A stretch of 64,000 nt of DNA, from contig JAGIBN010000002.1 of the NCBI GenBank assembly GCA_017744315.1, forward strand, positions 248,001 to 312,000, written 5' to 3'. A program made the position numbers and the translations under genes. The notes under the pieces were generated by a model, which was not told where the DNA came from, ran no database searches, and saw only the letters and a program-made list of their open reading frames with translations. The DNA comes from Porphyrobacter sp. GTDB taxonomy: Bacteria > Pseudomonadota > Alphaproteobacteria > Sphingomonadales > Sphingomonadaceae. Positions 1 to 64,000 of this stretch are shown here, in pieces; within the stretch, counting starts at the first letter, position 1; each line of letters opens with the position of its first letter.

Positions 1-1601
1 ACTATCCGCGACGTGCCGAGTGACATCTTGGGTTGGAAGAAGGGAACTACGCGGTCCTGCTTGAGAGCCGTCAACGCAGCGGCAACCATCGTCTCTCGCC
101 CTTCCACTTCGGCCCTCATTGAGGATTCGAAGAGCTTTAGCTGCCCGCGTCCGGCGGTCTTTGCGGCATAGAGTGCGATGTCTGCCGCCTTCATGATTTC
201 GGAGCGGTTTGCTCCATCGTGCCATAGGCGACTGGCACCGATGCTGGCGCCACAGGCGAGGAGCTTTCCCTGGTACTCGAAGGGCTCGCAAAGCCCCGCG
301 TAGATTCGGGCTCCGGCACTCCAGACATCGGCGTCCGACCGAGCAGAGAAAAGAATAGCGAACTCATCTCCGCCAAGACGGACCACCAGGTCTTCCTCAC
401 CCAGAGCTGCCTGCAACCTCTCCGCAAAGGTCGAGAGCATGCGGTCCCCCGCGTCATGGCCGAGCGTGTCGTTGATGGTCTTGAAGTTGTCGATATCCAG
501 CATCAGCAGAGCGGCCGCCGGATCGTCGGTCCCGAGAATTCTGTCGAGTTCGTCCTGCAGCACCGCACGGTTTGGCAGGCCAGTGAGCGGGTCGTGCCTG
601 GCCATCCAGAGCGCTCGCTCCTCGGATCGCTTTTGGTGGGTGATGTCACGAGCGACCATCAAGATCCGTCCGGAATCGTCTGAGATGCGACTGGCGATCA
701 CGTCGAACCAGCGCAGCCTGCCATCGGCGTCGAGCCGCCGCGTCGTGAGATTGGCAGATCCTTTGCACGCTACGTCAGCGAGGGCCTTTTCACCGCCCTC
801 GCGATCGGCCGGGTGGAGCAGGGAAAGCCAGGCGCTCCCAATCAGATCGCCTTGCTCGCTCAGGGCCGAGTTCGGGCGATTGAAGAAGATGATGTCGTGC
901 TGCTCGTTGATGATGATCGTGTAGTCGGGGCTCGATTCCAGAATGATCCGGTTGAAGAACTCGCTCTTTTCGAGATCGCTTAGCGCCGTCATCTGCGTAA
1001 CCATCATCCGGTGCAGAACGAACGAAGCCGAGAAAATCGTGAGAATGAAGATCGGAAGCTGGATGGAAATGATGGCGAGGCCGGGCTGCGACACAATCGT
1101 GCCAGCCACGGTCGACGGTGCGAGGGCAAGAAAGACCATAAGGGCCGCGAGCCTCGGTGTACCGAAGTTGCGCAGGCAGATGCCGCTGACCATCGCGGCG
1201 GCCGACAGGCAGACGATGGTCGAAAGGACCCAGTCGTGGTGCGTCAGCGAGAAATAGGCGCCAAATCCAATCGAGGCTGCCCAGGCTGATGACAGGATCG
1301 CCGCGGTCGTTTTGGGCGGAGTTTTTCCGTTCCTGAGCGCTCTTCGCCCGGCCAAGAGGACGGGCAGACGGACGATCCCGAGAGCGATTTCAACCGCCAG
1401 CCATACGAAGAACGGCGTGGTCGGCTGCCGCCATACTGCGATGGCCGCAACGGCGATGCTGTTGAATATTCCGCCCAGAAAAATCGGCACCGAGCCGAAC
1501 AGTCCCGCTTCGAGCTGCAAGCGGATCGTTGGCGAAACCTGCATCCTCGCCCCCAGAAGCCAGTCTGTCGCACGATCGATGGGCTTCTTTAACGTACGCA
1601 C
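1..1601 (-). CDS. Membrane PAS-GGDEF-EAL protein (C-terminus cut by window edge)
   Basis: Predicted cyclic-di-GMP turnover protein in the inner membrane. About 533 residues are visible. The order is a hydrophobic N-terminal half with several membrane helices (roughly residues 30-190), a PAS domain (about 220-330, containing SSPDYTIII), a GGDEF domain with an intact RLGGDEF motif, and the first residues of an EAL domain (DRVVPFFQPKMSL), where the window ends. The inhibitory I-site RxxD is absent: GEED stands at that position. The frame is closed upstream by a stop at 1641-1643, so the first usable start is GTG at 1601; ATG at 1544 is the alternative. It is divergent from the phospholipase D gene. 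Whether the EAL half is catalytic cannot be judged here. Confidence 0.9.
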   Translation of the reverse strand, partial: MRTLKKPIDRATDWLLGARMQVSPTIRLQLEAGLFGSVPIFLGGIFNSIAVAAIAVWRQPTTPFFVWLAVEIALGIVRLPVLLAGRRALRNGKTPPKTTAAILSSAWAASIGFGAYFSLTHHDWVLSTIVCLSAAAMVSGICLRNFGTPRLAALMVFLALAPSTVAGTIVSQPGLAIISIQLPIFILTIFSASFVLHRMMVTQMTALSDLEKSEFFNRIILESSPDYTIIINEQHDIIFFNRPNSALSEQGDLIGSAWLSLLHPADREGGEKALADVACKGSANLTTRRLDADGRLRWFDVIASRISDDSGRILMVARDITHQKRSEERALWMARHDPLTGLPNRAVLQDELDRILGTDDPAAALLMLDIDNFKTINDTLGHDAGDRMLSTFAERLQAALGEEDLVVRLGGDEFAILFSARSDADVWSAGARIYAGLCEPFEYQGKLLACGASIGASRLWHDGANRSEIMKAADIALYAAKTAGRGQLKLFESSMRAEVEGRETMVAAALTALKQDRVVPFFQPKMSLGTSRI

Positions 1602-1772
1602 TTTGAGGGGGGCCTTGGTAACCGTCTGAATGCACTCGGGTTACCGAGGTAAAGTTAAGATTGGGCAACCTTTAAGGTAGGACTTTCCAATAGGTTGAGG
1701 GAGCGCGTCGGTAGGAATTGAAGCAGCTTCTGTACGGGATCGAGCCGGGACCGGAACTCGCGAGGGCGATCA

Positions 1773-3353
1773 GTGGTTGCCGCAACAGAGCAAGGGATGA
1801 GAGCAATCGGGGAAGCCTTGGGCGGCGACATCAAAGAATCCGCGTTCGACGACAGTTCCATCAACCCTGGCGTGTGGCGCTACGCGATGGCGTCTCGAGT
1901 GCGCGTCATCGTCGATGCGGAAGCCTATTTCGACTTGATTCAGCAGGCCATGCTCAAGGCTCGGCAGCGAATTCTGTTGATTGGATGGGATGTTGATACC
2001 CGAGTGCACCTGACGCGCGGCAGACGTTGGTGGCAGAGGGCGTGGAAACGGGACTATCCGGCTCGGCTCGGCGGTTTCATCCCTTGGCTAACCCGCAATA
2101 GACCAGGTCTCGAGGTCCGGATATTGAAGTGGGGCGTGGGCGCGCTCAAGTTCGCGTTTCGCGGAACAATGATGTTCGACCTCATTCGCTGGTTTCCGAA
2201 CCGCCGTATCGACTTCAAGTTCGACTCCATTCATCCGATCGGCTGCAGTCATCACCAGAAGATTGCCGTCATAGACAAAGGCTTCGCGGTTTGCGGCGGG
2301 ATCGACATGACTGTCGGGCGCTGGGACACGCGGGCGCATATCGAAGATGATCCACGCAGAAGGACGCCCAATGGCGCTCCTTATTTCCCGTGGCACGACA
2401 TGACTATGATGATGGAGGGGCCGATAGCTGCTGAGCTCGAAGAGCTGGGCCTGGACCGTTGGCTGCGCGCCGGAGGAAAGCCTCTCACGCCTTCATCGCC
2501 TTCGGACGAGAGCGCCTGGCCTGACGGACTCGACCCTCACTTCGAAAATGTGGAAGTCGGGATTGCTCGGACGAGACCGGAGTATGACGGCGATCCAGGC
2601 GTGCGAGAGATCGAGGATCTGTTCAAGCAGCACATCGCCAGCGCTCGCCACTTCATTTATGCCGAGAGCCAGTACTTCGCCTCGCGCGTGATCGCCGAGG
2701 CCATAATCGATCGCATGGCTGAGGTCGATCCACCGGAAGTGGTGATCGTTCAGCCCATTTCCGCAAACGGGTGGATCGAAGCGACGGCGATGGATCCCGC
2801 CAGAGCGCAACTGGTGGCCGCGATCCGGGAAATCGACCGGAACGCGCGTTTTCATATCTACACCCCCTATGCCGGCGAGACCCCGATCTACGTCCATGCC
2901 AAGGTCATGATTGTGGATGACCGAATCCTCCGGGTCGGATCGGCGAACTTCAACAACCGTTCGATGGGGCTCGACAGCGAATGTGACGTCTTCATCGATT
3001 GCGAGCGCCCCGCGAACGGGCATTGTGGAGAGCAGATCCGCGAGCTCCGCCATTCCCTGCTGGCCGAACACTGCGGGATACCGGTGGAGGAGGTCGCCAA
3101 ACTGATCGAGCGGACAGGATCGATGGCCGGAATGATCGCGGCACTTGGGAAGTCCTCAGGACAGCATCTGCGACCATTTCACCAGGATGTTGCGGCGGAA
3201 TTGCCCTTCAAGCTGGCGGCAAATGAGGTGCTCGATCCCGAAGAACCTGCAGAGATGTTCCAGATACGTGGTCCAAGGCGTGGCCTTTTGCGCAATGGCG
3301 GACTATTGGCCCGTGGAATGACCAGGGTGAAGAGGAAGTACCGCCCCCAATGA
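1773..3353 (+). CDS. Phospholipase D / cardiolipin synthase-like protein
   Basis: Member of the phospholipase D superfamily with two HKD motifs: HQKIAVID at residues 161-168 followed by GGID, and HAKVMIVD at 375-382 followed by GSANFNNRS. The family hydrolyses or transfers phosphatidyl groups, for example in cardiolipin synthesis. At 526 residues and without an obvious N-terminal membrane segment, it resembles soluble or peripheral PLD proteins more than typical ClsA. The start is GTG at 1773, with GAGGG at 1762-1766 six bases upstream; ATG at 1797 is an alternative. It overlaps folE by four bases, so the two are probably co-transcribed. The substrate cannot be told from the sequence. Confidence 0.9.
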   Translation: MVAATEQGMRAIGEALGGDIKESAFDDSSINPGVWRYAMASRVRVIVDAEAYFDLIQQAMLKARQRILLIGWDVDTRVHLTRGRRWWQRAWKRDYPARLGGFIPWLTRNRPGLEVRILKWGVGALKFAFRGTMMFDLIRWFPNRRIDFKFDSIHPIGCSHHQKIAVIDKGFAVCGGIDMTVGRWDTRAHIEDDPRRRTPNGAPYFPWHDMTMMMEGPIAAELEELGLDRWLRAGGKPLTPSSPSDESAWPDGLDPHFENVEVGIARTRPEYDGDPGVREIEDLFKQHIASARHFIYAESQYFASRVIAEAIIDRMAEVDPPEVVIVQPISANGWIEATAMDPARAQLVAAIREIDRNARFHIYTPYAGETPIYVHAKVMIVDDRILRVGSANFNNRSMGLDSECDVFIDCERPANGHCGEQIRELRHSLLAEHCGIPVEEVAKLIERTGSMAGMIAALGKSSGQHLRPFHQDVAAELPFKLAANEVLDPEEPAEMFQIRGPRRGLLRNGGLLARGMTRVKRKYRPQ

Positions 3354-3958
3354 GCAGTTTGGACGGTCCCGACGAGGACGATCCGCGTGGCAAGCCGCCA
3401 GTACCGCAAGACGTGCAGGAAGCCGTCCGCACCCTGATCCGCTGGGCCGGCGACGATCCGGAGCGCGAAGGGCTGCTCGACACGCCCAAGCGCGTGGCGC
3501 GGGCGTGGAAGGAGTATTGCCAGGGGTACACCGAAGACCCGGCCAGCCATCTTTCGCGCATGTTCGAGGAAGTCGGCGGCTACGACGAGATCGTGTTGCT
3601 CAAGGACATTCCTTTCCAGAGCCACTGTGAGCACCACATGGCGCCGATCATCGGCAAGGCTGCGATCGCCTATTTGCCGACCGACCGTGTCGTCGGGATC
3701 TCGAAACTCGCTCGTGTGCTTCATGCTTACGCTCGCCGGTTGCAGATTCAGGAGCGGCTGACGGCGGAAGTGGCCCAGTGCATCTGGGACGAACTGCAGC
3801 CCAAGGGCGTCGCTGTCGTGATCGAGGCCAGCCATGCGTGCATGACCGCGCGCGGGGTGCGGACGCCGGGCGTGAACATGGTAACAAGCCGGGTCATGGG
3901 TATCTTCCGTCGTGACGACAAGAGTCGCCAGGAAGTCCTCAAGCTGATGGGATATTGA
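3350..3958 (+). CDS. folE: GTP cyclohydrolase I
   Basis: Converts GTP to 7,8-dihydroneopterin triphosphate, the first step of tetrahydrofolate synthesis. At 202 residues it has the normal family length. Diagnostic motifs are visible: the zinc-binding FQSHCEHHMAPI segment, VGISKLARVL, and the C-terminal HACMTARGV segment with the second cysteine. The ATG overlaps the stop of the upstream phospholipase D gene (ATGA), and the murA-like gene begins one base after its stop, so the three genes look like one transcript. GAGGAAG lies about 10 bases before the ATG. Confidence 0.97.
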   Translation: MSSLDGPDEDDPRGKPPVPQDVQEAVRTLIRWAGDDPEREGLLDTPKRVARAWKEYCQGYTEDPASHLSRMFEEVGGYDEIVLLKDIPFQSHCEHHMAPIIGKAAIAYLPTDRVVGISKLARVLHAYARRLQIQERLTAEVAQCIWDELQPKGVAVVIEASHACMTARGVRTPGVNMVTSRVMGIFRRDDKSRQEVLKLMGY

Positions 3959-3959
3959 T

Positions 3960-5258
3960 TTGACCGCGCTACTCGTGCGGGGCGGGAAGCCCCTTACTGG
4001 CCGTATCGAACCTTCGGCCAACAAGAATGCCGTGCTGCCCGTGCTGTGCGCGACTCTGCTGACCGACGCGCCGATCATCCTGCGCAACGTCCCGGAGATC
4101 ACCGACGTTTCGCGGATCGTTGAGTTCTTCGGTACGCTCGGTTCGACGGTGAACTGGGACAAGACCGCCAAGACCCTCGAAATCGATCACTCGACGGTTG
4201 CGAAGGGCGCAGATGCCCGTCTGCCGCAGGCCATGCGCGCCTCGATCATGATGATCCCCGGCCTGATCGTGCGCCTGGGCGAGGCCCGGCTCGAGCATGA
4301 GGTCAAGGGATGCACCCTCGGCGCGCGCGAGATCGATCCTCACGTCGCCGTCTTCCGCGCTTTTGGAGCCGAAGTCAGCCAGAGCGGCCACGACATCGTG
4401 TTCCGCGCCAGCGGCAAAGGCCAGGCGGCGCGTATGTGGCTCGAATACGCTTCGGTCACCACCACCGAGAACTTCATCCTCAGCGCGCTGACGGTCAAAG
4501 GCACTTCGCAGATCGTCAACGCCGCCTGCGAACCGCACGTCCAGGAGATGTGCACTTTCCTCGAACTGCTCGGTGCGAAGATCATCGGCAAGGGGACCTC
4601 GATGGTCTCGGTCGAGGGCGGGGTGAAGCTCGGTGGCGCCGACTACACCTTCATCGACGACTTCCACGAGATCGCCACCTTCCTCGCCCTCGCGGCGGTG
4701 ACCGGCGGCGACATTCAGGTGCGCAACAACCATCCGGAACACTTCGACCTGATCGACCGCACGTTCGGCAAGTTCGGGGCCGAGGTGAAGCACGAAGGCG
4801 GCTGGTCTCGTCTTGCCGCCCCGGAACGGCTGGTGGTCGAGGAGAACTTCACCTCGCACCTGATCACCAAGGTCGAGGCGGCGCCGTGGCCTTACATCCC
4901 GGCCGACCTGCTGCCGATCTTCATCGCGCTTGGCGTAAAGGCGCAAGGCTCGGTGATGTTCTGGAACAAGGTCTACGAAGGCGGGCTGACCTGGCACACC
5001 GAACTCTCGCTGTTCGGTGCCCACACCCTGCTGTGCGACCCGCACCGCCTGATCACGTTCGGCGGGGACGAACTGGCGCCGGCAACGGTGACCAGCCCCT
5101 ACATCATCCGCGTGGCTATCGCGCTGTTGATGGTGGCGTCTTCGATCAAGGGTGAATCGACGATCCTCGATGCCGACCCGATCCGCCGCGCGCATCCGGG
5201 GTTCATCGACAACTTCGTCTCGCTCGGCGCCGACGTGCAGTGGGTGCAGGGCGCCTGA
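3960..5258 (+). CDS. MurA-like UDP-N-acetylglucosamine 1-carboxyvinyltransferase, divergent
   Basis: EPSP-synthase-fold enolpyruvyl transferase, 432 residues, about MurA length. MurA adds enolpyruvate from PEP to UDP-GlcNAc, the first committed peptidoglycan step. The N-terminal KN pair (SANKNAVLP) and the catalytic-loop cysteine (C118 in KGCTLGARE) are present, as is an Asp in YIPADLLP where MurA has the TDMQ aspartate. Many surrounding residues differ from canonical MurA: the GGCAIGARPVDLH loop reads KGCTLGAREIDPHVA, and the C-terminal DLRA and RGYE blocks are changed. It begins with TTG one base after folE. It may be a second MurA or an enolpyruvyl transferase with another substrate; the fold is secure and the exact reaction less so. 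Confidence 0.8.
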   Translation: MTALLVRGGKPLTGRIEPSANKNAVLPVLCATLLTDAPIILRNVPEITDVSRIVEFFGTLGSTVNWDKTAKTLEIDHSTVAKGADARLPQAMRASIMMIPGLIVRLGEARLEHEVKGCTLGAREIDPHVAVFRAFGAEVSQSGHDIVFRASGKGQAARMWLEYASVTTTENFILSALTVKGTSQIVNAACEPHVQEMCTFLELLGAKIIGKGTSMVSVEGGVKLGGADYTFIDDFHEIATFLALAAVTGGDIQVRNNHPEHFDLIDRTFGKFGAEVKHEGGWSRLAAPERLVVEENFTSHLITKVEAAPWPYIPADLLPIFIALGVKAQGSVMFWNKVYEGGLTWHTELSLFGAHTLLCDPHRLITFGGDELAPATVTSPYIIRVAIALLMVASSIKGESTILDADPIRRAHPGFIDNFVSLGADVQWVQGA

Positions 5259-5267
5259 GGAAGTGAA

Positions 5268-5292
5268 GAGGGGCGCCTCGTGAGCGCCCCTC
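5268..5292. terminator. Hairpin between convergent genes
   Basis: A nine-base perfect inverted repeat, GAGGGGCGC and GCGCCCCTC with a seven-base loop, lies between the murA-like stop and the peroxiredoxin stop and is followed by GTTCATTTT on the plus strand. It is a plausible terminator for the plus-strand operon and possibly for both directions. Confidence 0.7.
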
Positions 5293-5299
5293 GTTCATT

Positions 5300-5779
5300 T
5301 TAGAGCTGTCCGAGCATGTGCTCGGCGCTGCTGACCTTGAAGTCGCCCGGCGCTTCGACGTTCAGTTCTTCGACCACACCGTCGTTGATGATCATCGAGT
5401 AGCGTTGGCCGCGCTTACCCATGCCGAAGCCCGAGCCATCCATCGTCAGCCCGACCGCTTCGGCAAAGTCGCCGTTGCCGTCGGCCAGCATGGTGATGTC
5501 CGACGAACCCGAAGCCTTGTTCCAGGCGCCGAGCACGAAAGCATCGTTGACCGCGGTGCCGACGATCTCGTCGACGCCCTTGGCCTTGAGTTCATCGGCC
5601 TTCTCGACGAAGCCCGGGAGGTGCTTGACCGAACAGGTCGGGGTGAAGGCACCCGGGACGGAGAACAGCGCAACTTTCTTGCCGGCGAAGTATTCGCCGC
5701 TCTGGACCTTCTCCGGTCCGTTTTCAGTTACCTTGACCAGCGTCACGTCCGGCAGCTTGTCGCCTTTGGAAATCGTCAT
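5300..5779 (-). CDS. Peroxiredoxin (Prx5-type, AhpC/TSA fold)
   Basis: Thiol peroxidase reducing H2O2 and alkyl hydroperoxides, 159 residues. The peroxidatic site PGAFTPTCSVKHLPGF carries the catalytic cysteine in the Prx5/PrxII arrangement; the preceding segment is VALFSV. The start chosen is ATG at 5779 because AGGAGAAGGG stands five bases upstream; an open frame continues 20 codons further without a good ribosome site. It stands alone on the minus strand downstream of the ECF sigma gene, separated by about 80 bases. Confidence 0.93.
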   Translation of the reverse strand: MTISKGDKLPDVTLVKVTENGPEKVQSGEYFAGKKVALFSVPGAFTPTCSVKHLPGFVEKADELKAKGVDEIVGTAVNDAFVLGAWNKASGSSDITMLADGNGDFAEAVGLTMDGSGFGMGKRGQRYSMIINDGVVEELNVEAPGDFKVSSAEHMLGQL

Positions 5780-5857
5780 CTGAACCCTTCTCCTGTGTGA
5801 GTGCGCCTGCGTACATAGGTTGTGCTGTGAGGGGTGCAACCGCGATCCGAGTGGTCA

Positions 5858-6712
5858 CTAATGAAGTCCGCCTTCCAGGTGTTGGAGCTTGTCGGGATTG
5901 CGTACGGCATAGATCGCCCGAATCTGCCCCTCCTCGATCAGGAGGGCGGTGGTTTGCAGCACGCCGTCCGCTTCGCGAGTGACGAAGCCAGGGAGGCCAT
6001 TCACATAGGCATAGCGGACCAAGGCGCCCCGGTGATCTCGAGTTAGCCGGGCAATCGCGGCATAAGTCCGCGCGACATCGCTCGCGCCGCGCATCACGCG
6101 TGCCACGGCCGGCCGCTTGCCGCCGCCGTCCGAGTAGAAGCTGACGTCCTGGGCCAGCATCGTCCCCAGCCGCGCAGTGTCGCCTTCGCGTGAGGCGGCG
6201 AAGAAGGCCTCTGCGATCTCCATTCCGTGGGCGGGGCTGATCGGAAAGCGCGGCTTTTCCGCTCTCACATGCTCGCGCGCCCGACTGGCGAGCTGACGGC
6301 AGGCGGAAGGATCGCGGCCAAGGGTTCCGGCGATGTCCTCGAAGCTTTCGCCGAAGACGTCGTGGAGCAGGAACGCTGCCCGTTCGAGTGGCGAAAGCCG
6401 TTCGAGAGCGAGCATGAGCGGAAGCGTCACGTCCTCCACTTCATCCGCTTCGACGACGGGGTCGGGCAGCCATGGGCCGACGTAATCCTCGCGTTGCACT
6501 CTCGCTGACTTGAGTTGGTCCAGGCACAACCGCGTGACGACGCGGCGGAGGAACGCCTCCGGCACGCGCACGGCGGTGCGATCTGCTGCTTCCCAGCGCA
6601 TCCAGGCGTCCTGCACCACGTCCTCGGCGTCGCCCATTGAGCCGAGCATCCGATAGGCGACGCGTATCAGCCGTGGCCTCAAGGCCTCGAACTGGGTGGC
6701 CGCGTCGCTCAT
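5858..6712 (-). CDS. ECF41-type RNA polymerase sigma factor with SnoaL-like C-terminal extension
   Basis: Extracytoplasmic-function sigma factor of 284 residues, longer than ordinary ECFs. Region 2 (YRMLGSMGDAEDVVQDAW) and region 4 (LSPLERAAFLLHDVFGESFEDIA) are clear, followed by a SnoaL-like domain. The extension carries the ECF41 signature elements DGGGK (in YSDGGGKRP) and NPDKL near the end. In this family the extension is known to modulate activity in place of a classical anti-sigma factor, and the target is usually an adjacent carboxymuconolactone decarboxylase or oxidoreductase gene. That matches the arrangement here, where the ATG overlaps the stop of such a gene. Confidence 0.95.
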   Translation of the reverse strand: MSDAATQFEALRPRLIRVAYRMLGSMGDAEDVVQDAWMRWEAADRTAVRVPEAFLRRVVTRLCLDQLKSARVQREDYVGPWLPDPVVEADEVEDVTLPLMLALERLSPLERAAFLLHDVFGESFEDIAGTLGRDPSACRQLASRAREHVRAEKPRFPISPAHGMEIAEAFFAASREGDTARLGTMLAQDVSFYSDGGGKRPAVARVMRGASDVARTYAAIARLTRDHRGALVRYAYVNGLPGFVTREADGVLQTTALLIEEGQIRAIYAVRNPDKLQHLEGGLH

Positions 6713-7164
6713 GCCTTCCAGCCGAGACCCGCATCGAACAGGTCGAAGCCGACAGCGAGACGGTTCCAGCCGTTGATCACGTTGATCATCAGGGTCAGCT
6801 TCACTTGTTCTTCCTTGCTGAAGAGCCGGTCCAGCTCCTCATAGACGTGGGCCGGTGCGCGCATCTTGGCAACCAGTGTCATATGCTCGGTCCAGGCGAG
6901 CGCGGCGCGTTCGCGATCGTTGTAGCACGGGGCTTCCTGCCATGCGCTCAGCAGGGCGAGCCGCTGTTCGGTTTCACCGGCCTGGCGAGCTTCGAAGGTG
7001 TGCATGTTGAGGCAGTTGGCGCACCCGTTGATCTGCGAGGAACGGATTTTCACCAGTTCGACCAGTGGTTTTTCGAGTCCGCTCTCGGCCACCTGGTTGG
7101 AGAAGGCGAGCCAGGCTTGCATGAGCTCGGGCGCGGCGGCGTAGGGATTGAGGAGTTTCGTCAT
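6709..7164 (-). CDS. Carboxymuconolactone decarboxylase / AhpD-like protein, ECF41 partner
   Basis: 151-residue all-helical AhpD-like protein with the redox motif CANCLNMH, in which the two cysteines and the histidine of the AhpD CxxC-x3-H site are intact. Such proteins act as alkyl-hydroperoxidase-type reductases; the substrate is unknown. The start at 7164 is supported by AAAGGA eight bases upstream; longer open-frame starts would cross the promoter. It is the first gene of a two-gene unit with the ECF41 sigma factor, overlapping it by four bases, so the sigma factor probably drives its own operon. Confidence 0.92.
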   Translation of the reverse strand: MTKLLNPYAAAPELMQAWLAFSNQVAESGLEKPLVELVKIRSSQINGCANCLNMHTFEARQAGETEQRLALLSAWQEAPCYNDRERAALAWTEHMTLVAKMRAPAHVYEELDRLFSKEEQVKLTLMINVINGWNRLAVGFDLFDAGLGWKA

Positions 7165-7199
7165 GATCGCATCCTTTTCTTTGCGAGGGATGACGTCTT

Positions 7200-7226
7200 G
7201 ACGAGGCAGCGAGCGCGAATGTGACA
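7200..7226 (-). promoter_or_regulatory. ECF41-type promoter
   Basis: On the minus strand TGTCACA (7226-7220) is followed by exactly 16 bases and CGTC (7203-7200), the published ECF41 -35/-10 consensus. It lies about 36 bases before the ATG of the AhpD-like gene, with AAAGGA in the leader. I infer that the sigma factor encoded by the second gene recognises it. Confidence 0.8.
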
Positions 7227-7382
7227 TCGCAGCCGAAAATTTCTCATTCTTCCTGCCTCTGAGGCGAACAACCGATGGCGGGTTTGCCATGGGCGGCTCG
7301 ACCGACTATGTGCGTTCGCGATATCGGCGTCGGCATGGAGCCCCGGCTGCGCCTCCACCCCAAAGCATAGGAGTGTTGCACC

Positions 7383-8792
7383 GTGGCTACCGCTGCCGTC
7401 GCTGAAAATGACTATATCGTCCGGGACATCTCGCAGGCCGACTACGGCCGGGCCGAGATTGCCATCGCCGAAACCGAGATGCCGGGCCTGATGGCCCTGC
7501 GCGAAGAGTATGGCGCTTCGCAGCCGCTCAAGGGCGCGCTCATCACCGGTTCGCTGCACATGACCATCCAGACCGCCGTGCTGATCGAGACGCTCGTCGC
7601 GCTCGGCGCTGAAGTGCGCTGGGCCACCTGCAACATCTTCTCGACCCAGGACCACGCCGCCGCTGCGATCGCTGCGCAGGGCATTCCGGTGTTCGCCATC
7701 AAGGGCGAGAGCCTGGCCGAGTACTGGGACTATGTCGGCCGCATCTTCGACTGGGGCGATGACACCGTCTGCAACATGATCCTCGACGATGGCGGCGACG
7801 CCACGATGTTCGCCCTGTGGGGCGCGCGCGTCGAAGCGGGTGAGGCTTTGTTCGAGCCTTCGAACGCCGAGGAAATCGAGTTCGTTCGTGCGCTCAACGC
7901 GTTCCTCAAGGCCAAGCCGGGCTACCTGACCAAGACGGTCCAGGCGATCCGCGGCGTGTCGGAGGAAACCACCACCGGCGTCCACCGCTTGTACAGCCTG
8001 GCCAAGCAGGGCAAGCTGCCGTTCCCGGCGATCAACGTGAACGACAGCGTCACCAAGTCGAAGTTCGACAACCTCTACGGTTGCAAGGAATCGCTGGTCG
8101 ACGCGATCCGTCGCGCAACCGACGTGATGCTGGCCGGCAAGGTCGCTTGCGTCGCGGGCTTCGGTGACGTGGGCAAGGGCTCGGCCGACAGCCTCCGCAA
8201 CGGCGGCGCTCGCGTGATGGTGACCGAGATCGATCCGATCTGCGCTCTCCAGGCCGCGATGGAAGGCTATGAAGTCGTGACGATGGAAGAAGCCGTGAAG
8301 CGCTGCGACATCTTCGTCACCGCCACCGGCAACGAGGACGTGATCACCGCCGAGCACATGAAGGCGATGAAGCCGATGAGCATCGTCTGCAACATCGGTC
8401 ACTTCGACAGCGAGATCCAGATCGCCGCGCTCGACAACTACGACTGGGCCGAAGTGAAGCCGGGTACCGACCTGGTGACCTTCCCTGACGGCAAGAAGAT
8501 CATCATCCTCGCCAAGGGTCGCCTGGTGAACCTCGGCTGCGCCACCGGCCACCCGAGCTTCGTGATGAGCTGCAGCTTCACCAACCAAGTGCTGGCGCAG
8601 ATCGAACTCTTCGCCAAGGGCGGGGATTACCAGAACGACGTCTACATCCTGCCCAAGCACCTCGACGAGAAGGTGGCTGCGCTGCATCTCGACAAGCTCG
8701 GCGCCAAGCTCACCAAGCTGAGCCAGCGTCAGGCCGATTACATCGGCGTGCCGGCAAACGGTCCGTTCAAGGCCGATCACTACCGTTACTGA
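7383..8792 (+). CDS. ahcY: Adenosylhomocysteinase
   Basis: Hydrolyses S-adenosylhomocysteine to homocysteine and adenosine, keeping the methyl cycle running; cytosolic, NAD-dependent. Its 469 residues include the long insert typical of bacterial enzymes. Visible signatures are [18 protein letters not shown], the Rossmann motif [27 protein letters not shown], and the C-terminal DHYRY end that reaches the NAD site of the partner subunit. The start is GTG at 7383 with GGAG about 10 bases upstream. The leader of about 90 bases showed no SAH or SAM riboswitch that I recognise. It is a single-gene unit followed by a hairpin. Confidence 0.97.
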
Positions 8793-8806
8793 TCCCGAAC
8801 AAGCCC

Positions 8807-8834
8807 GGTCATCCCCGCTTCGGCGGGGGTGATC
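8807..8834. terminator. Long GC hairpin with TTCG loop after ahcY
   Basis: Arms of 12 bases (8807-8818 and 8823-8834), with only one mismatch and one G-U, close a TTCG tetraloop 15 bases after the ahcY stop. No T-run follows, so it may be a terminator or a copy of a dispersed palindromic repeat of the TCATCCCCGC kind that is frequent in sphingomonad intergenic DNA. Confidence 0.6.
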
Positions 8835-8914
8835 GGCTCATTCGGCCCGAATAGTCGTGCAGGAGGGGGCTTCGGGCATTGCATCCCCCGGTCGGCGCTA
8901 ATAGCTGACACCTC

Positions 8915-11263
8915 ATGGAATTATCTCCGGTTGCCTTGGTCCTGCTTGGCCTCCTTCTGGCGGCATGGACCTTTGGCGCGGTCTGGCTGGTGCTTGCGGC
9001 GCAAAGCCGGGCTCACCACGCGCGCACCGCCCGGTCGACGGCGCGCCGCTTGACCCGCATGATCGACGATTCGCCCGCCATTCCGTTGCTGGTGCGATCC
9101 GACGGCAAGATCGAAGGACCGGATCGGCTCGCGGCCTGGCTCGGTCTGGAGAAGCTGCCCGGCTACTTGAGCGAACTCGACGGCGGCGAAGCTGGTGGTC
9201 TTGGGGCGGATGACCTCGAGCAGTTGCGCGACGCCGTGCGCAAGACCCAGAAAACTGCGGCTCCCTTCAGCATGGTCGCCACGCCGCGCGGTTCAGGCAA
9301 GAGCCTGGCGATCCGCGGCCACCTTGCCGACTCCGTGATCGCGCCAAACGGGGCAGCCTTGTTGTGGTGGTTCGACTTTTCCGAAAGCCAAGGTGAGCTG
9401 GCGCGCTTGCGCAGCGAAACCGCGAGGGCGAAGACCGACTTTGCCGCGCTCGTGGGCCTGATCGAGGCTGCGCCCACGCCGATGTGGTTTCGCGGACCGG
9501 ACATGAAGCTGCGCCTGGTCAACAGCGCCTATGTCGAGGCCGTGGGCAGCGAGAGCGCCGAGGATTGCGTCAAGAAGCAGATCGAGCTGATCGAAGTGGT
9601 CGACGGGCTCAGTGCGGCACAAGTCGCGCGACAGGCGGCCGACAAGGACCTTCCGGTCGAGCGCATCGTGCAGGCTACCGTGGGCACGCAGCGGCGTACC
9701 TTGCGGGTCAGCGATCTCCCCCTCGGCAAGGAGGGTGTTGCCGGTTACGCGATCGACATCGAAGAGATGGAAGAGCAGGCGCGTGAATTCCGCGCCTTCC
9801 GCGAGGCGCAGCGCCAGATCATCGACCAGCTTTCGATCGGCGTGGCCCAGTTCGACGCTGACCGACTGCTGACCTTCGCAAACCAGCCTTTCCAACGCAT
9901 CTTCGCAATGCCGCCCGCGGCACGGCTCGATCCGCTTAAGTTCGACCGTTTCCTCGATACCGCCCGCGAGGCAGGGCGCCTGCCCGAAGTGCGCGACTTT
10001 CCGGTGTGGCGCCGCGAGCTCGGAGGGTGGTTCACCGCTGGCGAAGCGAGCGAGGACGCCTGGACCTTGTCGGACGGTACGCACCTGCGGATCGTCGCCC
10101 AGCCGTTGCCGGACGGCGGGCTGTTCATGGTGGCCGAGGACCGGTCCGAGCAACTGGCGCTCTCCGCAGGGCGCGACACGCTGTTGCGTACGCGGACTGC
10201 CACTTTCGACAGCCTGTTCGAATCGCTCGCGGTCTTCGCGCCCGACGGCCGGATGCAGCTGTGGAACCGGCGCTTTCCGGAGATCTGGGGCCTGCCTGAG
10301 GAATGGTTCGACGAGCATCCGCGGATCGAGGCGCTGCTAGAGCGGATCGGTTCGAGGCTCGCGCGGCCAGGCCAGCGCGAGGCGATCGGCGAGGTAGTGC
10401 GCGCGGCAACTCTCGACCGCAAGCAGCGCGGAGGGCGGGTGCAGCTCTCTAATGGCCGCACTCTCGAGTTCGCTGGTGTGCCTCTGCCCGACGGCAACGG
10501 CTTGCTTACGGTGCTCGACGTCACCGACAGCAAGAAGGCCGAGGATGCCCTGCGCGAACGCAATACCGCGCTTGAAGAGGCGGATGCGGTCAAGACGCGG
10601 TTCCTCGCCAACATGTCCTATGAGTTCCGCACGCCTCTGACCTCGATCGGCGGATTCGCCGAGCTCCTGCAGACTGGCGTCGCGGGGCAGCTGAGCGACC
10701 AGGGGCAGGAATACGTTGCCGCGATCCTGGCTTCGGTCGGACGGCTGAGCGCGCAGATCGAAAGCGTGCTCGACCTGACGCAGAGCGAGGCCGGGCTCTT
10801 GCCGATCGCAACCGAAGAGACCGACTTGCTGACGTTCGTCACCCAGATCGTGCGCGAGCGGGAGGAAGCGATCGAAGAGAAGGGGCTGACGCTCGACTTG
10901 CGCGGCGATCGCTCGGCCGGCTCGATCATGGCCGACACTCGCCAGTTGAAGCGCGCTATCGGCAACCTTCTCGACAACGCCATCAAGGCCGCCCCTTCCG
11001 GCAGCGGGCGCATTCTCGTCGCACTGTCCCGTCGCAAGCAGGGCGTGCGGATCGTGGTGTCCGACAATGGCCCGGGCATGAAGCCGAGCGAGCTCGCGCG
11101 CGCGCTCGATGGCCACCGGATGGGAGCGGACGGCAAGCTCGAGAACCGACGCGCCGGGCTAGGCCTGCCCCTCGCCAGGCAATTGATCGAAGCCCACGGC
11201 GGTCGGCTTGAGCTGCAGTCCGAAAAGGGCTCTGGCACCACCGCCACGATCGTCCTGCCGTGA
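8915..11263 (+). CDS. divL: DivL-like PAS sensor pseudokinase (Tyr in place of phospho-His)
   Basis: 782-residue membrane-anchored histidine-kinase homologue: one N-terminal membrane segment (residues 4-30), a run of PAS-like domains (about 170-530), a HisKA dimerisation helix and an HATPase domain (N box LLDNAIKAA, G1 DNGPGMKP, G2 AGLGLPLARQL). The phosphoacceptor position of the H box is tyrosine: the codon at 10619-10621 is TAT, giving ANMSYEFRTPLTSI with Tyr569. Caulobacter DivL also has Tyr at this site (Tyr550) and controls CckA, and so CtrA, by binding DivK. Length, domain order and the downstream tsaE fit DivL. No clear ribosome site precedes the ATG. It opens a run of overlapping genes. 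Confidence 0.88.
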   Translation: MELSPVALVLLGLLLAAWTFGAVWLVLAAQSRAHHARTARSTARRLTRMIDDSPAIPLLVRSDGKIEGPDRLAAWLGLEKLPGYLSELDGGEAGGLGADDLEQLRDAVRKTQKTAAPFSMVATPRGSGKSLAIRGHLADSVIAPNGAALLWWFDFSESQGELARLRSETARAKTDFAALVGLIEAAPTPMWFRGPDMKLRLVNSAYVEAVGSESAEDCVKKQIELIEVVDGLSAAQVARQAADKDLPVERIVQATVGTQRRTLRVSDLPLGKEGVAGYAIDIEEMEEQAREFRAFREAQRQIIDQLSIGVAQFDADRLLTFANQPFQRIFAMPPAARLDPLKFDRFLDTAREAGRLPEVRDFPVWRRELGGWFTAGEASEDAWTLSDGTHLRIVAQPLPDGGLFMVAEDRSEQLALSAGRDTLLRTRTATFDSLFESLAVFAPDGRMQLWNRRFPEIWGLPEEWFDEHPRIEALLERIGSRLARPGQREAIGEVVRAATLDRKQRGGRVQLSNGRTLEFAGVPLPDGNGLLTVLDVTDSKKAEDALRERNTALEEADAVKTRFLANMSYEFRTPLTSIGGFAELLQTGVAGQLSDQGQEYVAAILASVGRLSAQIESVLDLTQSEAGLLPIATEETDLLTFVTQIVREREEAIEEKGLTLDLRGDRSAGSIMADTRQLKRAIGNLLDNAIKAAPSGSGRILVALSRRKQGVRIVVSDNGPGMKPSELARALDGHRMGADGKLENRRAGLGLPLARQLIEAHGGRLELQSEKGSGTTATIVLP

Positions 11264-11703
11264 CAGTCGACCTGCCGGACCTCGCTTCGATGGAGCAGCT
11301 GGGTCAGCGGATCGCGGCGCTGCTGCGCCCAGGTGATGTCGTGGCGCTTTCCGGCGGACTGGGTGCGGGCAAGACTACCCTTGCCCGTTCGACCATCGCA
11401 GCGCTGGGCCATCAAGGCGAGGTGCCGTCGCCGACTTTTACGATCCTGGAAACCTACGACCCGCCCTCGGTCAGTCTCCCACTGGTCCACGCTGACTTCT
11501 ACCGCTTGGAGCGGCCGCAGGAAGCGGACGAGCTGGGTCTCGACGACTATCGCGAGGGCGCTGCGCTGATCGCGGAGTGGCCGGAGAATGCGGGCGGATT
11601 CGCGCATGAGCCAGGATGCCTCTCCGTCACGCTGGAAATTGCGGGTAGTGGTCGCCGGGCGATTGTCGAACCGGGGGCGGATTGGCTAGGGCGCCTTCCA
11701 TGA
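11260..11703 (+). CDS. tsaE: tRNA threonylcarbamoyladenosine biosynthesis ATPase TsaE
   Basis: P-loop ATPase that works with TsaB and TsaD in t6A37 tRNA modification. At 147 residues it has the usual length. The Walker A motif GGLGAGKTTLARS is at about residues 32-44, followed by VPSPTFTILETY and VHADFYRL, all diagnostic for TsaE. The GTG start overlaps the divL stop (GTGA), and its own stop overlaps the ATG of the next gene, so translation is probably coupled. tsaB and tsaD are not in this window. Confidence 0.95.
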   Translation: MTVDLPDLASMEQLGQRIAALLRPGDVVALSGGLGAGKTTLARSTIAALGHQGEVPSPTFTILETYDPPSVSLPLVHADFYRLERPQEADELGLDDYREGAALIAEWPENAGGFAHEPGCLSVTLEIAGSGRRAIVEPGADWLGRLP

Positions 11704-12677
11704 ATTCTGATCTGCCGGATGGTCTCGAGGCGTTTCTAGAGGGTGCAGGGTGGAGCGGCTCGATCGTCGAACCCTTGCCCGGCGACGCCAGTTTTCGCCG
11801 CTACTTCCGCATCCGTGGCGATGCGGGAAGCGCGATGCTGATGGACGCGCCGCCGCCGCATGAAGATCCCGGCCCGTTCCTTCACGTCGGCAAGTGGCTC
11901 AACGCCAACGGCCTGCGTGCGCCGAGGATTTACGCCGAGCACGCCGAGCGCGGCCTCGTCTTGATCGAGGATTTCGGCGTCGACCGCATGCGCGACTGGC
12001 TCGACGAGAACAGCGACGCCGAAGAAGAGATCTACGCCCGCGCGGTGGATGCGCTCGTCGAACTTCATGCCTGCGCACCGGGCCCGTTCGAACCCTACGA
12101 CATGGCGGTCTATCAGCGCGAGGCAGGGCTGTTCACCGAATGGTACTGCCCGGCGATGGAGCTCTCGGTCGACAATGAGGGTTGGCGCGAAGCGTGGAGC
12201 CAGGTTCTCGAACCGATGCTGCCGCGCCAGAACCCCGGCGTGACGGTGCTGCGCGATTACCATGCCGAGAACATCATGCTGCTCCCGGACGGAGCGCAGG
12301 GGCTGATCGATTTCCAGGACGCGCTGGTGGGGCACCCCGCTTACGACCTGGTCTCGCTGCTGCAGGATGCTCGGCGCGACGTCTCGGTGAAGCTGGAGCG
12401 CAAGATGCTCGACCGCTACCTGGCGCAAGTCGACGCCGGGCCGGACTTCGAGGCCGACTATGCCCGGCTCGGCGCGCAACGGAATGCCAAGATCGTCGGC
12501 ATCTTCGCCCGCTTGTGGCTGCGTGACGGGAAGCAGCGCTACCTCGCGATGATCCCGCGCGTGTGGGACGCGATGGAGCGAGATCTGGAGCATCCGGCGC
12601 TGGCTCCTGTGGCGGACTGGTTCGCCGCAAACGTGCCGCAGGTGCTGCGCGATACGGGCGGCGGTGAAATTCAGTGA
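11700..12677 (+). CDS. amgK: N-acetylmuramate/N-acetylglucosamine anomeric kinase AmgK
   Basis: Aminoglycoside-phosphotransferase-fold sugar kinase of 325 residues. The catalytic loop LRDYHAENIMLL and the metal-binding DFQDALVGHPAYDL segment are clear, with a kinase-like N lobe (GDASFRRYFRI, then LIEDFG). AmgK phosphorylates MurNAc or GlcNAc at C1 for peptidoglycan recycling that bypasses fosfomycin-sensitive MurA. The assignment rests on the fold plus the immediately following MurU-type gene, the known partner. The ATG at 11700 overlaps the tsaE stop as ATGA; an upstream TTG at 11682 is less likely. Confidence 0.88.
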   Translation: MNSDLPDGLEAFLEGAGWSGSIVEPLPGDASFRRYFRIRGDAGSAMLMDAPPPHEDPGPFLHVGKWLNANGLRAPRIYAEHAERGLVLIEDFGVDRMRDWLDENSDAEEEIYARAVDALVELHACAPGPFEPYDMAVYQREAGLFTEWYCPAMELSVDNEGWREAWSQVLEPMLPRQNPGVTVLRDYHAENIMLLPDGAQGLIDFQDALVGHPAYDLVSLLQDARRDVSVKLERKMLDRYLAQVDAGPDFEADYARLGAQRNAKIVGIFARLWLRDGKQRYLAMIPRVWDAMERDLEHPALAPVADWFAANVPQVLRDTGGGEIQ

Positions 12678-13390
12678 CCGAGTTGGCCGCAGATAGCGCG
12701 ATCGTGCTGGCCGCCGGGCTCGGTACACGCATGCGTCCGCTGACCAACGACCGCCCCAAACCGATGGTGGAAGTCGCGGGTAAGCCTCTGATCGACCACG
12801 CCCTCGATCGCCTGGCCGAAGCCGGAGTAGCCAGGGCGGTGGTCAACGTTCACTACTTTCCCGAAACGATCGAGAAGCACCTCGCCGGGCGCCGCGAACC
12901 GGCCGTATCCTTCTCGGACGAGCGGGACGTGCTGCTCGAAACGGGCGGTGGGTTGGTGAAGGCCCAGGGCCTGCTCTCCGATCCATTCTTTTGCGTTAAC
13001 AGCGACAACGTCTGGCTCGACGGTCCGGTGAACGCCTTTGCCGAGCTCTCGCGAGTCTGGGATCCAGCGCGGATGGACGCGCTGTTGTTGCTGGTCTCGC
13101 ATACCCGGGCCTCGAACTATCGCGGGAAGGGCGATTTCCATATGGACGGCACGGGCAGGCTGTCGCGCCGTCGCTCGGGCCGGATTGCGCCGTTCATCTA
13201 CACTGGCGTTCAGCTGATCTCGAAGCGGCTGTTGCGCGATGCGCCGGAGGGGCCGTTCTCCACCAACGTGTTGTGGAGCCGGGCGATCGACGAAGGGCGA
13301 CTATTCGGCATGGCCTTCACCGGTGAATGGTTCGAAGTCGGCGATCCGGAGGCGATCGCACCGACGGAGGCGGCCCTGGTCGGTGCCTGA
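12674..13390 (+). CDS. murU: N-acetylmuramate alpha-1-phosphate uridylyltransferase MurU
   Basis: Sugar-1-phosphate nucleotidyltransferase of 238 residues with the pyrophosphorylase signature GLGTRMRPLTNDRPKPMVEV and the sugar-site segment NSDNVWLDG. MurU makes UDP-MurNAc from MurNAc-1-phosphate, the second step of the AmgK/MurU recycling route. Lack of a left-handed beta-helix domain and pairing with amgK support MurU over glucose-1-phosphate enzymes. The GTG start overlaps the amgK stop (GTGA), and its last eight bases overlap the start of addB. Confidence 0.88.
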   Translation: MTELAADSAIVLAAGLGTRMRPLTNDRPKPMVEVAGKPLIDHALDRLAEAGVARAVVNVHYFPETIEKHLAGRREPAVSFSDERDVLLETGGGLVKAQGLLSDPFFCVNSDNVWLDGPVNAFAELSRVWDPARMDALLLLVSHTRASNYRGKGDFHMDGTGRLSRRRSGRIAPFIYTGVQLISKRLLRDAPEGPFSTNVLWSRAIDEGRLFGMAFTGEWFEVGDPEAIAPTEAALVGA

Positions 13391-16322
13391 CCGTCCGGGA
13401 CCCAATGTCTATTCGATAGCCGCGCACCGCGGGTTCGCCGATGCGCTCGTGGCCGGACTCGTGCCGCGCTACGCCGATCCCGAGGTTGGCCTCGCGCGCC
13501 TGACGCTGCTGCTCCCGAGCGGACGAGCCGTGCGCACGATGAGCGAAGCTTTCATCCGTCACTCCGGAACCGGCCTGCTGATGCCGCGGATGGTCGTGGT
13601 GGGCGACCTCGATCTCGATGAGGCACTGGGCCCCTTGCTCGATCCGCTGGGAGCGGGTGATGAGATCGCTCCGGCTGCGGATCTGACCCGCCGCTGGCTG
13701 CGCCTGGCGGAGATCATTCGTGAGACGCAGGGCGATAAGGCCCCGAAAGGCAGCGCCCTCCTTCGGCTAGCGTTTGAGATGGGGCGGGCGATGGATCGCC
13801 TGCTGGTCGAAGAGATCGGGCCGGAGGAGCTCTATCAGGATCGCGTCATGGGCCTGCTGGGAGACATGTCCGACAACTGGAAGCGCAGCCTCGCGCTGTT
13901 CATGATCGTGCAGGATCGCTGGTATCAGGAGCTGATGGCTCGTGGCGAGGTCGACCCGGCCGACCGGCGTAACCGGCTGTTCCGTCATACCGCCAAACGC
14001 TGGAGGGCTGATCCGCCGCAGACACCGATTGTCGCGGCAGGTGTCACCAGCGCCGCAAAGGGCGTGGCGGCGCTGTTGCGCACCGTGGCGCGGTTGTCGG
14101 AGGGGGCGGTGGTCCTGCCCGACCTCGATCTGTCGATGAACGCCGAGGTGTGGGATGAGCTTGGCGCGGCCGGTGCTCCGGACGCCGAGCAACCGATGAT
14201 GCGCGGCGATGCGGTTACCCATCCGCAATACCACCTCAAGCTGCTGCTCAACCGCATGCGGGTCTCGCGGGACGAGGTGCAGCCGTGGCACCGGGCGGGG
14301 ATGGGGAAGGGGCCGCCTGAGCGCAGCCATGCGATCTCCAGCCTGTTCCTTCCGCCCGAAGCGAGCCGCGAATGGGCCGGACTGCCTCCGGAGCGGCGCA
14401 GGCTGGCGGGCGTGCGGTTGATGGAAACCGATCACCCGGAGGAAGAGGCCCAGGCCATCGCCCTGCTGGTGCGCGAGGCGTTGGAGCAGCCTGAGAAACG
14501 CATTGCGGTCGTCACGCCCGATCGCGGGATTGCATCGCGAGTGGTACAGCACTTGCGCCGCTGGAACATCGAAGCGGACGATTCCGCTGGTCGGGTGCTG
14601 TCGCAGACGGCGGCGGGGCGGGTGCTGCTGCTGCTCGCCGAAGTCGGGGCGGAGCAAGCGGCGCCCGTGGCGCTGGTGGCGTTGCTCGAACATCCGCTGG
14701 TTCGCGCCGGGGAGGGGCGCGGGGATTGGCTCGACGCCGCTCGCGCGCTGGAACTTGAACTGCGCGGCCCACGCTCGGCGCCGGGCCTCGGTCCGTTGCT
14801 GGAGGTTGCGCAGGAAGCGCAGATTTCGCCTTGGTGGTCCGAGGTGGCGGCAATCCTGACGCCGCTCGTCGAGACTGGCGAGGCTGCGCTCGCAGACCAG
14901 CTCGACAGACTGGTCGTCGCGGGGGAAGCCTTGTGCGGAGAAGCGCTGTGGGCGCGCGAGGATGGGCGGGCCCTGTCCGCGCTCGTAGACGAGCTGCGGC
15001 TTCAGGCGCGCGACGTCGGAACTCGTCTCGATAGCGCCGATTTGCCCGCAGTCTTGCGCGAAGCGATGGATCGCGTGGCGGTGCGTCCTCCTTATGGAGG
15101 GCACTCTCGCGTGGCTGTCTACGGGTTGCTCGAATCGCGGATGACGAGGGCCGAGCTGGTGATCTGCGCCGGGCTCAATGAGGGTGTTTGGCCAGCCACG
15201 CCGGCACCCGATCCTCTGCTCGCTCCGGCCGTCCTACGTGCGTTGGGTGTGCCCGGGGCGGACTTCCGCATCGGTCTCGCAGCGCATGATCTCGCGGGCC
15301 TCCTGGGTGCGCCAGAAGTCGTGTTGAGCCGGGCAAGGCGCGATGCCGGTGGACCGGCAATCGCAAGCCGGTTCTGGCTGCGGGTGCAGGCGCTGCTCGG
15401 TGAAGACCTGCTCAAGAACCACCTCGAAACGGCGATCCCCGAACTCGCGCGGATACTGGACGACGGGGAGCCAACCGATCCGCACCCGCGGCCTGAGCCC
15501 GCACCGTCCGCAGAGCAGCGTCAGGTGCGGATCAGTGTTACGGCGCTCGACCGCCTGCGGTCCGACCCGTTCCAGTTCTACGCGAACTCCATTTTGCGCC
15601 TCAAAGAGCTCGACGCCCTCGACGCCGAACCTTCGCCCGCCTGGCGCGGCGAAGTGGCGCACAAGATTCTCGAGCGCTGGCACAAGGGTGAGGGGACGCT
15701 GGAAGTGCTGGCCGCTGACGAATTGCGTCAGATGCATGCGCACCCGCTGATGCGCGCATTGTGGCGGCCCCGGCTGCTCAAGGCACTGGAGTGGATCGAG
15801 GGACAGATCGGGGCAAATCCCGATCGCGTTCCGACTGTGATCGAGGACTGGGGCAAGATGGACGTCCGCGGGGTCGAGATCTTCGGCAAGGCCGACCGCA
15901 TCGACCGCTTCGCCGACGGAACGCTGGCCATTGTCGATTACAAGACGGGGGCACCGCCAAGCGGGCGCGAGGTAGAGGCGGGCTATGCCCTGCAACTCGG
16001 CACTCTTGGTCTGATGGCTGAACACGGCGCATTCGAGAAGGTGCAGGGCGAGCCCGTGAGGTTCGAGTACTGGTCGCTCGGCTCCAGCAAGGACAGCGAG
16101 ACCGGCTTCGGCTACGTCACCACTCCGATCCTCGAAGGCAACAAGCGCGTCGGGATCCCGCCCGAAGAATTCCTGCCCGAGGCGTCTCGTTATCTCAACG
16201 AGGCGCTCGACCGCTGGATCTTGGGCGACGAGCCTTTCACCGCGCGGCTCAACCCTGACGCTCCGGGGTACGACACTTACGACCAGCTCATGCGGCTCGA
16301 CGAATGGATGGGGCGCGAATGA
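13383..16322 (+). CDS. addB: Double-strand break repair protein AddB
   Basis: Helicase-like and nuclease subunit of the AddAB complex that resects DNA ends for RecA loading (alphaproteobacterial RecBCD counterpart). 979 residues from the GTG at 13383. The N-terminal part contains LTLLLPSGRAVR, as in alphaproteobacterial AddB, which lacks a working Walker A. The C-terminal PD-(D/E)XK nuclease shows GKADRIDRF, IVDYKTGAPPSG and YALQLGTL. The frame is open further upstream inside murU, but homology begins at the VPDRPGPNVYSIA segment. Its stop overlaps the addA ATG. Confidence 0.95.
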   Translation: MPDRPGPNVYSIAAHRGFADALVAGLVPRYADPEVGLARLTLLLPSGRAVRTMSEAFIRHSGTGLLMPRMVVVGDLDLDEALGPLLDPLGAGDEIAPAADLTRRWLRLAEIIRETQGDKAPKGSALLRLAFEMGRAMDRLLVEEIGPEELYQDRVMGLLGDMSDNWKRSLALFMIVQDRWYQELMARGEVDPADRRNRLFRHTAKRWRADPPQTPIVAAGVTSAAKGVAALLRTVARLSEGAVVLPDLDLSMNAEVWDELGAAGAPDAEQPMMRGDAVTHPQYHLKLLLNRMRVSRDEVQPWHRAGMGKGPPERSHAISSLFLPPEASREWAGLPPERRRLAGVRLMETDHPEEEAQAIALLVREALEQPEKRIAVVTPDRGIASRVVQHLRRWNIEADDSAGRVLSQTAAGRVLLLLAEVGAEQAAPVALVALLEHPLVRAGEGRGDWLDAARALELELRGPRSAPGLGPLLEVAQEAQISPWWSEVAAILTPLVETGEAALADQLDRLVVAGEALCGEALWAREDGRALSALVDELRLQARDVGTRLDSADLPAVLREAMDRVAVRPPYGGHSRVAVYGLLESRMTRAELVICAGLNEGVWPATPAPDPLLAPAVLRALGVPGADFRIGLAAHDLAGLLGAPEVVLSRARRDAGGPAIASRFWLRVQALLGEDLLKNHLETAIPELARILDDGEPTDPHPRPEPAPSAEQRQVRISVTALDRLRSDPFQFYANSILRLKELDALDAEPSPAWRGEVAHKILERWHKGEGTLEVLAADELRQMHAHPLMRALWRPRLLKALEWIEGQIGANPDRVPTVIEDWGKMDVRGVEIFGKADRIDRFADGTLAIVDYKTGAPPSGREVEAGYALQLGTLGLMAEHGAFEKVQGEPVRFEYWSLGSSKDSETGFGYVTTPILEGNKRVGIPPEEFLPEASRYLNEALDRWILGDEPFTARLNPDAPGYDTYDQLMRLDEWMGRE

Positions 16323-19300
16323 GCCAGGTCCATCCCCTCAGAGGCGACCAGGCTCGCGCGGTCGAACCCTCGGACAGCGTCTGGCTCTCGGCCTCGGCCG
16401 GCACGGGCAAGACGCAGGTGCTTTCGGCCCGGGTTCTGCGGCTTCTGCTGACGCCGGGAGTTCGCCCGGAAAACCTCCTCTGCCTGACTTTCACCAAGGC
16501 GGGAGCTGCGGAGATGGCGGAACGGGTGAGCTCGGTGCTGGCCCGCTGGGTCCGCCTCGAACGGACGCGGTTGTTCGCCGAACTCGAACATATAGGTGCC
16601 GTTCCGACGCCCGAGGTCATCGAGCGAGCGCGGACCCTGTTCGCCAGCGTGCTCGACTGCCCGGGCGGCGGCTTGCGGATCGATACGATCCACGCGTTTG
16701 CCCAGTGGCTGCTCGGCTCCTTCCCCGAAGAAGCGGGCCTTGTCCAAGGCACTCGGGCGATGGAAGACCGCGATCGCGAGCTTCTGGCACACCAGGTCCT
16801 CGCCGATCTGCTGGTGGAATGGGAGGATCGCCACGACACAAGCTCTATTGCGGCTCTCGAAGGACTTTCGCTCAGGCTTGGTCCGGACAAGGCGCGGGCG
16901 TGGCTGATGCGCTGCGCCGAAGCGCGCGAGGCCTGGATCGGACCGGGAGCCTGGCATGAGCCGCTGCGCAACCGCGTCGAGGCCTTGCTCGGCCTCGAAG
17001 CTGACGCCGGTCCTGAAAGCGTTGCTGCACTGTGCGACGACGCGGTTTTCGATACGATTTCACTCAGACGTTGCCTCGCGACCCTGGAGGCCTGGGACAG
17101 CGGGACGGGGCGTGACGGGGCCGCTGTCGTGCGTGCCTGGCTCTCGCTCGCTCCTGCGGGACGGGCCGAGGCTATCGAGACGTTCTACGGCACGGTTCTC
17201 AACAAGACCGACGGCCAGCCAAAACAGCTCAACAACATCCTCAAGCGCGATCCTGGGTATGGCGATGCTATCGCCCAGGTAATGCAGAGCCTTGAGCGGG
17301 TGCGGCAGCAGAAGACGCTGTTGGCGCTGGTGGATCTGCTCACGCCCGCGCTCACTGTGGGTCGCCTCTTCGCATTGGCCTGGGAAAAGGCGAAGCTGCG
17401 CGAAGGACTGGTCGACTTCGACGACCTCATCCGCCGGGCCGCCGGACTTCTGAAATCGGAGAGCACTGGTCGCTGGATTGCCTACAAGCTCGACCGGCAA
17501 TTCGACCACATTCTCGTCGACGAAGCACAGGACACCAACGAAGCGCAGTGGGAGATCATCCGGGCGCTGACCGGCGAGTTCTTCACCGGAGCGGGCCAGC
17601 GTGACGACAAGTTGCGCACGATCTTCGTCGTTGGTGACTACAAGCAGGCGATCTTCGGCTTCCAGGGTACGAGCCCGGAAAACTTCGAGGCCGCCAAGTC
17701 CGCCTATGCGCGCGAAATGGCCGAGCTGGCGCGCAATGCCGCCGAGTTGCGGCAGCCTGTCGTGGCGCGCGAGCTGGTCGAGCTGGGACTAGGGCGGTCG
17801 TTCCGTACCTCGCAGCCCGTGCTCGATTTCGTGGACGCGGCTATCCGGGCGATCGGCCCGGAGAACTTCGGCTTGAGGGATGTGCCCGAGCGGCATGTGG
17901 GTCACGAACGGCCCGGCCTCGTCACCCTCTGGAACCCGGTCAACTCGCGTCCGGACGACGAGGACGACAGCGAAGGGCCCGAGACCTGGCTCTCCGCTCC
18001 TGAGAGACGCATGGCCGACAAGATCGCCGACCAGATCAAGTCGATGATCGGCCGGTTTGCGCTGGCAAAGGAAGGCGGGCGCGTTGCCGGGCCGGGCGAC
18101 TTCATGGTGCTGGTGCGCAAGCGGCGCGAGCTTGCTGGCCTGATCGTCGCCCGGCTCCACGCCGCGGGTGTGCCGGTAGCGGGGGTCGACCGTTTGCGCC
18201 TCGGCGCGCCGCTGGCGGTGAAGGACCTGATGGCGGCGCTGCGCTTTGCGGCGCAGCCACTCGACGACCTCAGCCTTGCGGCCCTGTTGGTGTCGCCGCT
18301 GGTGGGATGGAGCCAGGAGCGGCTTCTCGAACACGGGTATCGCCCGCCGAAAGTGCCGCTGTGGGATCATCTGCGCCGGTCGCGGCATTCCGATGTCGCT
18401 GCCTTGCGCGAGTTGCTCGACCCGTTGCTGGCAAGGGCCGATTTCGATCCGCCGCAGGCCCTGTTGCAGTGGCTGCTGGTCGGCCCGTGGCAGGGGCGCC
18501 GGAAGCTGGTCGGGCGCCTGAGCCGTGAGGCCAATGATCCGATCAACGAGCTGGTCAATGCCGCGCTGGCCTTCTCGGCCTCGAACACGCCAAGCATCCA
18601 GGGCTTTATCCAGTGGTTCGACGCGGGCGAAGGCGAGCTGAAGCGCGAGGCCGGCGGCTCCGAGAACCTCGTGCGGGTGATGACGGTTCATGGCTCCAAG
18701 GGCCTGCAGGCGCCGATCGTGATCCTGGCCGACGCCACCGGCGACCCCGACAGATCGCAACAGCGCGGCCTGTCGCTCAAGGATACCTTCGGCGAGCGGA
18801 AAATTCCGCTGCTCGACCTGAGCAAGGACCAGCGTGTCGGCCGCATCGCGCAAGCGGCCGAAGTGGCCAAGAAGGCCGAGCGTGAGGAGCATTGGCGGCT
18901 GCTCTACGTTGCCATGACACGGGCAGAAGAAGCGCTGTTTATTGGTGGCGCTCTGGGCAAGCGGGAGAAGGAACCGGCGGCGGACAGCTGGTACGCGCGG
19001 CTCGACTTGCTCGTGCAAGCAGAACCGGTGGCGGACCCGATCTGGGGTGAGCTTCGAGAAACCGGTGAGCGCGGGACGTTTGGCCGTACGCCGGTGCAGA
19101 CCGAGCTCGCCATTCCGCCCGTACTGCCAGCGTGGGCGGTGCAAGCTGTTGGGCCGGAGCCTCGTCCGCCGAGGCCTTTGGCGCCTTCTTCTGCCGGGGA
19201 GGACCAGGGTGCCGATCCACCGCTGCCAGCGGAGGTGCTCGCCGTCACTGCCCAACGCGGTGTCCTGATCCACCGCTTGCTGGAGCGGCTGCCCGATGTC

Positions 19301-19783
19301 CCGCCTGAACAGCGCGAGGCCCGGGCCCAGGCTTGGCTGGCGCGGAATGGCGCCGCGCTGACCGAGGAGGATCGCGCGGACCTTGTCTCGCGAGCGCTTG
19401 CCGTTCTGGCGGAGCCGCGATGGGCCGATCTGTTTTCGCGCGCGGCGCTGGCCGAAGTGCCGCTCGCGGCCGTGGTCGGCGGGCAGGTCATTTCCGGCAC
19501 GGCTGACCGCTTGCTCGTCGAGCCCGACCGCGTTTTGGTTGCGGACTTCAAGACGGCGCGCCGCCCTCCGGCATCGCTGGAGCAAATTCCGCTTTCGACA
19601 CTTCGTCAGATGGCCGCGTACGCAGCCGCTCTCGCAGCGATTTATCCCGGGCGTAGGATCGAGGCGGCGGTACTCTACACGCAGACGCCTCAGCTATTCT
19701 CGATTCCGGCCGAGTTACTCGAGGCGCATCGCCCTGGCCTCAACGCCGGCTTGACCCCGACGCAGGAAAGCTTTGTGAATTGA
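16319..19783 (+). CDS. addA: Double-strand break repair helicase AddA
   Basis: UvrD-family helicase and nuclease subunit of AddAB, 1154 residues. Walker A SASAGTGKTQVLSARV is at about residues 24-39; the DEXX box is VDEAQDTNEAQW; motif III is GDYKQAIFGFQG; motif V is VHGSKGLQAP; motif VI is YVAMTRAEE. A C-terminal nuclease domain carries VADFKTARRPP and LRQMAAYAAAL. The ATG overlaps the addB stop as ATGA, so the two subunits are probably made in equal amounts. It is the last gene of the overlapping run; trxA follows after a separate promoter-like sequence. Confidence 0.97.
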   Translation: MSQVHPLRGDQARAVEPSDSVWLSASAGTGKTQVLSARVLRLLLTPGVRPENLLCLTFTKAGAAEMAERVSSVLARWVRLERTRLFAELEHIGAVPTPEVIERARTLFASVLDCPGGGLRIDTIHAFAQWLLGSFPEEAGLVQGTRAMEDRDRELLAHQVLADLLVEWEDRHDTSSIAALEGLSLRLGPDKARAWLMRCAEAREAWIGPGAWHEPLRNRVEALLGLEADAGPESVAALCDDAVFDTISLRRCLATLEAWDSGTGRDGAAVVRAWLSLAPAGRAEAIETFYGTVLNKTDGQPKQLNNILKRDPGYGDAIAQVMQSLERVRQQKTLLALVDLLTPALTVGRLFALAWEKAKLREGLVDFDDLIRRAAGLLKSESTGRWIAYKLDRQFDHILVDEAQDTNEAQWEIIRALTGEFFTGAGQRDDKLRTIFVVGDYKQAIFGFQGTSPENFEAAKSAYAREMAELARNAAELRQPVVARELVELGLGRSFRTSQPVLDFVDAAIRAIGPENFGLRDVPERHVGHERPGLVTLWNPVNSRPDDEDDSEGPETWLSAPERRMADKIADQIKSMIGRFALAKEGGRVAGPGDFMVLVRKRRELAGLIVARLHAAGVPVAGVDRLRLGAPLAVKDLMAALRFAAQPLDDLSLAALLVSPLVGWSQERLLEHGYRPPKVPLWDHLRRSRHSDVAALRELLDPLLARADFDPPQALLQWLLVGPWQGRRKLVGRLSREANDPINELVNAALAFSASNTPSIQGFIQWFDAGEGELKREAGGSENLVRVMTVHGSKGLQAPIVILADATGDPDRSQQRGLSLKDTFGERKIPLLDLSKDQRVGRIAQAAEVAKKAEREEHWRLLYVAMTRAEEALFIGGALGKREKEPAADSWYARLDLLVQAEPVADPIWGELRETGERGTFGRTPVQTELAIPPVLPAWAVQAVGPEPRPPRPLAPSSAGEDQGADPPLPAEVLAVTAQRGVLIHRLLERLPDVPPEQREARAQAWLARNGAALTEEDRADLVSRALAVLAEPRWADLFSRAALAEVPLAAVVGGQVISGTADRLLVEPDRVLVADFKTARRPPASLEQIPLSTLRQMAAYAAALAAIYPGRRIEAAVLYTQTPQLFSIPAELLEAHRPGLNAGLTPTQESFVN

Positions 19784-19787
19784 GCCG

Positions 19788-19826
19788 TTGCCACTTGGAT
19801 CAGGGTGCCTAGATAATCGATCCAAG
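19788..19826 (+). promoter_or_regulatory. Candidate trxA promoter with flanking dyad
   Basis: TTGCCA (19788-19793) and GATAAT (19812-19817) are spaced by 18 bases, a sigma-70-like pair just after addA. An exact eight-base inverted repeat, CTTGGATC (19794-19801) and GATCCAAG (19819-19826), brackets the -10 region and could be an operator. The regulator is unknown. Confidence 0.5.
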
Positions 19827-19841
19827 AACAGGAGCTAAGAC

Positions 19842-20162
19842 ATGGCCACCAAGAACGTCACCGATGCCAGCTTCCAGGCGGATGTCCTCGATTCCGAGAC
19901 GCCGGTGCTGGTCGATTTCTGGGCGGATTGGTGCGGCCCGTGTAAGATGATCGCCCCGGCGCTCGAAGAGATCGCAGAGGAACTCGCCGGCCAGGTGACC
20001 ATCGCCAAGATGGACATCATGGAGAATCCGGAAGTTCCCGGACAGATCGGCGTGCAGTCGATCCCGCTGATGATCCTCTACAAGAACGGTCAGCCAGTTG
20101 CGCAGAAGCTCGGCGCGGCGCCGAAGAGCCAGCTCAAGGGTTGGATCGAAAGCGTAATCTGA
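19842..20162 (+). CDS. trxA: Thioredoxin
   Basis: Cytosolic disulfide reductase of 106 residues, standard thioredoxin length. The active site [13 protein letters not shown] lies near residues 28-40, and the conserved cis-proline region reads [18 protein letters not shown] lies seven bases before the ATG. It follows addA by 58 bases with its own promoter candidate, so it can be expressed separately from the divL-addA run. Confidence 0.98.
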
Positions 20163-20170
20163 AGCTATCT

Positions 20171-20192
20171 CCCCTCCCGTAAGCGGGAGGGG
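20171..20192. terminator. CCCCTCCCG hairpin between convergent genes
   Basis: Perfect nine-base arms, CCCCTCCCG and CGGGAGGGG, close a TAAG loop between the trxA stop and the stop of the opposing IMPase gene. An almost identical palindrome lies at 25423-25444 after secA, so it may be a dispersed repeat used as a terminator. There is no T-run. Confidence 0.6.
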
Positions 20193-20200
20193 AACCGGCC

Positions 20201-21010
20201 TTACTCTGGCGGCAGGTTTGCCAGACGTTTGGCCATCTCATCCCACAAAGCCGGGCTCGCAGCGCCGATCAGGCCCTTACGAGCCCACTCGTCGACCCGA
20301 TAAGGCGAGCCGTCAGGCCGCGCTGCCTTGCCGCCGGCCTCGTTGAGCCAGAGCACGCCCGCGGCGTGGTCCCAGGCAAGCGTGCGTTCGAAGATCGAGA
20401 CGTCGTTCACGCCGAGTGCCAGGCGAGGGTACTGCTCGGCGGCGCAATAGGGGACGTCGACCAGGCGATAACCAGCAGCGGCCTGCTTTACCGCTTCGCG
20501 CCGCGCGCCATCCATGAAGATGAGCGAAATCGCGGCAACTGGCGGGTCTTCCCCGGTCGGCCGGGCGGTAATTTTCTCACCGTTGACGAACGCACCCTTG
20601 CCGCGATGGGCGACGCAGAAGCGATCGGTGAGGCAGTCGTAGATCCACCCGGTATGCGCCTCGCCGCCCGAGGCCATGGCGATCAGGATTCCGAACGGGG
20701 GCTGGCCCTTGGCGAAATTGCGCGTGCCGTCGAGCGGGTCGACGATCCAGCAATCGCCAGCCAGTCGATCCTGGACCGAAGCGTCGGCATGCGCCGCTTC
20801 CTCGCCGACGATCGGGAGGCCGGGGATGATCTTGGCCAGGCCCTCGGCGAGCATTTCTTCCGAGAGATTGTCGGCCACAGTGACGACGTCGTCGGCCGCT
20901 TTGGCGGTGATCTCGTCTGCGGCGAGCTTCTGATAATAGGGGGTGATCGCCTGCCGCGTGACGTTGCGCAGCAAGTCGTGCATCGCGCTATGCAGAGCGT
21001 CGGGCGTCAT
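20201..21010 (-). CDS. Inositol monophosphatase family phosphatase
   Basis: Metal-dependent small-molecule phosphatase of 269 residues. The metal and phosphate site motifs are present: VGEEAAH, IVDPLDGTRNFAKG and the C-terminal TLAWDHAAGVLWLNEAGG. Family members dephosphorylate inositol phosphates, histidinol phosphate (HisN) or PAP; the sequence does not decide which. The adjacent arginine gene does not settle it. The start at 21010 overlaps the argJ stop (ATGA), so the gene is translated behind argJ. A longer open frame of 18 codons inside argJ is unlikely to be used. Confidence 0.9.
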   Translation of the reverse strand: MTPDALHSAMHDLLRNVTRQAITPYYQKLAADEITAKAADDVVTVADNLSEEMLAEGLAKIIPGLPIVGEEAAHADASVQDRLAGDCWIVDPLDGTRNFAKGQPPFGILIAMASGGEAHTGWIYDCLTDRFCVAHRGKGAFVNGEKITARPTGEDPPVAAISLIFMDGARREAVKQAAAGYRLVDVPYCAAEQYPRLALGVNDVSIFERTLAWDHAAGVLWLNEAGGKAARPDGSPYRVDEWARKGLIGAASPALWDEMAKRLANLPPE

Positions 21011-22233
21011 GAGCGATAGTCCGCGTTGATGGCGATGTAGCCGTGCGTGAGATCGCAGGTCCACACCGTCGCGCGACCGTCGCCAAGGCCCAGATCCACC
21101 TCGATCTCGATCTCCCGCCCCTTGAGATGCGCGGCAACTGGTGCCTCGTCGTAGTCGGCGAGGGGGAGTCCTTCCTTGGCTGCCCAGACGCCGCCGAAGC
21201 CGATCGAAAGCTTATCGCGGTCAGCCGGCTCTCCGGCCTTGCCCACAGCCATTACCACGCGGCCCCAGTTGGCGTCCTCGCCGGCAATGGCGGTCTTTAC
21301 CAGCGGTGAGTTGGCGATGGCCAAGCCGATCCGCCGCGCGCTGTCATCGGAGACGGCGCCGGTGACTTGCACCTCGATCAGCTTCTGGGCCCCTTCGCCA
21401 TCGCGCACGACCAGCATGCCCAATCTCTTGCACACGTCGAGCAGGGCGGCGGCAAAGGCGTCGCTGCCGGCGTCCTCGAACGAGGAGAGCGGCGGGTTAC
21501 CGGCCTTGCCGGTCGCGAACGCCAGGACGGTGTCGCTAGTCGAAGTGTCGCTATCGACGGTGATGCAGGAGAACGTGCTCTCGTTCGCCGATGACAGGCA
21601 CTGTTGCAGAAAGGCCGGCTCGACCGCCGCATCGGTGAAGATGTAACCGAGCATCGTCGCCATGTCCGGCGCGATCATGCCCGAGCCCTTGATGATCCCG
21701 CCAATCGTGACCGTACGGTCGCCGATGACAGCCTTGGCAACGGCGCCTTTTGAGAAAGTATCGGTCGTTCCGATGGTTGCCGCTGCTTCCTCCCACGTAC
21801 AAGCAGGAGCTTCCAGTACCGACGCCACGCCATCTCGGGCCTTGTCCTTGGGCAACGGCACACCGATCACCCCGGTTGAGGAGACGAAGACGTCGCTGGG
21901 CTGGCAATCGAGATGAGCGGCCACCTGGGCCATGATCTGCTCGACTGCCTCGCGACCGCGATACCCGGTAAAGGCGTTCGAATTGCCCGCATTCACCACC
22001 AGACCCCGAGCGCGGCCGAGCCGTGCCTGCTCGCGGCCGAGTTCTACCTCGGACGAGCAACACACGTTCTTCGTGAAAACGCCTGCAACCGTGGTCCCTT
22101 CCGCGAGCTCGACATAAGTAAGATCGCAGCGGTCCCAGGTCTTGTAGTTCGCTCGCGCCACGCGCAGCGTCACGCCGTCGATCGACGGGATTTCGGGAAA
22201 GGGCAGCGCGAGCGGAGAGCGATCGAGGTTCAT
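21007..22233 (-). CDS. argJ: Bifunctional ornithine acetyltransferase / N-acetylglutamate synthase
   Basis: Recycles the acetyl group from N-acetylornithine to glutamate in arginine synthesis. 408 residues, synthesised as a precursor that self-cleaves before the nucleophilic threonine; the site is visible as PDMATMLGYIFTDA. Other family marks are KGSGMIAPDM, ITVDSDTSTSDTVL and the C-terminal DLTHGYIAINADYRS. It precedes the IMPase gene on the minus strand with a four-base overlap. Divergent from the small exported protein at 22320, with 86 bases between them. Confidence 0.97.
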   Translation of the reverse strand: MNLDRSPLALPFPEIPSIDGVTLRVARANYKTWDRCDLTYVELAEGTTVAGVFTKNVCCSSEVELGREQARLGRARGLVVNAGNSNAFTGYRGREAVEQIMAQVAAHLDCQPSDVFVSSTGVIGVPLPKDKARDGVASVLEAPACTWEEAAATIGTTDTFSKGAVAKAVIGDRTVTIGGIIKGSGMIAPDMATMLGYIFTDAAVEPAFLQQCLSSANESTFSCITVDSDTSTSDTVLAFATGKAGNPPLSSFEDAGSDAFAAALLDVCKRLGMLVVRDGEGAQKLIEVQVTGAVSDDSARRIGLAIANSPLVKTAIAGEDANWGRVVMAVGKAGEPADRDKLSIGFGGVWAAKEGLPLADYDEAPVAAHLKGREIEIEVDLGLGDGRATVWTCDLTHGYIAINADYRS

Positions 22234-22319
22234 GGGCAGGGCCTGTAATACCCAGTAGTGCCCGCGTAAACGCGCATTGCTGCTGGACCTTTGCTGGCGC
22301 GCGAACTATCTTCCCCTCG

Positions 22320-22586
22320 ATGCTTCGGAAGCTCGCCGCTCTTCTGTTCCTCCTCACGGGCCTCGCCGTTCTGGCGCAGCCTGCGCAAGCGCGCATTTTC
22401 GACGTGGAGAGCGTACGGACGGTTGATGTCGGCTATACCTGCACGTCGCAGGTCGGCGCTTCGGCAGCGCGTCTCGCAGTCCGTCAGGACAGGGACGCCT
22501 CCCAGCCCAAGATGTGCCCCCGGCCGCCGAAGATCGTGCTCATCGTTCCGACGGTGATGCTTCAGGCTGACCGCGCGCGCGAATAG
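22320..22586 (+). CDS. Small exported protein of unknown function
   Basis: 88 residues. An N-terminal signal peptide (RKLAALLFLLTGLAVLAQP, cleavage probably after AQA) is followed by about 60 residues with two cysteines (GYTCTSQ and PKMCPRP), which could form a periplasmic disulfide. No domain is recognised. It lies divergent from argJ and upstream of secA on the same strand. The signal-peptide design and position support a real gene, but no strong ribosome site is seen before the ATG. Confidence 0.6.
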   Translation: MLRKLAALLFLLTGLAVLAQPAQARIFDVESVRTVDVGYTCTSQVGASAARLAVRQDRDASQPKMCPRPPKIVLIVPTVMLQADRARE

Positions 22587-22672
22587 CGCGCCGGTTTCCC
22601 ATTTCCGTTCGGTAACTCCGGCCACGCCTCGGCGCGCGGCCGCCTTCGCTTCATACAGACAGGATTCGCCTT

Positions 22673-25411
<2,739 letters not shown>

Positions 25412-25422
25412 GATAAGGTCCT

Positions 25423-25444
25423 CCCCTCCCGCTTGCGGGAGGGG
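25423..25444. terminator. CCCCTCCCGC hairpin after secA
   Basis: Perfect palindromic arms with a two-base centre (CCCCTCCCGC-TT-GCGGGAGGGG) lie 11 bases after the secA stop. It is the near-twin of the hairpin at 20171-20192. No T-run follows, so the terminator role is inferred from position. Confidence 0.6.
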
Positions 25445-25502
25445 AACATCTTGCTCCCATTGTAACACCTGTTAGTAATGTCGTCGGGAAAGGGAGCCGG
25501 CG

Positions 25503-26369
25503 ATGAAGATCACGCGCTTGCCGCTCCCTCGCTGTTCGGTGGGCGAGGGGCCGGTCTGGGACGAGAGCGAGCAAGCGCTCTACTACATCGATATCCTTGA
25601 AAAGCGGGTGTTCCGCTGGGACCCCGCGTCTGACGATCATCGCAGCTGGAGCGTGCCGTCGATGATCGGTTCGATGGCTTTGCGCGAGCAGGGCGGCGCG
25701 ATCGTGGCGCTTCCCGACGGGATCCACGCACTCGACTTCGAGAGCGGCGAGGTGACGCCCTTCGCGCTGTTCGATCCGCCAGACCCTGCAGTCCAACTCG
25801 CCGACGGAAAGGTCGACCGGGCCGGACGTTTCCTGTTCGGGACGAGCCATCGCCAGGCGAAAGAGCCCATCGGCGGCCTCTACTCGCTTGGACCGGACGG
25901 CAGCATCACCCGCCTCGACGACGGTGTGATCCTGGGCAACGGTCCGTGCTTTTCGCCGGACAACCGCACCCTCTACCACGCCGACTCCATGCGCCAGGCG
26001 ATCTACGCCTACGACTACGACCTTTCGACTGGCAATGCGTCAAACCGCCGCGTGTTCTTTGATACGACCGACTACGGCCCCATCCCGGACGGCGCGACGA
26101 TCGATGCCGACGGGGACATGTGGGTAGCGATCTGCGAGGGCGGCGTGGTCTTGCGTCTCTCCCCGACAGGTGAAGTCAAACAGGTCATCGAGATGCCGAC
26201 CAAGCTGCCCGCGAGCTGCATGTTCTTCGGTCCCGATCTCGACCGCCTCTTCGTTCCAAGCATCGACCCCACTTTCCTCGGCCGCGAGCCGGGTGAGGGT
26301 GATGGGTGGTGTTATGTCATCGACGGCCTCGGAGTGCGTGGCCTGCCGGAGCTCCGATATCGTGGATAA
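25503..26369 (+). CDS. SMP-30/gluconolactonase family protein
   Basis: Six-bladed beta-propeller lactonase of 288 residues, probably hydrolysing a sugar lactone. The three metal ligands of the family are visible: Glu in VGEGPVWDESEQALYYIDI, Asn in GNGPCFSPDNRTLYHADS and Asp in IPDGATIDADGDMWVAI. AAAGGGAG lies upstream of the ATG at 25503. It overlaps the following MFS transporter start by eight bases, suggesting that the transporter supplies or exports a related compound. The substrate is not evident. Confidence 0.9.
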   Translation: MKITRLPLPRCSVGEGPVWDESEQALYYIDILEKRVFRWDPASDDHRSWSVPSMIGSMALREQGGAIVALPDGIHALDFESGEVTPFALFDPPDPAVQLADGKVDRAGRFLFGTSHRQAKEPIGGLYSLGPDGSITRLDDGVILGNGPCFSPDNRTLYHADSMRQAIYAYDYDLSTGNASNRRVFFDTTDYGPIPDGATIDADGDMWVAICEGGVVLRLSPTGEVKQVIEMPTKLPASCMFFGPDLDRLFVPSIDPTFLGREPGEGDGWCYVIDGLGVRGLPELRYRG

Positions 26370-27552
26370 GCGCCTTCCTCCGCTGCTCGTCGCAGTGTTC
26401 ATCAACATCGCGGGCTTCAGCCTGATCTTGCCGCTGCTGCCCTTCTACGGACAGGTCTTCGACGCACAGCCCTACGAAATCGCGCTGCTGTTCGCGGCTT
26501 ACAGCTTCGGCAACGTGTTCGGGGAAATCCATTGGGGCCGGCAGTCGGACGTCTGGGGACGCCGCAAGGTGCTGGCGCTCACCACGTTCGTCGCCGGGCT
26601 TAGCTACTTTGCTTTCGCTTACGCACCAACGCTTTGGGCCGCGATCCTCATCCGCATTGTCAGCGGGTTTTTCTCAGGCACCCTGAGCGTCGCCCAGGGC
26701 TTTATCGCCGACGTCTCGACGCCCGAGCGGCGGGCCAAGACCATGGGCCTGTTCGGCGCCGCCTTCAGCCTCGGCTTTGCCTTCGGCCCGGTCATCGGTG
26801 GCCTGTTCGCGGGCGAGGAAGTGGTCGCCGCGAGCTTCCGCCTGCCAATCTTCATCGCCGGCGGGTTTTCGATCCTGGCTTCGCTATGGTGCCTCGCCGT
26901 CCTTCGCGACGCAGTACCGCCGAAGGGGAAGGGCGCACCGCTGCCCAAGTACAGCGAAGCCTTCGCCTTCGTCGGCGGGCAGCCCCTGCTGCTGAGGCTG
27001 TTCGTAATCTCGTTCTTCGGGATCGCGCTGTTTGCCTCGATGGAGGCGGTCTACGGTCTGTGGAGCGAAGAGAACTTTGGCTGGAACGCCAAGGACCTCG
27101 GCTTCGCTTTCCTGGCGATCGGTGGGGGAGGCCTGTTCAGCCAGCTGTTCCTCATTGGCCCTCTAGCGGCTCGCTATGGCGAGGCGAGGGTGATCGTTAT
27201 CGGCCTGTGTTTGCTGTCGCTCTCGATGGTGTTGCAACCGATCATCCGCATGCCCATTTCGGGCGTGCTGCTGATGGGCCTGCTGATGACGGGCCACAGT
27301 CTTGCGTTCCCCTCAGCGGGCGCGCTGCTGTCGCGCAACACGCCGCCCGAGCGCCAGGGGAGCACGATGGGGTTGATGATGGCGTCGAATGCCGTCGGCC
27401 GCATTGTCATGCCGCCGGTATTCGGGCTGATCTACGGACAGGTCGGGCACGACGCCCCGTGGTACGTGGGCGCGGTGATGATCGGACTGGTGGTACTGAT
27501 AGCGTTGCAGGCGGTGCGGATCGCCGACAGGGCGAAGCTGGCGACGGCCTAG
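26362..27552 (+). CDS. MFS transporter (TetA/TCR24-like)
   Basis: Twelve-helix major facilitator of about 396 residues. The motif-A loop between helices 2 and 3 reads GRQSDVWGRRKVLAL, and motif C-like GAAFSLGFAFGPVIGG lies in helix 5, as in drug/H+ antiporters of the TetA group. The start chosen is GTG at 26362 (DKRLPPLLVAVF), which begins just before the first helix and overlaps the lactonase stop; an in-frame opening reaches back into that gene without sense. It ends overlapping the DUF808 stop by four bases on the opposite strand. Confidence 0.88.
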   Translation: MDKRLPPLLVAVFINIAGFSLILPLLPFYGQVFDAQPYEIALLFAAYSFGNVFGEIHWGRQSDVWGRRKVLALTTFVAGLSYFAFAYAPTLWAAILIRIVSGFFSGTLSVAQGFIADVSTPERRAKTMGLFGAAFSLGFAFGPVIGGLFAGEEVVAASFRLPIFIAGGFSILASLWCLAVLRDAVPPKGKGAPLPKYSEAFAFVGGQPLLLRLFVISFFGIALFASMEAVYGLWSEENFGWNAKDLGFAFLAIGGGGLFSQLFLIGPLAARYGEARVIVIGLCLLSLSMVLQPIIRMPISGVLLMGLLMTGHSLAFPSAGALLSRNTPPERQGSTMGLMMASNAVGRIVMPPVFGLIYGQVGHDAPWYVGAVMIGLVVLIALQAVRIADRAKLATA

Positions 27553-28487
27553 GCCGCCTTCTCCTTCTTCGGCAGCGCGTGAAGCACCCCGACGATCGCG
27601 CCGCCGACGATGAGGCCTACCACAGCCGCTCCGAGTGCCTGGACCACCCATTCCACTACTCCGGGAGCAAATGAGACAGTCTCGGCGACGGAAACGCCCA
27701 GGTCATGGATGGTGTGCGGGATCACGCCGAGGCCGAATTCTTCAAGGCCATGGACGAAGATCCCGCCGCCGACCCACAGCATTGCGGCGGTACCGATGAT
27801 CGAGAGAGCCTGTAAGAGGTAGGGCATCGAGCTGACGAGGCCGTGCCCGATCTTGCGCAGATAAGCTTGCGGGCGCTTTGATAGGTGCAGACCGATGTCG
27901 TCCATCTTCACGAGCAGGGCCACGGCTCCATAGACGCCCAGGGTGATTACGATCGCCACGGCGGCCAGCACTGCGGCCTGCATCGGCAGCGATAGGGGCG
28001 GCAAGCTGTTGAGCGCGATGGCCATGATCTCGGCCGAGAGGATGAAATCCGTCCGGATTGCCCCGCCGACCTGGCGATCCTCGAGCTGCTTCGGGTCGGT
28101 TATCTCCACCACTTCCGCCGCATGGCTTGTGTGGGAGAGAGCTTCCCAGATCTTCTCCGTCGCTTCGAAGGCGAGGTAGGCGCCGCCGACCATCAGAAGT
28201 GGAGTTATCGCCCACGGGGCAAAAGCACTGAGGATCAGCGCCGCTGGCAAGAGGAACAGCAACTTGTTCCGCAGCGAGCCGAGCGTGATCTTGGCAATGA
28301 TCGGCAGTTCGCGGTCGGGTGACAGGCCCACGACGTATTTTGGAGTGACGGCGGTGTCGTCGATCACGACCCCGGCCGCTTTGGAGCCGGCCTTGCCCGC
28401 CGCTCCGGCCACGTCATCGATCGATGTCGCCGCGAGCTTCGCCAATGTGGCGATATCATCCAGCAGTGCGACCAATCCCCCGGGCAT
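27549..28487 (-). CDS. DUF808 family inner-membrane protein (YedI-like)
   Basis: 312-residue membrane protein. It begins GGLVALLDDIATLAK and continues with DDTAVTPKYVVGL and GAYLAFEATEKIWE, the characteristic DUF808/YedI sequence, with several membrane helices in the second half. The function of the family is unknown. The start at 28487 has AGGAG six bases upstream; the open frame extends far beyond into the neighbouring gene on the other strand, without meaning. It converges with the MFS gene, sharing four bases at the stops, and is divergent from the exported methyltransferase-like gene. Confidence 0.9.
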   Translation of the reverse strand: MPGGLVALLDDIATLAKLAATSIDDVAGAAGKAGSKAAGVVIDDTAVTPKYVVGLSPDRELPIIAKITLGSLRNKLLFLLPAALILSAFAPWAITPLLMVGGAYLAFEATEKIWEALSHTSHAAEVVEITDPKQLEDRQVGGAIRTDFILSAEIMAIALNSLPPLSLPMQAAVLAAVAIVITLGVYGAVALLVKMDDIGLHLSKRPQAYLRKIGHGLVSSMPYLLQALSIIGTAAMLWVGGGIFVHGLEEFGLGVIPHTIHDLGVSVAETVSFAPGVVEWVVQALGAAVVGLIVGGAIVGVLHALPKKEKAA

Positions 28488-28583
28488 GAAAACTCCTGAT
28501 CCCTGCGCGTTGGCGCAATATGCTGGCAGTCCATGACTTGCGATGGCATTGCAAGCCAAACAGCACCGCATGGGAGAAAGTCG

Positions 28584-29330
28584 ATGAAGCGATTGGCATT
28601 GGCCTTGTTCGTATCCAGCCTTGCCGTAGCGGGCGCAGCGGCTGCTCAGGGGGGCGATCCCGTTGCAGCCATTGCGGCCGCAGTAGCTGATACCCAGCGG
28701 CCTGCGGCCGACACCGCGCGCGATGCAGCCCGCAAGCCCGCGGAGATCGTCGCCTTTGCCGGTGTGAAGCCTGGATCGATCGTCGCCGAGATGGCGCCGG
28801 GCGGAGGTTACTACACTCGTATCCTCGCCAAATCGGTAGGGCCTGAGGGCAAAGTCTACGCCATGGTCCCTGCGGCGGTTGCCAGTCGCCCGGGAGCTCT
28901 CGACGCGATCAATGCCCTGGCGGCGCAGTATCCCAACGTGAAGGTGGTTACGGTCGACTATGCCGACATGAAGCTGCCTGAACCGGTCGATCTCGTCTGG
29001 ACGACCGAGAACTATCACGACTTCCATAATGGCCCGACGGCCAATGTCGCCGCGATCAATCACTCGGTGTTCTCGGTGCTGAAGCCTGGCGGGATATTCT
29101 TCGTCGAGGATCATGCAGCGGCTCCTGGTGCAGGAACGACAGTCACGTCGACCCTGCACCGCATCGAGCCTGCAGCCGTGGTGCAGGAAATGACCGCCGC
29201 CGGCTTCGTGCTCGACGGTCAGTCGGACCTGCTCAAGAATCCTGCCGATCCGAAGACTGCCGGCGTGCGCGATCCTTCGGTTCAGGGCGAAACCGAAAAG
29301 TTCGCAATGCGCTTCCGTAAGCCTGGATAA
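28584..29330 (+). CDS. Exported class I methyltransferase-like protein
   Basis: 248 residues. An N-terminal signal peptide (KRLALALFVSSLAVAGAAAA) is followed by a Rossmann methyltransferase fold: the motif I-like segment VAEMAPGGGYYTRILA, then VKVVTVDYADM, VWTTENYHDF and a motif LKPGGIFFVEDH. Known relatives are annotated as SAM-dependent methyltransferases carrying signal peptides, although SAM is not expected in the periplasm, so the activity is open. The ATG at 28584 has GGGAGAAAG upstream. It is convergent with a lipoprotein gene, eight bases apart. Confidence 0.87.
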   Translation: MKRLALALFVSSLAVAGAAAAQGGDPVAAIAAAVADTQRPAADTARDAARKPAEIVAFAGVKPGSIVAEMAPGGGYYTRILAKSVGPEGKVYAMVPAAVASRPGALDAINALAAQYPNVKVVTVDYADMKLPEPVDLVWTTENYHDFHNGPTANVAAINHSVFSVLKPGGIFFVEDHAAAPGAGTTVTSTLHRIEPAAVVQEMTAAGFVLDGQSDLLKNPADPKTAGVRDPSVQGETEKFAMRFRKPG

Positions 29331-29338
29331 GGGAGGGG

Positions 29339-30406
29339 CTACCCGGTTGGAATTGTCACCAGGGGCGCGTTGGTGTCGCTGCTGGTATCGTTCAGTGACA
29401 TCAGGACCTGGGCGATGAGAAAGCTCCGCTTCGATTCAACGTCGGTCCCATCGATCCAGAACCAGTATCCGCGATAGCGGATGGCGACGTGCGGATCGGT
29501 GGGGCGGGATTTGCCGCTTCTGATCCGAATCAGCGGTGCGCTTCCCTCGGGCAGTGATTGGGCAGCCGCAGTCTGGTCCGCGTGCTCTGGTGGAATCTCG
29601 ACCCCTTGGGCCATCTCCGCGAGAATCTCGAACATCGACCGGGTGGTTATGGCGAGCTGATTGGGTTCTGTCGGCGAGGCGGCGAATATGATGCTCAACC
29701 GGCTGCCGTCGCCCGAGAGGTTCAAGGTCCGGCGGACAAATTCCAGGTCAGCACGGTCACTGTCGGAAAGTTCTGCCAAGGAGCGTGCAGGGGTGGCGAC
29801 AAATCCGCCTCCGTTCGCCCTGGCCACGTCCATCGCGATCGCGCGATTGCGTTGCAGGCGCTCGAGAGCGGCGAGGACCGGCTCGAACTCTGGATCCTCT
29901 GCTTGCGCGAACAACATGGCCCGGCTGTGTTGGGTTACTCCGTTGATCGAGCGGATGCCGACCCGGAACAAGGGGCCGACTGACCAACCGGCCTCAACCA
30001 TCCCGAGAAGGGTGGCGGGAGCCAGCGGCGCCAGCAAGGCACGGGAATAATGATCGCCCGACAAGGGCGTGTAGGTAATGGTCGGGGTTTCGCGGAGCAG
30101 GATCTCGCCACCGACAACTCCGGCCGAATCGTCGGGCGGAGGACTGACGCTCAGTTCCCCCCGGACCGAGCCTTCTCTTGTATATTGGCTGATCACCGAG
30201 GTGACATCGAGCACCAGCGGCGGCTCGCCGTACCGTATGGCGACTATGTTGAGGAGCAACTCCTCCTTGTCGGTCTCTCGCAGATGCTGGGCATAATCCG
30301 AACGATCGACGCCCAGTTGCTGCGGACCAAGGCTTGAGCAAGCCGTCAGCGACAGGGGCAGCGTCGCAAGGATGAGACGCGTGCGCCAAGAGAGCGCTTG
30401 GCTCAT
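29339..30406 (-). CDS. Predicted lipoprotein, unknown function
   Basis: 355 residues. The N-terminal signal LILATLPLSLTACSS contains a lipobox with the lipidated cysteine at about residue 23. The mature part has no recognised catalytic domain; there is an Ala-rich stretch around the middle and a C-terminal RYRGYWFWIDGTD segment. Similar proteins are conserved hypotheticals in proteobacteria. The ribosome site is weak (AGAGAA about 10 bases upstream). The following 195 bases up to the tRNA gene hold nothing I can identify. Confidence 0.8.
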   Translation of the reverse strand: MSQALSWRTRLILATLPLSLTACSSLGPQQLGVDRSDYAQHLRETDKEELLLNIVAIRYGEPPLVLDVTSVISQYTREGSVRGELSVSPPPDDSAGVVGGEILLRETPTITYTPLSGDHYSRALLAPLAPATLLGMVEAGWSVGPLFRVGIRSINGVTQHSRAMLFAQAEDPEFEPVLAALERLQRNRAIAMDVARANGGGFVATPARSLAELSDSDRADLEFVRRTLNLSGDGSRLSIIFAASPTEPNQLAITTRSMFEILAEMAQGVEIPPEHADQTAAAQSLPEGSAPLIRIRSGKSRPTDPHVAIRYRGYWFWIDGTDVESKRSFLIAQVLMSLNDTSSDTNAPLVTIPTG

Positions 30407-30601
30407 TCAGCCGCGTTCTCTTGCTGGGGGTCTCTGGCATCGGAATCCGTGCCAGTATTCGAACCAATCATCGCGTCGATGCCATACCCTTCAGCATCGA
30501 GCTTGGCATAGCTCGCCTGCGGGTCACATCAGGGTAATCACGGGTAACGGGCTTGGCCGCTCCTGCCGATGGGCAGTGATGCGCGGCAGCGGGCTATGAA
30601 A

Positions 30602-30676
30602 TGGCTCCCCGAGTTGGATTCGAACCAACGACCAAGTGATTAACAGTCACCTACTCTACCGCTGAGCTATCGGGGA
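30602..30676 (-). tRNA. tRNA-Asn (GTT), CCA encoded
   Basis: On the minus strand the acceptor TCCCCGA pairs with TCGGGGA, followed by discriminator G and an encoded CCA (30604-30602). The D-arm GCTCAGCGGTAGAGT, the anticodon loop CTGTTAA with anticodon GTT, and the T-arm GTTGGTTCGAATCCAAC complete the cloverleaf. It stands alone between the lipoprotein gene and nadK; no attachment-site duplication or integrase is seen beside it. Confidence 0.97.
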
Positions 30677-30749
30677 GCAGCCGCGCGGGCAGGGGTGCGC
30701 CTATATGGGCGGCCTTCCGCTTTGACAAGCCCGAGTTGTGGGAAAAGAT

Positions 30750-31595
30750 TCAGTAGGCGAATTGCTCCGCCACGATGCGGTCGTCGAGCGCGTGTCCGGG
30801 GTCGAACAGCAGGGTCATTTCGCGGGAATTATCGATTTCCAGGCGAACTTCGGCGACGTCGCGCAGCTCCTTCTGGTCGGCCACCACCGAAACGGGGCGC
30901 TTCTTGGGATCGAGCACGCGAAAAGTGACTCGGCTGCGATCCGGCAGAACGGCGCCTTTCCAGCGGCGCGGCCTGAAAGGGCTAATCGGGGTCAGCGCCA
31001 GCATCCGCGAATCGAGCGGCAGAATCGGTCCGTTCGCGGAATAGTTGTAGGCGGTCGAGCCGACCGGCGTCGCCAGGAGCACGCCGTCTCCGGCGAGTTC
31101 GGCGATTCTCACCCGTTCGTTGACGCTGATTTCGATCTTCGCCGTCTGGCGGGTTTCGCGCAGCAGCGAGACTTCGTTGATCGCATAGAAGCTCTGGGTT
31201 TCGCCCGACTGGGTGACCGCTTCCATCCGTAGCGGCGCCACGGCGATCGGCCGGGCCTTTGCCATCCTGTCGAGCAGGCGGCAGCCCTTGGTGTAGCGAT
31301 TCATCAGGAAACCGACCGTGCCGAGATTGAGGCCGTAGACCGGACGCAGCGAATTCTCTTCGATCATGCGGTGCATGGTTTCGAGCATGAAGCCGTCACC
31401 GCCCAACACGACGGCAGCATCGGCCTCTTCGAGCGGCACCCACTCGGTACAGCCCACCAGCTCTGCGGCCGCTTCCTGGGCCCGGTCCGTGGGCGAGGCC
31501 AGCAGCGCAAGTTTCTTGTAAGTAATGACGGCTTCCCCCTTAGTCGGCTTCCACAGCCTATGGTCGGCCGTCCCGATTTGCAACGCGCCCTGCAA
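30750..31595 (-). CDS. nadK: NAD kinase
   Basis: Phosphorylates NAD to NADP. The family motifs are present: AVVLGGDGFMLETMH (GGDG), LNLGTVGFLMN, and the C-terminal LTPISPFRPRRW segment. The coordinates use the longest legal start, TTG at 31595, but the protein probably begins at the ATT codon 31526-31524: the conserved sequence starts there (TYKKLALLASPT) and the strong ribosome site AAGGGGGA lies just before it. No ATG or GTG is available between. That would give 258 residues, normal for the short alphaproteobacterial enzyme. Confidence 0.92.
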   Translation of the reverse strand: MQGALQIGTADHRLWKPTKGEAVITYKKLALLASPTDRAQEAAAELVGCTEWVPLEEADAAVVLGGDGFMLETMHRMIEENSLRPVYGLNLGTVGFLMNRYTKGCRLLDRMAKARPIAVAPLRMEAVTQSGETQSFYAINEVSLLRETRQTAKIEISVNERVRIAELAGDGVLLATPVGSTAYNYSANGPILPLDSRMLALTPISPFRPRRWKGAVLPDRSRVTFRVLDPKKRPVSVVADQKELRDVAEVRLEIDNSREMTLLFDPGHALDDRIVAEQFAY

Positions 31596-32435
31596 GACAG
31601 GAGACGGACGATCAAGGATCGGTCACATGCGCCGCCATGGAAAACATGGTCTTGGGGCAGGATCGTCGAAAGAAGCCGAACCGGCGCGAGGACGCGGGGC
31701 GGTCATCCGGGGCCACGCTCGAAACAGCGATGCAGCGCGGTGAGATCGAGGTTCTATTCCAGCCAGTGTTCGCCGCGGATGGGGGCGCCTTGATCGGCGC
31801 CGAAGCTCTCGCGCGCTGGCAGCACCCCGAGCATGTCCTCATCGGAGGCGCAGAGCTGTTTGAGACGGCCGAACGGGCCGGCATCGTAGGTCAGCTGTCG
31901 CGCCATGTCGCGAAAACGGCCTTGGCCCTGGCCTCTCGCTGGGAGCGCGACCTGCGGATGTCGCTCAATGTCACCGCTGCCGACTTAGCCGAGCCGAACT
32001 TCGCCGAATCTCTGGCCGATGCGATTGCCGAGACGGGTTTTGAGCCCACGAGACTGACGATAGAGATCACCGAACAAGTGCTCGTCGCCAATCTCGAACC
32101 CTCAGCCATGCAACTGCGACAACTGGCCGAACGCGGCATCAGGATCGCGCTCGACGATTTCGGCGCCGGCTTCTGTAATTTCCGCTACCTGCAACGCCTG
32201 CCGCTGCACGGTCTCAAGCTCGACGCCAGCTTGATCGAGGGTGTCGATACGAGCTCGCGCGATCTTGCGGTTCTGCGCGGCATCCTGGCCATGGCGCAGG
32301 CGCTGGACCTGGACGTAATTGCCGAAGGGGTCGAGCGGCAGGGCCAGCTCGACGCCATCGTGGGCGAGGGCTGTGTCGCTTGGCAGGGCTTCCTCGGCGC
32401 CAAGCCTCTCACGGCCGCGGAGTTCACCGAGTTCG

Positions 32436-35927
<3,492 letters not shown>

Positions 35928-36059
35928 TGTGATGTCCAAGCTTTGGGCGGTCTGTCTGTTCCGGGCACGCAGCAAAGCCCAGCCGCGCATTCCGGAAAGG
36001 TTGCGCTGCCGGGTCGTTTTTCTGGCCGCTGCCCTATGCGATGGGCAGCGGAGCGCAAG

Positions 36060-36329
36060 TCATATGGTTACGTAGTCGAGCTTTTGCAGCGCCAGCATCT
36101 GTGGACCGACAAACCGTTCGGGTGCTGTCTGAGACCGGAGGGCCCAGGCCATGACGTCGACGTCATCCTCGTCCAGCAGGGCTTCGAACCAGATCAGCGC
36201 GGGCTCGTCCCACGAGGCGTGGTGATGATCGAAGAACCCGCCGAAGATATAGTCCGCCTCCCGCGTACCGCGATGCCAGGCACGAAATTTGGCGCGGGCG
36301 AGGCGAGGGGAGAGATCCGGATCGGACAT
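36060..36329 (-). CDS. sdhE: Succinate dehydrogenase flavinylation factor SdhE (DUF339)
   Basis: Small protein of 89 residues that promotes covalent FAD attachment to the succinate dehydrogenase flavoprotein. The diagnostic RGTREAD (RGxxE) motif follows ARAKFRAWH, and the rest, with FDHHHASWDEPALIWFEALL, fits the five-helix family. It sits between mfd and recG, its usual alphaproteobacterial position. The start at 36329 is the only ATG in frame near the conserved N-terminus. Confidence 0.95.
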   Translation of the reverse strand: MSDPDLSPRLARAKFRAWHRGTREADYIFGGFFDHHHASWDEPALIWFEALLDEDDVDVMAWALRSQTAPERFVGPQMLALQKLDYVTI

Positions 36330-36388
36330 AGTCGCCCCCCTACGCGCGCACTTCGGTTACCTCAAGCTTCCGATAGGGAGAACAACGA

Positions 36389-36455
36389 AGCAACCCAATG
36401 CGGCCTGACCCGCATCGGATTGCTCCGTCGCTCCTCTCCTCGCAGTGACGAGGAG
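36389..36455. repeat. REP-like double palindrome
   Basis: Two adjacent hairpins fill the gap between the hemerythrin stop and sdhE. The first has 15-base arms (36389-36403 and 36410-36424) with two mismatched positions around a six-base loop. The second has perfect arms CTCCTCG and CGAGGAG (36436-36442, 36449-36455). On the minus strand it reads like the widespread proteobacterial intergenic element that includes CACTGCGAGGAG and GAGCAATCC. It may also end hemerythrin transcription. Confidence 0.65.
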
Positions 36456-36461
36456 TACGGC

Positions 36462-36974
36462 TCAGGCGGCCTGCAACTGGAGGGTTGCAAGTTTCGCTGG
36501 CGGCAGTCCGCCGTTTTCCGCCTTGGCCATCAACTCTTGTTTTCGTGCCCACATTTGATCGCGAAGGGCGACCAGGTCGACATCGGTTTCGCGGCATTGG
36601 GCGAACATGCCTTCGCCGCGCATCTCTTCTTCATGGACGTGATGCGTGATCTCTTCGGACAGCACCTTCACCTTGGCTTCGAAGAACTCGTCGCCTCCGC
36701 CGTTCGCCATGATGTCATTGATCAGGACCTTGGCGCCGTCGTGCTCCACATAGGCTTCGTCGAGCGTGCCGTCCTCGATCTTGCCCCGGAATGCAGGGTA
36801 GAAAATCTCTTCTTCGATCTGCGCATGGATCTTGAGCTCGTTGCAAATCTGCTCGGCCAATCCGAGCTTGCGATCATTTCCGCGAGCATTCTCAAACTGT
36901 TCGAACAGTGCCTCGACCTTGCGATGATCGGCCTTCAGCAGGGCGATCGCGTCGGTGAATTCCTGTTGCGCCAT
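36462..36974 (-). CDS. Hemerythrin HHE domain protein
   Basis: 170-residue four-helix protein with the di-iron ligand pattern of the HHE cation-binding family: KADHRKVEALFEQFE, KIHAQIEEEIFYPAF, EHDGAKVLI and ITHHVHEEE. Such proteins bind oxygen or iron and are linked to oxidative or nitrosative stress; the exact role is unknown. The start at 36974 has AGGAG seven bases upstream. It is divergent from recG, with a TTAA-N7-TTAA site in between. Confidence 0.92.
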   Translation of the reverse strand: MAQQEFTDAIALLKADHRKVEALFEQFENARGNDRKLGLAEQICNELKIHAQIEEEIFYPAFRGKIEDGTLDEAYVEHDGAKVLINDIMANGGGDEFFEAKVKVLSEEITHHVHEEEMRGEGMFAQCRETDVDLVALRDQMWARKQELMAKAENGGLPPAKLATLQLQAA

Positions 36975-37044
36975 GTCTTGCTCCTCTTCTTCGAGACTCG
37001 AAGTCCTCACACCGCCAATCCGCCGCGGGTGCCGCCGTTCCGGC

Positions 37045-37059
37045 TTAAACCGATGTTAA
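37045..37059. promoter_or_regulatory. Perfect CtrA-type site TTAA-N7-TTAA
   Basis: TTAA (37045-37048), seven bases, TTAA (37056-37059) lies in the divergent region between the hemerythrin gene and recG, 71 bases from one start and 49 from the other. It matches the full alphaproteobacterial CtrA core. AT-rich motifs are rare in this GC-rich sequence, but one site may occur by chance. Confidence 0.45.
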
Positions 37060-37107
37060 GAGGCGAGCCGCCTTCCGGGTGGCGCAGAATGCGAATAGAG
37101 AGGGTTC

Positions 37108-39174
37108 ATGCGCCCCGAGACGCTCAACCCGCTGTTTGCCGAAACCGAGAGCCTCGAAGGCGTCGGGCCTAAACTGAAGAAGCCGCTGGATAAGCTGGGG
37201 CTGACGCGGGTGAGGGACCTCGCCTACCATCTGCCCGACAGGTTCGTTCAACGTCACGCGGTTGCCGATCTCGACGAGGCGCAGGTGGGTGAGCAGATCA
37301 TCGTGCCGCTGACAGTGGTCGAGCACCGTGCCAGTCCAAACAACAGGGCGCCGCATCGGGTGCTGACCCGCGATACCAAGGGCAATGTCTGCGCGCTCGT
37401 CTATTTCGGGAAGGCGTCCTACACCGCCCGGAAGTTGTTTCCGCCGGGCGAAAAGCGCTGGATCGCGGGCAAGCTCGAACAGTACGATCAGTGGCTGCAA
37501 ATTGTCCATCCCGACCACGTTGCGGAGGACAGTGCGGGCCTCGTCGGGCATCAGGTTGAGGCGGTATATTCGCTCGCCGAAGGACTGACCCAGCCCAAGG
37601 TAGCCCATCTTACGCAGCAGGCGCTGCAGCGCACTCCCGAGTTGCCCGAATGGATCGAGCCAGGTGTGCTGGACCGCCACAAGTGGCCGGCCTGGCGCGA
37701 TGCCCTGGTACTCGCTCATCGGGGCGAAAGTCCCGCGGCGCGCGACCGGCTCGCTTACGACGAGCTCCTCGCCAATAGTCTCGCGCTGATGCTGGTTCGC
37801 GCCGACAACCGCAAACGCCGCGGACAGCCGCTGTCGGGCGACGGGCGGTTGCGGGACAAGCTCTCACTGCCGTTCCCGCTGACGGGTGCCCAGCGGCGCT
37901 CGATCAGTGAGATCGAAGGCGATCTTGCGCAGACCTCGCCGATGCTGCGGTTGCTGCAGGGCGATGTTGGTGCGGGCAAGACCGTGGTCGCGCTCGAAGC
38001 CATGCTGATCGCGGTCGAAGCCGGCGCGCAGGCGGCAATGCTGGCGCCGACGGAGATACTCGCCCGCCAACATTTCGACACGCTGAGGAAGATGGCCGGC
38101 CCGACTGGCGTGAACATCGCCTTGCTAACCGGGCGCGACAAGGGTCGGGCTCGGGAATCGATCCTCATGGGTCTGGTGGATGGCAGCGTAGACATCGTCG
38201 TCGGCACCCATGCGATCTTCCAGGAGACGGTGTCCTACAAGAACCTAGCTTTGGTGGTGATCGACGAGCAGCATCGCTTCGGTGTGGGCCAACGCCTGAT
38301 GCTGACGCAAAAGGGCCGGGTTACTCCGCACTGCCTCGCCATGACGGCGACCCCGATCCCGCGAACTCTGACCTTGGCCCAATACGGTGAGATGGACGTG
38401 AGCCGTCTCGATGAGATGCCTCCCGGGCGCCAGGCCATCGACACGCGGGTGATAGCCATCGATCGCCTGTCGGACGTGGCAGACGGCGTGGCGCGCCATC
38501 TTGAGACCGGTCAGCAGGCCTACTGGGTTTGTCCGATGGTGCGAGGTAGCGAGCATGAGACCGAAGACCTCGCTGCCGCTGAGGCCCGCTTCACGTCGTT
38601 GCAGGCGCGGTTCGGTGATGCGGTGGTGCTCGTTCACGGGCAGCTGAAGCCCGAGCTCAAGGATGCCGCGATGGAGCGGTTCGTGCGCGGTGAGGCGCGG
38701 TTGCTCGTCGCCACGACGGTGATCGAGGTTGGGGTCGACGTCCCCAACGCGACCCTGATGGTGATCGAGCAGGCCGAGCGTTTCGGCCTCGCTCAGCTTC
38801 ACCAGCTACGCGGACGCGTGGGGAGAGGTAGCGCCAAGTCGGTCTGTCTGCTCTTGCGAAGCGAGCAGCTAAGCGAAGTTGGCCGCGAGCGCCTGGCCTT
38901 GATGCGCGAAACTCAGGATGGCTTCCGCCTCGCCGAAGAGGACCTGCGCTTGCGCGGTGGCGGAGAGTTACTCGGGACGCGGCAATCGGGCGACACGCCG
39001 TTTCGCATCGCCGATCTCGAACAGATCAGCCGCCTTCTGCCGATGGCGAGCGATGATGCCCGTCTGCTCGTAGAGCGCGACGGCGGCCTCGCCTCAGAGC
39101 GAGGGGAAGCCGCGCGGACGCTACTCTACTTGTTCGAGCGGGACTGGGGTGTCCAGTTGCTCAGGGGCGGTTGA
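37108..39174 (+). CDS. recG: ATP-dependent DNA helicase RecG
   Basis: Branch-migrating helicase that remodels stalled forks. 688 residues. An N-terminal wedge/OB region (LAYHLPDRFVQRH) is followed by helicase motifs: Walker A GDVGAGKTVVALEA, DEQH box VVIDEQHRFGVGQR, MTATPIPRTLTL, and the C-terminal QLRGRVGRG and LRLRGGGELLGTRQSG segments. GAGAGGG precedes the ATG. It is the first gene on the plus strand after the divergent hemerythrin gene and converges with a small membrane protein nine bases downstream. Confidence 0.97.
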   Translation: MRPETLNPLFAETESLEGVGPKLKKPLDKLGLTRVRDLAYHLPDRFVQRHAVADLDEAQVGEQIIVPLTVVEHRASPNNRAPHRVLTRDTKGNVCALVYFGKASYTARKLFPPGEKRWIAGKLEQYDQWLQIVHPDHVAEDSAGLVGHQVEAVYSLAEGLTQPKVAHLTQQALQRTPELPEWIEPGVLDRHKWPAWRDALVLAHRGESPAARDRLAYDELLANSLALMLVRADNRKRRGQPLSGDGRLRDKLSLPFPLTGAQRRSISEIEGDLAQTSPMLRLLQGDVGAGKTVVALEAMLIAVEAGAQAAMLAPTEILARQHFDTLRKMAGPTGVNIALLTGRDKGRARESILMGLVDGSVDIVVGTHAIFQETVSYKNLALVVIDEQHRFGVGQRLMLTQKGRVTPHCLAMTATPIPRTLTLAQYGEMDVSRLDEMPPGRQAIDTRVIAIDRLSDVADGVARHLETGQQAYWVCPMVRGSEHETEDLAAAEARFTSLQARFGDAVVLVHGQLKPELKDAAMERFVRGEARLLVATTVIEVGVDVPNATLMVIEQAERFGLAQLHQLRGRVGRGSAKSVCLLLRSEQLSEVGRERLALMRETQDGFRLAEEDLRLRGGGELLGTRQSGDTPFRIADLEQISRLLPMASDDARLLVERDGGLASERGEAARTLLYLFERDWGVQLLRGG

Positions 39175-39182
39175 AACCGGAA

Positions 39183-39416
39183 TTACGGGCTGGCGGGGCT
39201 GTCGTTGCTGTCGATGAGCAGGAGGCCAGCAAGCAGGCCAACAATCACGACCACCGCAACGAGCATTGTGCTACCAGCAAAGGCGTCGCTATCGGCGACT
39301 TCGGTGCCGGTGCGAGCGATTGCTTCCGACGAGCCGTCTGCAGCTTGTGCCATCACCGGCATGCCGACCACCGAGGCCGCCAGAAACGATGCAAGAATGG
39401 TTCTACCAAGTTTCAC
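39183..39416 (-). CDS. Small exported/membrane protein, unknown
   Basis: 77 residues. It starts at GTG 39416, with GAAGGGGA eight bases upstream; an open frame extends 24 codons further without a ribosome site. A signal peptide (KLGRTILASFLAASVVGMPVM, cleavage near AQA) is followed by a short polar stretch and a C-terminal membrane helix (STMLVAVVVIVGLLAGLLL). A predicted type I single-pass small protein of unknown function, convergent with recG. Confidence 0.7.
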   Translation of the reverse strand: MKLGRTILASFLAASVVGMPVMAQAADGSSEAIARTGTEVADSDAFAGSTMLVAVVVIVGLLAGLLLIDSNDSPASP

Positions 39417-39501
39417 GATTCGATCCCCTTCGTGACGGATAGCAGCGGCACGATAATGCAGACTGCCTCGCCTCCAGATCGCACACACGTCTTAATAGTT
39501 G

Positions 39502-39516
39502 GTAACTCCGTTTTAA
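39502..39516. promoter_or_regulatory. Near-match CtrA-type site
   Basis: GTAA-N7-TTAA (39502-39505 and 39513-39516), seven of eight core bases of the CtrA pattern, lies about 86 bases upstream of the small membrane protein and 136 bases before the aldehyde dehydrogenase ATG. The call is weak alone; it is listed because a perfect site lies 2.4 kb away. Confidence 0.25.
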
Positions 39517-39651
39517 CGCTGTTCCCGCCGGTCGCCGTCCCGAACCACTTCATCGAATGAGCCGGCTGGGAGCGCTGATCGGACTGGCGAAACCGTGACG
39601 AGCCCCCATATCGGGGCCCGCTACGAAGCTCCGGAATTGAGAGGGTTCACC

Positions 39652-41085
39652 ATGCACGAATATCTCAAGCACTACATCGGCGGCGAATGGGTAACGAGCA
39701 CCGGCTCCGACACCAAAACCGTGGTGAATCCCGCGACTGAACAGCCGGTCAGTGAAGTCGTGCTCGGCACCGCGGAGGACGTGGACAAGGCGGTTGCGGC
39801 GGCGAAGAGAGCGTTTCCGGCGTGGTCACAGACCAGCAAGGAAGAGCGCCTCGAACTTCTTGCCAAGATCCAGGCTGAGTATGCGAAACGCATTCCCGAC
39901 ATCGCCAAGGCCATCAGTGAGGAAATGGGCGCGCCCATTTCGATCGCCGGCACCGCCCAGTCGGGCTCGGGCATGGGACACCTCGGCGCGACCATCGAAG
40001 CCTTGAAGAACTTCGAATTCGTCGAAAGCACCGGCAAAAACCACGTACTTTACGAAGCCGCAGGTATCGTCGCGCTGATCACGCCCTGGAACTGGCCGAT
40101 GAACCAGATCGTCGCCAAAGTCGCACCGGCTCTCGCGGCAGGCAATTGCGTGATCCTCAAGCCCAGCGAGCAGACCCCCGGCAGCGCGCAGATCTTCGCC
40201 GAGATCCTCGACGCCGCGGGCGTTCCGGCGGGCGTGTTCAATTTGGTCCAGGGAGATGGTCCCGGTGTGGGTACCGCGCTGGCCAAGCATGCCGATATCG
40301 ACATGATCAGCTTCACCGGCTCGACCCGGGCGGGCATTCAGGTGGCCAAGAACGCGGCCGATACCGTGAAGCGTGTCCACCAGGAACTGGGCGGCAAATC
40401 ACCTTTCATTGTCCTGCCGGGCACGCCGCTCGACCTAGCCCTGCCCGGCGGCGCGGGCGGCATTTTGCTCAACTCAGGCCAATCCTGCGTCGCACCCACG
40501 CGGTTTTTGATCCACAAGGACCAGTACGACGAAGCGATCGACAAGCTTGCCGGCATCTTCGGGGCGAAAGCCGTTGATGATCCGGCGAAGGAAGGTGACC
40601 ACATCGGTCCGGTCGTGAACCAGCCGCAGTTCGAGAAGATCCAGGGACTGATCGAAAAGGGCATCGCCGAGGGTGCTAAGGTTGCCGTCGGTGGTCCGGG
40701 CCGTCCGGAAGGCAAGGACAAAGGCTACTACGTGCAACCTACCGTCCTGCGTGACGTGACCAATGACATGACGGTGGCGCGCGAGGAGATCTTCGGACCC
40801 GTGCTGGTGGTTATCCCGTACAACGACGTGGATGAGGCGGTAGAGATTGCCAACGACACACCTTACGGTCTCGGGGCCTACATTGCCGGCAACCCGGCGG
40901 ATGCCGGCACCGTGGCCCGCAAGATCCGCGCGGGCTCTGTGTTCGTGAACTCTGGAGGTCTCGACTTCAACAGTCCGTTCGGCGGTTACAAGCAGTCGGG
41001 CAACGGCCGCGAGTTCGGCAAGTTCGGGCTCGAGGAATTCATGGAGAAGAAGTCGCTGATCGGGGAAGTTCCCGGCATCGGCTGA
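39652..41085 (+). CDS. NAD(P)-dependent aldehyde dehydrogenase
   Basis: 477-residue aldehyde dehydrogenase oxidising an aldehyde to its acid. The cofactor region ITPWNWPMNQIVAKVAPAL, the catalytic glutamate in HQELGGKSPFIV and the nucleophilic cysteine in NSGQSCVAPTR are intact; the late motif EEIFGPVLVV is present. The start at 39652 has GAGAGGG about seven bases upstream; the open frame extends 19 codons without support. The substrate cannot be read from the sequence. It converges with the cytochrome bd operon. Confidence 0.93.
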   Translation: MHEYLKHYIGGEWVTSTGSDTKTVVNPATEQPVSEVVLGTAEDVDKAVAAAKRAFPAWSQTSKEERLELLAKIQAEYAKRIPDIAKAISEEMGAPISIAGTAQSGSGMGHLGATIEALKNFEFVESTGKNHVLYEAAGIVALITPWNWPMNQIVAKVAPALAAGNCVILKPSEQTPGSAQIFAEILDAAGVPAGVFNLVQGDGPGVGTALAKHADIDMISFTGSTRAGIQVAKNAADTVKRVHQELGGKSPFIVLPGTPLDLALPGGAGGILLNSGQSCVAPTRFLIHKDQYDEAIDKLAGIFGAKAVDDPAKEGDHIGPVVNQPQFEKIQGLIEKGIAEGAKVAVGGPGRPEGKDKGYYVQPTVLRDVTNDMTVAREEIFGPVLVVIPYNDVDEAVEIANDTPYGLGAYIAGNPADAGTVARKIRAGSVFVNSGGLDFNSPFGGYKQSGNGREFGKFGLEEFMEKKSLIGEVPGIG

Positions 41086-41089
41086 GCTA

Positions 41090-41218
41090 TCAGGGGGCCA
41101 GCCACGCGCGGATGAGGAAGGCGACTGCGCCCAGTACCGCCACGCTGGCCCCCCAGATTGCCGCCATCCACAGAAGCCTTTGCCACAACGGAGCTTCCTT
41201 GGGTTCGATGGACGGCAT
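41090..41218 (-). CDS. DUF2474 small membrane subunit of the cytochrome bd operon
   Basis: 42-residue protein with one membrane helix, [19 protein letters not shown] followed by [12 protein letters not shown]2474 proteins of this size follow cydAB in the cyanide-insensitive oxidase type of operon and are thought to be a CydX-like accessory subunit. The ATG shares a base with the cydB stop (TGATG, 41220-41216), so it is translationally coupled. It is easily missed because of its length. Confidence 0.85.
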
Positions 41219-42213
41219 CAATGATAGCCGGCTTCGTCCACCTTGCCGCGGAAGACCCAATAGGCCCAACCCGTGTAGGCCAGGATCAGCGGCATGGTCA
41301 GTCCTACACCGATCAGCATGAACACCTGGCTCCGATGCGGGGCGGCGGCGTCCCAGATCGTCAGGGAGTCGGGCACGACATAGGGCCACATCGACACTGC
41401 GAGCCCAGCCATGCCGAGAAGGAAAATACCGAGCGAAAGGAAGAATGGCATCGCCTCTTGCCGCTTGAGCAAGCCGCGAAACAGCAGGAAGGCGATGATC
41501 GCGGTCAGCAGCGGCACTTGGCTGGCGAAGAGGATGTTCGGCATGGTGAACCAGCGCCGGAAATACTGCGCTTCGACGAACGGCGTGTAGAGGCTGACCG
41601 CTATGAGCAGCAGCAAAGTTGCCACGGCGGCCCGAATGGCGAGGCGATACGCGTGGTCCTGTCCGCTTCCTTGCGTCTTCCACACCAGCCAACAGGCGCC
41701 CAGCAGCGCATAGCCCGCCGTCACGCCCAGCCCGGCGAGCAGAGTGTAAGGCGTCAGCCAGTCCCACCAGCTTCCTGCATAAGCGCGGTCGACCACTTCG
41801 ATGCCCTGCAAGAGACCTCCGAGGACCATGCCCTGTGACATCGCCGCGACCAGTGAACCGCCGAAGAAGGCCGCGTCCCAGAAGGGCCGGTGAGCAGGAT
41901 CGCGCCAGCGGAATTCAAAGGCCACCCCGCGGAACACCAGCGCGAGCAGCATGGCGATGATCAGCGGATAAGTCGCTGGCAGGATCACTGCATAGGCCAG
42001 CGGAAATGCTGCTAACAGGCCGCCGCCGCCGAGCACCAGCCAAGTCTCGTTACCGTCCCACACCGGCGCGATCGAGTTCATCGCCTGGTCGCGCTCTGTG
42101 CCTGGCTTGAAGCTCGGGAAAAGGATTCCGATGCCGAGGTCGAAGCCGTCCATCACGACATAGGCGAAGACCGCGAAGGCAATGATGATCGCCCAGATCA
42201 CCGTGAGGTCCAT
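41218..42213 (-). CDS. cydB: Cytochrome bd ubiquinol oxidase subunit II
   Basis: 331-residue multi-helix inner-membrane subunit of the terminal quinol oxidase. The N-terminus [20 protein letters not shown] with [12 protein letters not shown] is diagnostic, and [14 protein letters not shown] is a family signature. The ATG at 42213 shares a base with the cydA stop (TGATG); a GTG three bases upstream is an alternative. The operon order is cydA-cydB-DUF2474. The oxidase reduces oxygen at low tension or under cyanide without pumping protons. Confidence 0.96.
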
Positions 42214-43634
42214 CACACGCCCTCCCTGTCGTCGGCCGTGAGCTCACCCGCGGCGGGAGTAATGCCGGCGGTGCGGACGGGGGCAGGCTCGCGCTCAAGC
42301 CCGGATTCATGCGCGTGGGGCGCTGCGTTCATCAGCCGCAGAATGTACCAGGTGCCCACGCCGAACACAGCGAAGTAGACCACCACAAAGGCCAGCAGCG
42401 ATGCCCCGACAGCCGGGGCCGCGAGGGGCGAGACGGAATCGGCAGTGCGCAGCAAGCCGTAAACCGTCCAAGGTTGCCGTCCGACCTCGGTCGTGACCCA
42501 TCCCGCGATAACGGCCACGAAGCCGCTCGGCCCCATCACCAGCGCGGCGCGGTGCAGCCACGGCCACTCGTAGAGCTTGCCCCGCCAGCGCGCGAGCAGG
42601 CTCCATAGCCCAAGCCCCAGCATAGCCAGGCCGACACCGACCATGATGCGGAACGACCAGAACACGATACCGACCGGCGGGTGCAGGTCTTCGGGTACCG
42701 TGTCGAGGCCCGCCAGCGGTGCGTCGAGCGAATGCTTGAGGATCAGCGAGGAAGCCTTGGGAATTTCGATCGCGTAGCGGATGACGTTCGCCTGGCTGTC
42801 GGGAATTCCGAAAAGGATCAGCGGGGCGCCGTCCGGGTGGCTTTGGAAGTGTCCCTCCATCGCCATGACCTTGATTGGCTGATGCTCGAGCGTGTTGAGG
42901 CCGTGCATGTCGCCAGCGAAGATCTGCACCGGCGCAACCAGGGCCGCCATCCACATCGCCATCGAGAACATCTTGCGCGCATGGGCGTTCGAGCGGTCGC
43001 GCAGCAGGTGCCAGGCCCCGACTGCGCCCACCACCATTGCGGTGGTCAGGTAGGCAGCGATGACGGTGTGAACCAGGCGGTAGGGGAAGCTCGGGTTGAA
43101 CACGATGGTCCACCAGCTCGGGCCGGGGAGGAACTGTCCGTTGGCGCCAAACTCGTGACCGACAGGCGTCTGCATCCAGCTGTTCACGCTGAGGATCCAG
43201 AACGCCGACACCGCCGTGCCGAGGGCGACCATGCAAGTCGCCGCGAAATGCAGCTTCTTGCCGACCTTCTCCATCCCGAACAGCATCACGCCCAGGAATC
43301 CGGCTTCGAGGAAGAACGCGGTCAGGACCTCGTATGCCATCAGGGGCCCGATCACCGGCCCGGCCCGGTCCGAGAAAACCGCCCAGTTGGTACCAAACTG
43401 ATAGGACATCACGATCCCGGACACGACACCCATGGCAAAGGTGATCGCGAAGATCTTGAGCCAGTATTTGAACAGGTCGAGATAGAGGCTCTTCCCGGTT
43501 TTGAGCCACAATCCCTCAAGGACCGCGAGGTAACTCGCGAGGCCGATCGAAAATGCCGGAAAGATGAAATGGAAGCTCACCGTGAAGGCGAACTGGAACC
43601 GCGCGAGCAGCAGGGCGTCTGCGTTCTCGAACAT
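42213..43634 (-). CDS. cydA: Cytochrome bd ubiquinol oxidase subunit I (CioA-type, short Q loop)
   Basis: Heme-bearing subunit with about nine membrane helices, 473 residues. The segment ARFQFAFTVSFHFIFPAF holds a heme ligand histidine, and MQTPVGHEF and the GRQPWTVYG region are family marks. It is shorter than E. coli CydA, consistent with the short Q loop of CioA (cyanide-insensitive) oxidases. The start at 43634 (FENADALLLARF) has GGAG six bases upstream; ATG 43646 is an alternative. An exact dyad lies 47 bases upstream at 43681-43696. Confidence 0.95.
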   Translation of the reverse strand: MFENADALLLARFQFAFTVSFHFIFPAFSIGLASYLAVLEGLWLKTGKSLYLDLFKYWLKIFAITFAMGVVSGIVMSYQFGTNWAVFSDRAGPVIGPLMAYEVLTAFFLEAGFLGVMLFGMEKVGKKLHFAATCMVALGTAVSAFWILSVNSWMQTPVGHEFGANGQFLPGPSWWTIVFNPSFPYRLVHTVIAAYLTTAMVVGAVGAWHLLRDRSNAHARKMFSMAMWMAALVAPVQIFAGDMHGLNTLEHQPIKVMAMEGHFQSHPDGAPLILFGIPDSQANVIRYAIEIPKASSLILKHSLDAPLAGLDTVPEDLHPPVGIVFWSFRIMVGVGLAMLGLGLWSLLARWRGKLYEWPWLHRAALVMGPSGFVAVIAGWVTTEVGRQPWTVYGLLRTADSVSPLAAPAVGASLLAFVVVYFAVFGVGTWYILRLMNAAPHAHESGLEREPAPVRTAGITPAAGELTADDREGV

Positions 43635-43680
43635 GGGCGGCTCCATAGCCTCAATGGCGCACATGGGCAAATTCCGCGAA

Positions 43681-43696
43681 CGCAACAGGTGTTGCG
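43681..43696. promoter_or_regulatory. 16-bp dyad upstream of cydA, operator candidate
   Basis: CGCAACAGGTGTTGCG: seven-base arms are exact reverse complements around GG. It lies in the divergent region between cydA (start 47 bases away) and lolC (start 97 bases away). It does not match the FNR box TTGAT-N4-ATCAA. A dimeric regulator site is likely, identity unknown. Confidence 0.5.
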
Positions 43697-43792
43697 CTAA
43701 ACGCCTCGGAATCTACGTATCTCGAACCTAGTTGCCTCGATTGGCAGAGACTCCTACACCGCCTGCAGACCTAACAAGGCAAAGCGCACTCC

Positions 43793-45034
43793 TTGATCCT
43801 CTCCCCTTTCGAATGGACCATCGCCAAGCGCTACATGCTGCCCGGCCGTGGCGAGGCGGTTATCGCGCTCGTCGCCTCGATCAGCATCGGCGTCGTCATG
43901 CTCTCCGTAGCCATGCTGGTGATCGTGATGAGCGTGATGAACGGCTTCCGGGCCGAGCTTCTCGACAAGATCGTTGGCCTCAATGGCCATGCGATTATCC
44001 AGGCCTATGGCGGCCGGCTCGAGAACTGGGAGCAGGTGCTCGAGGACGTAAAGAAGACGCCAGGAGTGGTCTCGGCCTCTCCGTTGATCGACAAGCCGTT
44101 GATGGTCACATTCAACGGCCGCGTCGAAGGCGTGCTCTTGCGCGGACACACCGCCGAAGACATCGCCAAGTTCAAGTCCAAGGTGTTGATCGGCGACATC
44201 TCGTCGCTGCAGCCCGGTAACGACAAGGTCGCGATCGGTTCGCGGCTCGCGATGAACCTCGGTGCCCGCGTCGGCGACGTCATCACGCTGATCAATCCAC
44301 AGGGTCGTTCCACCCCGTTCGGCACGGTCCCGCGGCAGGTCGGCTATACCGTCGGCGCGATCTTCGAGATCGGCATCTACGACTATGATGAATCCTACGT
44401 CATCATGCCGATCCCCAATGCTCAGACGCTGCTGCTGACGGGCAATTCCATCGAGATGATCGAGGTCAAGACTTCGGACGCCGATCGCGTCGGAGAAATC
44501 CTCGCCCCGATCGCGCAAAAGCTTCAAGGCCAGGCGGTGGTAACCGACTGGAAGACCATCAATGCGCAGTTGTTCGAAGCGCTGCAGGTCGAGCGGGTGG
44601 CGATGTTCTTCGCGCTGTCCATCATCGTGTTGGTAGCGGCGTTCAACATCCTCTCGTCACTGGTCATGCTCGTGCGCTCCAAGACGCGCGACATCGCGAT
44701 CATGCGCACCATGGGCGCGACGCGCAAAAGCCTGCTCAAAATCTTTGTCACAACCGGTTCGGTGATCGGCGCAGTCGGCACTGCGGCGGGGCTGGTGCTC
44801 GGCTTCATCGTGCTCCTGTTCCGCCAGCCGATCGTGAAAGGCATTGAGCTCGTGACCGGGCAGAACCTGTGGGACCCGTCGATACGCTTCCTCAGCGAAC
44901 TGCCGGCGAAGACCGATCCGTTCGAGGTGCTGCTGATCTGCCTGATGGCAATGGGCCTCAGCTTCCTCGCCACGCTCTATCCGGCCTATCGGGCCGCCGG
45001 TACCGATCCCGTGCAGGTGTTGCGCTATGAGTGA
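43793..45034 (+). CDS. lolC: Lipoprotein-releasing ABC transporter permease LolC/LolE
   Basis: 413-residue permease of the LolCDE machine that extracts outer-membrane lipoproteins from the inner membrane. An N-terminal helix ([21 protein letters not shown]), a long periplasmic domain, and three C-terminal helices with [20 protein letters not shown] and the final [18 protein letters not shown], typical of the LolC/E family, are visible. The start is TTG at 43793. Many alphaproteobacteria have a single LolC/E-type permease beside lolD; the next gene overlaps by eight bases. Confidence 0.93.
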
Positions 45035-45701
45035 GCCCGTCGTCCGCCTGACCAACCTGACCCGCTCGTTCGAGCAAGGCGGGGTGCGCATCGATGTGCT
45101 GCGCGGCGTCAATCTCACCATCATGCCGGGCGAAATCGTTGCCCTGCTGGGGCCGTCAGGCACCGGAAAGTCGACCATGCTCCAGGCCGTTGGTCTTCTC
45201 GAAGGCGGCTTCGGCGGCAAGATCGAGCTCGCCGGTGCTGATGCGAGCCATCTTGCCTCTGGCGATCGTACGGCCCTGCGCCGCAATCACCTGGGTTTCG
45301 TCTATCAGTTCCATCACCTGCTGCCCGATTTCACGGCGCAGGAGAATGTGATGCTCCCGCAGCTTGTTCGCGGCGTGGAGAGGTCGGAGACTGTGGTGCG
45401 CGCTCAGGCGCTGCTCACGGCGCTCGGCCTCGAACATCGCATGACCCATCGGCCGAGCCAGTTATCCGGCGGTGAGCAGCAGCGTGTCGCCGTGGCACGC
45501 GCGCTGGCAAACCGCCCGCAACTTGTTCTGGCCGACGAGCCGACGGGCAACCTCGACGAGGTGACGAGCGACAAGGTTCTCCAGCAATTTCTGGATCTTG
45601 TTCGCGGGCAGGGGAGTGCTGCGCTAGTCGCCACGCACAACGAACGCCTGGCTCAGCGCATGGACCGGGTAGTGAGAATTCACGAGGGCGTCCTCGAATA
45701 G
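45027..45701 (+). CDS. lolD: Lipoprotein-releasing ABC transporter ATPase LolD
   Basis: 224-residue ATP-binding subunit. Walker [16 protein letters not shown], signature [15 protein letters not shown], Walker [14 protein letters not shown] and the H loop ATHNERL are all present. The ATG lies inside the last codons of the permease gene, an eight-base overlap that suggests coupled synthesis of the transporter. Confidence 0.97.
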
Positions 45702-45748
45702 AAACTAATCGCCCCTGATCGTCGTTTATGGTCGAAAGGGAGCGTATC

Positions 45749-46024
45749 ATGACCGATCATCCGAGCACATTCCGCGCCTTCACCACGAAGGGCGAGGGTG
45801 TCGATTGGGAAAGTCGCGCCTCGATCCACTTCAAGGACGATGGCGGTGGCGTGCTCGACGGCATGAAGGCGCTCTATCGCGGCGGCCTGGGCGAAATGGT
45901 CGGCCTGATCCGCCGGATGCCGGCTGACCAGCAGGGCCGTTACGTGATCCAGATCATGGGCGATCACCGCATCGGCATCGGTGAGATCCTCTCGCTGGCC
46001 GCGAGGCCTGATTTTCCCGGTTAG
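45749..46024 (+). CDS. Small conserved protein of unknown function
   Basis: 91 residues, hydrophilic, without signal peptide or membrane helix. The middle is rich in Gly and Asp (FKDDGGGVLDGMKALYRGG), followed by RRMPADQQGRYVIQIMGDHR. The ATG at 45749 has AAAGGGAG seven bases upstream; an ATG seven codons earlier is less well placed. It lies between lolD and dnaE on the same strand. No domain is recognised. Confidence 0.7.
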   Translation: MTDHPSTFRAFTTKGEGVDWESRASIHFKDDGGGVLDGMKALYRGGLGEMVGLIRRMPADQQGRYVIQIMGDHRIGIGEILSLAARPDFPG

Positions 46025-46096
46025 CCTGGGCGTATTCCGGGGGACAGGCAAAGGATCGCTCTTCCGATTTTCGGCCCGACGCCTAAATCTGCATCC

Positions 46097-49000
46097 ATGC
46101 CCTTTGCCCCGTTCGTTCCGCTGCGCATTCTCTCGAGCTATTCGATGCTCGAGGGGGCCATCGATCCCAAGGCGATCGCCAAGCTGGCGAAAGAACGCGG
46201 CTACCCCGCCATCGCCATATGCGACCGCAACGGGCTCTACGGTTCGACCGCCTTTGCCTCTGCCTGCAAGGCGGAGGGCATTCAGCCGATCGTCGGAACT
46301 CTTCTGGGCGTTTCGCGAGGAGCGGAAGGGCCGATCGATTACCTACCGCTCTACGCCCAGGATGAAACGGGTTGGAACAACCTGTGTCACCTGGTCAGCC
46401 GCGCCCATCTGGACCGGCCGCTGGAGCTGGACCCGCACGTCGCCATCGATGACCTCGAGGGTCACACCGATGGCCTAATTGCCCTGACTGGCGCGGGTGA
46501 GGGCGCGGTGACGCGGCTCCTCGCAGATGGCCGGACCGAACGGGCGAGGGATATGGTGGAACGTCTCTCGGGCTTGTTCCCGGGTCGGCTCTATCTGGAA
46601 GTCGCCCGCCGAGGGAGCCAGGCGGAAGATGCGGCGGAAGACGCACTTGTCGATCTTGCCTACGCGCTCGACTTGCCGTTGGTCGCCACGAACCCGGCCA
46701 ATTTCGGCGAACCGCATATGCATTCGGCCCATGACGCCATGCTGTGCATCGCGAACTCCACCCACATCGACAGCGCCGACCGCCCGCGGTCGAGCCCCGA
46801 GGCCTTCATCAAGTCGGCCGCGATGATGGAAGAGCTGTTCGCGGACCTGCCCGAGGCGACCGCTAACACCCTGGTCGTGGCCCAGCGCTGCGCCTTCGCG
46901 CCACCGAAGCGCAAGCCGATCCTCCCAAGCCTCGCGGGTGATCTTGAGGGCGAGGCGAGAATGCTTGCGGCCGACGCCAAGGCCGGCCTGCTTGCCCGGC
47001 TCGAGCCCTACGAAGGCCTGACCGAGGAAGAACGCCAGGTCTATTTCGATCGTCTCGATTTCGAAGTCGACGTCATCACCCGCATGGGCTTTCCTGGCTA
47101 CTTCCTGATCGTTGCCGACTTCATCAAGTGGGCCAAGGTGCAAGGCATTCCGGTGGGTCCGGGACGCGGTTCGGGTGCGGGTTCGTTGGTGGCCTGGTCG
47201 TTGACCATCACCGACCTTGATCCCATCCGCCTGGGCTTGCTGTTCGAACGCTTCCTCAACCCGGAACGCGTCTCGATGCCCGACTTCGATATCGACTTCT
47301 GCGAAACCCGTCGCGGCGAGGTGATCCGCTACGTGCAGGAGCGCTACGGGCACGACAAGGTCGCGCAGATCATCACGTTCGGTAAGCTCAAGGCGCGCGC
47401 GGTGCTGCGCGATACGGGCCGAATTCTGCAGATGAGCTACGGCCATGTCGACCGGCTGTGCAAGATGGTGCCGAACCATCCGACCGATCCGTGGACTTTG
47501 CCGCGCGCGCTCAACGGTGTGAGCGAGTTCCGGCGCGAGTACGAGAACGACAACGAGGTGAAGCGTCTCGTCGATCTGGCGATGCAGCTTGAAGGGTTCC
47601 CGCGCAATTCATCCACCCACGCGGCAGGTGTGGTGATCGGCGACCGACCGCTGGCGCAGCTCGTGCCGCTCTATCGCGATCCCCGCTCGGACATGCCGGT
47701 CACGCAGTTCGACATGAAGTTCGTCGAGGATGCGGGCCTGGTAAAGTTCGACTTCCTCGGCCTCAAGACGCTGTCGGTCTTGCGCAAGGCGGTCGATCTG
47801 TTGGCTCGACGCGGGATCGATGTCGACCTGGGCGCGCTGCCCTGGGACGATACCCAGGTCTACGACCTGCTCAAGCGCGGCGACACTGTCGGCGTGTTCC
47901 AGCTGGAATCCGAGGGCATGCGGCGCACTCTGTCGGCTGTGAAGCCGACGATGTTCGAGGACATTATCGCGCTCGTCTCGCTCTACCGACCGGGGCCGAT
48001 GGATAACATACCGCTGTTCGGCAAGCGCAAGAACGGCGAAGTCGCGATCGAGTATCCGCACCCGAAGCTCGAAGGTATCCTGGCCGAGACTTACGGCATC
48101 TTCGTCTACCAGGAACAGGTGATGCAGGCCGCGCAGATCCTTGCGGGGTATTCGCTCGGTGACGCCGACTTGCTGCGGCGCGCGATGGGCAAGAAGATCC
48201 AGGCCGAGATGGACGCGCAGCGCGCGCGCTTTGTCGAAGGCTGCAAGGAAGTCTCGGGGATCGAGAAGGGCAAGGCCAACGAGCTGTTCGACTTGATCGA
48301 CAAGTTCGCCGGTTATGGTTTCAACAAGAGCCACGCGGCCGCTTACGCACTGCTCGCCTATCAGACCGCTTGGCTGAAGACGCACTATCCCGAAGAATTC
48401 TACGCCGGATCGATGTGCTTCGACATGCACCAATCGGAAAAGCTGGCGGTGTTCGTCGATGATTTGCGCCGCAACGGGTTTGTCCTCCTCGGGCCGGACA
48501 TGAACCGTTCCGAGGCGGAGTTTTGCGTCGAGCAGACTGAGGCGGGATATGCCGTCCGTTATGCGCTCGCCGGCATCCGTAATGTCGGTGAGAAGGCCAT
48601 GGAGCAGGTCGTCAGCGAACGGGAAGCGAATGGGCCCTTTTCTAGCCTCGAAGATCTGTTCAGACGGATGCCCCCCGGCGCGATGAATCGGCGTCAAATC
48701 GAAGGTTTGGCGAGCGCTGGTGCGTTTGACGAACTCGACCCCAACCGGGCCAAAGTACTTGCGAACGCCGACCGGCTGCTCGCGGTGGCCGACGCTGCGG
48801 TTCGTGAGCGTGCTAGCGGGCAGGGTGGCTTGTTCGGAGGATCCGACCACGCGGAACCGTCATTACTGCTTGCTGACGCCGAACCTTGGAGCCGCGCGGA
48901 CCAGATGGCCGCTGAGCGGGACAATTTTGGTTTCTACTTCGCTGCGCATCCGGTTCAACAATTCCGTGCGGTCGCCTCGGCGAATGGCGCGCGCACTTAT

Positions 49001-49579
49001 GCGGGCCTGATGGATTCCGGCATCGCCGGGGGGCGACAGTCCGCTGTTATGGCCGCGCTGGTCGAAGGCGTGAATATAGGGCGTACGCGGAAAGGCAGCC
49101 CGTTCATTCGCGCCGATTTCTCGGATTCGTCCGGACAATTCAGCGCGGCCTGCTTCGAAGAAGGACTGGTCGAGAGCTTCCAACGTTGGGCGGCGGATTC
49201 GATTTGCGTGCTGCTCACTGTCGAGCTCGATTCACCAAGTCCCGATGAACCGCCGAGGGTGACGGTCCGGGGTGCTAGGCCTTTGTCGGAGGTGAGCAAT
49301 GCGGCGCGGATGGAGCTGACGCTTGACGTGCATACACTGGATGCGCTGCAGGAACTACGTCTCGCGCTGCACGAGGATGAAAGCGGCAAGGGCGAAGGCG
49401 GACGGGGTGAAGTCTTTGCCCGTTTGCATCTGAGCGAAACCGAGAATGCCTTGATGCGACTGGGTCGGGACTTCAAGCTCGACGGGGAACTGGCTGAGCG
49501 CCTGGCGCACGTTGAAGGCCTTGCGAACGTGTCCTTAACCACGCGTCGTGCACAAGCGAGTCTCAGACTGGTCGCTTAA
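46097..49579 (+). CDS. dnaE: DNA polymerase III alpha subunit
   Basis: Replicative polymerase, 1160 residues, normal length. The N-terminal PHP domain begins PFVPLRILSSYSMLEGAIDP; the palm carries GPGRGSGAGSLVAW and the catalytic aspartates in MPDFDIDFCETRRGE; KSHAAAYALLAYQTAWLK is the helix-hairpin-helix region. The C-terminal OB and tau-binding part is present. The size and N-terminus match DnaE1 rather than the shorter error-prone DnaE2. The stop shares a base with an ATG (TAATG), but the next gene probably starts later. Confidence 0.97.
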   Translation: MPFAPFVPLRILSSYSMLEGAIDPKAIAKLAKERGYPAIAICDRNGLYGSTAFASACKAEGIQPIVGTLLGVSRGAEGPIDYLPLYAQDETGWNNLCHLVSRAHLDRPLELDPHVAIDDLEGHTDGLIALTGAGEGAVTRLLADGRTERARDMVERLSGLFPGRLYLEVARRGSQAEDAAEDALVDLAYALDLPLVATNPANFGEPHMHSAHDAMLCIANSTHIDSADRPRSSPEAFIKSAAMMEELFADLPEATANTLVVAQRCAFAPPKRKPILPSLAGDLEGEARMLAADAKAGLLARLEPYEGLTEEERQVYFDRLDFEVDVITRMGFPGYFLIVADFIKWAKVQGIPVGPGRGSGAGSLVAWSLTITDLDPIRLGLLFERFLNPERVSMPDFDIDFCETRRGEVIRYVQERYGHDKVAQIITFGKLKARAVLRDTGRILQMSYGHVDRLCKMVPNHPTDPWTLPRALNGVSEFRREYENDNEVKRLVDLAMQLEGFPRNSSTHAAGVVIGDRPLAQLVPLYRDPRSDMPVTQFDMKFVEDAGLVKFDFLGLKTLSVLRKAVDLLARRGIDVDLGALPWDDTQVYDLLKRGDTVGVFQLESEGMRRTLSAVKPTMFEDIIALVSLYRPGPMDNIPLFGKRKNGEVAIEYPHPKLEGILAETYGIFVYQEQVMQAAQILAGYSLGDADLLRRAMGKKIQAEMDAQRARFVEGCKEVSGIEKGKANELFDLIDKFAGYGFNKSHAAAYALLAYQTAWLKTHYPEEFYAGSMCFDMHQSEKLAVFVDDLRRNGFVLLGPDMNRSEAEFCVEQTEAGYAVRYALAGIRNVGEKAMEQVVSEREANGPFSSLEDLFRRMPPGAMNRRQIEGLASAGAFDELDPNRAKVLANADRLLAVADAAVRERASGQGGLFGGSDHAEPSLLLADAEPWSRADQMAAERDNFGFYFAAHPVQQFRAVASANGARTYAGLMDSGIAGGRQSAVMAALVEGVNIGRTRKGSPFIRADFSDSSGQFSAACFEEGLVESFQRWAADSICVLLTVELDSPSPDEPPRVTVRGARPLSEVSNAARMELTLDVHTLDALQELRLALHEDESGKGEGGRGEVFARLHLSETENALMRLGRDFKLDGELAERLAHVEGLANVSLTTRRAQASLRLVA

Positions 49580-49599
49580 TGTCTCGGAGGGGCGAGGTC

Positions 49600-49800
49600 A
49601 TGTTTGCGTTACTGAAAGCCATTGTGCTCGGCGCCTTCCTGGCGGGAATTGTATCGCTCTTCATCGGCTCAAGCGGTGCCACGGGCGGATTGCTCAACGT
49701 TCACCAGGTGACGTTGCAAGGGTTTCACTTCTTTTGGTCCTGGGCGATCTTCCTGATCGGCGCCGGGCTTTCGTTCGGCATCTTCCTGCTGATGGATTGA
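49600..49800 (+). CDS. Small two-helix membrane protein, unknown
   Basis: 66 residues with two predicted membrane helices (LLKAIVLGAFLAGIVSLFIG and FFWSWAIFLIGAGLSFGIFL). The start at 49600 is preferred because GGAGGGGCGAGG lies directly upstream; an ATG at 49579 overlapping the dnaE stop would place this ribosome site inside the gene. Probably cotranscribed with dnaE. No function is known to me. Confidence 0.75.
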   Translation: MFALLKAIVLGAFLAGIVSLFIGSSGATGGLLNVHQVTLQGFHFFWSWAIFLIGAGLSFGIFLLMD

Positions 49801-49854
49801 CCAATCGCTGACTCATAAAGGGTCAGGCAGCGTCTCATTAGCGGCAAAAGAAAA

Positions 49855-49881
49855 GGCCCGGGAAGCAGTGCTTCCCGGGCC
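49855..49881. terminator. Strong intrinsic terminator after ompA-like gene
   Basis: A perfect inverted repeat with 12-base arms (49855-49866 and 49870-49881) and a three-base loop. On the minus strand it is followed by TTTTCTTTTG, a classic U-tract, ending the OmpA-like transcript; on the plus strand AATTTCTTT follows, so it may serve the dnaE side too. Confidence 0.9.
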
Positions 49882-49904
49882 AATTTCTTTGCCTTGGTTG
49901 GTGA

Positions 49905-50990
49905 TTACCGACCCGAACCCGGACCGTAAGTAATCTCAACGCGGCGGTTCTGCAGTTCACGCACACCGTCAGCAGTCGGCACGCGAGGCATGGTTTCACC
50001 GAACGCCTGGCTCGAGATCCGAGCAGCGGGGATGCCGCGGCCGGTCAGGTAGTTCTGCACGCTGGTGTTGCGGCGTGCCGACAGAGCCATGTTGTACTCT
50101 TCGGTACCCGAACGGTCGGTGTGACCGGCGAGCATGATCGAAGCGGTACCGCAGTTGCTGTACGCGGTGATCGCGTTGTTCAGGATCGTCGCAGCCTCGG
50201 GCGTGATGTCATACTTGTCCCAATCGAAGAACACGATGAACGGACCCTGGTTGCAGCGCGCGACCGGCGGCGGAGGCGGCGGAGGCGGCGGCGGGGGAGG
50301 CGGCGGGGGAGGCGGCGGCGGCGGAGCCGGCGGCGGCGGCGGCGGCGGTCCACCCCAGTTGAACTTGAGCGTCGCCAGAAGCGAGTGCGTGGTGAGGTTG
50401 CTCTTCACCGGCACGTCGGCAAATTCGCCGGCGTTCTGTTTGATGCCTTCGACGTTGAAGAACTTGTACTTCAGGCCGAGATCGATCGAGCTGCTGACCG
50501 GAACGCGCAGTTCGGCGACACCCTGCCAGGCAAAACCAACGTCTTCAGCGTTGATTACCTGATTGATCTCAGCGTCGACACCCGCGATGCCAAGGCCGGG
50601 ACCGAAGGAGAAACCAACACCGTCATTGCCGCCAATGTCGACCAGCGTGTTGAGCATTGCGCTCATCACGGTAACATTGCCGTCGGTCACGTCGACCGTG
50701 CCAACCGGCAGCGGAGCAGTGAGCGTTTCGATGTCGAACTTCTTGTAGGCGGTTTCGGCTTCGACCCGCAGGAGGCCGAAGTCGTGGCCCACTACGCCTT
50801 CGAATTCGAGATTCCAGTTGTTGCCGGGATCGGCAGTGACAACTTCGCCGGTGTCGACGACGTTGTAATCAATCTCTCCCGGAAAGACGGCACCGATACC
50901 GATGCCAGCGTAGCTGAAGTCGTCTCTCGCGAGAGCCGGCGATGCGATGATCGTCGACGCTGTCGCGAGCGCGAGTGCTATATTGCGCAT
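49905..50990 (-). CDS. OmpA-family outer-membrane protein with poly-proline linker
   Basis: 361 residues. A signal peptide (RNIALALATASTIIASPALA) is followed by an eight-stranded beta-barrel domain (to about residue 210), a 28-residue nearly pure proline linker, and a C-terminal OmpA domain that binds peptidoglycan (FFDWDKYDITPEA, GHTDRSGTEEYNMALS, NRRVEITYGPGS). It anchors the outer membrane to the cell wall. GAAGGGGA precedes the ATG. The terminator at 49855 ends the unit. Confidence 0.95.
   Translation of the reverse strand: MRNIALALATASTIIASPALARDDFSYAGIGIGAVFPGEIDYNVVDTGEVVTADPGNNWNLEFEGVVGHDFGLLRVEAETAYKKFDIETLTAPLPVGTVDVTDGNVTVMSAMLNTLVDIGGNDGVGFSFGPGLGIAGVDAEINQVINAEDVGFAWQGVAELRVPVSSSIDLGLKYKFFNVEGIKQNAGEFADVPVKSNLTTHSLLATLKFNWGGPPPPPPPAPPPPPPPPPPPPPPPPPPPPVARCNQGPFIVFFDWDKYDITPEAATILNNAITAYSNCGTASIMLAGHTDRSGTEEYNMALSARRNTSVQNYLTGRGIPAARISSQAFGETMPRVPTADGVRELQNRRVEITYGPGSGR
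50265..50348 (-). repeat. Poly-proline codon tract
   Basis: An 84-base low-complexity tract of CCG/CCT/CCC codons (27 prolines and one alanine) inside the OmpA-like gene, linking barrel and peptidoglycan-binding domain. It appears on the plus strand as GGCGGA/GGCGGC repeats. Slippage here would change linker length or frame. Confidence 0.9.
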
Positions 50991-51160
50991 GTTTTTAAAT
51001 CCCCTTCGTCGGGCCGTGTGCGGACGGATCCCTTTTCAATTCTTGGTACAAGCGGTGTGACCCTGGCAAGCCCATTATGTTGATAAGGGGCTCCCTGAAC
51101 TCCGTTTATTCCCTTATTGTTGTGAAAAAGCTGCACTTCCGGCGCGTTACCGCAGTTTTG

Positions 51161-52246
51161 CTACAGAAGTTGCATCTGCCCGTCCAAAGAGGGGGGAACA
51201 AATTGGCCGGTATCGAGTTGGAGCCTGTCCGTTTCGATGCCCGCTCGCCTTTTTGCTATCCGAAAACGCGCCCGAAATAGGTCAGCCCAGACGCCACTAG
51301 GTCTCATCCTGCTGAAGAAACTTGGATCATTGTCTCGTCCACCGCGCATCGATTGAACGATTGCCATGACTTTGTCCCCGCGCTCGGGAAAATGGACGGA
51401 GAGCCACTCGCGAAACAGCGGTGCGACCTCGTGGGGAAGTCTCAGCGGAATCCATCCGATCGAACGAACGCCTATCGCTCCGACGCGAGACACGATGTCT
51501 TCCATGAACTCATCGGTGATGGCGGGTATGATCGGAGCGATCGAACAGTGCGCCGGCACTTTGGCCTCGACCAGCGACTTCAAGGCCGCGATCCGCTTCG
51601 TGGGAGCAGGCGCCCTCGGCTCGAGCATGCCCGAAAGCCGCGCATCGAGCGTGGTGACCGAGATAGCGACGGCTACGAGCTGAAGGCGGGCCAATTGCTC
51701 CAGAAGATCCAAATCCTTGAGGACCCTATCGGATTTGGTTGTGATGGTGACAGGATGGCGGGTCTCCAAGCACACTTCGAGCAATGACCGCGTGATCCGG
51801 TATCGCCCCTCGATGGGTTGGTAGGGATCGGTGTTAGTACCCATAGCGATGGGCTTGGGTCTGTAGCGAGGCCGGGCCAGCGTCTCGCGCAGCAACTGCG
51901 CGGCATTCGGTTTGGCAAACAGCCTGGTCTCGAAGTCCAGCCCTGGCGACAGGTCATGGAACGCGTGGCTTGGTCGGGCGAAACAGTAGATGCAGCCATG
52001 CTCACATCCCCGATAGGCGTTGATCGCGCGATCGAAGCCGATGTCGGGTGATTGGTTGAAGGTGAGTATTGTTTTCGGTCGCTCTTCGGTCACCGTGGTG
52101 CGCAGCTTGATCGGCGGACCGTCCAGGGTCTCCACGTAGTCCCGCCAATCGCCATCTTGCTCCCGTTGCGCGAGGCCGAAGCGGTCTGGGACAGAGGCCG
52201 ATTGGGCGCCACGGCCCTCAACTGCAGGATCTAGCCGGCGTTCCAT
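51161..52246 (-). CDS. PA0069-family radical SAM protein
   Basis: 361-residue radical SAM enzyme related to spore photoproduct lyase. The iron-sulfur site RGCEHGCIYCFARPSHAF has the CxxxCxxC spacing, followed by AMGTNTDPYQPIE, VTITTKSDRVLKDLDLL and a C-terminal SFFSRMRPSG region, as in the PA0069 family. The function is not established; a role in repairing a DNA lesion is a reasonable guess from the family and from the LexA box at its start. ATG 52246 has no ribosome site and lies six bases from the box; in-frame GTGs at 52285 and 52300 would precede the box. Confidence 0.9.
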   Translation of the reverse strand: MERRLDPAVEGRGAQSASVPDRFGLAQREQDGDWRDYVETLDGPPIKLRTTVTEERPKTILTFNQSPDIGFDRAINAYRGCEHGCIYCFARPSHAFHDLSPGLDFETRLFAKPNAAQLLRETLARPRYRPKPIAMGTNTDPYQPIEGRYRITRSLLEVCLETRHPVTITTKSDRVLKDLDLLEQLARLQLVAVAISVTTLDARLSGMLEPRAPAPTKRIAALKSLVEAKVPAHCSIAPIIPAITDEFMEDIVSRVGAIGVRSIGWIPLRLPHEVAPLFREWLSVHFPERGDKVMAIVQSMRGGRDNDPSFFSRMRPSGVWADLFRARFRIAKRRAGIETDRLQLDTGQFVPPSLDGQMQLL

Positions 52247-52251
52247 GGAAG

Positions 52252-52266
52252 GAACATACAGGGAAC
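52252..52266. promoter_or_regulatory. LexA/SOS box GAAC-N7-GAAC
   Basis: GAAC (52252-52255), seven bases ATACAGG, GAAC (52263-52266); on the minus strand GTTC-N7-GTTC, the alphaproteobacterial LexA consensus. It sits in the 20-base gap between two divergent starts (52246 and 52267), so LexA binding would block both. I found no second such box in the other intergenic regions of this window. Confidence 0.75.
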
Positions 52267-52647
52267 ATGAGTCGACGGCAATCACAGAAGTTGGCCGCAC
52301 GGCTGTCTTGCGTTCTTTCGACCGTGAGCCATACTCGCGGGATGGTCTGGGATCTGCGCCGCGCCATGCTCAAGAAGGAGGAGTTCGAGTCCGCTCGTCT
52401 AATGGACTTCGACTTCCGCCAGCGCGTGAGGGCCACGCGGCTGCTGGCGCGGGAGCTGGGCATCGAGGAAAGCGGCCTCGTGCGCGACACTGCGGTTCTC
52501 GAGCAGGATGCCCTGATCGATCTGACTGCCCAGAGGTCAGGGTGGGTCCGTCAGGAAGTCTCCGAACGGTATTCGCAATGCCTCTCCAGGGCGCGAGAGC
52601 AGCTCATCGCGGAAATTGGAGACCCAACCCCCAATCGCCTGGGGTGA
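52267..52647 (+). CDS. Conserved hypothetical protein, SOS-box controlled candidate
   Basis: 126-residue soluble, mostly helical, charged protein. Features are an Arg/Lys-rich start (RRQSQKLAARL), a middle segment KKEEFESARLMDFDFRQRV and an end GDPTPNRLG. No recognised domain, no signal peptide, no membrane helix. The ATG directly follows the LexA box, and AGGGA two bases upstream is too close to be a normal ribosome site, so the mRNA may be nearly leaderless. Its divergent partner is the PA0069-family radical SAM gene. Confidence 0.75.
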   Translation: MSRRQSQKLAARLSCVLSTVSHTRGMVWDLRRAMLKKEEFESARLMDFDFRQRVRATRLLARELGIEESGLVRDTAVLEQDALIDLTAQRSGWVRQEVSERYSQCLSRAREQLIAEIGDPTPNRLG

Positions 52648-52661
52648 ATGGAGAGTTTTCG

Positions 52662-53009
52662 TTACAGGTCGAGCAGGAAAACAGGCATGGCCGCGGCGAT
52701 TATAGCCAGTGCCTGCAGCGCCAGCATCTTCACCGTGCCTCTGGGATCACGCATAGACCATCGAACGGCGAACCATCCGATAACCGGCAATTGCAGGATC
52801 ATGAGCAGCTGCCACAGACGCGCCGTAGCGCTCTCGTCAGGACGCGCGACACCGTTTTCGACGACCATGTAAGGTTCGTGCGGACCGGTTGCGAGATAAG
52901 TGACCAGGAGGCAGGTAGCGGCCCCAGACATCAGCAGGGGAACCCATGCACTTACTGAACGCGAGGCCAAAGCTCTCCCGCCCTCAGCACCGTGTCTTTG
53001 GTTTTGCAT
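52662..53009 (-). CDS. Small membrane protein, unknown
   Basis: 115 residues with three probable membrane helices (VPLLMSGAATCLLVTYLATG, LWQLLMILQLPVIGWFAV, MLALQALAIIAAAMPVFLL). A polar N-terminus of about 25 residues precedes them. The start at 53009 has GAGGAG seven bases upstream; the open frame extends five codons further. It converges with the 126-residue hypothetical gene, 14 bases apart. No family recognised. Confidence 0.7.
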   Translation of the reverse strand: MQNQRHGAEGGRALASRSVSAWVPLLMSGAATCLLVTYLATGPHEPYMVVENGVARPDESATARLWQLLMILQLPVIGWFAVRWSMRDPRGTVKMLALQALAIIAAAMPVFLLDL

Positions 53010-53110
53010 CGTCCATCTCCTCAATCGAAGATGGCGACTGGTGCCTTCAACTCGGCATGAGCGTCATGAGGGGAGGGTGAGGTTTCCCTGAAAACCGTTA
53101 CGCCGGCGCG

Positions 53111-53638
53111 TCATTTCTCGCGGAGACGCGGCATCAGTTCGACGAAATTGCAGGGACGATTACGGCTGTCGAGCTGCTCTGCAAGGATGCCGTCCCACCC
53201 GTCCTTCACCGCGCCGTTCGAACCGGGCAGGGCAAAGATGTAGGTTCCCCGGGCAACAGCGGCACAGGCGCGTGACTGGACGGTGCTTGTGCCGATGCTC
53301 TTGTAGCTGATCCAGCGGAACAGCTCGCCGAAGCCTTCTATCTCCTTTTCCTTGATCCGGTTGATCGCCTCAGGCGTGACATCCCGCCCGGTGAGGCCGG
53401 TGCCGCCTGTCGAAACGATAGCGTCGACTTGAGGGTCGTCGATCCAGTTGTTGAACCGCCTGACGATCGCGTCGGCATCGTCCTTCTCGATGGCGCGCGC
53501 GGCAAGCTTGTGGCCAGCGCCTACGATCCGCTCGGCGAGGATATCGCCCGAGGTATCTTCATCCGGTCCCCTGGTGTCGGAAACCGTGAGAAGAGCGATG
53601 TTTATCGGTTTGAATTGACGCTCTAAATCGATCGCCAT
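53111..53638 (-). CDS. moaB: Molybdenum cofactor biosynthesis protein B
   Basis: MoaB/MogA-type protein of 175 residues. The molybdopterin-binding signature VSTGGTGLTGRDVTPEAI and the N-terminal LTVSDTRGPDEDTSGDIL are clear. MoaB acts in adenylylation of molybdopterin in some species, but the exact role varies. The ATG shares a base with the stop of the lytic transglycosylase gene (TGATG), and no other molybdenum genes are in the window. Confidence 0.93.
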   Translation of the reverse strand: MAIDLERQFKPINIALLTVSDTRGPDEDTSGDILAERIVGAGHKLAARAIEKDDADAIVRRFNNWIDDPQVDAIVSTGGTGLTGRDVTPEAINRIKEKEIEGFGELFRWISYKSIGTSTVQSRACAAVARGTYIFALPGSNGAVKDGWDGILAEQLDSRNRPCNFVELMPRLREK

Positions 53639-55389
53639 CAGTTGGCCCCGGCAGAAAGGTAAACGCGCCCGCCACCGCTCTCATTGCTTCCCGGAAAGGC
53701 CGGCCAGGCGTTCTGCGCCAACGCGATGCGGCTGCCGGACAAGGCTTCGGCCTGGCGTTCGTACATCCAGTAGTTCTTCATCACGATGGAGACGTAGCTG
53801 CGGGTCTCCCAATACGGAATTGATTCCATGTAGAGCAACGGATCCCCCTGATCCCGGACCTCGTAGTTCCAGCGGGTCACCGGAGTGAGTCCGGCGTTAT
53901 AGGCGGCGATGATCTTGGGAAGCGCGCCGCCCGTCGCCGGACTGTCGCGCAGCATTTCCAGGTTCTGCTGACCGAACGCCAGGTTCACGCTTGGGTTGAA
54001 GATGTCCACCTGGCTGGCGCTCATGCCCAGTCCGGGAGCATGTTGGCGCACGGTGATAGGTGTGATCTGCATCAGTCCCTGCGCCTTAGCCGGGCTGACA
54101 GCCTCGGAGCGGAAATTCGATTCCTGCAGCGTGTGGGCGTAGGCCAGCGCGGGATCTACTCGCCAGCCCGTCATCGGCGCCCATTTCGGCGAGGGGAACT
54201 GCGACGCCGGGTGGGCTTGCGCTCCGCTAGGTGCGTTGTTGGCCATGTAGAGCTGTGTCGAAGGCAGGCTCAGATCGCGGGCGAGGCGTGACAGGGCTCC
54301 GTAATCACCGGGATCACCTATCTGTGCCTGATGCAGCAGAACCTGGCTGCAAAGCTTATCGCGACCGATTTCGGCCAATGCCACAGCGACGCGAACATTG
54401 CTGATGCCACCGACGCGCTGCCAGTCCTCGTCGGAGAAATCGGCCTTGGCCTGCCGATCGGGCAGGGCAGTGCCCAACTGCTCCGATGCAAGCATCCCGT
54501 AGAGCGTTTCGTCGGCACCCGCGGAGAGGCGCAGGAATTCAGAGCTGCGGTCCGGTTGGCGGCACCGTAGGGCCGCGCGTCCGGCCCAGTAGTAGGCAGC
54601 AGAGCGCAGTTCAGTATTGGCTGCGCCGTAAGCCGCGCGCTCGAAGGCTTGCCCAGCCTGTTCGCAGTCACCGAGCCGCCACGCCGCGAGACCCATGGTC
54701 CAGTCGCCCTCGGCCACCCACGGACCAGAACCGGCCCCTACCGTGGCCGCCTGGGCAAAGGCCTGGGTATCCATGTTCTCGATGTAATAGCTCCAGGCGA
54801 CCTTCTGGCGCCATTCGGCCTTCGCTTCCGGGCTGAGCTGGGCGTCGATACCGTCGAGGAGGATACGGGCCCCGTCGGGATCGTCGTTGGTAATCCGTTC
54901 TTGAATCGCGGTGCGTATGTCCGCCGGCATGGTGCCGTCTTCAATCGAGCGAGGCCGTGTCCGTTTCGAGGTGCCGCCGGTCGCATAGAAGCGTTGTTCG
55001 TACGGCAGGGCGGGCATGGCGGTAGCGCCGCGCGTACTGGCGAGGCGGGCCAACCGTTCTGCTTGTGGCAGGTCTCGCCCAGTTACGAACCAGGATTCGA
55101 TCTGCGGCAGTTCAACTTTCGGCGAGTTGGCGGCCAGGTAAATCTCAGCCCGGGCAATTGGATGGAGGATACCGTCGCGCTGCGACAGCAGAGCTTCAGC
55201 GCCCGCCCAGTCCTGCCGGTCGATCGCTGCGAACACTTGCGTGTAATAATCGCGCGTCGCCTGGTCGAGCTGCCGCGGTGCCTCGCTGCGAGAGGACCGG
55301 CTCGAAAAGTACTCTCGTGTAGGCTGAGCGCTGGCCGGCACCGCGCAAACCGCGGCAACCGCGCCCAAGGCGAGCATCAGTGTCCTCAT
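53638..55389 (-). CDS. Soluble-type lytic murein transglycosylase
   Basis: 583 residues. A signal peptide (RTLMLALGAVAAVCAVPASA) is followed by a long alpha-helical superhelical region with TPR-like repeats and a C-terminal lysozyme-like SLT domain, with the catalytic Glu in TLQESNFRSEAVSPAKAQG, then MQITP and IIAAYNAGLTPVTRW. It cleaves peptidoglycan to 1,6-anhydro-MurNAc products in the periplasm. The ATG overlaps the stop of the UDG-like gene (ATGA), and its stop overlaps the moaB start, so the three are one operon. Confidence 0.93.
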   Translation of the reverse strand: MRTLMLALGAVAAVCAVPASAQPTREYFSSRSSRSEAPRQLDQATRDYYTQVFAAIDRQDWAGAEALLSQRDGILHPIARAEIYLAANSPKVELPQIESWFVTGRDLPQAERLARLASTRGATAMPALPYEQRFYATGGTSKRTRPRSIEDGTMPADIRTAIQERITNDDPDGARILLDGIDAQLSPEAKAEWRQKVAWSYYIENMDTQAFAQAATVGAGSGPWVAEGDWTMGLAAWRLGDCEQAGQAFERAAYGAANTELRSAAYYWAGRAALRCRQPDRSSEFLRLSAGADETLYGMLASEQLGTALPDRQAKADFSDEDWQRVGGISNVRVAVALAEIGRDKLCSQVLLHQAQIGDPGDYGALSRLARDLSLPSTQLYMANNAPSGAQAHPASQFPSPKWAPMTGWRVDPALAYAHTLQESNFRSEAVSPAKAQGLMQITPITVRQHAPGLGMSASQVDIFNPSVNLAFGQQNLEMLRDSPATGGALPKIIAAYNAGLTPVTRWNYEVRDQGDPLLYMESIPYWETRSYVSIVMKNYWMYERQAEALSGSRIALAQNAWPAFPGSNESGGGRVYLSAGAN

Positions 55390-56138
55390 CGTGCGTCCCC
55401 GTCCGTCCATTCAAGCCATCGCCGCCAGAGCGAAGCACGCAACATGGGGTGATCAAGCAATCGCCCGGGCGCGTAGCTCGCCAAAAGCGGCAGATTGCGG
55501 CCTTGAATCGCGAATTCTCCAATTGCGGGAGTGCCTTGCGCTGGATCGTGCCCCACAAGCGGTAGAATGCCCGTTCCGAAAACGATCAGCCTGGTTGGAT
55601 TGGCCAGTTCAATGTGGTGCCGGATGATGGCGCCAAGTCCTTGGGAAGACAGGCGTTCCCAATCCGGCATCTCAATATGTTGAGGCAGGGCTGAAGCGAA
55701 ATAGACCTGTTCAGGCGCAAGACCCGCCGCTTTGGCGAACGACGCCAGCAGATTGCCCTGAGGACCCGCCAACAAGCTCTCGCCGTCCCCTGCTTCTGGC
55801 ATTGGCACGACCATCATCACCGACGCGCCATGCTCGCCGCGCGGCGGAACACGAGGGTGGGCGCTGGTTTGGCCAAGGCTCGGTTCTTCCAACCACCATT
55901 GTTTGAAAGCGCCGAGATCCGTGGGCCAGGTCGCGGGTTCGCCGCCCATTGGCGGGATTGCCGGCTCAGGCTCAACCGGCGGGCGAACCGGTGCAACCGG
56001 CACGGGAGTTGCGGGTGTTTCCTCGGCGAGCCAGGAAACGGGTTCGTCCTGAAACACCAGGTCAACGCCTGCGTCCCGCCACCATGCTTGGGTGGCGGCG
56101 ATGCTATCTGCGAGCGTCGGGGCGGGGCGGTTGTTCAT
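55386..56138 (-). CDS. Degenerate uracil-DNA glycosylase superfamily protein
   Basis: 250 residues. The N-terminal 100 residues are a short helical part (AWWRDAGVDLVF) and a Pro-rich linker. The C-terminal part resembles family 4 UDG: VPMPEAGDGESLLAGPQGNLL in the place of the GEAPG catalytic block, and SYAPGRLLDHPMLRASLW where UDG has HPS/HPA. There is no cysteine at all, so the Fe-S cluster of family 4 is absent, and the catalytic motifs are altered. Glycosylase activity is doubtful. The start at 56138 is chosen by the conserved WWRDAGVD region; an in-frame opening runs back to 56315 across the neighbouring gene's start. Confidence 0.75.
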   Translation of the reverse strand: MNNRPAPTLADSIAATQAWWRDAGVDLVFQDEPVSWLAEETPATPVPVAPVRPPVEPEPAIPPMGGEPATWPTDLGAFKQWWLEEPSLGQTSAHPRVPPRGEHGASVMMVVPMPEAGDGESLLAGPQGNLLASFAKAAGLAPEQVYFASALPQHIEMPDWERLSSQGLGAIIRHHIELANPTRLIVFGTGILPLVGHDPAQGTPAIGEFAIQGRNLPLLASYAPGRLLDHPMLRASLWRRWLEWTDGDAR

Positions 56139-56220
56139 GTGATGCGCTCGGGTCTTGACCTGCTGCCATGCGGCGATCAAGTCCCGAAGCCATGCTAACC
56201 CCCCAAACTGACAACCACCA

Positions 56221-57876
56221 ATGAGCGAGCAACACCCTGAACGCGAGGCCATGCCGGTCGATGTCGTCATCGCCGGAGCCGGACCTGCCGGCCTTGCAGC
56301 GGCCATTCGCCTCAAGCAGCTTAACGAAGATCTCGAGGTCGTCGTGCTCGAGAAGGGGTCTGAGGTTGGCGCTCACATACTAAGCGGCGCGGTGATCGAC
56401 CCGCGGGCTCTCGACGAGTTGCTGCCCGACTGGCGGGAAAACTGCGCGCTCGCCGAAGTGCCTGTCACCGAAAACCATCATTGGTTCCTCTCCAAAAACG
56501 GCAAGATGGGCATGCCGCATTTCCTGCTGCCACCGCTCATGTCGAACGATGGCTGCTACACCGGCTCGCTTGCGAACCTTTGCCGCTGGCTTGCCGAACA
56601 GGCAGAAGCGCTTGGGGTGCAGGTGTTCCCCGGGTTCCCGGCTTCTGAAGTGCTGTTCGACGAGGACGGTGCGGTAATGGGCCTGGCAACGCAGGACATG
56701 GGCGTTGCCGCCGATGGATCGCACAAACCCGACTACCAGCCCGGAATGGAGCTTCACGCCAAGTATACCTTGCTGGCCGAGGGCGCTCGGGGACATCTGA
56801 CCAAGCGGCTCAAGAGTCATTTTGCGCTCGACGCTGAAAGTCAGCCGCAAGTTTATGGTATAGGTATCAAAGAGTTGTGGGATATACCTGCGGATCGACA
56901 TGAGCCGGGACGGGTGATCCACACCCAAGGCTGGCCGCTGTCGGAGAACGATACCTGGGGCGGTGGTTTTATCTACCATCAGGCTAATGGCCAGGTCGCG
57001 CTCGGCTTCGTGACCGCGCTCGACTACGCCAATCCCTACATCAGTCCGTTCGAGGAGTTCCAACGCTGGAAGCACCATCCGGCGGTCCTCGAGGTGATCG
57101 AAGGTGGACGCCGTGTGGCTTATGGAGCCCGCGCCATCAACGAGGGCGGTTGGCAATCGGTGCCGAAACTGGCGTTTCCGGGCGGGGCGCTGATCGGGTG
57201 CTCTGCCGGGTTCGTCAACGTGCCGAGGATCAAGGGCAGCCACACCGCAATGAAGAGCGGCATGCTGGCGGCCGAAGCCATTGCGGCTGCTGTCGCGGCA
57301 GACCGCGAGAAGGACGAACTGACAGAGTATGACGGTGCCGTCCGCTCAAGCTGGATCGCCGACGAGCTCAAGCAGGTGCGCAACGCCCAGCCGTTGGTGT
57401 CTCGCTTCGGAGACGTGCTCGGCACGCTGCTCGCCGGAGCGGATATGTGGTTGCGAACCTTGAAGGTGCGTTTGCCGTTCACACTCGGCCATCACACCGA
57501 CGCCGAGGAAACGCGCCGCGCCGATCTCTATCGCCCGATCGCCTATCCCAAGCCGGACGGTAAGATCTCGTTCGACCGGCTGTCATCGGTGTTCCTCTCG
57601 GGTACCAACCACGAGGAAGACCAACCCTGCCACCTCTTGCTCAAGGATCCGACGATCCCGCAGCGAGTGGATTGGCCGGTCTACGCGGGTCCGGAGACCC
57701 GATACTGTCCCGCCGGCGTCTACGAATATGTCGGCGTCGAGGAGGGCGAGCCGCGGTTGGTCATCAACTCGCAGAACTGCGTCCACTGCAAGACTTGCGA
57801 CATCAAGGATCCGCCTCAGAACATCGAATGGGTCACGCCAGAGGGTGGCGGCGGACCCAACTACCCGAACATGTGA
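56221..57876 (+). CDS. Electron transfer flavoprotein-ubiquinone oxidoreductase
   Basis: 551-residue membrane-associated flavoprotein passing electrons from ETF to ubiquinone. The FAD dinucleotide fold IAGAGPAGLAAAIRLKQLN is at the N-terminus, and GFVNVPRIKGSHTAMKSGM is a family mark. A C-terminal ferredoxin-like cluster uses Cys in RYCPAGVYEY and in NCVHCKTCDIKDP. Divergent from the UDG-like gene with an 82-base gap. It links fatty- and amino-acid dehydrogenases to respiration. Confidence 0.97.
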   Translation: MSEQHPEREAMPVDVVIAGAGPAGLAAAIRLKQLNEDLEVVVLEKGSEVGAHILSGAVIDPRALDELLPDWRENCALAEVPVTENHHWFLSKNGKMGMPHFLLPPLMSNDGCYTGSLANLCRWLAEQAEALGVQVFPGFPASEVLFDEDGAVMGLATQDMGVAADGSHKPDYQPGMELHAKYTLLAEGARGHLTKRLKSHFALDAESQPQVYGIGIKELWDIPADRHEPGRVIHTQGWPLSENDTWGGGFIYHQANGQVALGFVTALDYANPYISPFEEFQRWKHHPAVLEVIEGGRRVAYGARAINEGGWQSVPKLAFPGGALIGCSAGFVNVPRIKGSHTAMKSGMLAAEAIAAAVAADREKDELTEYDGAVRSSWIADELKQVRNAQPLVSRFGDVLGTLLAGADMWLRTLKVRLPFTLGHHTDAEETRRADLYRPIAYPKPDGKISFDRLSSVFLSGTNHEEDQPCHLLLKDPTIPQRVDWPVYAGPETRYCPAGVYEYVGVEEGEPRLVINSQNCVHCKTCDIKDPPQNIEWVTPEGGGGPNYPNM

Positions 57877-57885
57877 GCAGGCAGG

Positions 57886-58698
57886 TTGCAGCTCTCCGAA
57901 ACCGCCTACGCCAAGATCAACCTCGCTCTCCACGTCCGTCGACGGCGTGAGGACGGCTACCACGAGCTCGAAACGCTGTTCGCTTTCGTGGACGCAGGCG
58001 ATCGGCTTAGCGCCCGCTCCGCTCCGCAGGATGAGCTAAGGGTTGTTGGTGAGTTCGGTGGGCAATTAACTGATCCATTAGAAAATATCGCAGCGAAAGC
58101 GCTCTCGGTGCTTCCTCGGTCGGATGGTCTTTCGGTCTTGCTCGAGAAGAACTTGCCAGTAGCGGCCGGGCTCGGGGGAGGTTCGGCGGACGCGGGTGCC
58201 ATCTTCCGACTTGTGCGCGACGCCTACGGATTGCCGGACGATTGGCACTCACGCGCAGCAAGGCTTGGCGCCGATGTACCCGCCTGCGTGGAAAGCGAGG
58301 CTTGCATCGGTCGCGGGACAGGCACCGATCTTGAATCCGTTGAGAATAACCTTGCAGGAACAGCGGTCCTGCTCGTGAACCCAAGAGTGCCCCTGTCTAC
58401 CGGCCCTGTATTTGCGGCCTGGGATGGCCTTGATCGCGGGCCGCTGCCTGACGGTCCGGCTTCGCAGATAGCGCGGGAAGGGCGGAACGATCTCGAAGCT
58501 CCGGCCATTTCATTGTGCCCCCCGGTCGCCGAGGTGCTCGAGGAATTGAGGGCGACCACCGCTGACCTGGTGCGCATGAGCGGCTCGGGTGCGACTTGTT
58601 TTGCCCTCTACAGCAGTCATGACGTCATGCTCAAGGCCGCGGAAAACCTGGCTTTTCGCCGCCCCGACTGGTGGCAGTTAAGAGGAAGTCTGAAGTGA
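57886..58698 (+). CDS. ispE: 4-diphosphocytidyl-2-C-methyl-D-erythritol kinase
   Basis: GHMP kinase of the MEP isoprenoid pathway, 270 residues. The N-terminus TAYAKINLALHVRRRREDGY, the ATP loop LPVAAGLGGGSADAGA and the C-terminal MSGSGATCFALY are diagnostic. TTG at 57886 is the start; it lies nine bases after the ETF-QO stop. The stop overlaps the GTG of the next gene (GTGA). Confidence 0.96.
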   Translation: MQLSETAYAKINLALHVRRRREDGYHELETLFAFVDAGDRLSARSAPQDELRVVGEFGGQLTDPLENIAAKALSVLPRSDGLSVLLEKNLPVAAGLGGGSADAGAIFRLVRDAYGLPDDWHSRAARLGADVPACVESEACIGRGTGTDLESVENNLAGTAVLLVNPRVPLSTGPVFAAWDGLDRGPLPDGPASQIAREGRNDLEAPAISLCPPVAEVLEELRATTADLVRMSGSGATCFALYSSHDVMLKAAENLAFRRPDWWQLRGSLK

Positions 58699-59426
58699 TC
58701 GAGGAAGCCTTCCGTGTTCTGGGAACTCCGGTTGTCGGGGGCATTCTGGTGGTGTCCGATCACGCTTCGAACCGGGTCCCTGACGACATCGACCTGGGGA
58801 TCGATCCGGCGCTCCTCGATCAGCATGTGGCGATCGATATCGGAGTGGCCGAGGTTGCGAAGCGTCTGGCCGAGAAGTCAGGGTTCGCGGCCTTTCTCGG
58901 CAACGTCAGCCGGCTCGTGTGCGACTTCAACCGCGAGGAAGACGCGCCTGCCGTCATCCCTCACGCGAGCGACGGGCATGACATTCCCGGCAACCTTTTC
59001 GACGTCGCCGGGCGAGAGGAAAGGCTCGCGCGCTTTCATCGGCCCTATCACTCAGCGCTTTCCGATTTGATCAAGACGGCTCCGCCAAGCCTGATCGTCT
59101 CGCTGCACAGCTTCACGCCGAAGCTCACTACCCGTCCGGAGGAGCTGCGCCCCTGGCAGGTCGGCATTCTCTACAACGAGGACGACCAAGCATCCCGCCT
59201 GGCCATTCCGCTGCTCGAAGCCGAGGGGCTAGTGGTCGGTGACCAGCAGCCCTATTCGGGCAAGCTGCTCAACGCCTCGATGAACCTCCACGCAGAGGGG
59301 AACCGGCTGCCCTACGTGGGGGTCGAGGTGAGGCAGGACCAGATCGCTGATGCCGCCGGGCAGGAGACCTGGGCCGAGCGGCTTGGTCGTGTCGCAGAGG
59401 CCGTTCGTCAGCAATTGGGCCGATAG
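58695..59426 (+). CDS. N-formylglutamate amidohydrolase family protein
   Basis: 243 residues. The segments VVSDHASNRVPDDI, DFNREEDAP, LIVSLHSFTP and LNASMNLHAEGN follow the N-formylglutamate amidohydrolase family, a zinc-dependent amidase acting late in histidine degradation in some bacteria. No other hut genes are here, so the substrate may differ. The GTG at 58695 has GAGGAAG seven bases upstream and overlaps the ispE stop; the frame is open eight codons further. Confidence 0.9.
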   Translation: MIEEAFRVLGTPVVGGILVVSDHASNRVPDDIDLGIDPALLDQHVAIDIGVAEVAKRLAEKSGFAAFLGNVSRLVCDFNREEDAPAVIPHASDGHDIPGNLFDVAGREERLARFHRPYHSALSDLIKTAPPSLIVSLHSFTPKLTTRPEELRPWQVGILYNEDDQASRLAIPLLEAEGLVVGDQQPYSGKLLNASMNLHAEGNRLPYVGVEVRQDQIADAAGQETWAERLGRVAEAVRQQLGR

Positions 59427-59476
59427 CCGGGCTTTGCCTGCCGATGGCCGATTTGTTCTTCGACTGCCCTTCCATC

Positions 59477-59485
59477 TGATATAAT
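59477..59485 (+). promoter_or_regulatory. Extended -10 promoter candidate for ilvD
   Basis: TGA TATAAT at 59477-59485 is a perfect extended -10 element (TGN-TATAAT), 43 bases before the ilvD ATG, in a GC-rich setting where such a sequence is rare. No good -35 hexamer stands at 17 bases, which is acceptable for this class. Confidence 0.6.
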
Positions 59486-59528
59486 GCGCCCGCACATCAG
59501 TTTGCGCACGTTCCGGAAAGCTTAGCCC

Positions 59529-61388
59529 ATGCCCGCCTATCGTTCCCGTACCTCCACCCATGGCCGCAATATGGCCGGCGCCCGCGGTTTGTGGCGCGCG
59601 ACCGGGATGAAGGACGATGACTTCGGCAAGCCGATCATCGCGGTAGTCAACAGCTTCACCCAGTTCGTGCCGGGGCACGTCCACCTCAAGGACCTCGGTC
59701 AGCTCGTCGCGCGGGAGATCGAGGCGGCGGGTGGCGTGGCCAAGGAATTCAATACGATCGCGGTCGATGACGGTATCGCGATGGGTCACGACGGCATGCT
59801 CTATTCGCTGCCGAGCCGCGACCTGATCGCCGACAGTGTCGAGTACATGGTCAATGCCCACTGCGCGGACGCGATGGTGTGCATTTCCAACTGCGACAAG
59901 ATCACGCCCGGCATGCTGATGGCGGCGCTGCGGCTCAACGTACCGGCAGTGTTCGTCTCCGGCGGTCCGATGGAAGCCGGCAAAGTCGTGCTGCGCGGCA
60001 AGGAAATGGCGCTCGATCTGGTCGACGCGATGGTCGCTGCGGCCGATGAGCACATGTCGGATGAGGAAGTGGCCGCTATCGAGCGCTCGGCTTGCCCCAC
60101 GTGTGGTTCTTGCTCGGGCATGTTCACCGCGAACTCGATGAACTGCCTCACCGAAGCGCTGGGTCTTTCGCTTCCCGGCAACGGTTCGCAGCTGGCGACC
60201 CACTCCGACCGCAAGCAACTGTTCGAGCGGGCCGGAAGGCTCGTGGTTACGCTCGCCCGCCGCTATTATGAGGAGGACGACACCAGCGTCCTGCCGCGCT
60301 CGATCGCCAGCTTCTCGGCGTTCGAAAACGCCATGTCGCTCGATATCGCGATGGGCGGCTCGACCAACACTGTGCTCCACCTGCTCGCAGCGGCGCATGA
60401 GGCAGGTGTCGACTTCACCATGACCGACATCGATCGCCTGTCGCGCCAAGTGCCCGTGCTGTGCAAGGTCGCCCCGGCGAAGTCCGACGTGCACATGGAG
60501 GACGTCCACAGGGCTGGCGGGATCATGTCGATCCTAGGCGAAATGGAAAAGGCCGGCCTGCTCAATACCGCACTTCCGACGGTGCATAGCCCGACACTGG
60601 GTGACGCGCTGGAAGACTGGGACGTGGGGCGGACGCGCAACAACAAGGTCCATGAATTCTATGCCGCCGCCCCGGGCGGGGTGCCGACGCAGACCGCCTT
60701 CAGCCAGTCGCGCCGCTGGGAAGAGCTCGATCTCGACCGTCAGAACGGCGTGATCCGCTCTGCGGAGCACGCGTTCAGCAAGGACGGCGGTCTCGCCGTG
60801 CTGTCGGGCAATCTCGCGCTCGATGGCTGCATCGTAAAGACTGCGGGCGTTGACGAAGCCATTCTCAAGTTTTCGGGACCGGCAAAGGTCTACGAGAGCC
60901 AGGACGCGGCGGTTGCGGGAATCCTCGCCGGTCAGGTCGTGGCCGGTGACGTGGTGGTGATCCGCTACGAAGGACCACGCGGCGGACCGGGCATGCAGGA
61001 AATGCTCTACCCGACCAGCTACCTCAAATCGAAGGGCCTGGGCGCTGCCTGCGCGCTGATTACTGACGGGCGTTTCTCCGGCGGCACGTCTGGACTTTCG
61101 ATTGGTCACGTCTCGCCCGAGGCGGCAGAAGGTGGCGCGATCGGGCTTGTCGAGGAAGGCGACCTGATCGAGATCGACATTCCGAACCGCACGATCATCC
61201 TAGCGGTGCCGGAAGCGGTGCTTGCCGAGCGTAGGGCGGCGATGGAAGCGAAGGGCGACGCCGCCTGGCAACCCGCCAAGCCGCGCCCGCGCCAGGTCTC
61301 GGCAGCGCTGCAGGCCTATGCGGCCATGACGACCAGCGCCGCCCGAGGGGCCGTGCGAGACGTGACCCAGATCCAGGGTCGCCGCTGA
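59529..61388 (+). CDS. ilvD: Dihydroxy-acid dehydratase
   Basis: Iron-sulfur dehydratase of valine, leucine and isoleucine synthesis, 619 residues. The N-terminus holds [18 protein letters not shown]; the cluster cysteines lie in [17 protein letters not shown] and in [22 protein letters not shown] at 59529 follows an extended -10 promoter candidate. The stop shares a base with the next ATG (TGATG), so the lipoprotein and nnr genes probably belong to the same transcript. Confidence 0.97.
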
Positions 61389-61741
61389 TGCGGAAGGCCG
61401 TGAGCGCAGCAGTATTGCTGCTCACGGCCTGCTCCGAGGGAAACGGTGCTCCACCGCCTGATCCGGAGAGCCTGATTGAATGTGCCTTGGGCGGCGCCGG
61501 CGACTTTGAGCGGACTTGTGCGGTTGAAAGCAGCCGGAAGGGCAATGAGCTGACCCTCACCGTGCTCCATCCGAACGGCGGCTTCCGCCGCCTCGCCGTC
61601 GCGGACGGGGGGCAAACGATCTCGGCTGCCGACGGGGCTCAGGTCGCGTCGAGCATCAAGAGTGGAGACGGGATCGAAGTCACGATAGGCCTCGACCGAT
61701 ACCGCCTTCCGGCTAAGTTCTTGAGCCATGACGCGCAATGA
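61388..61741 (+). CDS. Small predicted lipoprotein
   Basis: 117 residues. A short signal with lipobox AVLLLTACSEG (lipidated Cys near residue 15) is followed by a small mature domain with two further cysteines (LIECALGG, FERTCAVE). No recognised function. The ATG shares a base with the ilvD stop, and the last 14 bases overlap the start of nnr, so the gene is embedded in the operon. Confidence 0.82.
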   Translation: MRKAVSAAVLLLTACSEGNGAPPPDPESLIECALGGAGDFERTCAVESSRKGNELTLTVLHPNGGFRRLAVADGGQTISAADGAQVASSIKSGDGIEVTIGLDRYRLPAKFLSHDAQ

Positions 61742-63116
61742 TCAGATCCTCACTGTCGCGCACATGCGCGCGGCCGAGCAGAGCCTGATCGACGGCGGTG
61801 AAACCGTTACTTCCTTGATGGAACGCGCCGGAAAAGGCGTTGCGGATTGGGTCTGGCGGATTGCCCACGAGCGCCCCGTGACAGTGCTCTGTGGTCCTGG
61901 GAACAATGGCGGCGATGGCTATGTAATTGCTAGGGAACTCTCCAAGAGGGGAACCCCTGTCGTAGTCGTGGCACCGTTTGAGCCTACGACCGACGCCGCC
62001 AGAGCGGCTCGCGAAACCTATCGCGGAACAATCGCCTCGGCGGGGAAGGGCGGTGTCCTCGTCGATTGCCTGTTCGGCAGCGGGCTTACGCGACCCCTCT
62101 CATCGGAATTGGTCGCGTTGTTGACGCAGGAGGCCGCCCACCACTCCACGCTTGTGGCCGTGGACATGCCGAGTGGTGTCGACAGCGATAGCGGCTTGTC
62201 ACTCAATCACGATCTACCTGCGAACGACATCACCCTGGCCCTCGGCGCCTGGAAGCTTGCTCACTGGCTGATGCCTGCCATGGCGAACATGGGCGAGAAG
62301 CGTCTGGTCCCGATCGGGGTCGAGCCAGTCGAGGGGGCGGCAACCTTGCTCCGACGCCCACACTTCTCGGTTCCGGCCATAGATGCGCACAAGTACACTC
62401 GGGGCCTGGTCCTCGTGGTGAGCGGAGCGATGCCTGGCGCCGCACAGCTGGCGTGCGAAGGCGCCCTGCGCGCGGGAGCGGGTTGCGTCCGTCTTGCGGC
62501 GCAGGGGCTGCATCCATCGGCTACGCCAGACCTGGTTCTCAAGCGCGGCCCGCTCGTCGACCTCCTTGCTGACGATCGCACGTCAGCCGTTCTTGCCGGC
62601 CCCGGCCTTGGCCTCGATGAAACGGCGCGGGTGAAGCTCGGCGAGGTCCTGGCGGCTGACCGTCCGACCGTACTTGATGCCGATGCCCTGACGTTGCTGC
62701 GTCCCCGTGCCTGCGACGGCCGCTCAGCCGCCTTGATCCTCACTCCTCACGAAGGCGAAATGGCCCGGCTTGGCGAGAGCTTCGGGATCGATGCAAGCAA
62801 CCGGATCGATCGCGCTGCCCAGCTTGCACAGGCGGCTCAGGCCGTGGTGATCTCGAAGGGGCCCGATACCCTGATCGCTTCGCCGAGCGGCCAACTCACC
62901 ATCGCCCCCGCGGCTCCAAGCTGGCTCTCGGTCGCCGGAAGCGGTGACGTGCTTGCCGGCATTGCCGTCAGCCGGCTCTCCACCGGAGCAGAGGCCTACA
63001 CCGCCGCTTGCGAGGCGGTGTGGCTTCATGGTGAGGCCGCGCGCCTTGCTGGAATGGCTTTTACTGCCTCCGGGCTGGCGCAACACGTTTCGGACGCCTA
63101 CGCGGCCGCGCTGTGA
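61728..63116 (+). CDS. nnr: Bifunctional NAD(P)H-hydrate epimerase / ADP-dependent dehydratase
   Basis: 462 residues joining two enzymes. The N-terminal YjeF_N epimerase shows LCGPGNNGGDGYVIARELSK and VDCLFGSGLTRPL. The C-terminal ADP-dependent dehydratase (carbohydrate-kinase fold) shows AVLAGPGLGLDE, VLDADALTLL, LTPHEGEMARL and the catalytic AGSGDVLAGIAVS. Together they repair damaged NAD(P)HX. It overlaps the lipoprotein gene upstream and the methyltransferase downstream. Confidence 0.97.
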   Translation: MTRNDQILTVAHMRAAEQSLIDGGETVTSLMERAGKGVADWVWRIAHERPVTVLCGPGNNGGDGYVIARELSKRGTPVVVVAPFEPTTDAARAARETYRGTIASAGKGGVLVDCLFGSGLTRPLSSELVALLTQEAAHHSTLVAVDMPSGVDSDSGLSLNHDLPANDITLALGAWKLAHWLMPAMANMGEKRLVPIGVEPVEGAATLLRRPHFSVPAIDAHKYTRGLVLVVSGAMPGAAQLACEGALRAGAGCVRLAAQGLHPSATPDLVLKRGPLVDLLADDRTSAVLAGPGLGLDETARVKLGEVLAADRPTVLDADALTLLRPRACDGRSAALILTPHEGEMARLGESFGIDASNRIDRAAQLAQAAQAVVISKGPDTLIASPSGQLTIAPAAPSWLSVAGSGDVLAGIAVSRLSTGAEAYTAACEAVWLHGEAARLAGMAFTASGLAQHVSDAYAAAL

Positions 63117-64000
63117 GTACATCAGAAGAAATCGTTCGCGTCGCCGCCAAAGGCGATGGCGTCACCGCGTCGGGCCGCCACGTCGCCTTGAGTGCGCCCG
63201 GCGACCGCGTATTGCCCGATGGCACCCTCGAGTTCGGACCGCACCACGCCGAGCCGCCGTGCCGCCACTTCGGCCGTTGCGGCGGGTGTCAGCTGCAGCA
63301 GCTCGACGAGGAAGTTCTCGCCGGGTTCGTGCGCGACCGGGTGCTCAACGCGGCCGAAGGTCAGGGCCTAGTCCCGGAAAACGTTGCACCCGTCCACCTC
63401 TCACCGCCGAGGACCAGGCGCCGGGCCACGCTTCGCGCGATAAATGGCGGTGGAAAGCCGCTGATCGGTTTCAATGAGGGCGGCTCGCACCGGGTAGTCG
63501 ACATGCGCGAGTGCCATGTCCTGCATCCGGACCTGTTCGCGCTGATCGCCCCACTGCGCGAAATGCTGGCGCCGCGACGTGACAAATACGCGGTCGAGAT
63601 ATCGCTGACCCTCGCAGGCCAGGGTGTGGACTGCGCGATCAAAGGTCTCAAGCTCGAGGGTCTCACTCAGACGGAAGCCATGCTCGACTTCTGCCGCGAC
63701 CAAGGTCTCGCCCGCTTGACGCTGGATCAGGGTTACGGGGCGGAGACTTTCTGGGAGCCGGTGCCGGTGACGGTGTCCTTCGACGGGACCGAGGTCGCGA
63801 TGCCCGCTGGTTCGTTCTTGCAGGCGACGAGTGATGGAGAGGCTGCGCTGGTACAAGGGGCGCGGGAAGGGCTCGCTGGTTGCGGCAAGGTGGCAGATCT
63901 CTTCTCCGGCCTCGGCACGTTCACCTTCGCGCTCGCCGGTTCGGCCCGCGTGACGGCGGCTGAAGCTTCGCGTGAGGCGTTGCTCGCCTGCCGGTCCGCT
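63113..64000 (+). CDS. TrmA/RumA-family RNA uracil-5 methyltransferase (3' end cut)
   Basis: Class I SAM-dependent RNA methyltransferase, 296 residues visible and open at the right edge. The GTG at 63113 overlaps the nnr stop (GTGA). An N-terminal Fe-S cluster set, PPCRHFGRCGGCQLQQL, lies at about residues 47-64, as in RlmD/RumA, and the methyltransferase motif VADLFSGLGTFTFALAG comes near the window end. The catalytic cysteine would lie beyond the edge. It may methylate 23S rRNA U1939 or a related site; the exact target is not decided. Confidence 0.92.
   Translation, partial: MSTSEEIVRVAAKGDGVTASGRHVALSAPGDRVLPDGTLEFGPHHAEPPCRHFGRCGGCQLQQLDEEVLAGFVRDRVLNAAEGQGLVPENVAPVHLSPPRTRRRATLRAINGGGKPLIGFNEGGSHRVVDMRECHVLHPDLFALIAPLREMLAPRRDKYAVEISLTLAGQGVDCAIKGLKLEGLTQTEAMLDFCRDQGLARLTLDQGYGAETFWEPVPVTVSFDGTEVAMPAGSFLQATSDGEAALVQGAREGLAGCGKVADLFSGLGTFTFALAGSARVTAAEASREALLACRSA

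Follow-up and report, generated by a model that had tools for sequence, protein, structure and literature searches.

The gene PA0069 was reportedly placed in the LexA regulon of Pseudomonas aeruginosa by Cirz in 2006. In alpha- and betaproteobacteria, LexA control has been predicted for splB, a homologue of the spore photoproduct lyase gene (section 8 of PMC3323433), and SplB (COG1533) has been described as SOS-regulated in several species (PMC8565304). Radical SAM proteins also occur in the SOS regulons of Gram-positive bacteria and Balneolaeota (PMC7739468) and in the LexA regulon of Streptomyces venezuelae (PMC9380542). These published SOS-regulated splB and radical SAM genes are likely to belong to the PA0069 family. 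LexA regulation of such a radical SAM gene belongs to a type of control already predicted in print, and a published LexA box of Caulobacter, GTTCttgttatGTTC, has the same GTTCN7GTTC motif as the box described below (PMC12700426).

The box considered here lies in a stretch of 64,000 nucleotides from Porphyrobacter sp., termed the window. The locus is likely to combine a LexA operator that serves a radical SAM gene with a separate, zeta-like small gene, a neighbour that has a promoter of its own. Its features, with the two promoters given as putative, are as follows.

51161..52246, minus strand: PA0069-family radical SAM gene, 361 amino acids, with CxxxCxxC at residues 81-88 and a match to NF033668; start aligned in close relatives.
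52252..52266, minus strand: LexA-type box, reading GTTCCCTGTATGTTC toward the radical SAM gene and conserved before its orthologues.
52253..52258, minus strand: TATGTT, inside the box, a -10-like element for the radical SAM gene, assigned from the promoter fit and the conserved inner columns of the box.
52276..52281, minus strand: TTGCCG, a weak, possible -35 element of the radical SAM gene with a 17 bp spacer.
52267..52341, plus strand: 25-codon N-terminal extension of the small gene's reading frame as first described, probably untranslated.
52308..52313, plus strand: TTGCGT, -35-like element of the small gene; several homologues have TTGA at this place.
52330..52335, plus strand: CATACT, -10-like element for the small gene; its end lies 6 nt before the corrected ATG.
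52342..52647, plus strand: small gene with corrected start, 101 amino acids, four predicted helices, zeta-like family, alignments A1 and A2.
52662..53024, minus strand: hydrophobic ORF of 120 amino acids, by eye a membrane protein.
53111..53638, minus strand: moaB (TIGR02667), found upstream of the radical SAM gene on the same strand.

A preliminary description of this DNA had named the minus-strand gene a PA0069-family radical SAM gene, and this identification is borne out by the NCBIfam model NF033668, which the protein matches at 1e-128 with 429.3 bits, above the cut-off of 360, and by a Pfam Radical_SAM match at 6.7e-13. The protein resembles spore photoproduct lyase (SPL) in its radical SAM CxxxCxxC motif, but differs from it in that no SPL model is found among its five NCBIfam matches at E<=1. 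Likewise, no SPL chain is among the chains listed in a PDB profile search with the protein. SPL uses an extra conserved catalytic cysteine as hydrogen donor. Among 59 aligned PA0069-family sequences, the only cysteines conserved at the 97% level are the three of the Fe-S motif (C81, C85 and C88), and an extra conserved cysteine of the SPL kind is therefore absent from them. An AF2 model of the protein, built from two sequences, has a pLDDT of 36.

Like splB, the PA0069-family gene encodes a radical SAM protein and has a LexA-type site upstream in alphaproteobacteria; unlike the splB case, the window box overlaps a -10-like element and nearly touches the ATG. Between the end of this element, TATGTT, and the radical SAM ATG lie 6 nt. 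At the spacing of the possible -35 element, TTG is found in only 8 of 87 orthologues, and since this match is not conserved, the promoter of the radical SAM gene is treated here as putative. If the TATGTT promoter is right, a near-leaderless or leaderless radical SAM mRNA is plausible, because the -10-like element lies so close to the start codon; the earlier proposal that both divergent mRNAs are of this kind thus finds some backing for the radical SAM gene.

The start of the plus-strand gene was first placed at an ATG at 52267-52269. With the radical SAM ATG at 52246-52244 on the minus strand, this leaves 20 bases between the two start codons, and the box, which on the plus strand reads GAACATACAGGGAAC at 52252-52266 (GAACN7GAAC), lies in this gap as described. 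An ATG at the position of window codon 52342 is, in turn, found in 49 of the 52 named homologue loci, the exceptions being L199, L200 and L201. In the loci read, the 25 residues before this codon show no conservation, and a TGA is found there in the closest relative, G001. On these grounds the original reading of 126 residues was rejected: the small gene most likely starts at 52342, and its product therefore has 101 residues. The ATG-to-ATG gap is then 95 bases. The site of the box and its fit into the gap as then drawn hold from the earlier account; the plus-strand start and the length of the protein do not.

Between the box and the corrected start, the small gene probably has a sigma70-type promoter of its own. 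The window sequence, TTGCGT-N16-CATACT, has only 7 of 12 consensus bases. Among the homologues, sigma70-like sites with at least 8 of 12 bases that end about 6 nt before the ATG occur in 15 of 52 loci, compared to at most 4 in 200 shuffles. This promoter arrangement suggests that LexA probably does not control the small gene. Strong matches to the gene number 23 in 397 family genomes, and 33 matches are found at E<=0.001.

The small protein belongs to a family that is very probably related to the F1-ATPase inhibitor subunit zeta (PF07345, DUF1476), and this probable identity is the new point about the locus. Both proteins have about 100 residues, and the four helices predicted for the small protein compare to four in zeta (as given in part of PMC9317440). 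The two families share the core F-x(3)-A-R-x(2)-R-L-L, in which the window protein has V for the core A. In addition, an invariant Glu lies upstream of the core, E14 in the small protein and E12 in zeta; these were paired by eye, using the offset given by hhalign. An AF2 model of the small protein, made from 47 sequences, reaches a pLDDT of 86.9 and contains helices at residues 5-39, 43-50, 55-66 and 70-92. Other features set the small family apart from zeta. It is very divergent, its conserved GDPxPxRLG tail is absent from two zeta ORFs viewed to their ends, and it is sporadic, with a normal zeta gene elsewhere in the same genome. All five genomes that have a strong small-gene match and for which both searches were examined (G000, G008, G013, G016 and G017) contain such a normal zeta gene. 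In two Sphingopyxis loci (L164 and L182), the zeta-like gene is broken, with reading frames of 54 and 87 residues, as would fit a dispensable gene.

Profile comparisons point to this relationship. In hhalign, the small-protein family aligned with the zeta alignment at a score of 29.6 (E 8.4e-5, probability 60.5). None of 200 column-permuted controls scored above 23.1, and reversed alignments scored 9.4 and 10.1. When a profile of the small family was run against 5576 ORFs, 30 of them zeta, zeta ORFs made up 26 of the top 30 matches outside the family. This profile was built from alignment A2, which leaves out 6 of the 52 loci (L164 and L182, the broken ones, and L188, L191, L196 and L201), and the background of its ranking excludes L001-L008 and L150-L231, loci brought in by the small gene; the 86 small-family ORFs in the ranking include repeats of the same genes from several loci. 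In the reverse search with a zeta profile, the small family ranked first and supplied 16 of the 20 best matches outside the zeta loci, at E values of 0.29 or worse.

The scores of single sequences are weak. PF07345 tops the Pfam list for family members, yet only 2 of 47 members match it, with E values no better than 4.5e-4, and for two further Pfam families 2 members match as well. An Azospirillum member matches PF07345 over residues 11-98 at E 4.3e-4 with 21.1 bits, below the gathering score of 25, and the window protein alone has no PF07345 match in Pfam. Nothing useful was returned by Pfam and NCBIfam for the protein in its first-described frame, or by PHROGs and Pfam for an alignment of 8 members. 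Structure comparison of the model with zeta chain 2ll0 gives a Z of 7.0 over 83 residues at an rmsd of 4.4, and unrelated helical proteins reach similar Z; chain 7vkv, also zeta, gives 4.8, a value that helical models commonly reach, and chain 2kzc, presumably a further zeta chain, gives 5.5, within the range of unrelated helical proteins. HAD-phosphatase caps score Z values similar to those of the zeta chains. In a PDB profile search, human SHP-2 chains (from 0.019) rank slightly above zeta (0.12), and Foldseek with the model found nothing at E<=0.001.

These weak single-sequence scores and competing helical matches are what would be expected if the small protein were unrelated to zeta and the likeness reflected convergence of amphipathic helices. 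We consider this unlikely: the profile signal is reciprocal and depends on residue order, and it exceeds the permuted and reversed controls as well as the background ORFs. Relationship to zeta is one thing and inhibition of the ATPase another; an inhibitory function of the small protein is held to be much less probable, and a repair role is unsupported. Passages of two papers on zeta evolution (PMC9317440, PMC10469736) make no mention of a second zeta family.

A further question is whether the radical SAM gene and the small gene form a pair. The preliminary description proposed that LexA represses both, as an undescribed, damage-induced repair module. Such shared repression, at least in the window's genus, has the arrangement of the DNA in its favour. 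The box lies between the two genes, and genomes G000, G001 and G005 keep an identical 15-mer together with the divergent layout. Among the small-gene loci examined besides the 52 named ones, these three, all from one genus, are the only ones where PA0069 adjoins the small gene, so that conservation of the box where the pair is kept extends to a single genus. In the same genus, G004 has the small gene and the PA0069 gene on different contigs, with no exact box in 3.3 kb around its small gene. Within the fetched flanks of the 52 loci (up to 3 kb on each side, with four loci shorter), PA0069 occurs once, in Croceibacterium selenioxidans, and this locus is also the only one of the 52 whose small gene has a box within 300 nt. 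Conservation of the operator, as would be looked for in a member of a LexA regulon, is thus not found for the small gene. Moreover, the corrected start follows the end of the box by 75 bases, and the -35-like element follows it by 41 bp. Shared SOS control was rejected on the strength of the homologue loci and the likely separate promoter, and we regard it as quite unlikely; the small gene, sporadic in its occurrence, would instead stand outside LexA control.

Nor does the small gene have a conserved neighbourhood, a possibility rejected on the finding that, among the 17 largest clusters of neighbours listed, leaving aside the gene itself and the frame antisense to it, none is present in more than 9 of the 52 loci. 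An Rfam search of 51000-53500 gave 0 matches. The radical SAM gene, in turn, is preceded by moaB in the same orientation in 23 of 30 family loci, and within 400 nt in 14 of them. In G000, G001 and G005, the small gene and the 120-residue ORF sit between moaB and the radical SAM gene. The simplest history would be that the order moaB, box, radical SAM gene came first and that the small gene arrived later. Since the small gene is a local neighbour that resembles an ATP-synthase inhibitor, the two genes are probably not a repair module. The proposal of one also fares poorly because the small-gene profile favours ATP-synthase subunit zeta over repair proteins and because the small gene is sporadic.

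The box is far more regular before the radical SAM gene. PA0069-family genes were found in 133 of 149 genomes of the window's taxonomic family, and 90 loci were taken from these 133 genomes, namely the best 30 and 60 picked down the ranking. One of these (L128) has no N-terminal match and was dropped, which leaves 89. GTTCN7GTTC is present on the gene's strand before 87 of the 89, compared to 0 of 728 control windows, which come from the same loci and almost wholly from the 30 longer ones. The zone allowed for the box ran from 140 nt before the start of the match to 12 nt within it, and distances were counted from the BLAST match start, not from a verified ATG. The two loci without an exact box are L105, whose box has one mismatch, and L120, which has no box. 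In the 87 orthologue boxes, the inner columns before the second GTTC are T in 82, A in 65 and T in 81. A class-wide search gave matches in 97 of 190 genomes, and among the 28 best-scoring new loci examined, 24 have the box within 300 nt, compared to 0 of 270 control windows scanned in either orientation. Two of the other four have a box with one mismatch and two have no box. One class locus, L232, belongs to the window's own family; outside that family the box is present in 23 of 27.

That the box is a chance match is extremely unlikely: the bare motif is common and therefore not significant (GAACN7GAAC occurs 3 times in the window versus 1.9 expected, a count reached by 25 of 100 shuffles, and 118 times in the genome versus 87 for the reversed pattern), but its conservation before orthologues in both the family-wide and the class-wide sets is significant and led chance to be rejected. 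Judged from these loci, the box is old and class-wide.

The genome of the window supplies further boxes of the same type. Both lexA and recA are present and each has one, at -45 and -91 respectively, as expected of a genome with a LexA regulon. A box is also found at -9 before a uvrD/pcrA-type helicase gene, which is a cut fragment, and at -32, in opposite orientation, before an ImuA-like gene, an assignment that is weak at 26.6 bits, below cut-off. When the own-genome boxes listed (100 of 118) were scored with a matrix built from orthologues of other genera, the window box came 4th. Taken with the conservation before orthologues, the boxes before lexA, recA and the helicase gene make a LexA-type site for the PA0069-family radical SAM gene well supported, and on this point the preliminary description finds support.

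Four other own-genome boxes were noted in passing. LexA-type boxes lie near an S24-peptidase gene (L131), between the genes of a DUF488 and a GH35 protein (L133) and upstream of a gene for an HTH protein (L137), each of them a possible SOS target. An SRAP-family gene (L143) has such a box 295 nt upstream.

The favoured reading, a LexA operator for the radical SAM gene beside an independent zeta-like gene, would work as follows. LexA bound to the box would cover the -10 region and block transcription of the radical SAM gene. After DNA damage, RecA-stimulated cleavage of LexA would free the promoter, and a near-leaderless radical SAM mRNA would be made. In the window's genus, the small gene and the second small ORF would have come between moaB and this LexA-type promoter. 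The small gene would be transcribed from its own sigma70-type promoter, probably outside LexA control, and its product, a divergent relative of zeta, may serve as a further, accessory brake on the hydrolysis of ATP.

On this reading, the supposed repair pair gives way to two separate facts. The radical SAM gene of the PA0069 family is a candidate SOS target with deep conservation, and new DNA-lesion chemistry may be worth seeking there. A divergent and patchy second zeta family would bear on how alphaproteobacteria limit the waste of ATP. A stronger form of the idea joins the two: a second zeta-type family of F1-ATPase inhibitors would exist in Sphingomonadales and a few other alphaproteobacteria, distinct from normal zeta, and would stand head to head with a LexA promoter in the window's genus, so that DNA damage would affect the radical SAM enzyme and ATP hydrolysis together. 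We consider this combination very unlikely.

A separate observation concerns PA0069 genes that are split. In five loci, L260-L264 (genomes G130, G156, G096, G135 and G122), the gene is cut within the codons of the Fe-S motif; the cut genes read GCEH, GCEQ or GCDQ and then leave PA0069-family sequence. The cut is followed by about 0.4-0.9 kb with varying ORFs, among which no integrase was seen by eye. Beyond this insert lies a complete PA0069 gene that has a LexA box of its own and whose diverged 5′ part reads NPFxGCEHGC or NGFSGCEHGC. The arrangement resembles a site-specific element bringing with it a replacement start for the gene. In G094, PA0069 lacks residues 84-167 at the site of these cuts. 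The junction pattern occurs at 15 places in 14 of 397 genomes, of which 4 are PA0069 junctions (G094, G096, G135 and G122) and 11 are other sequences.
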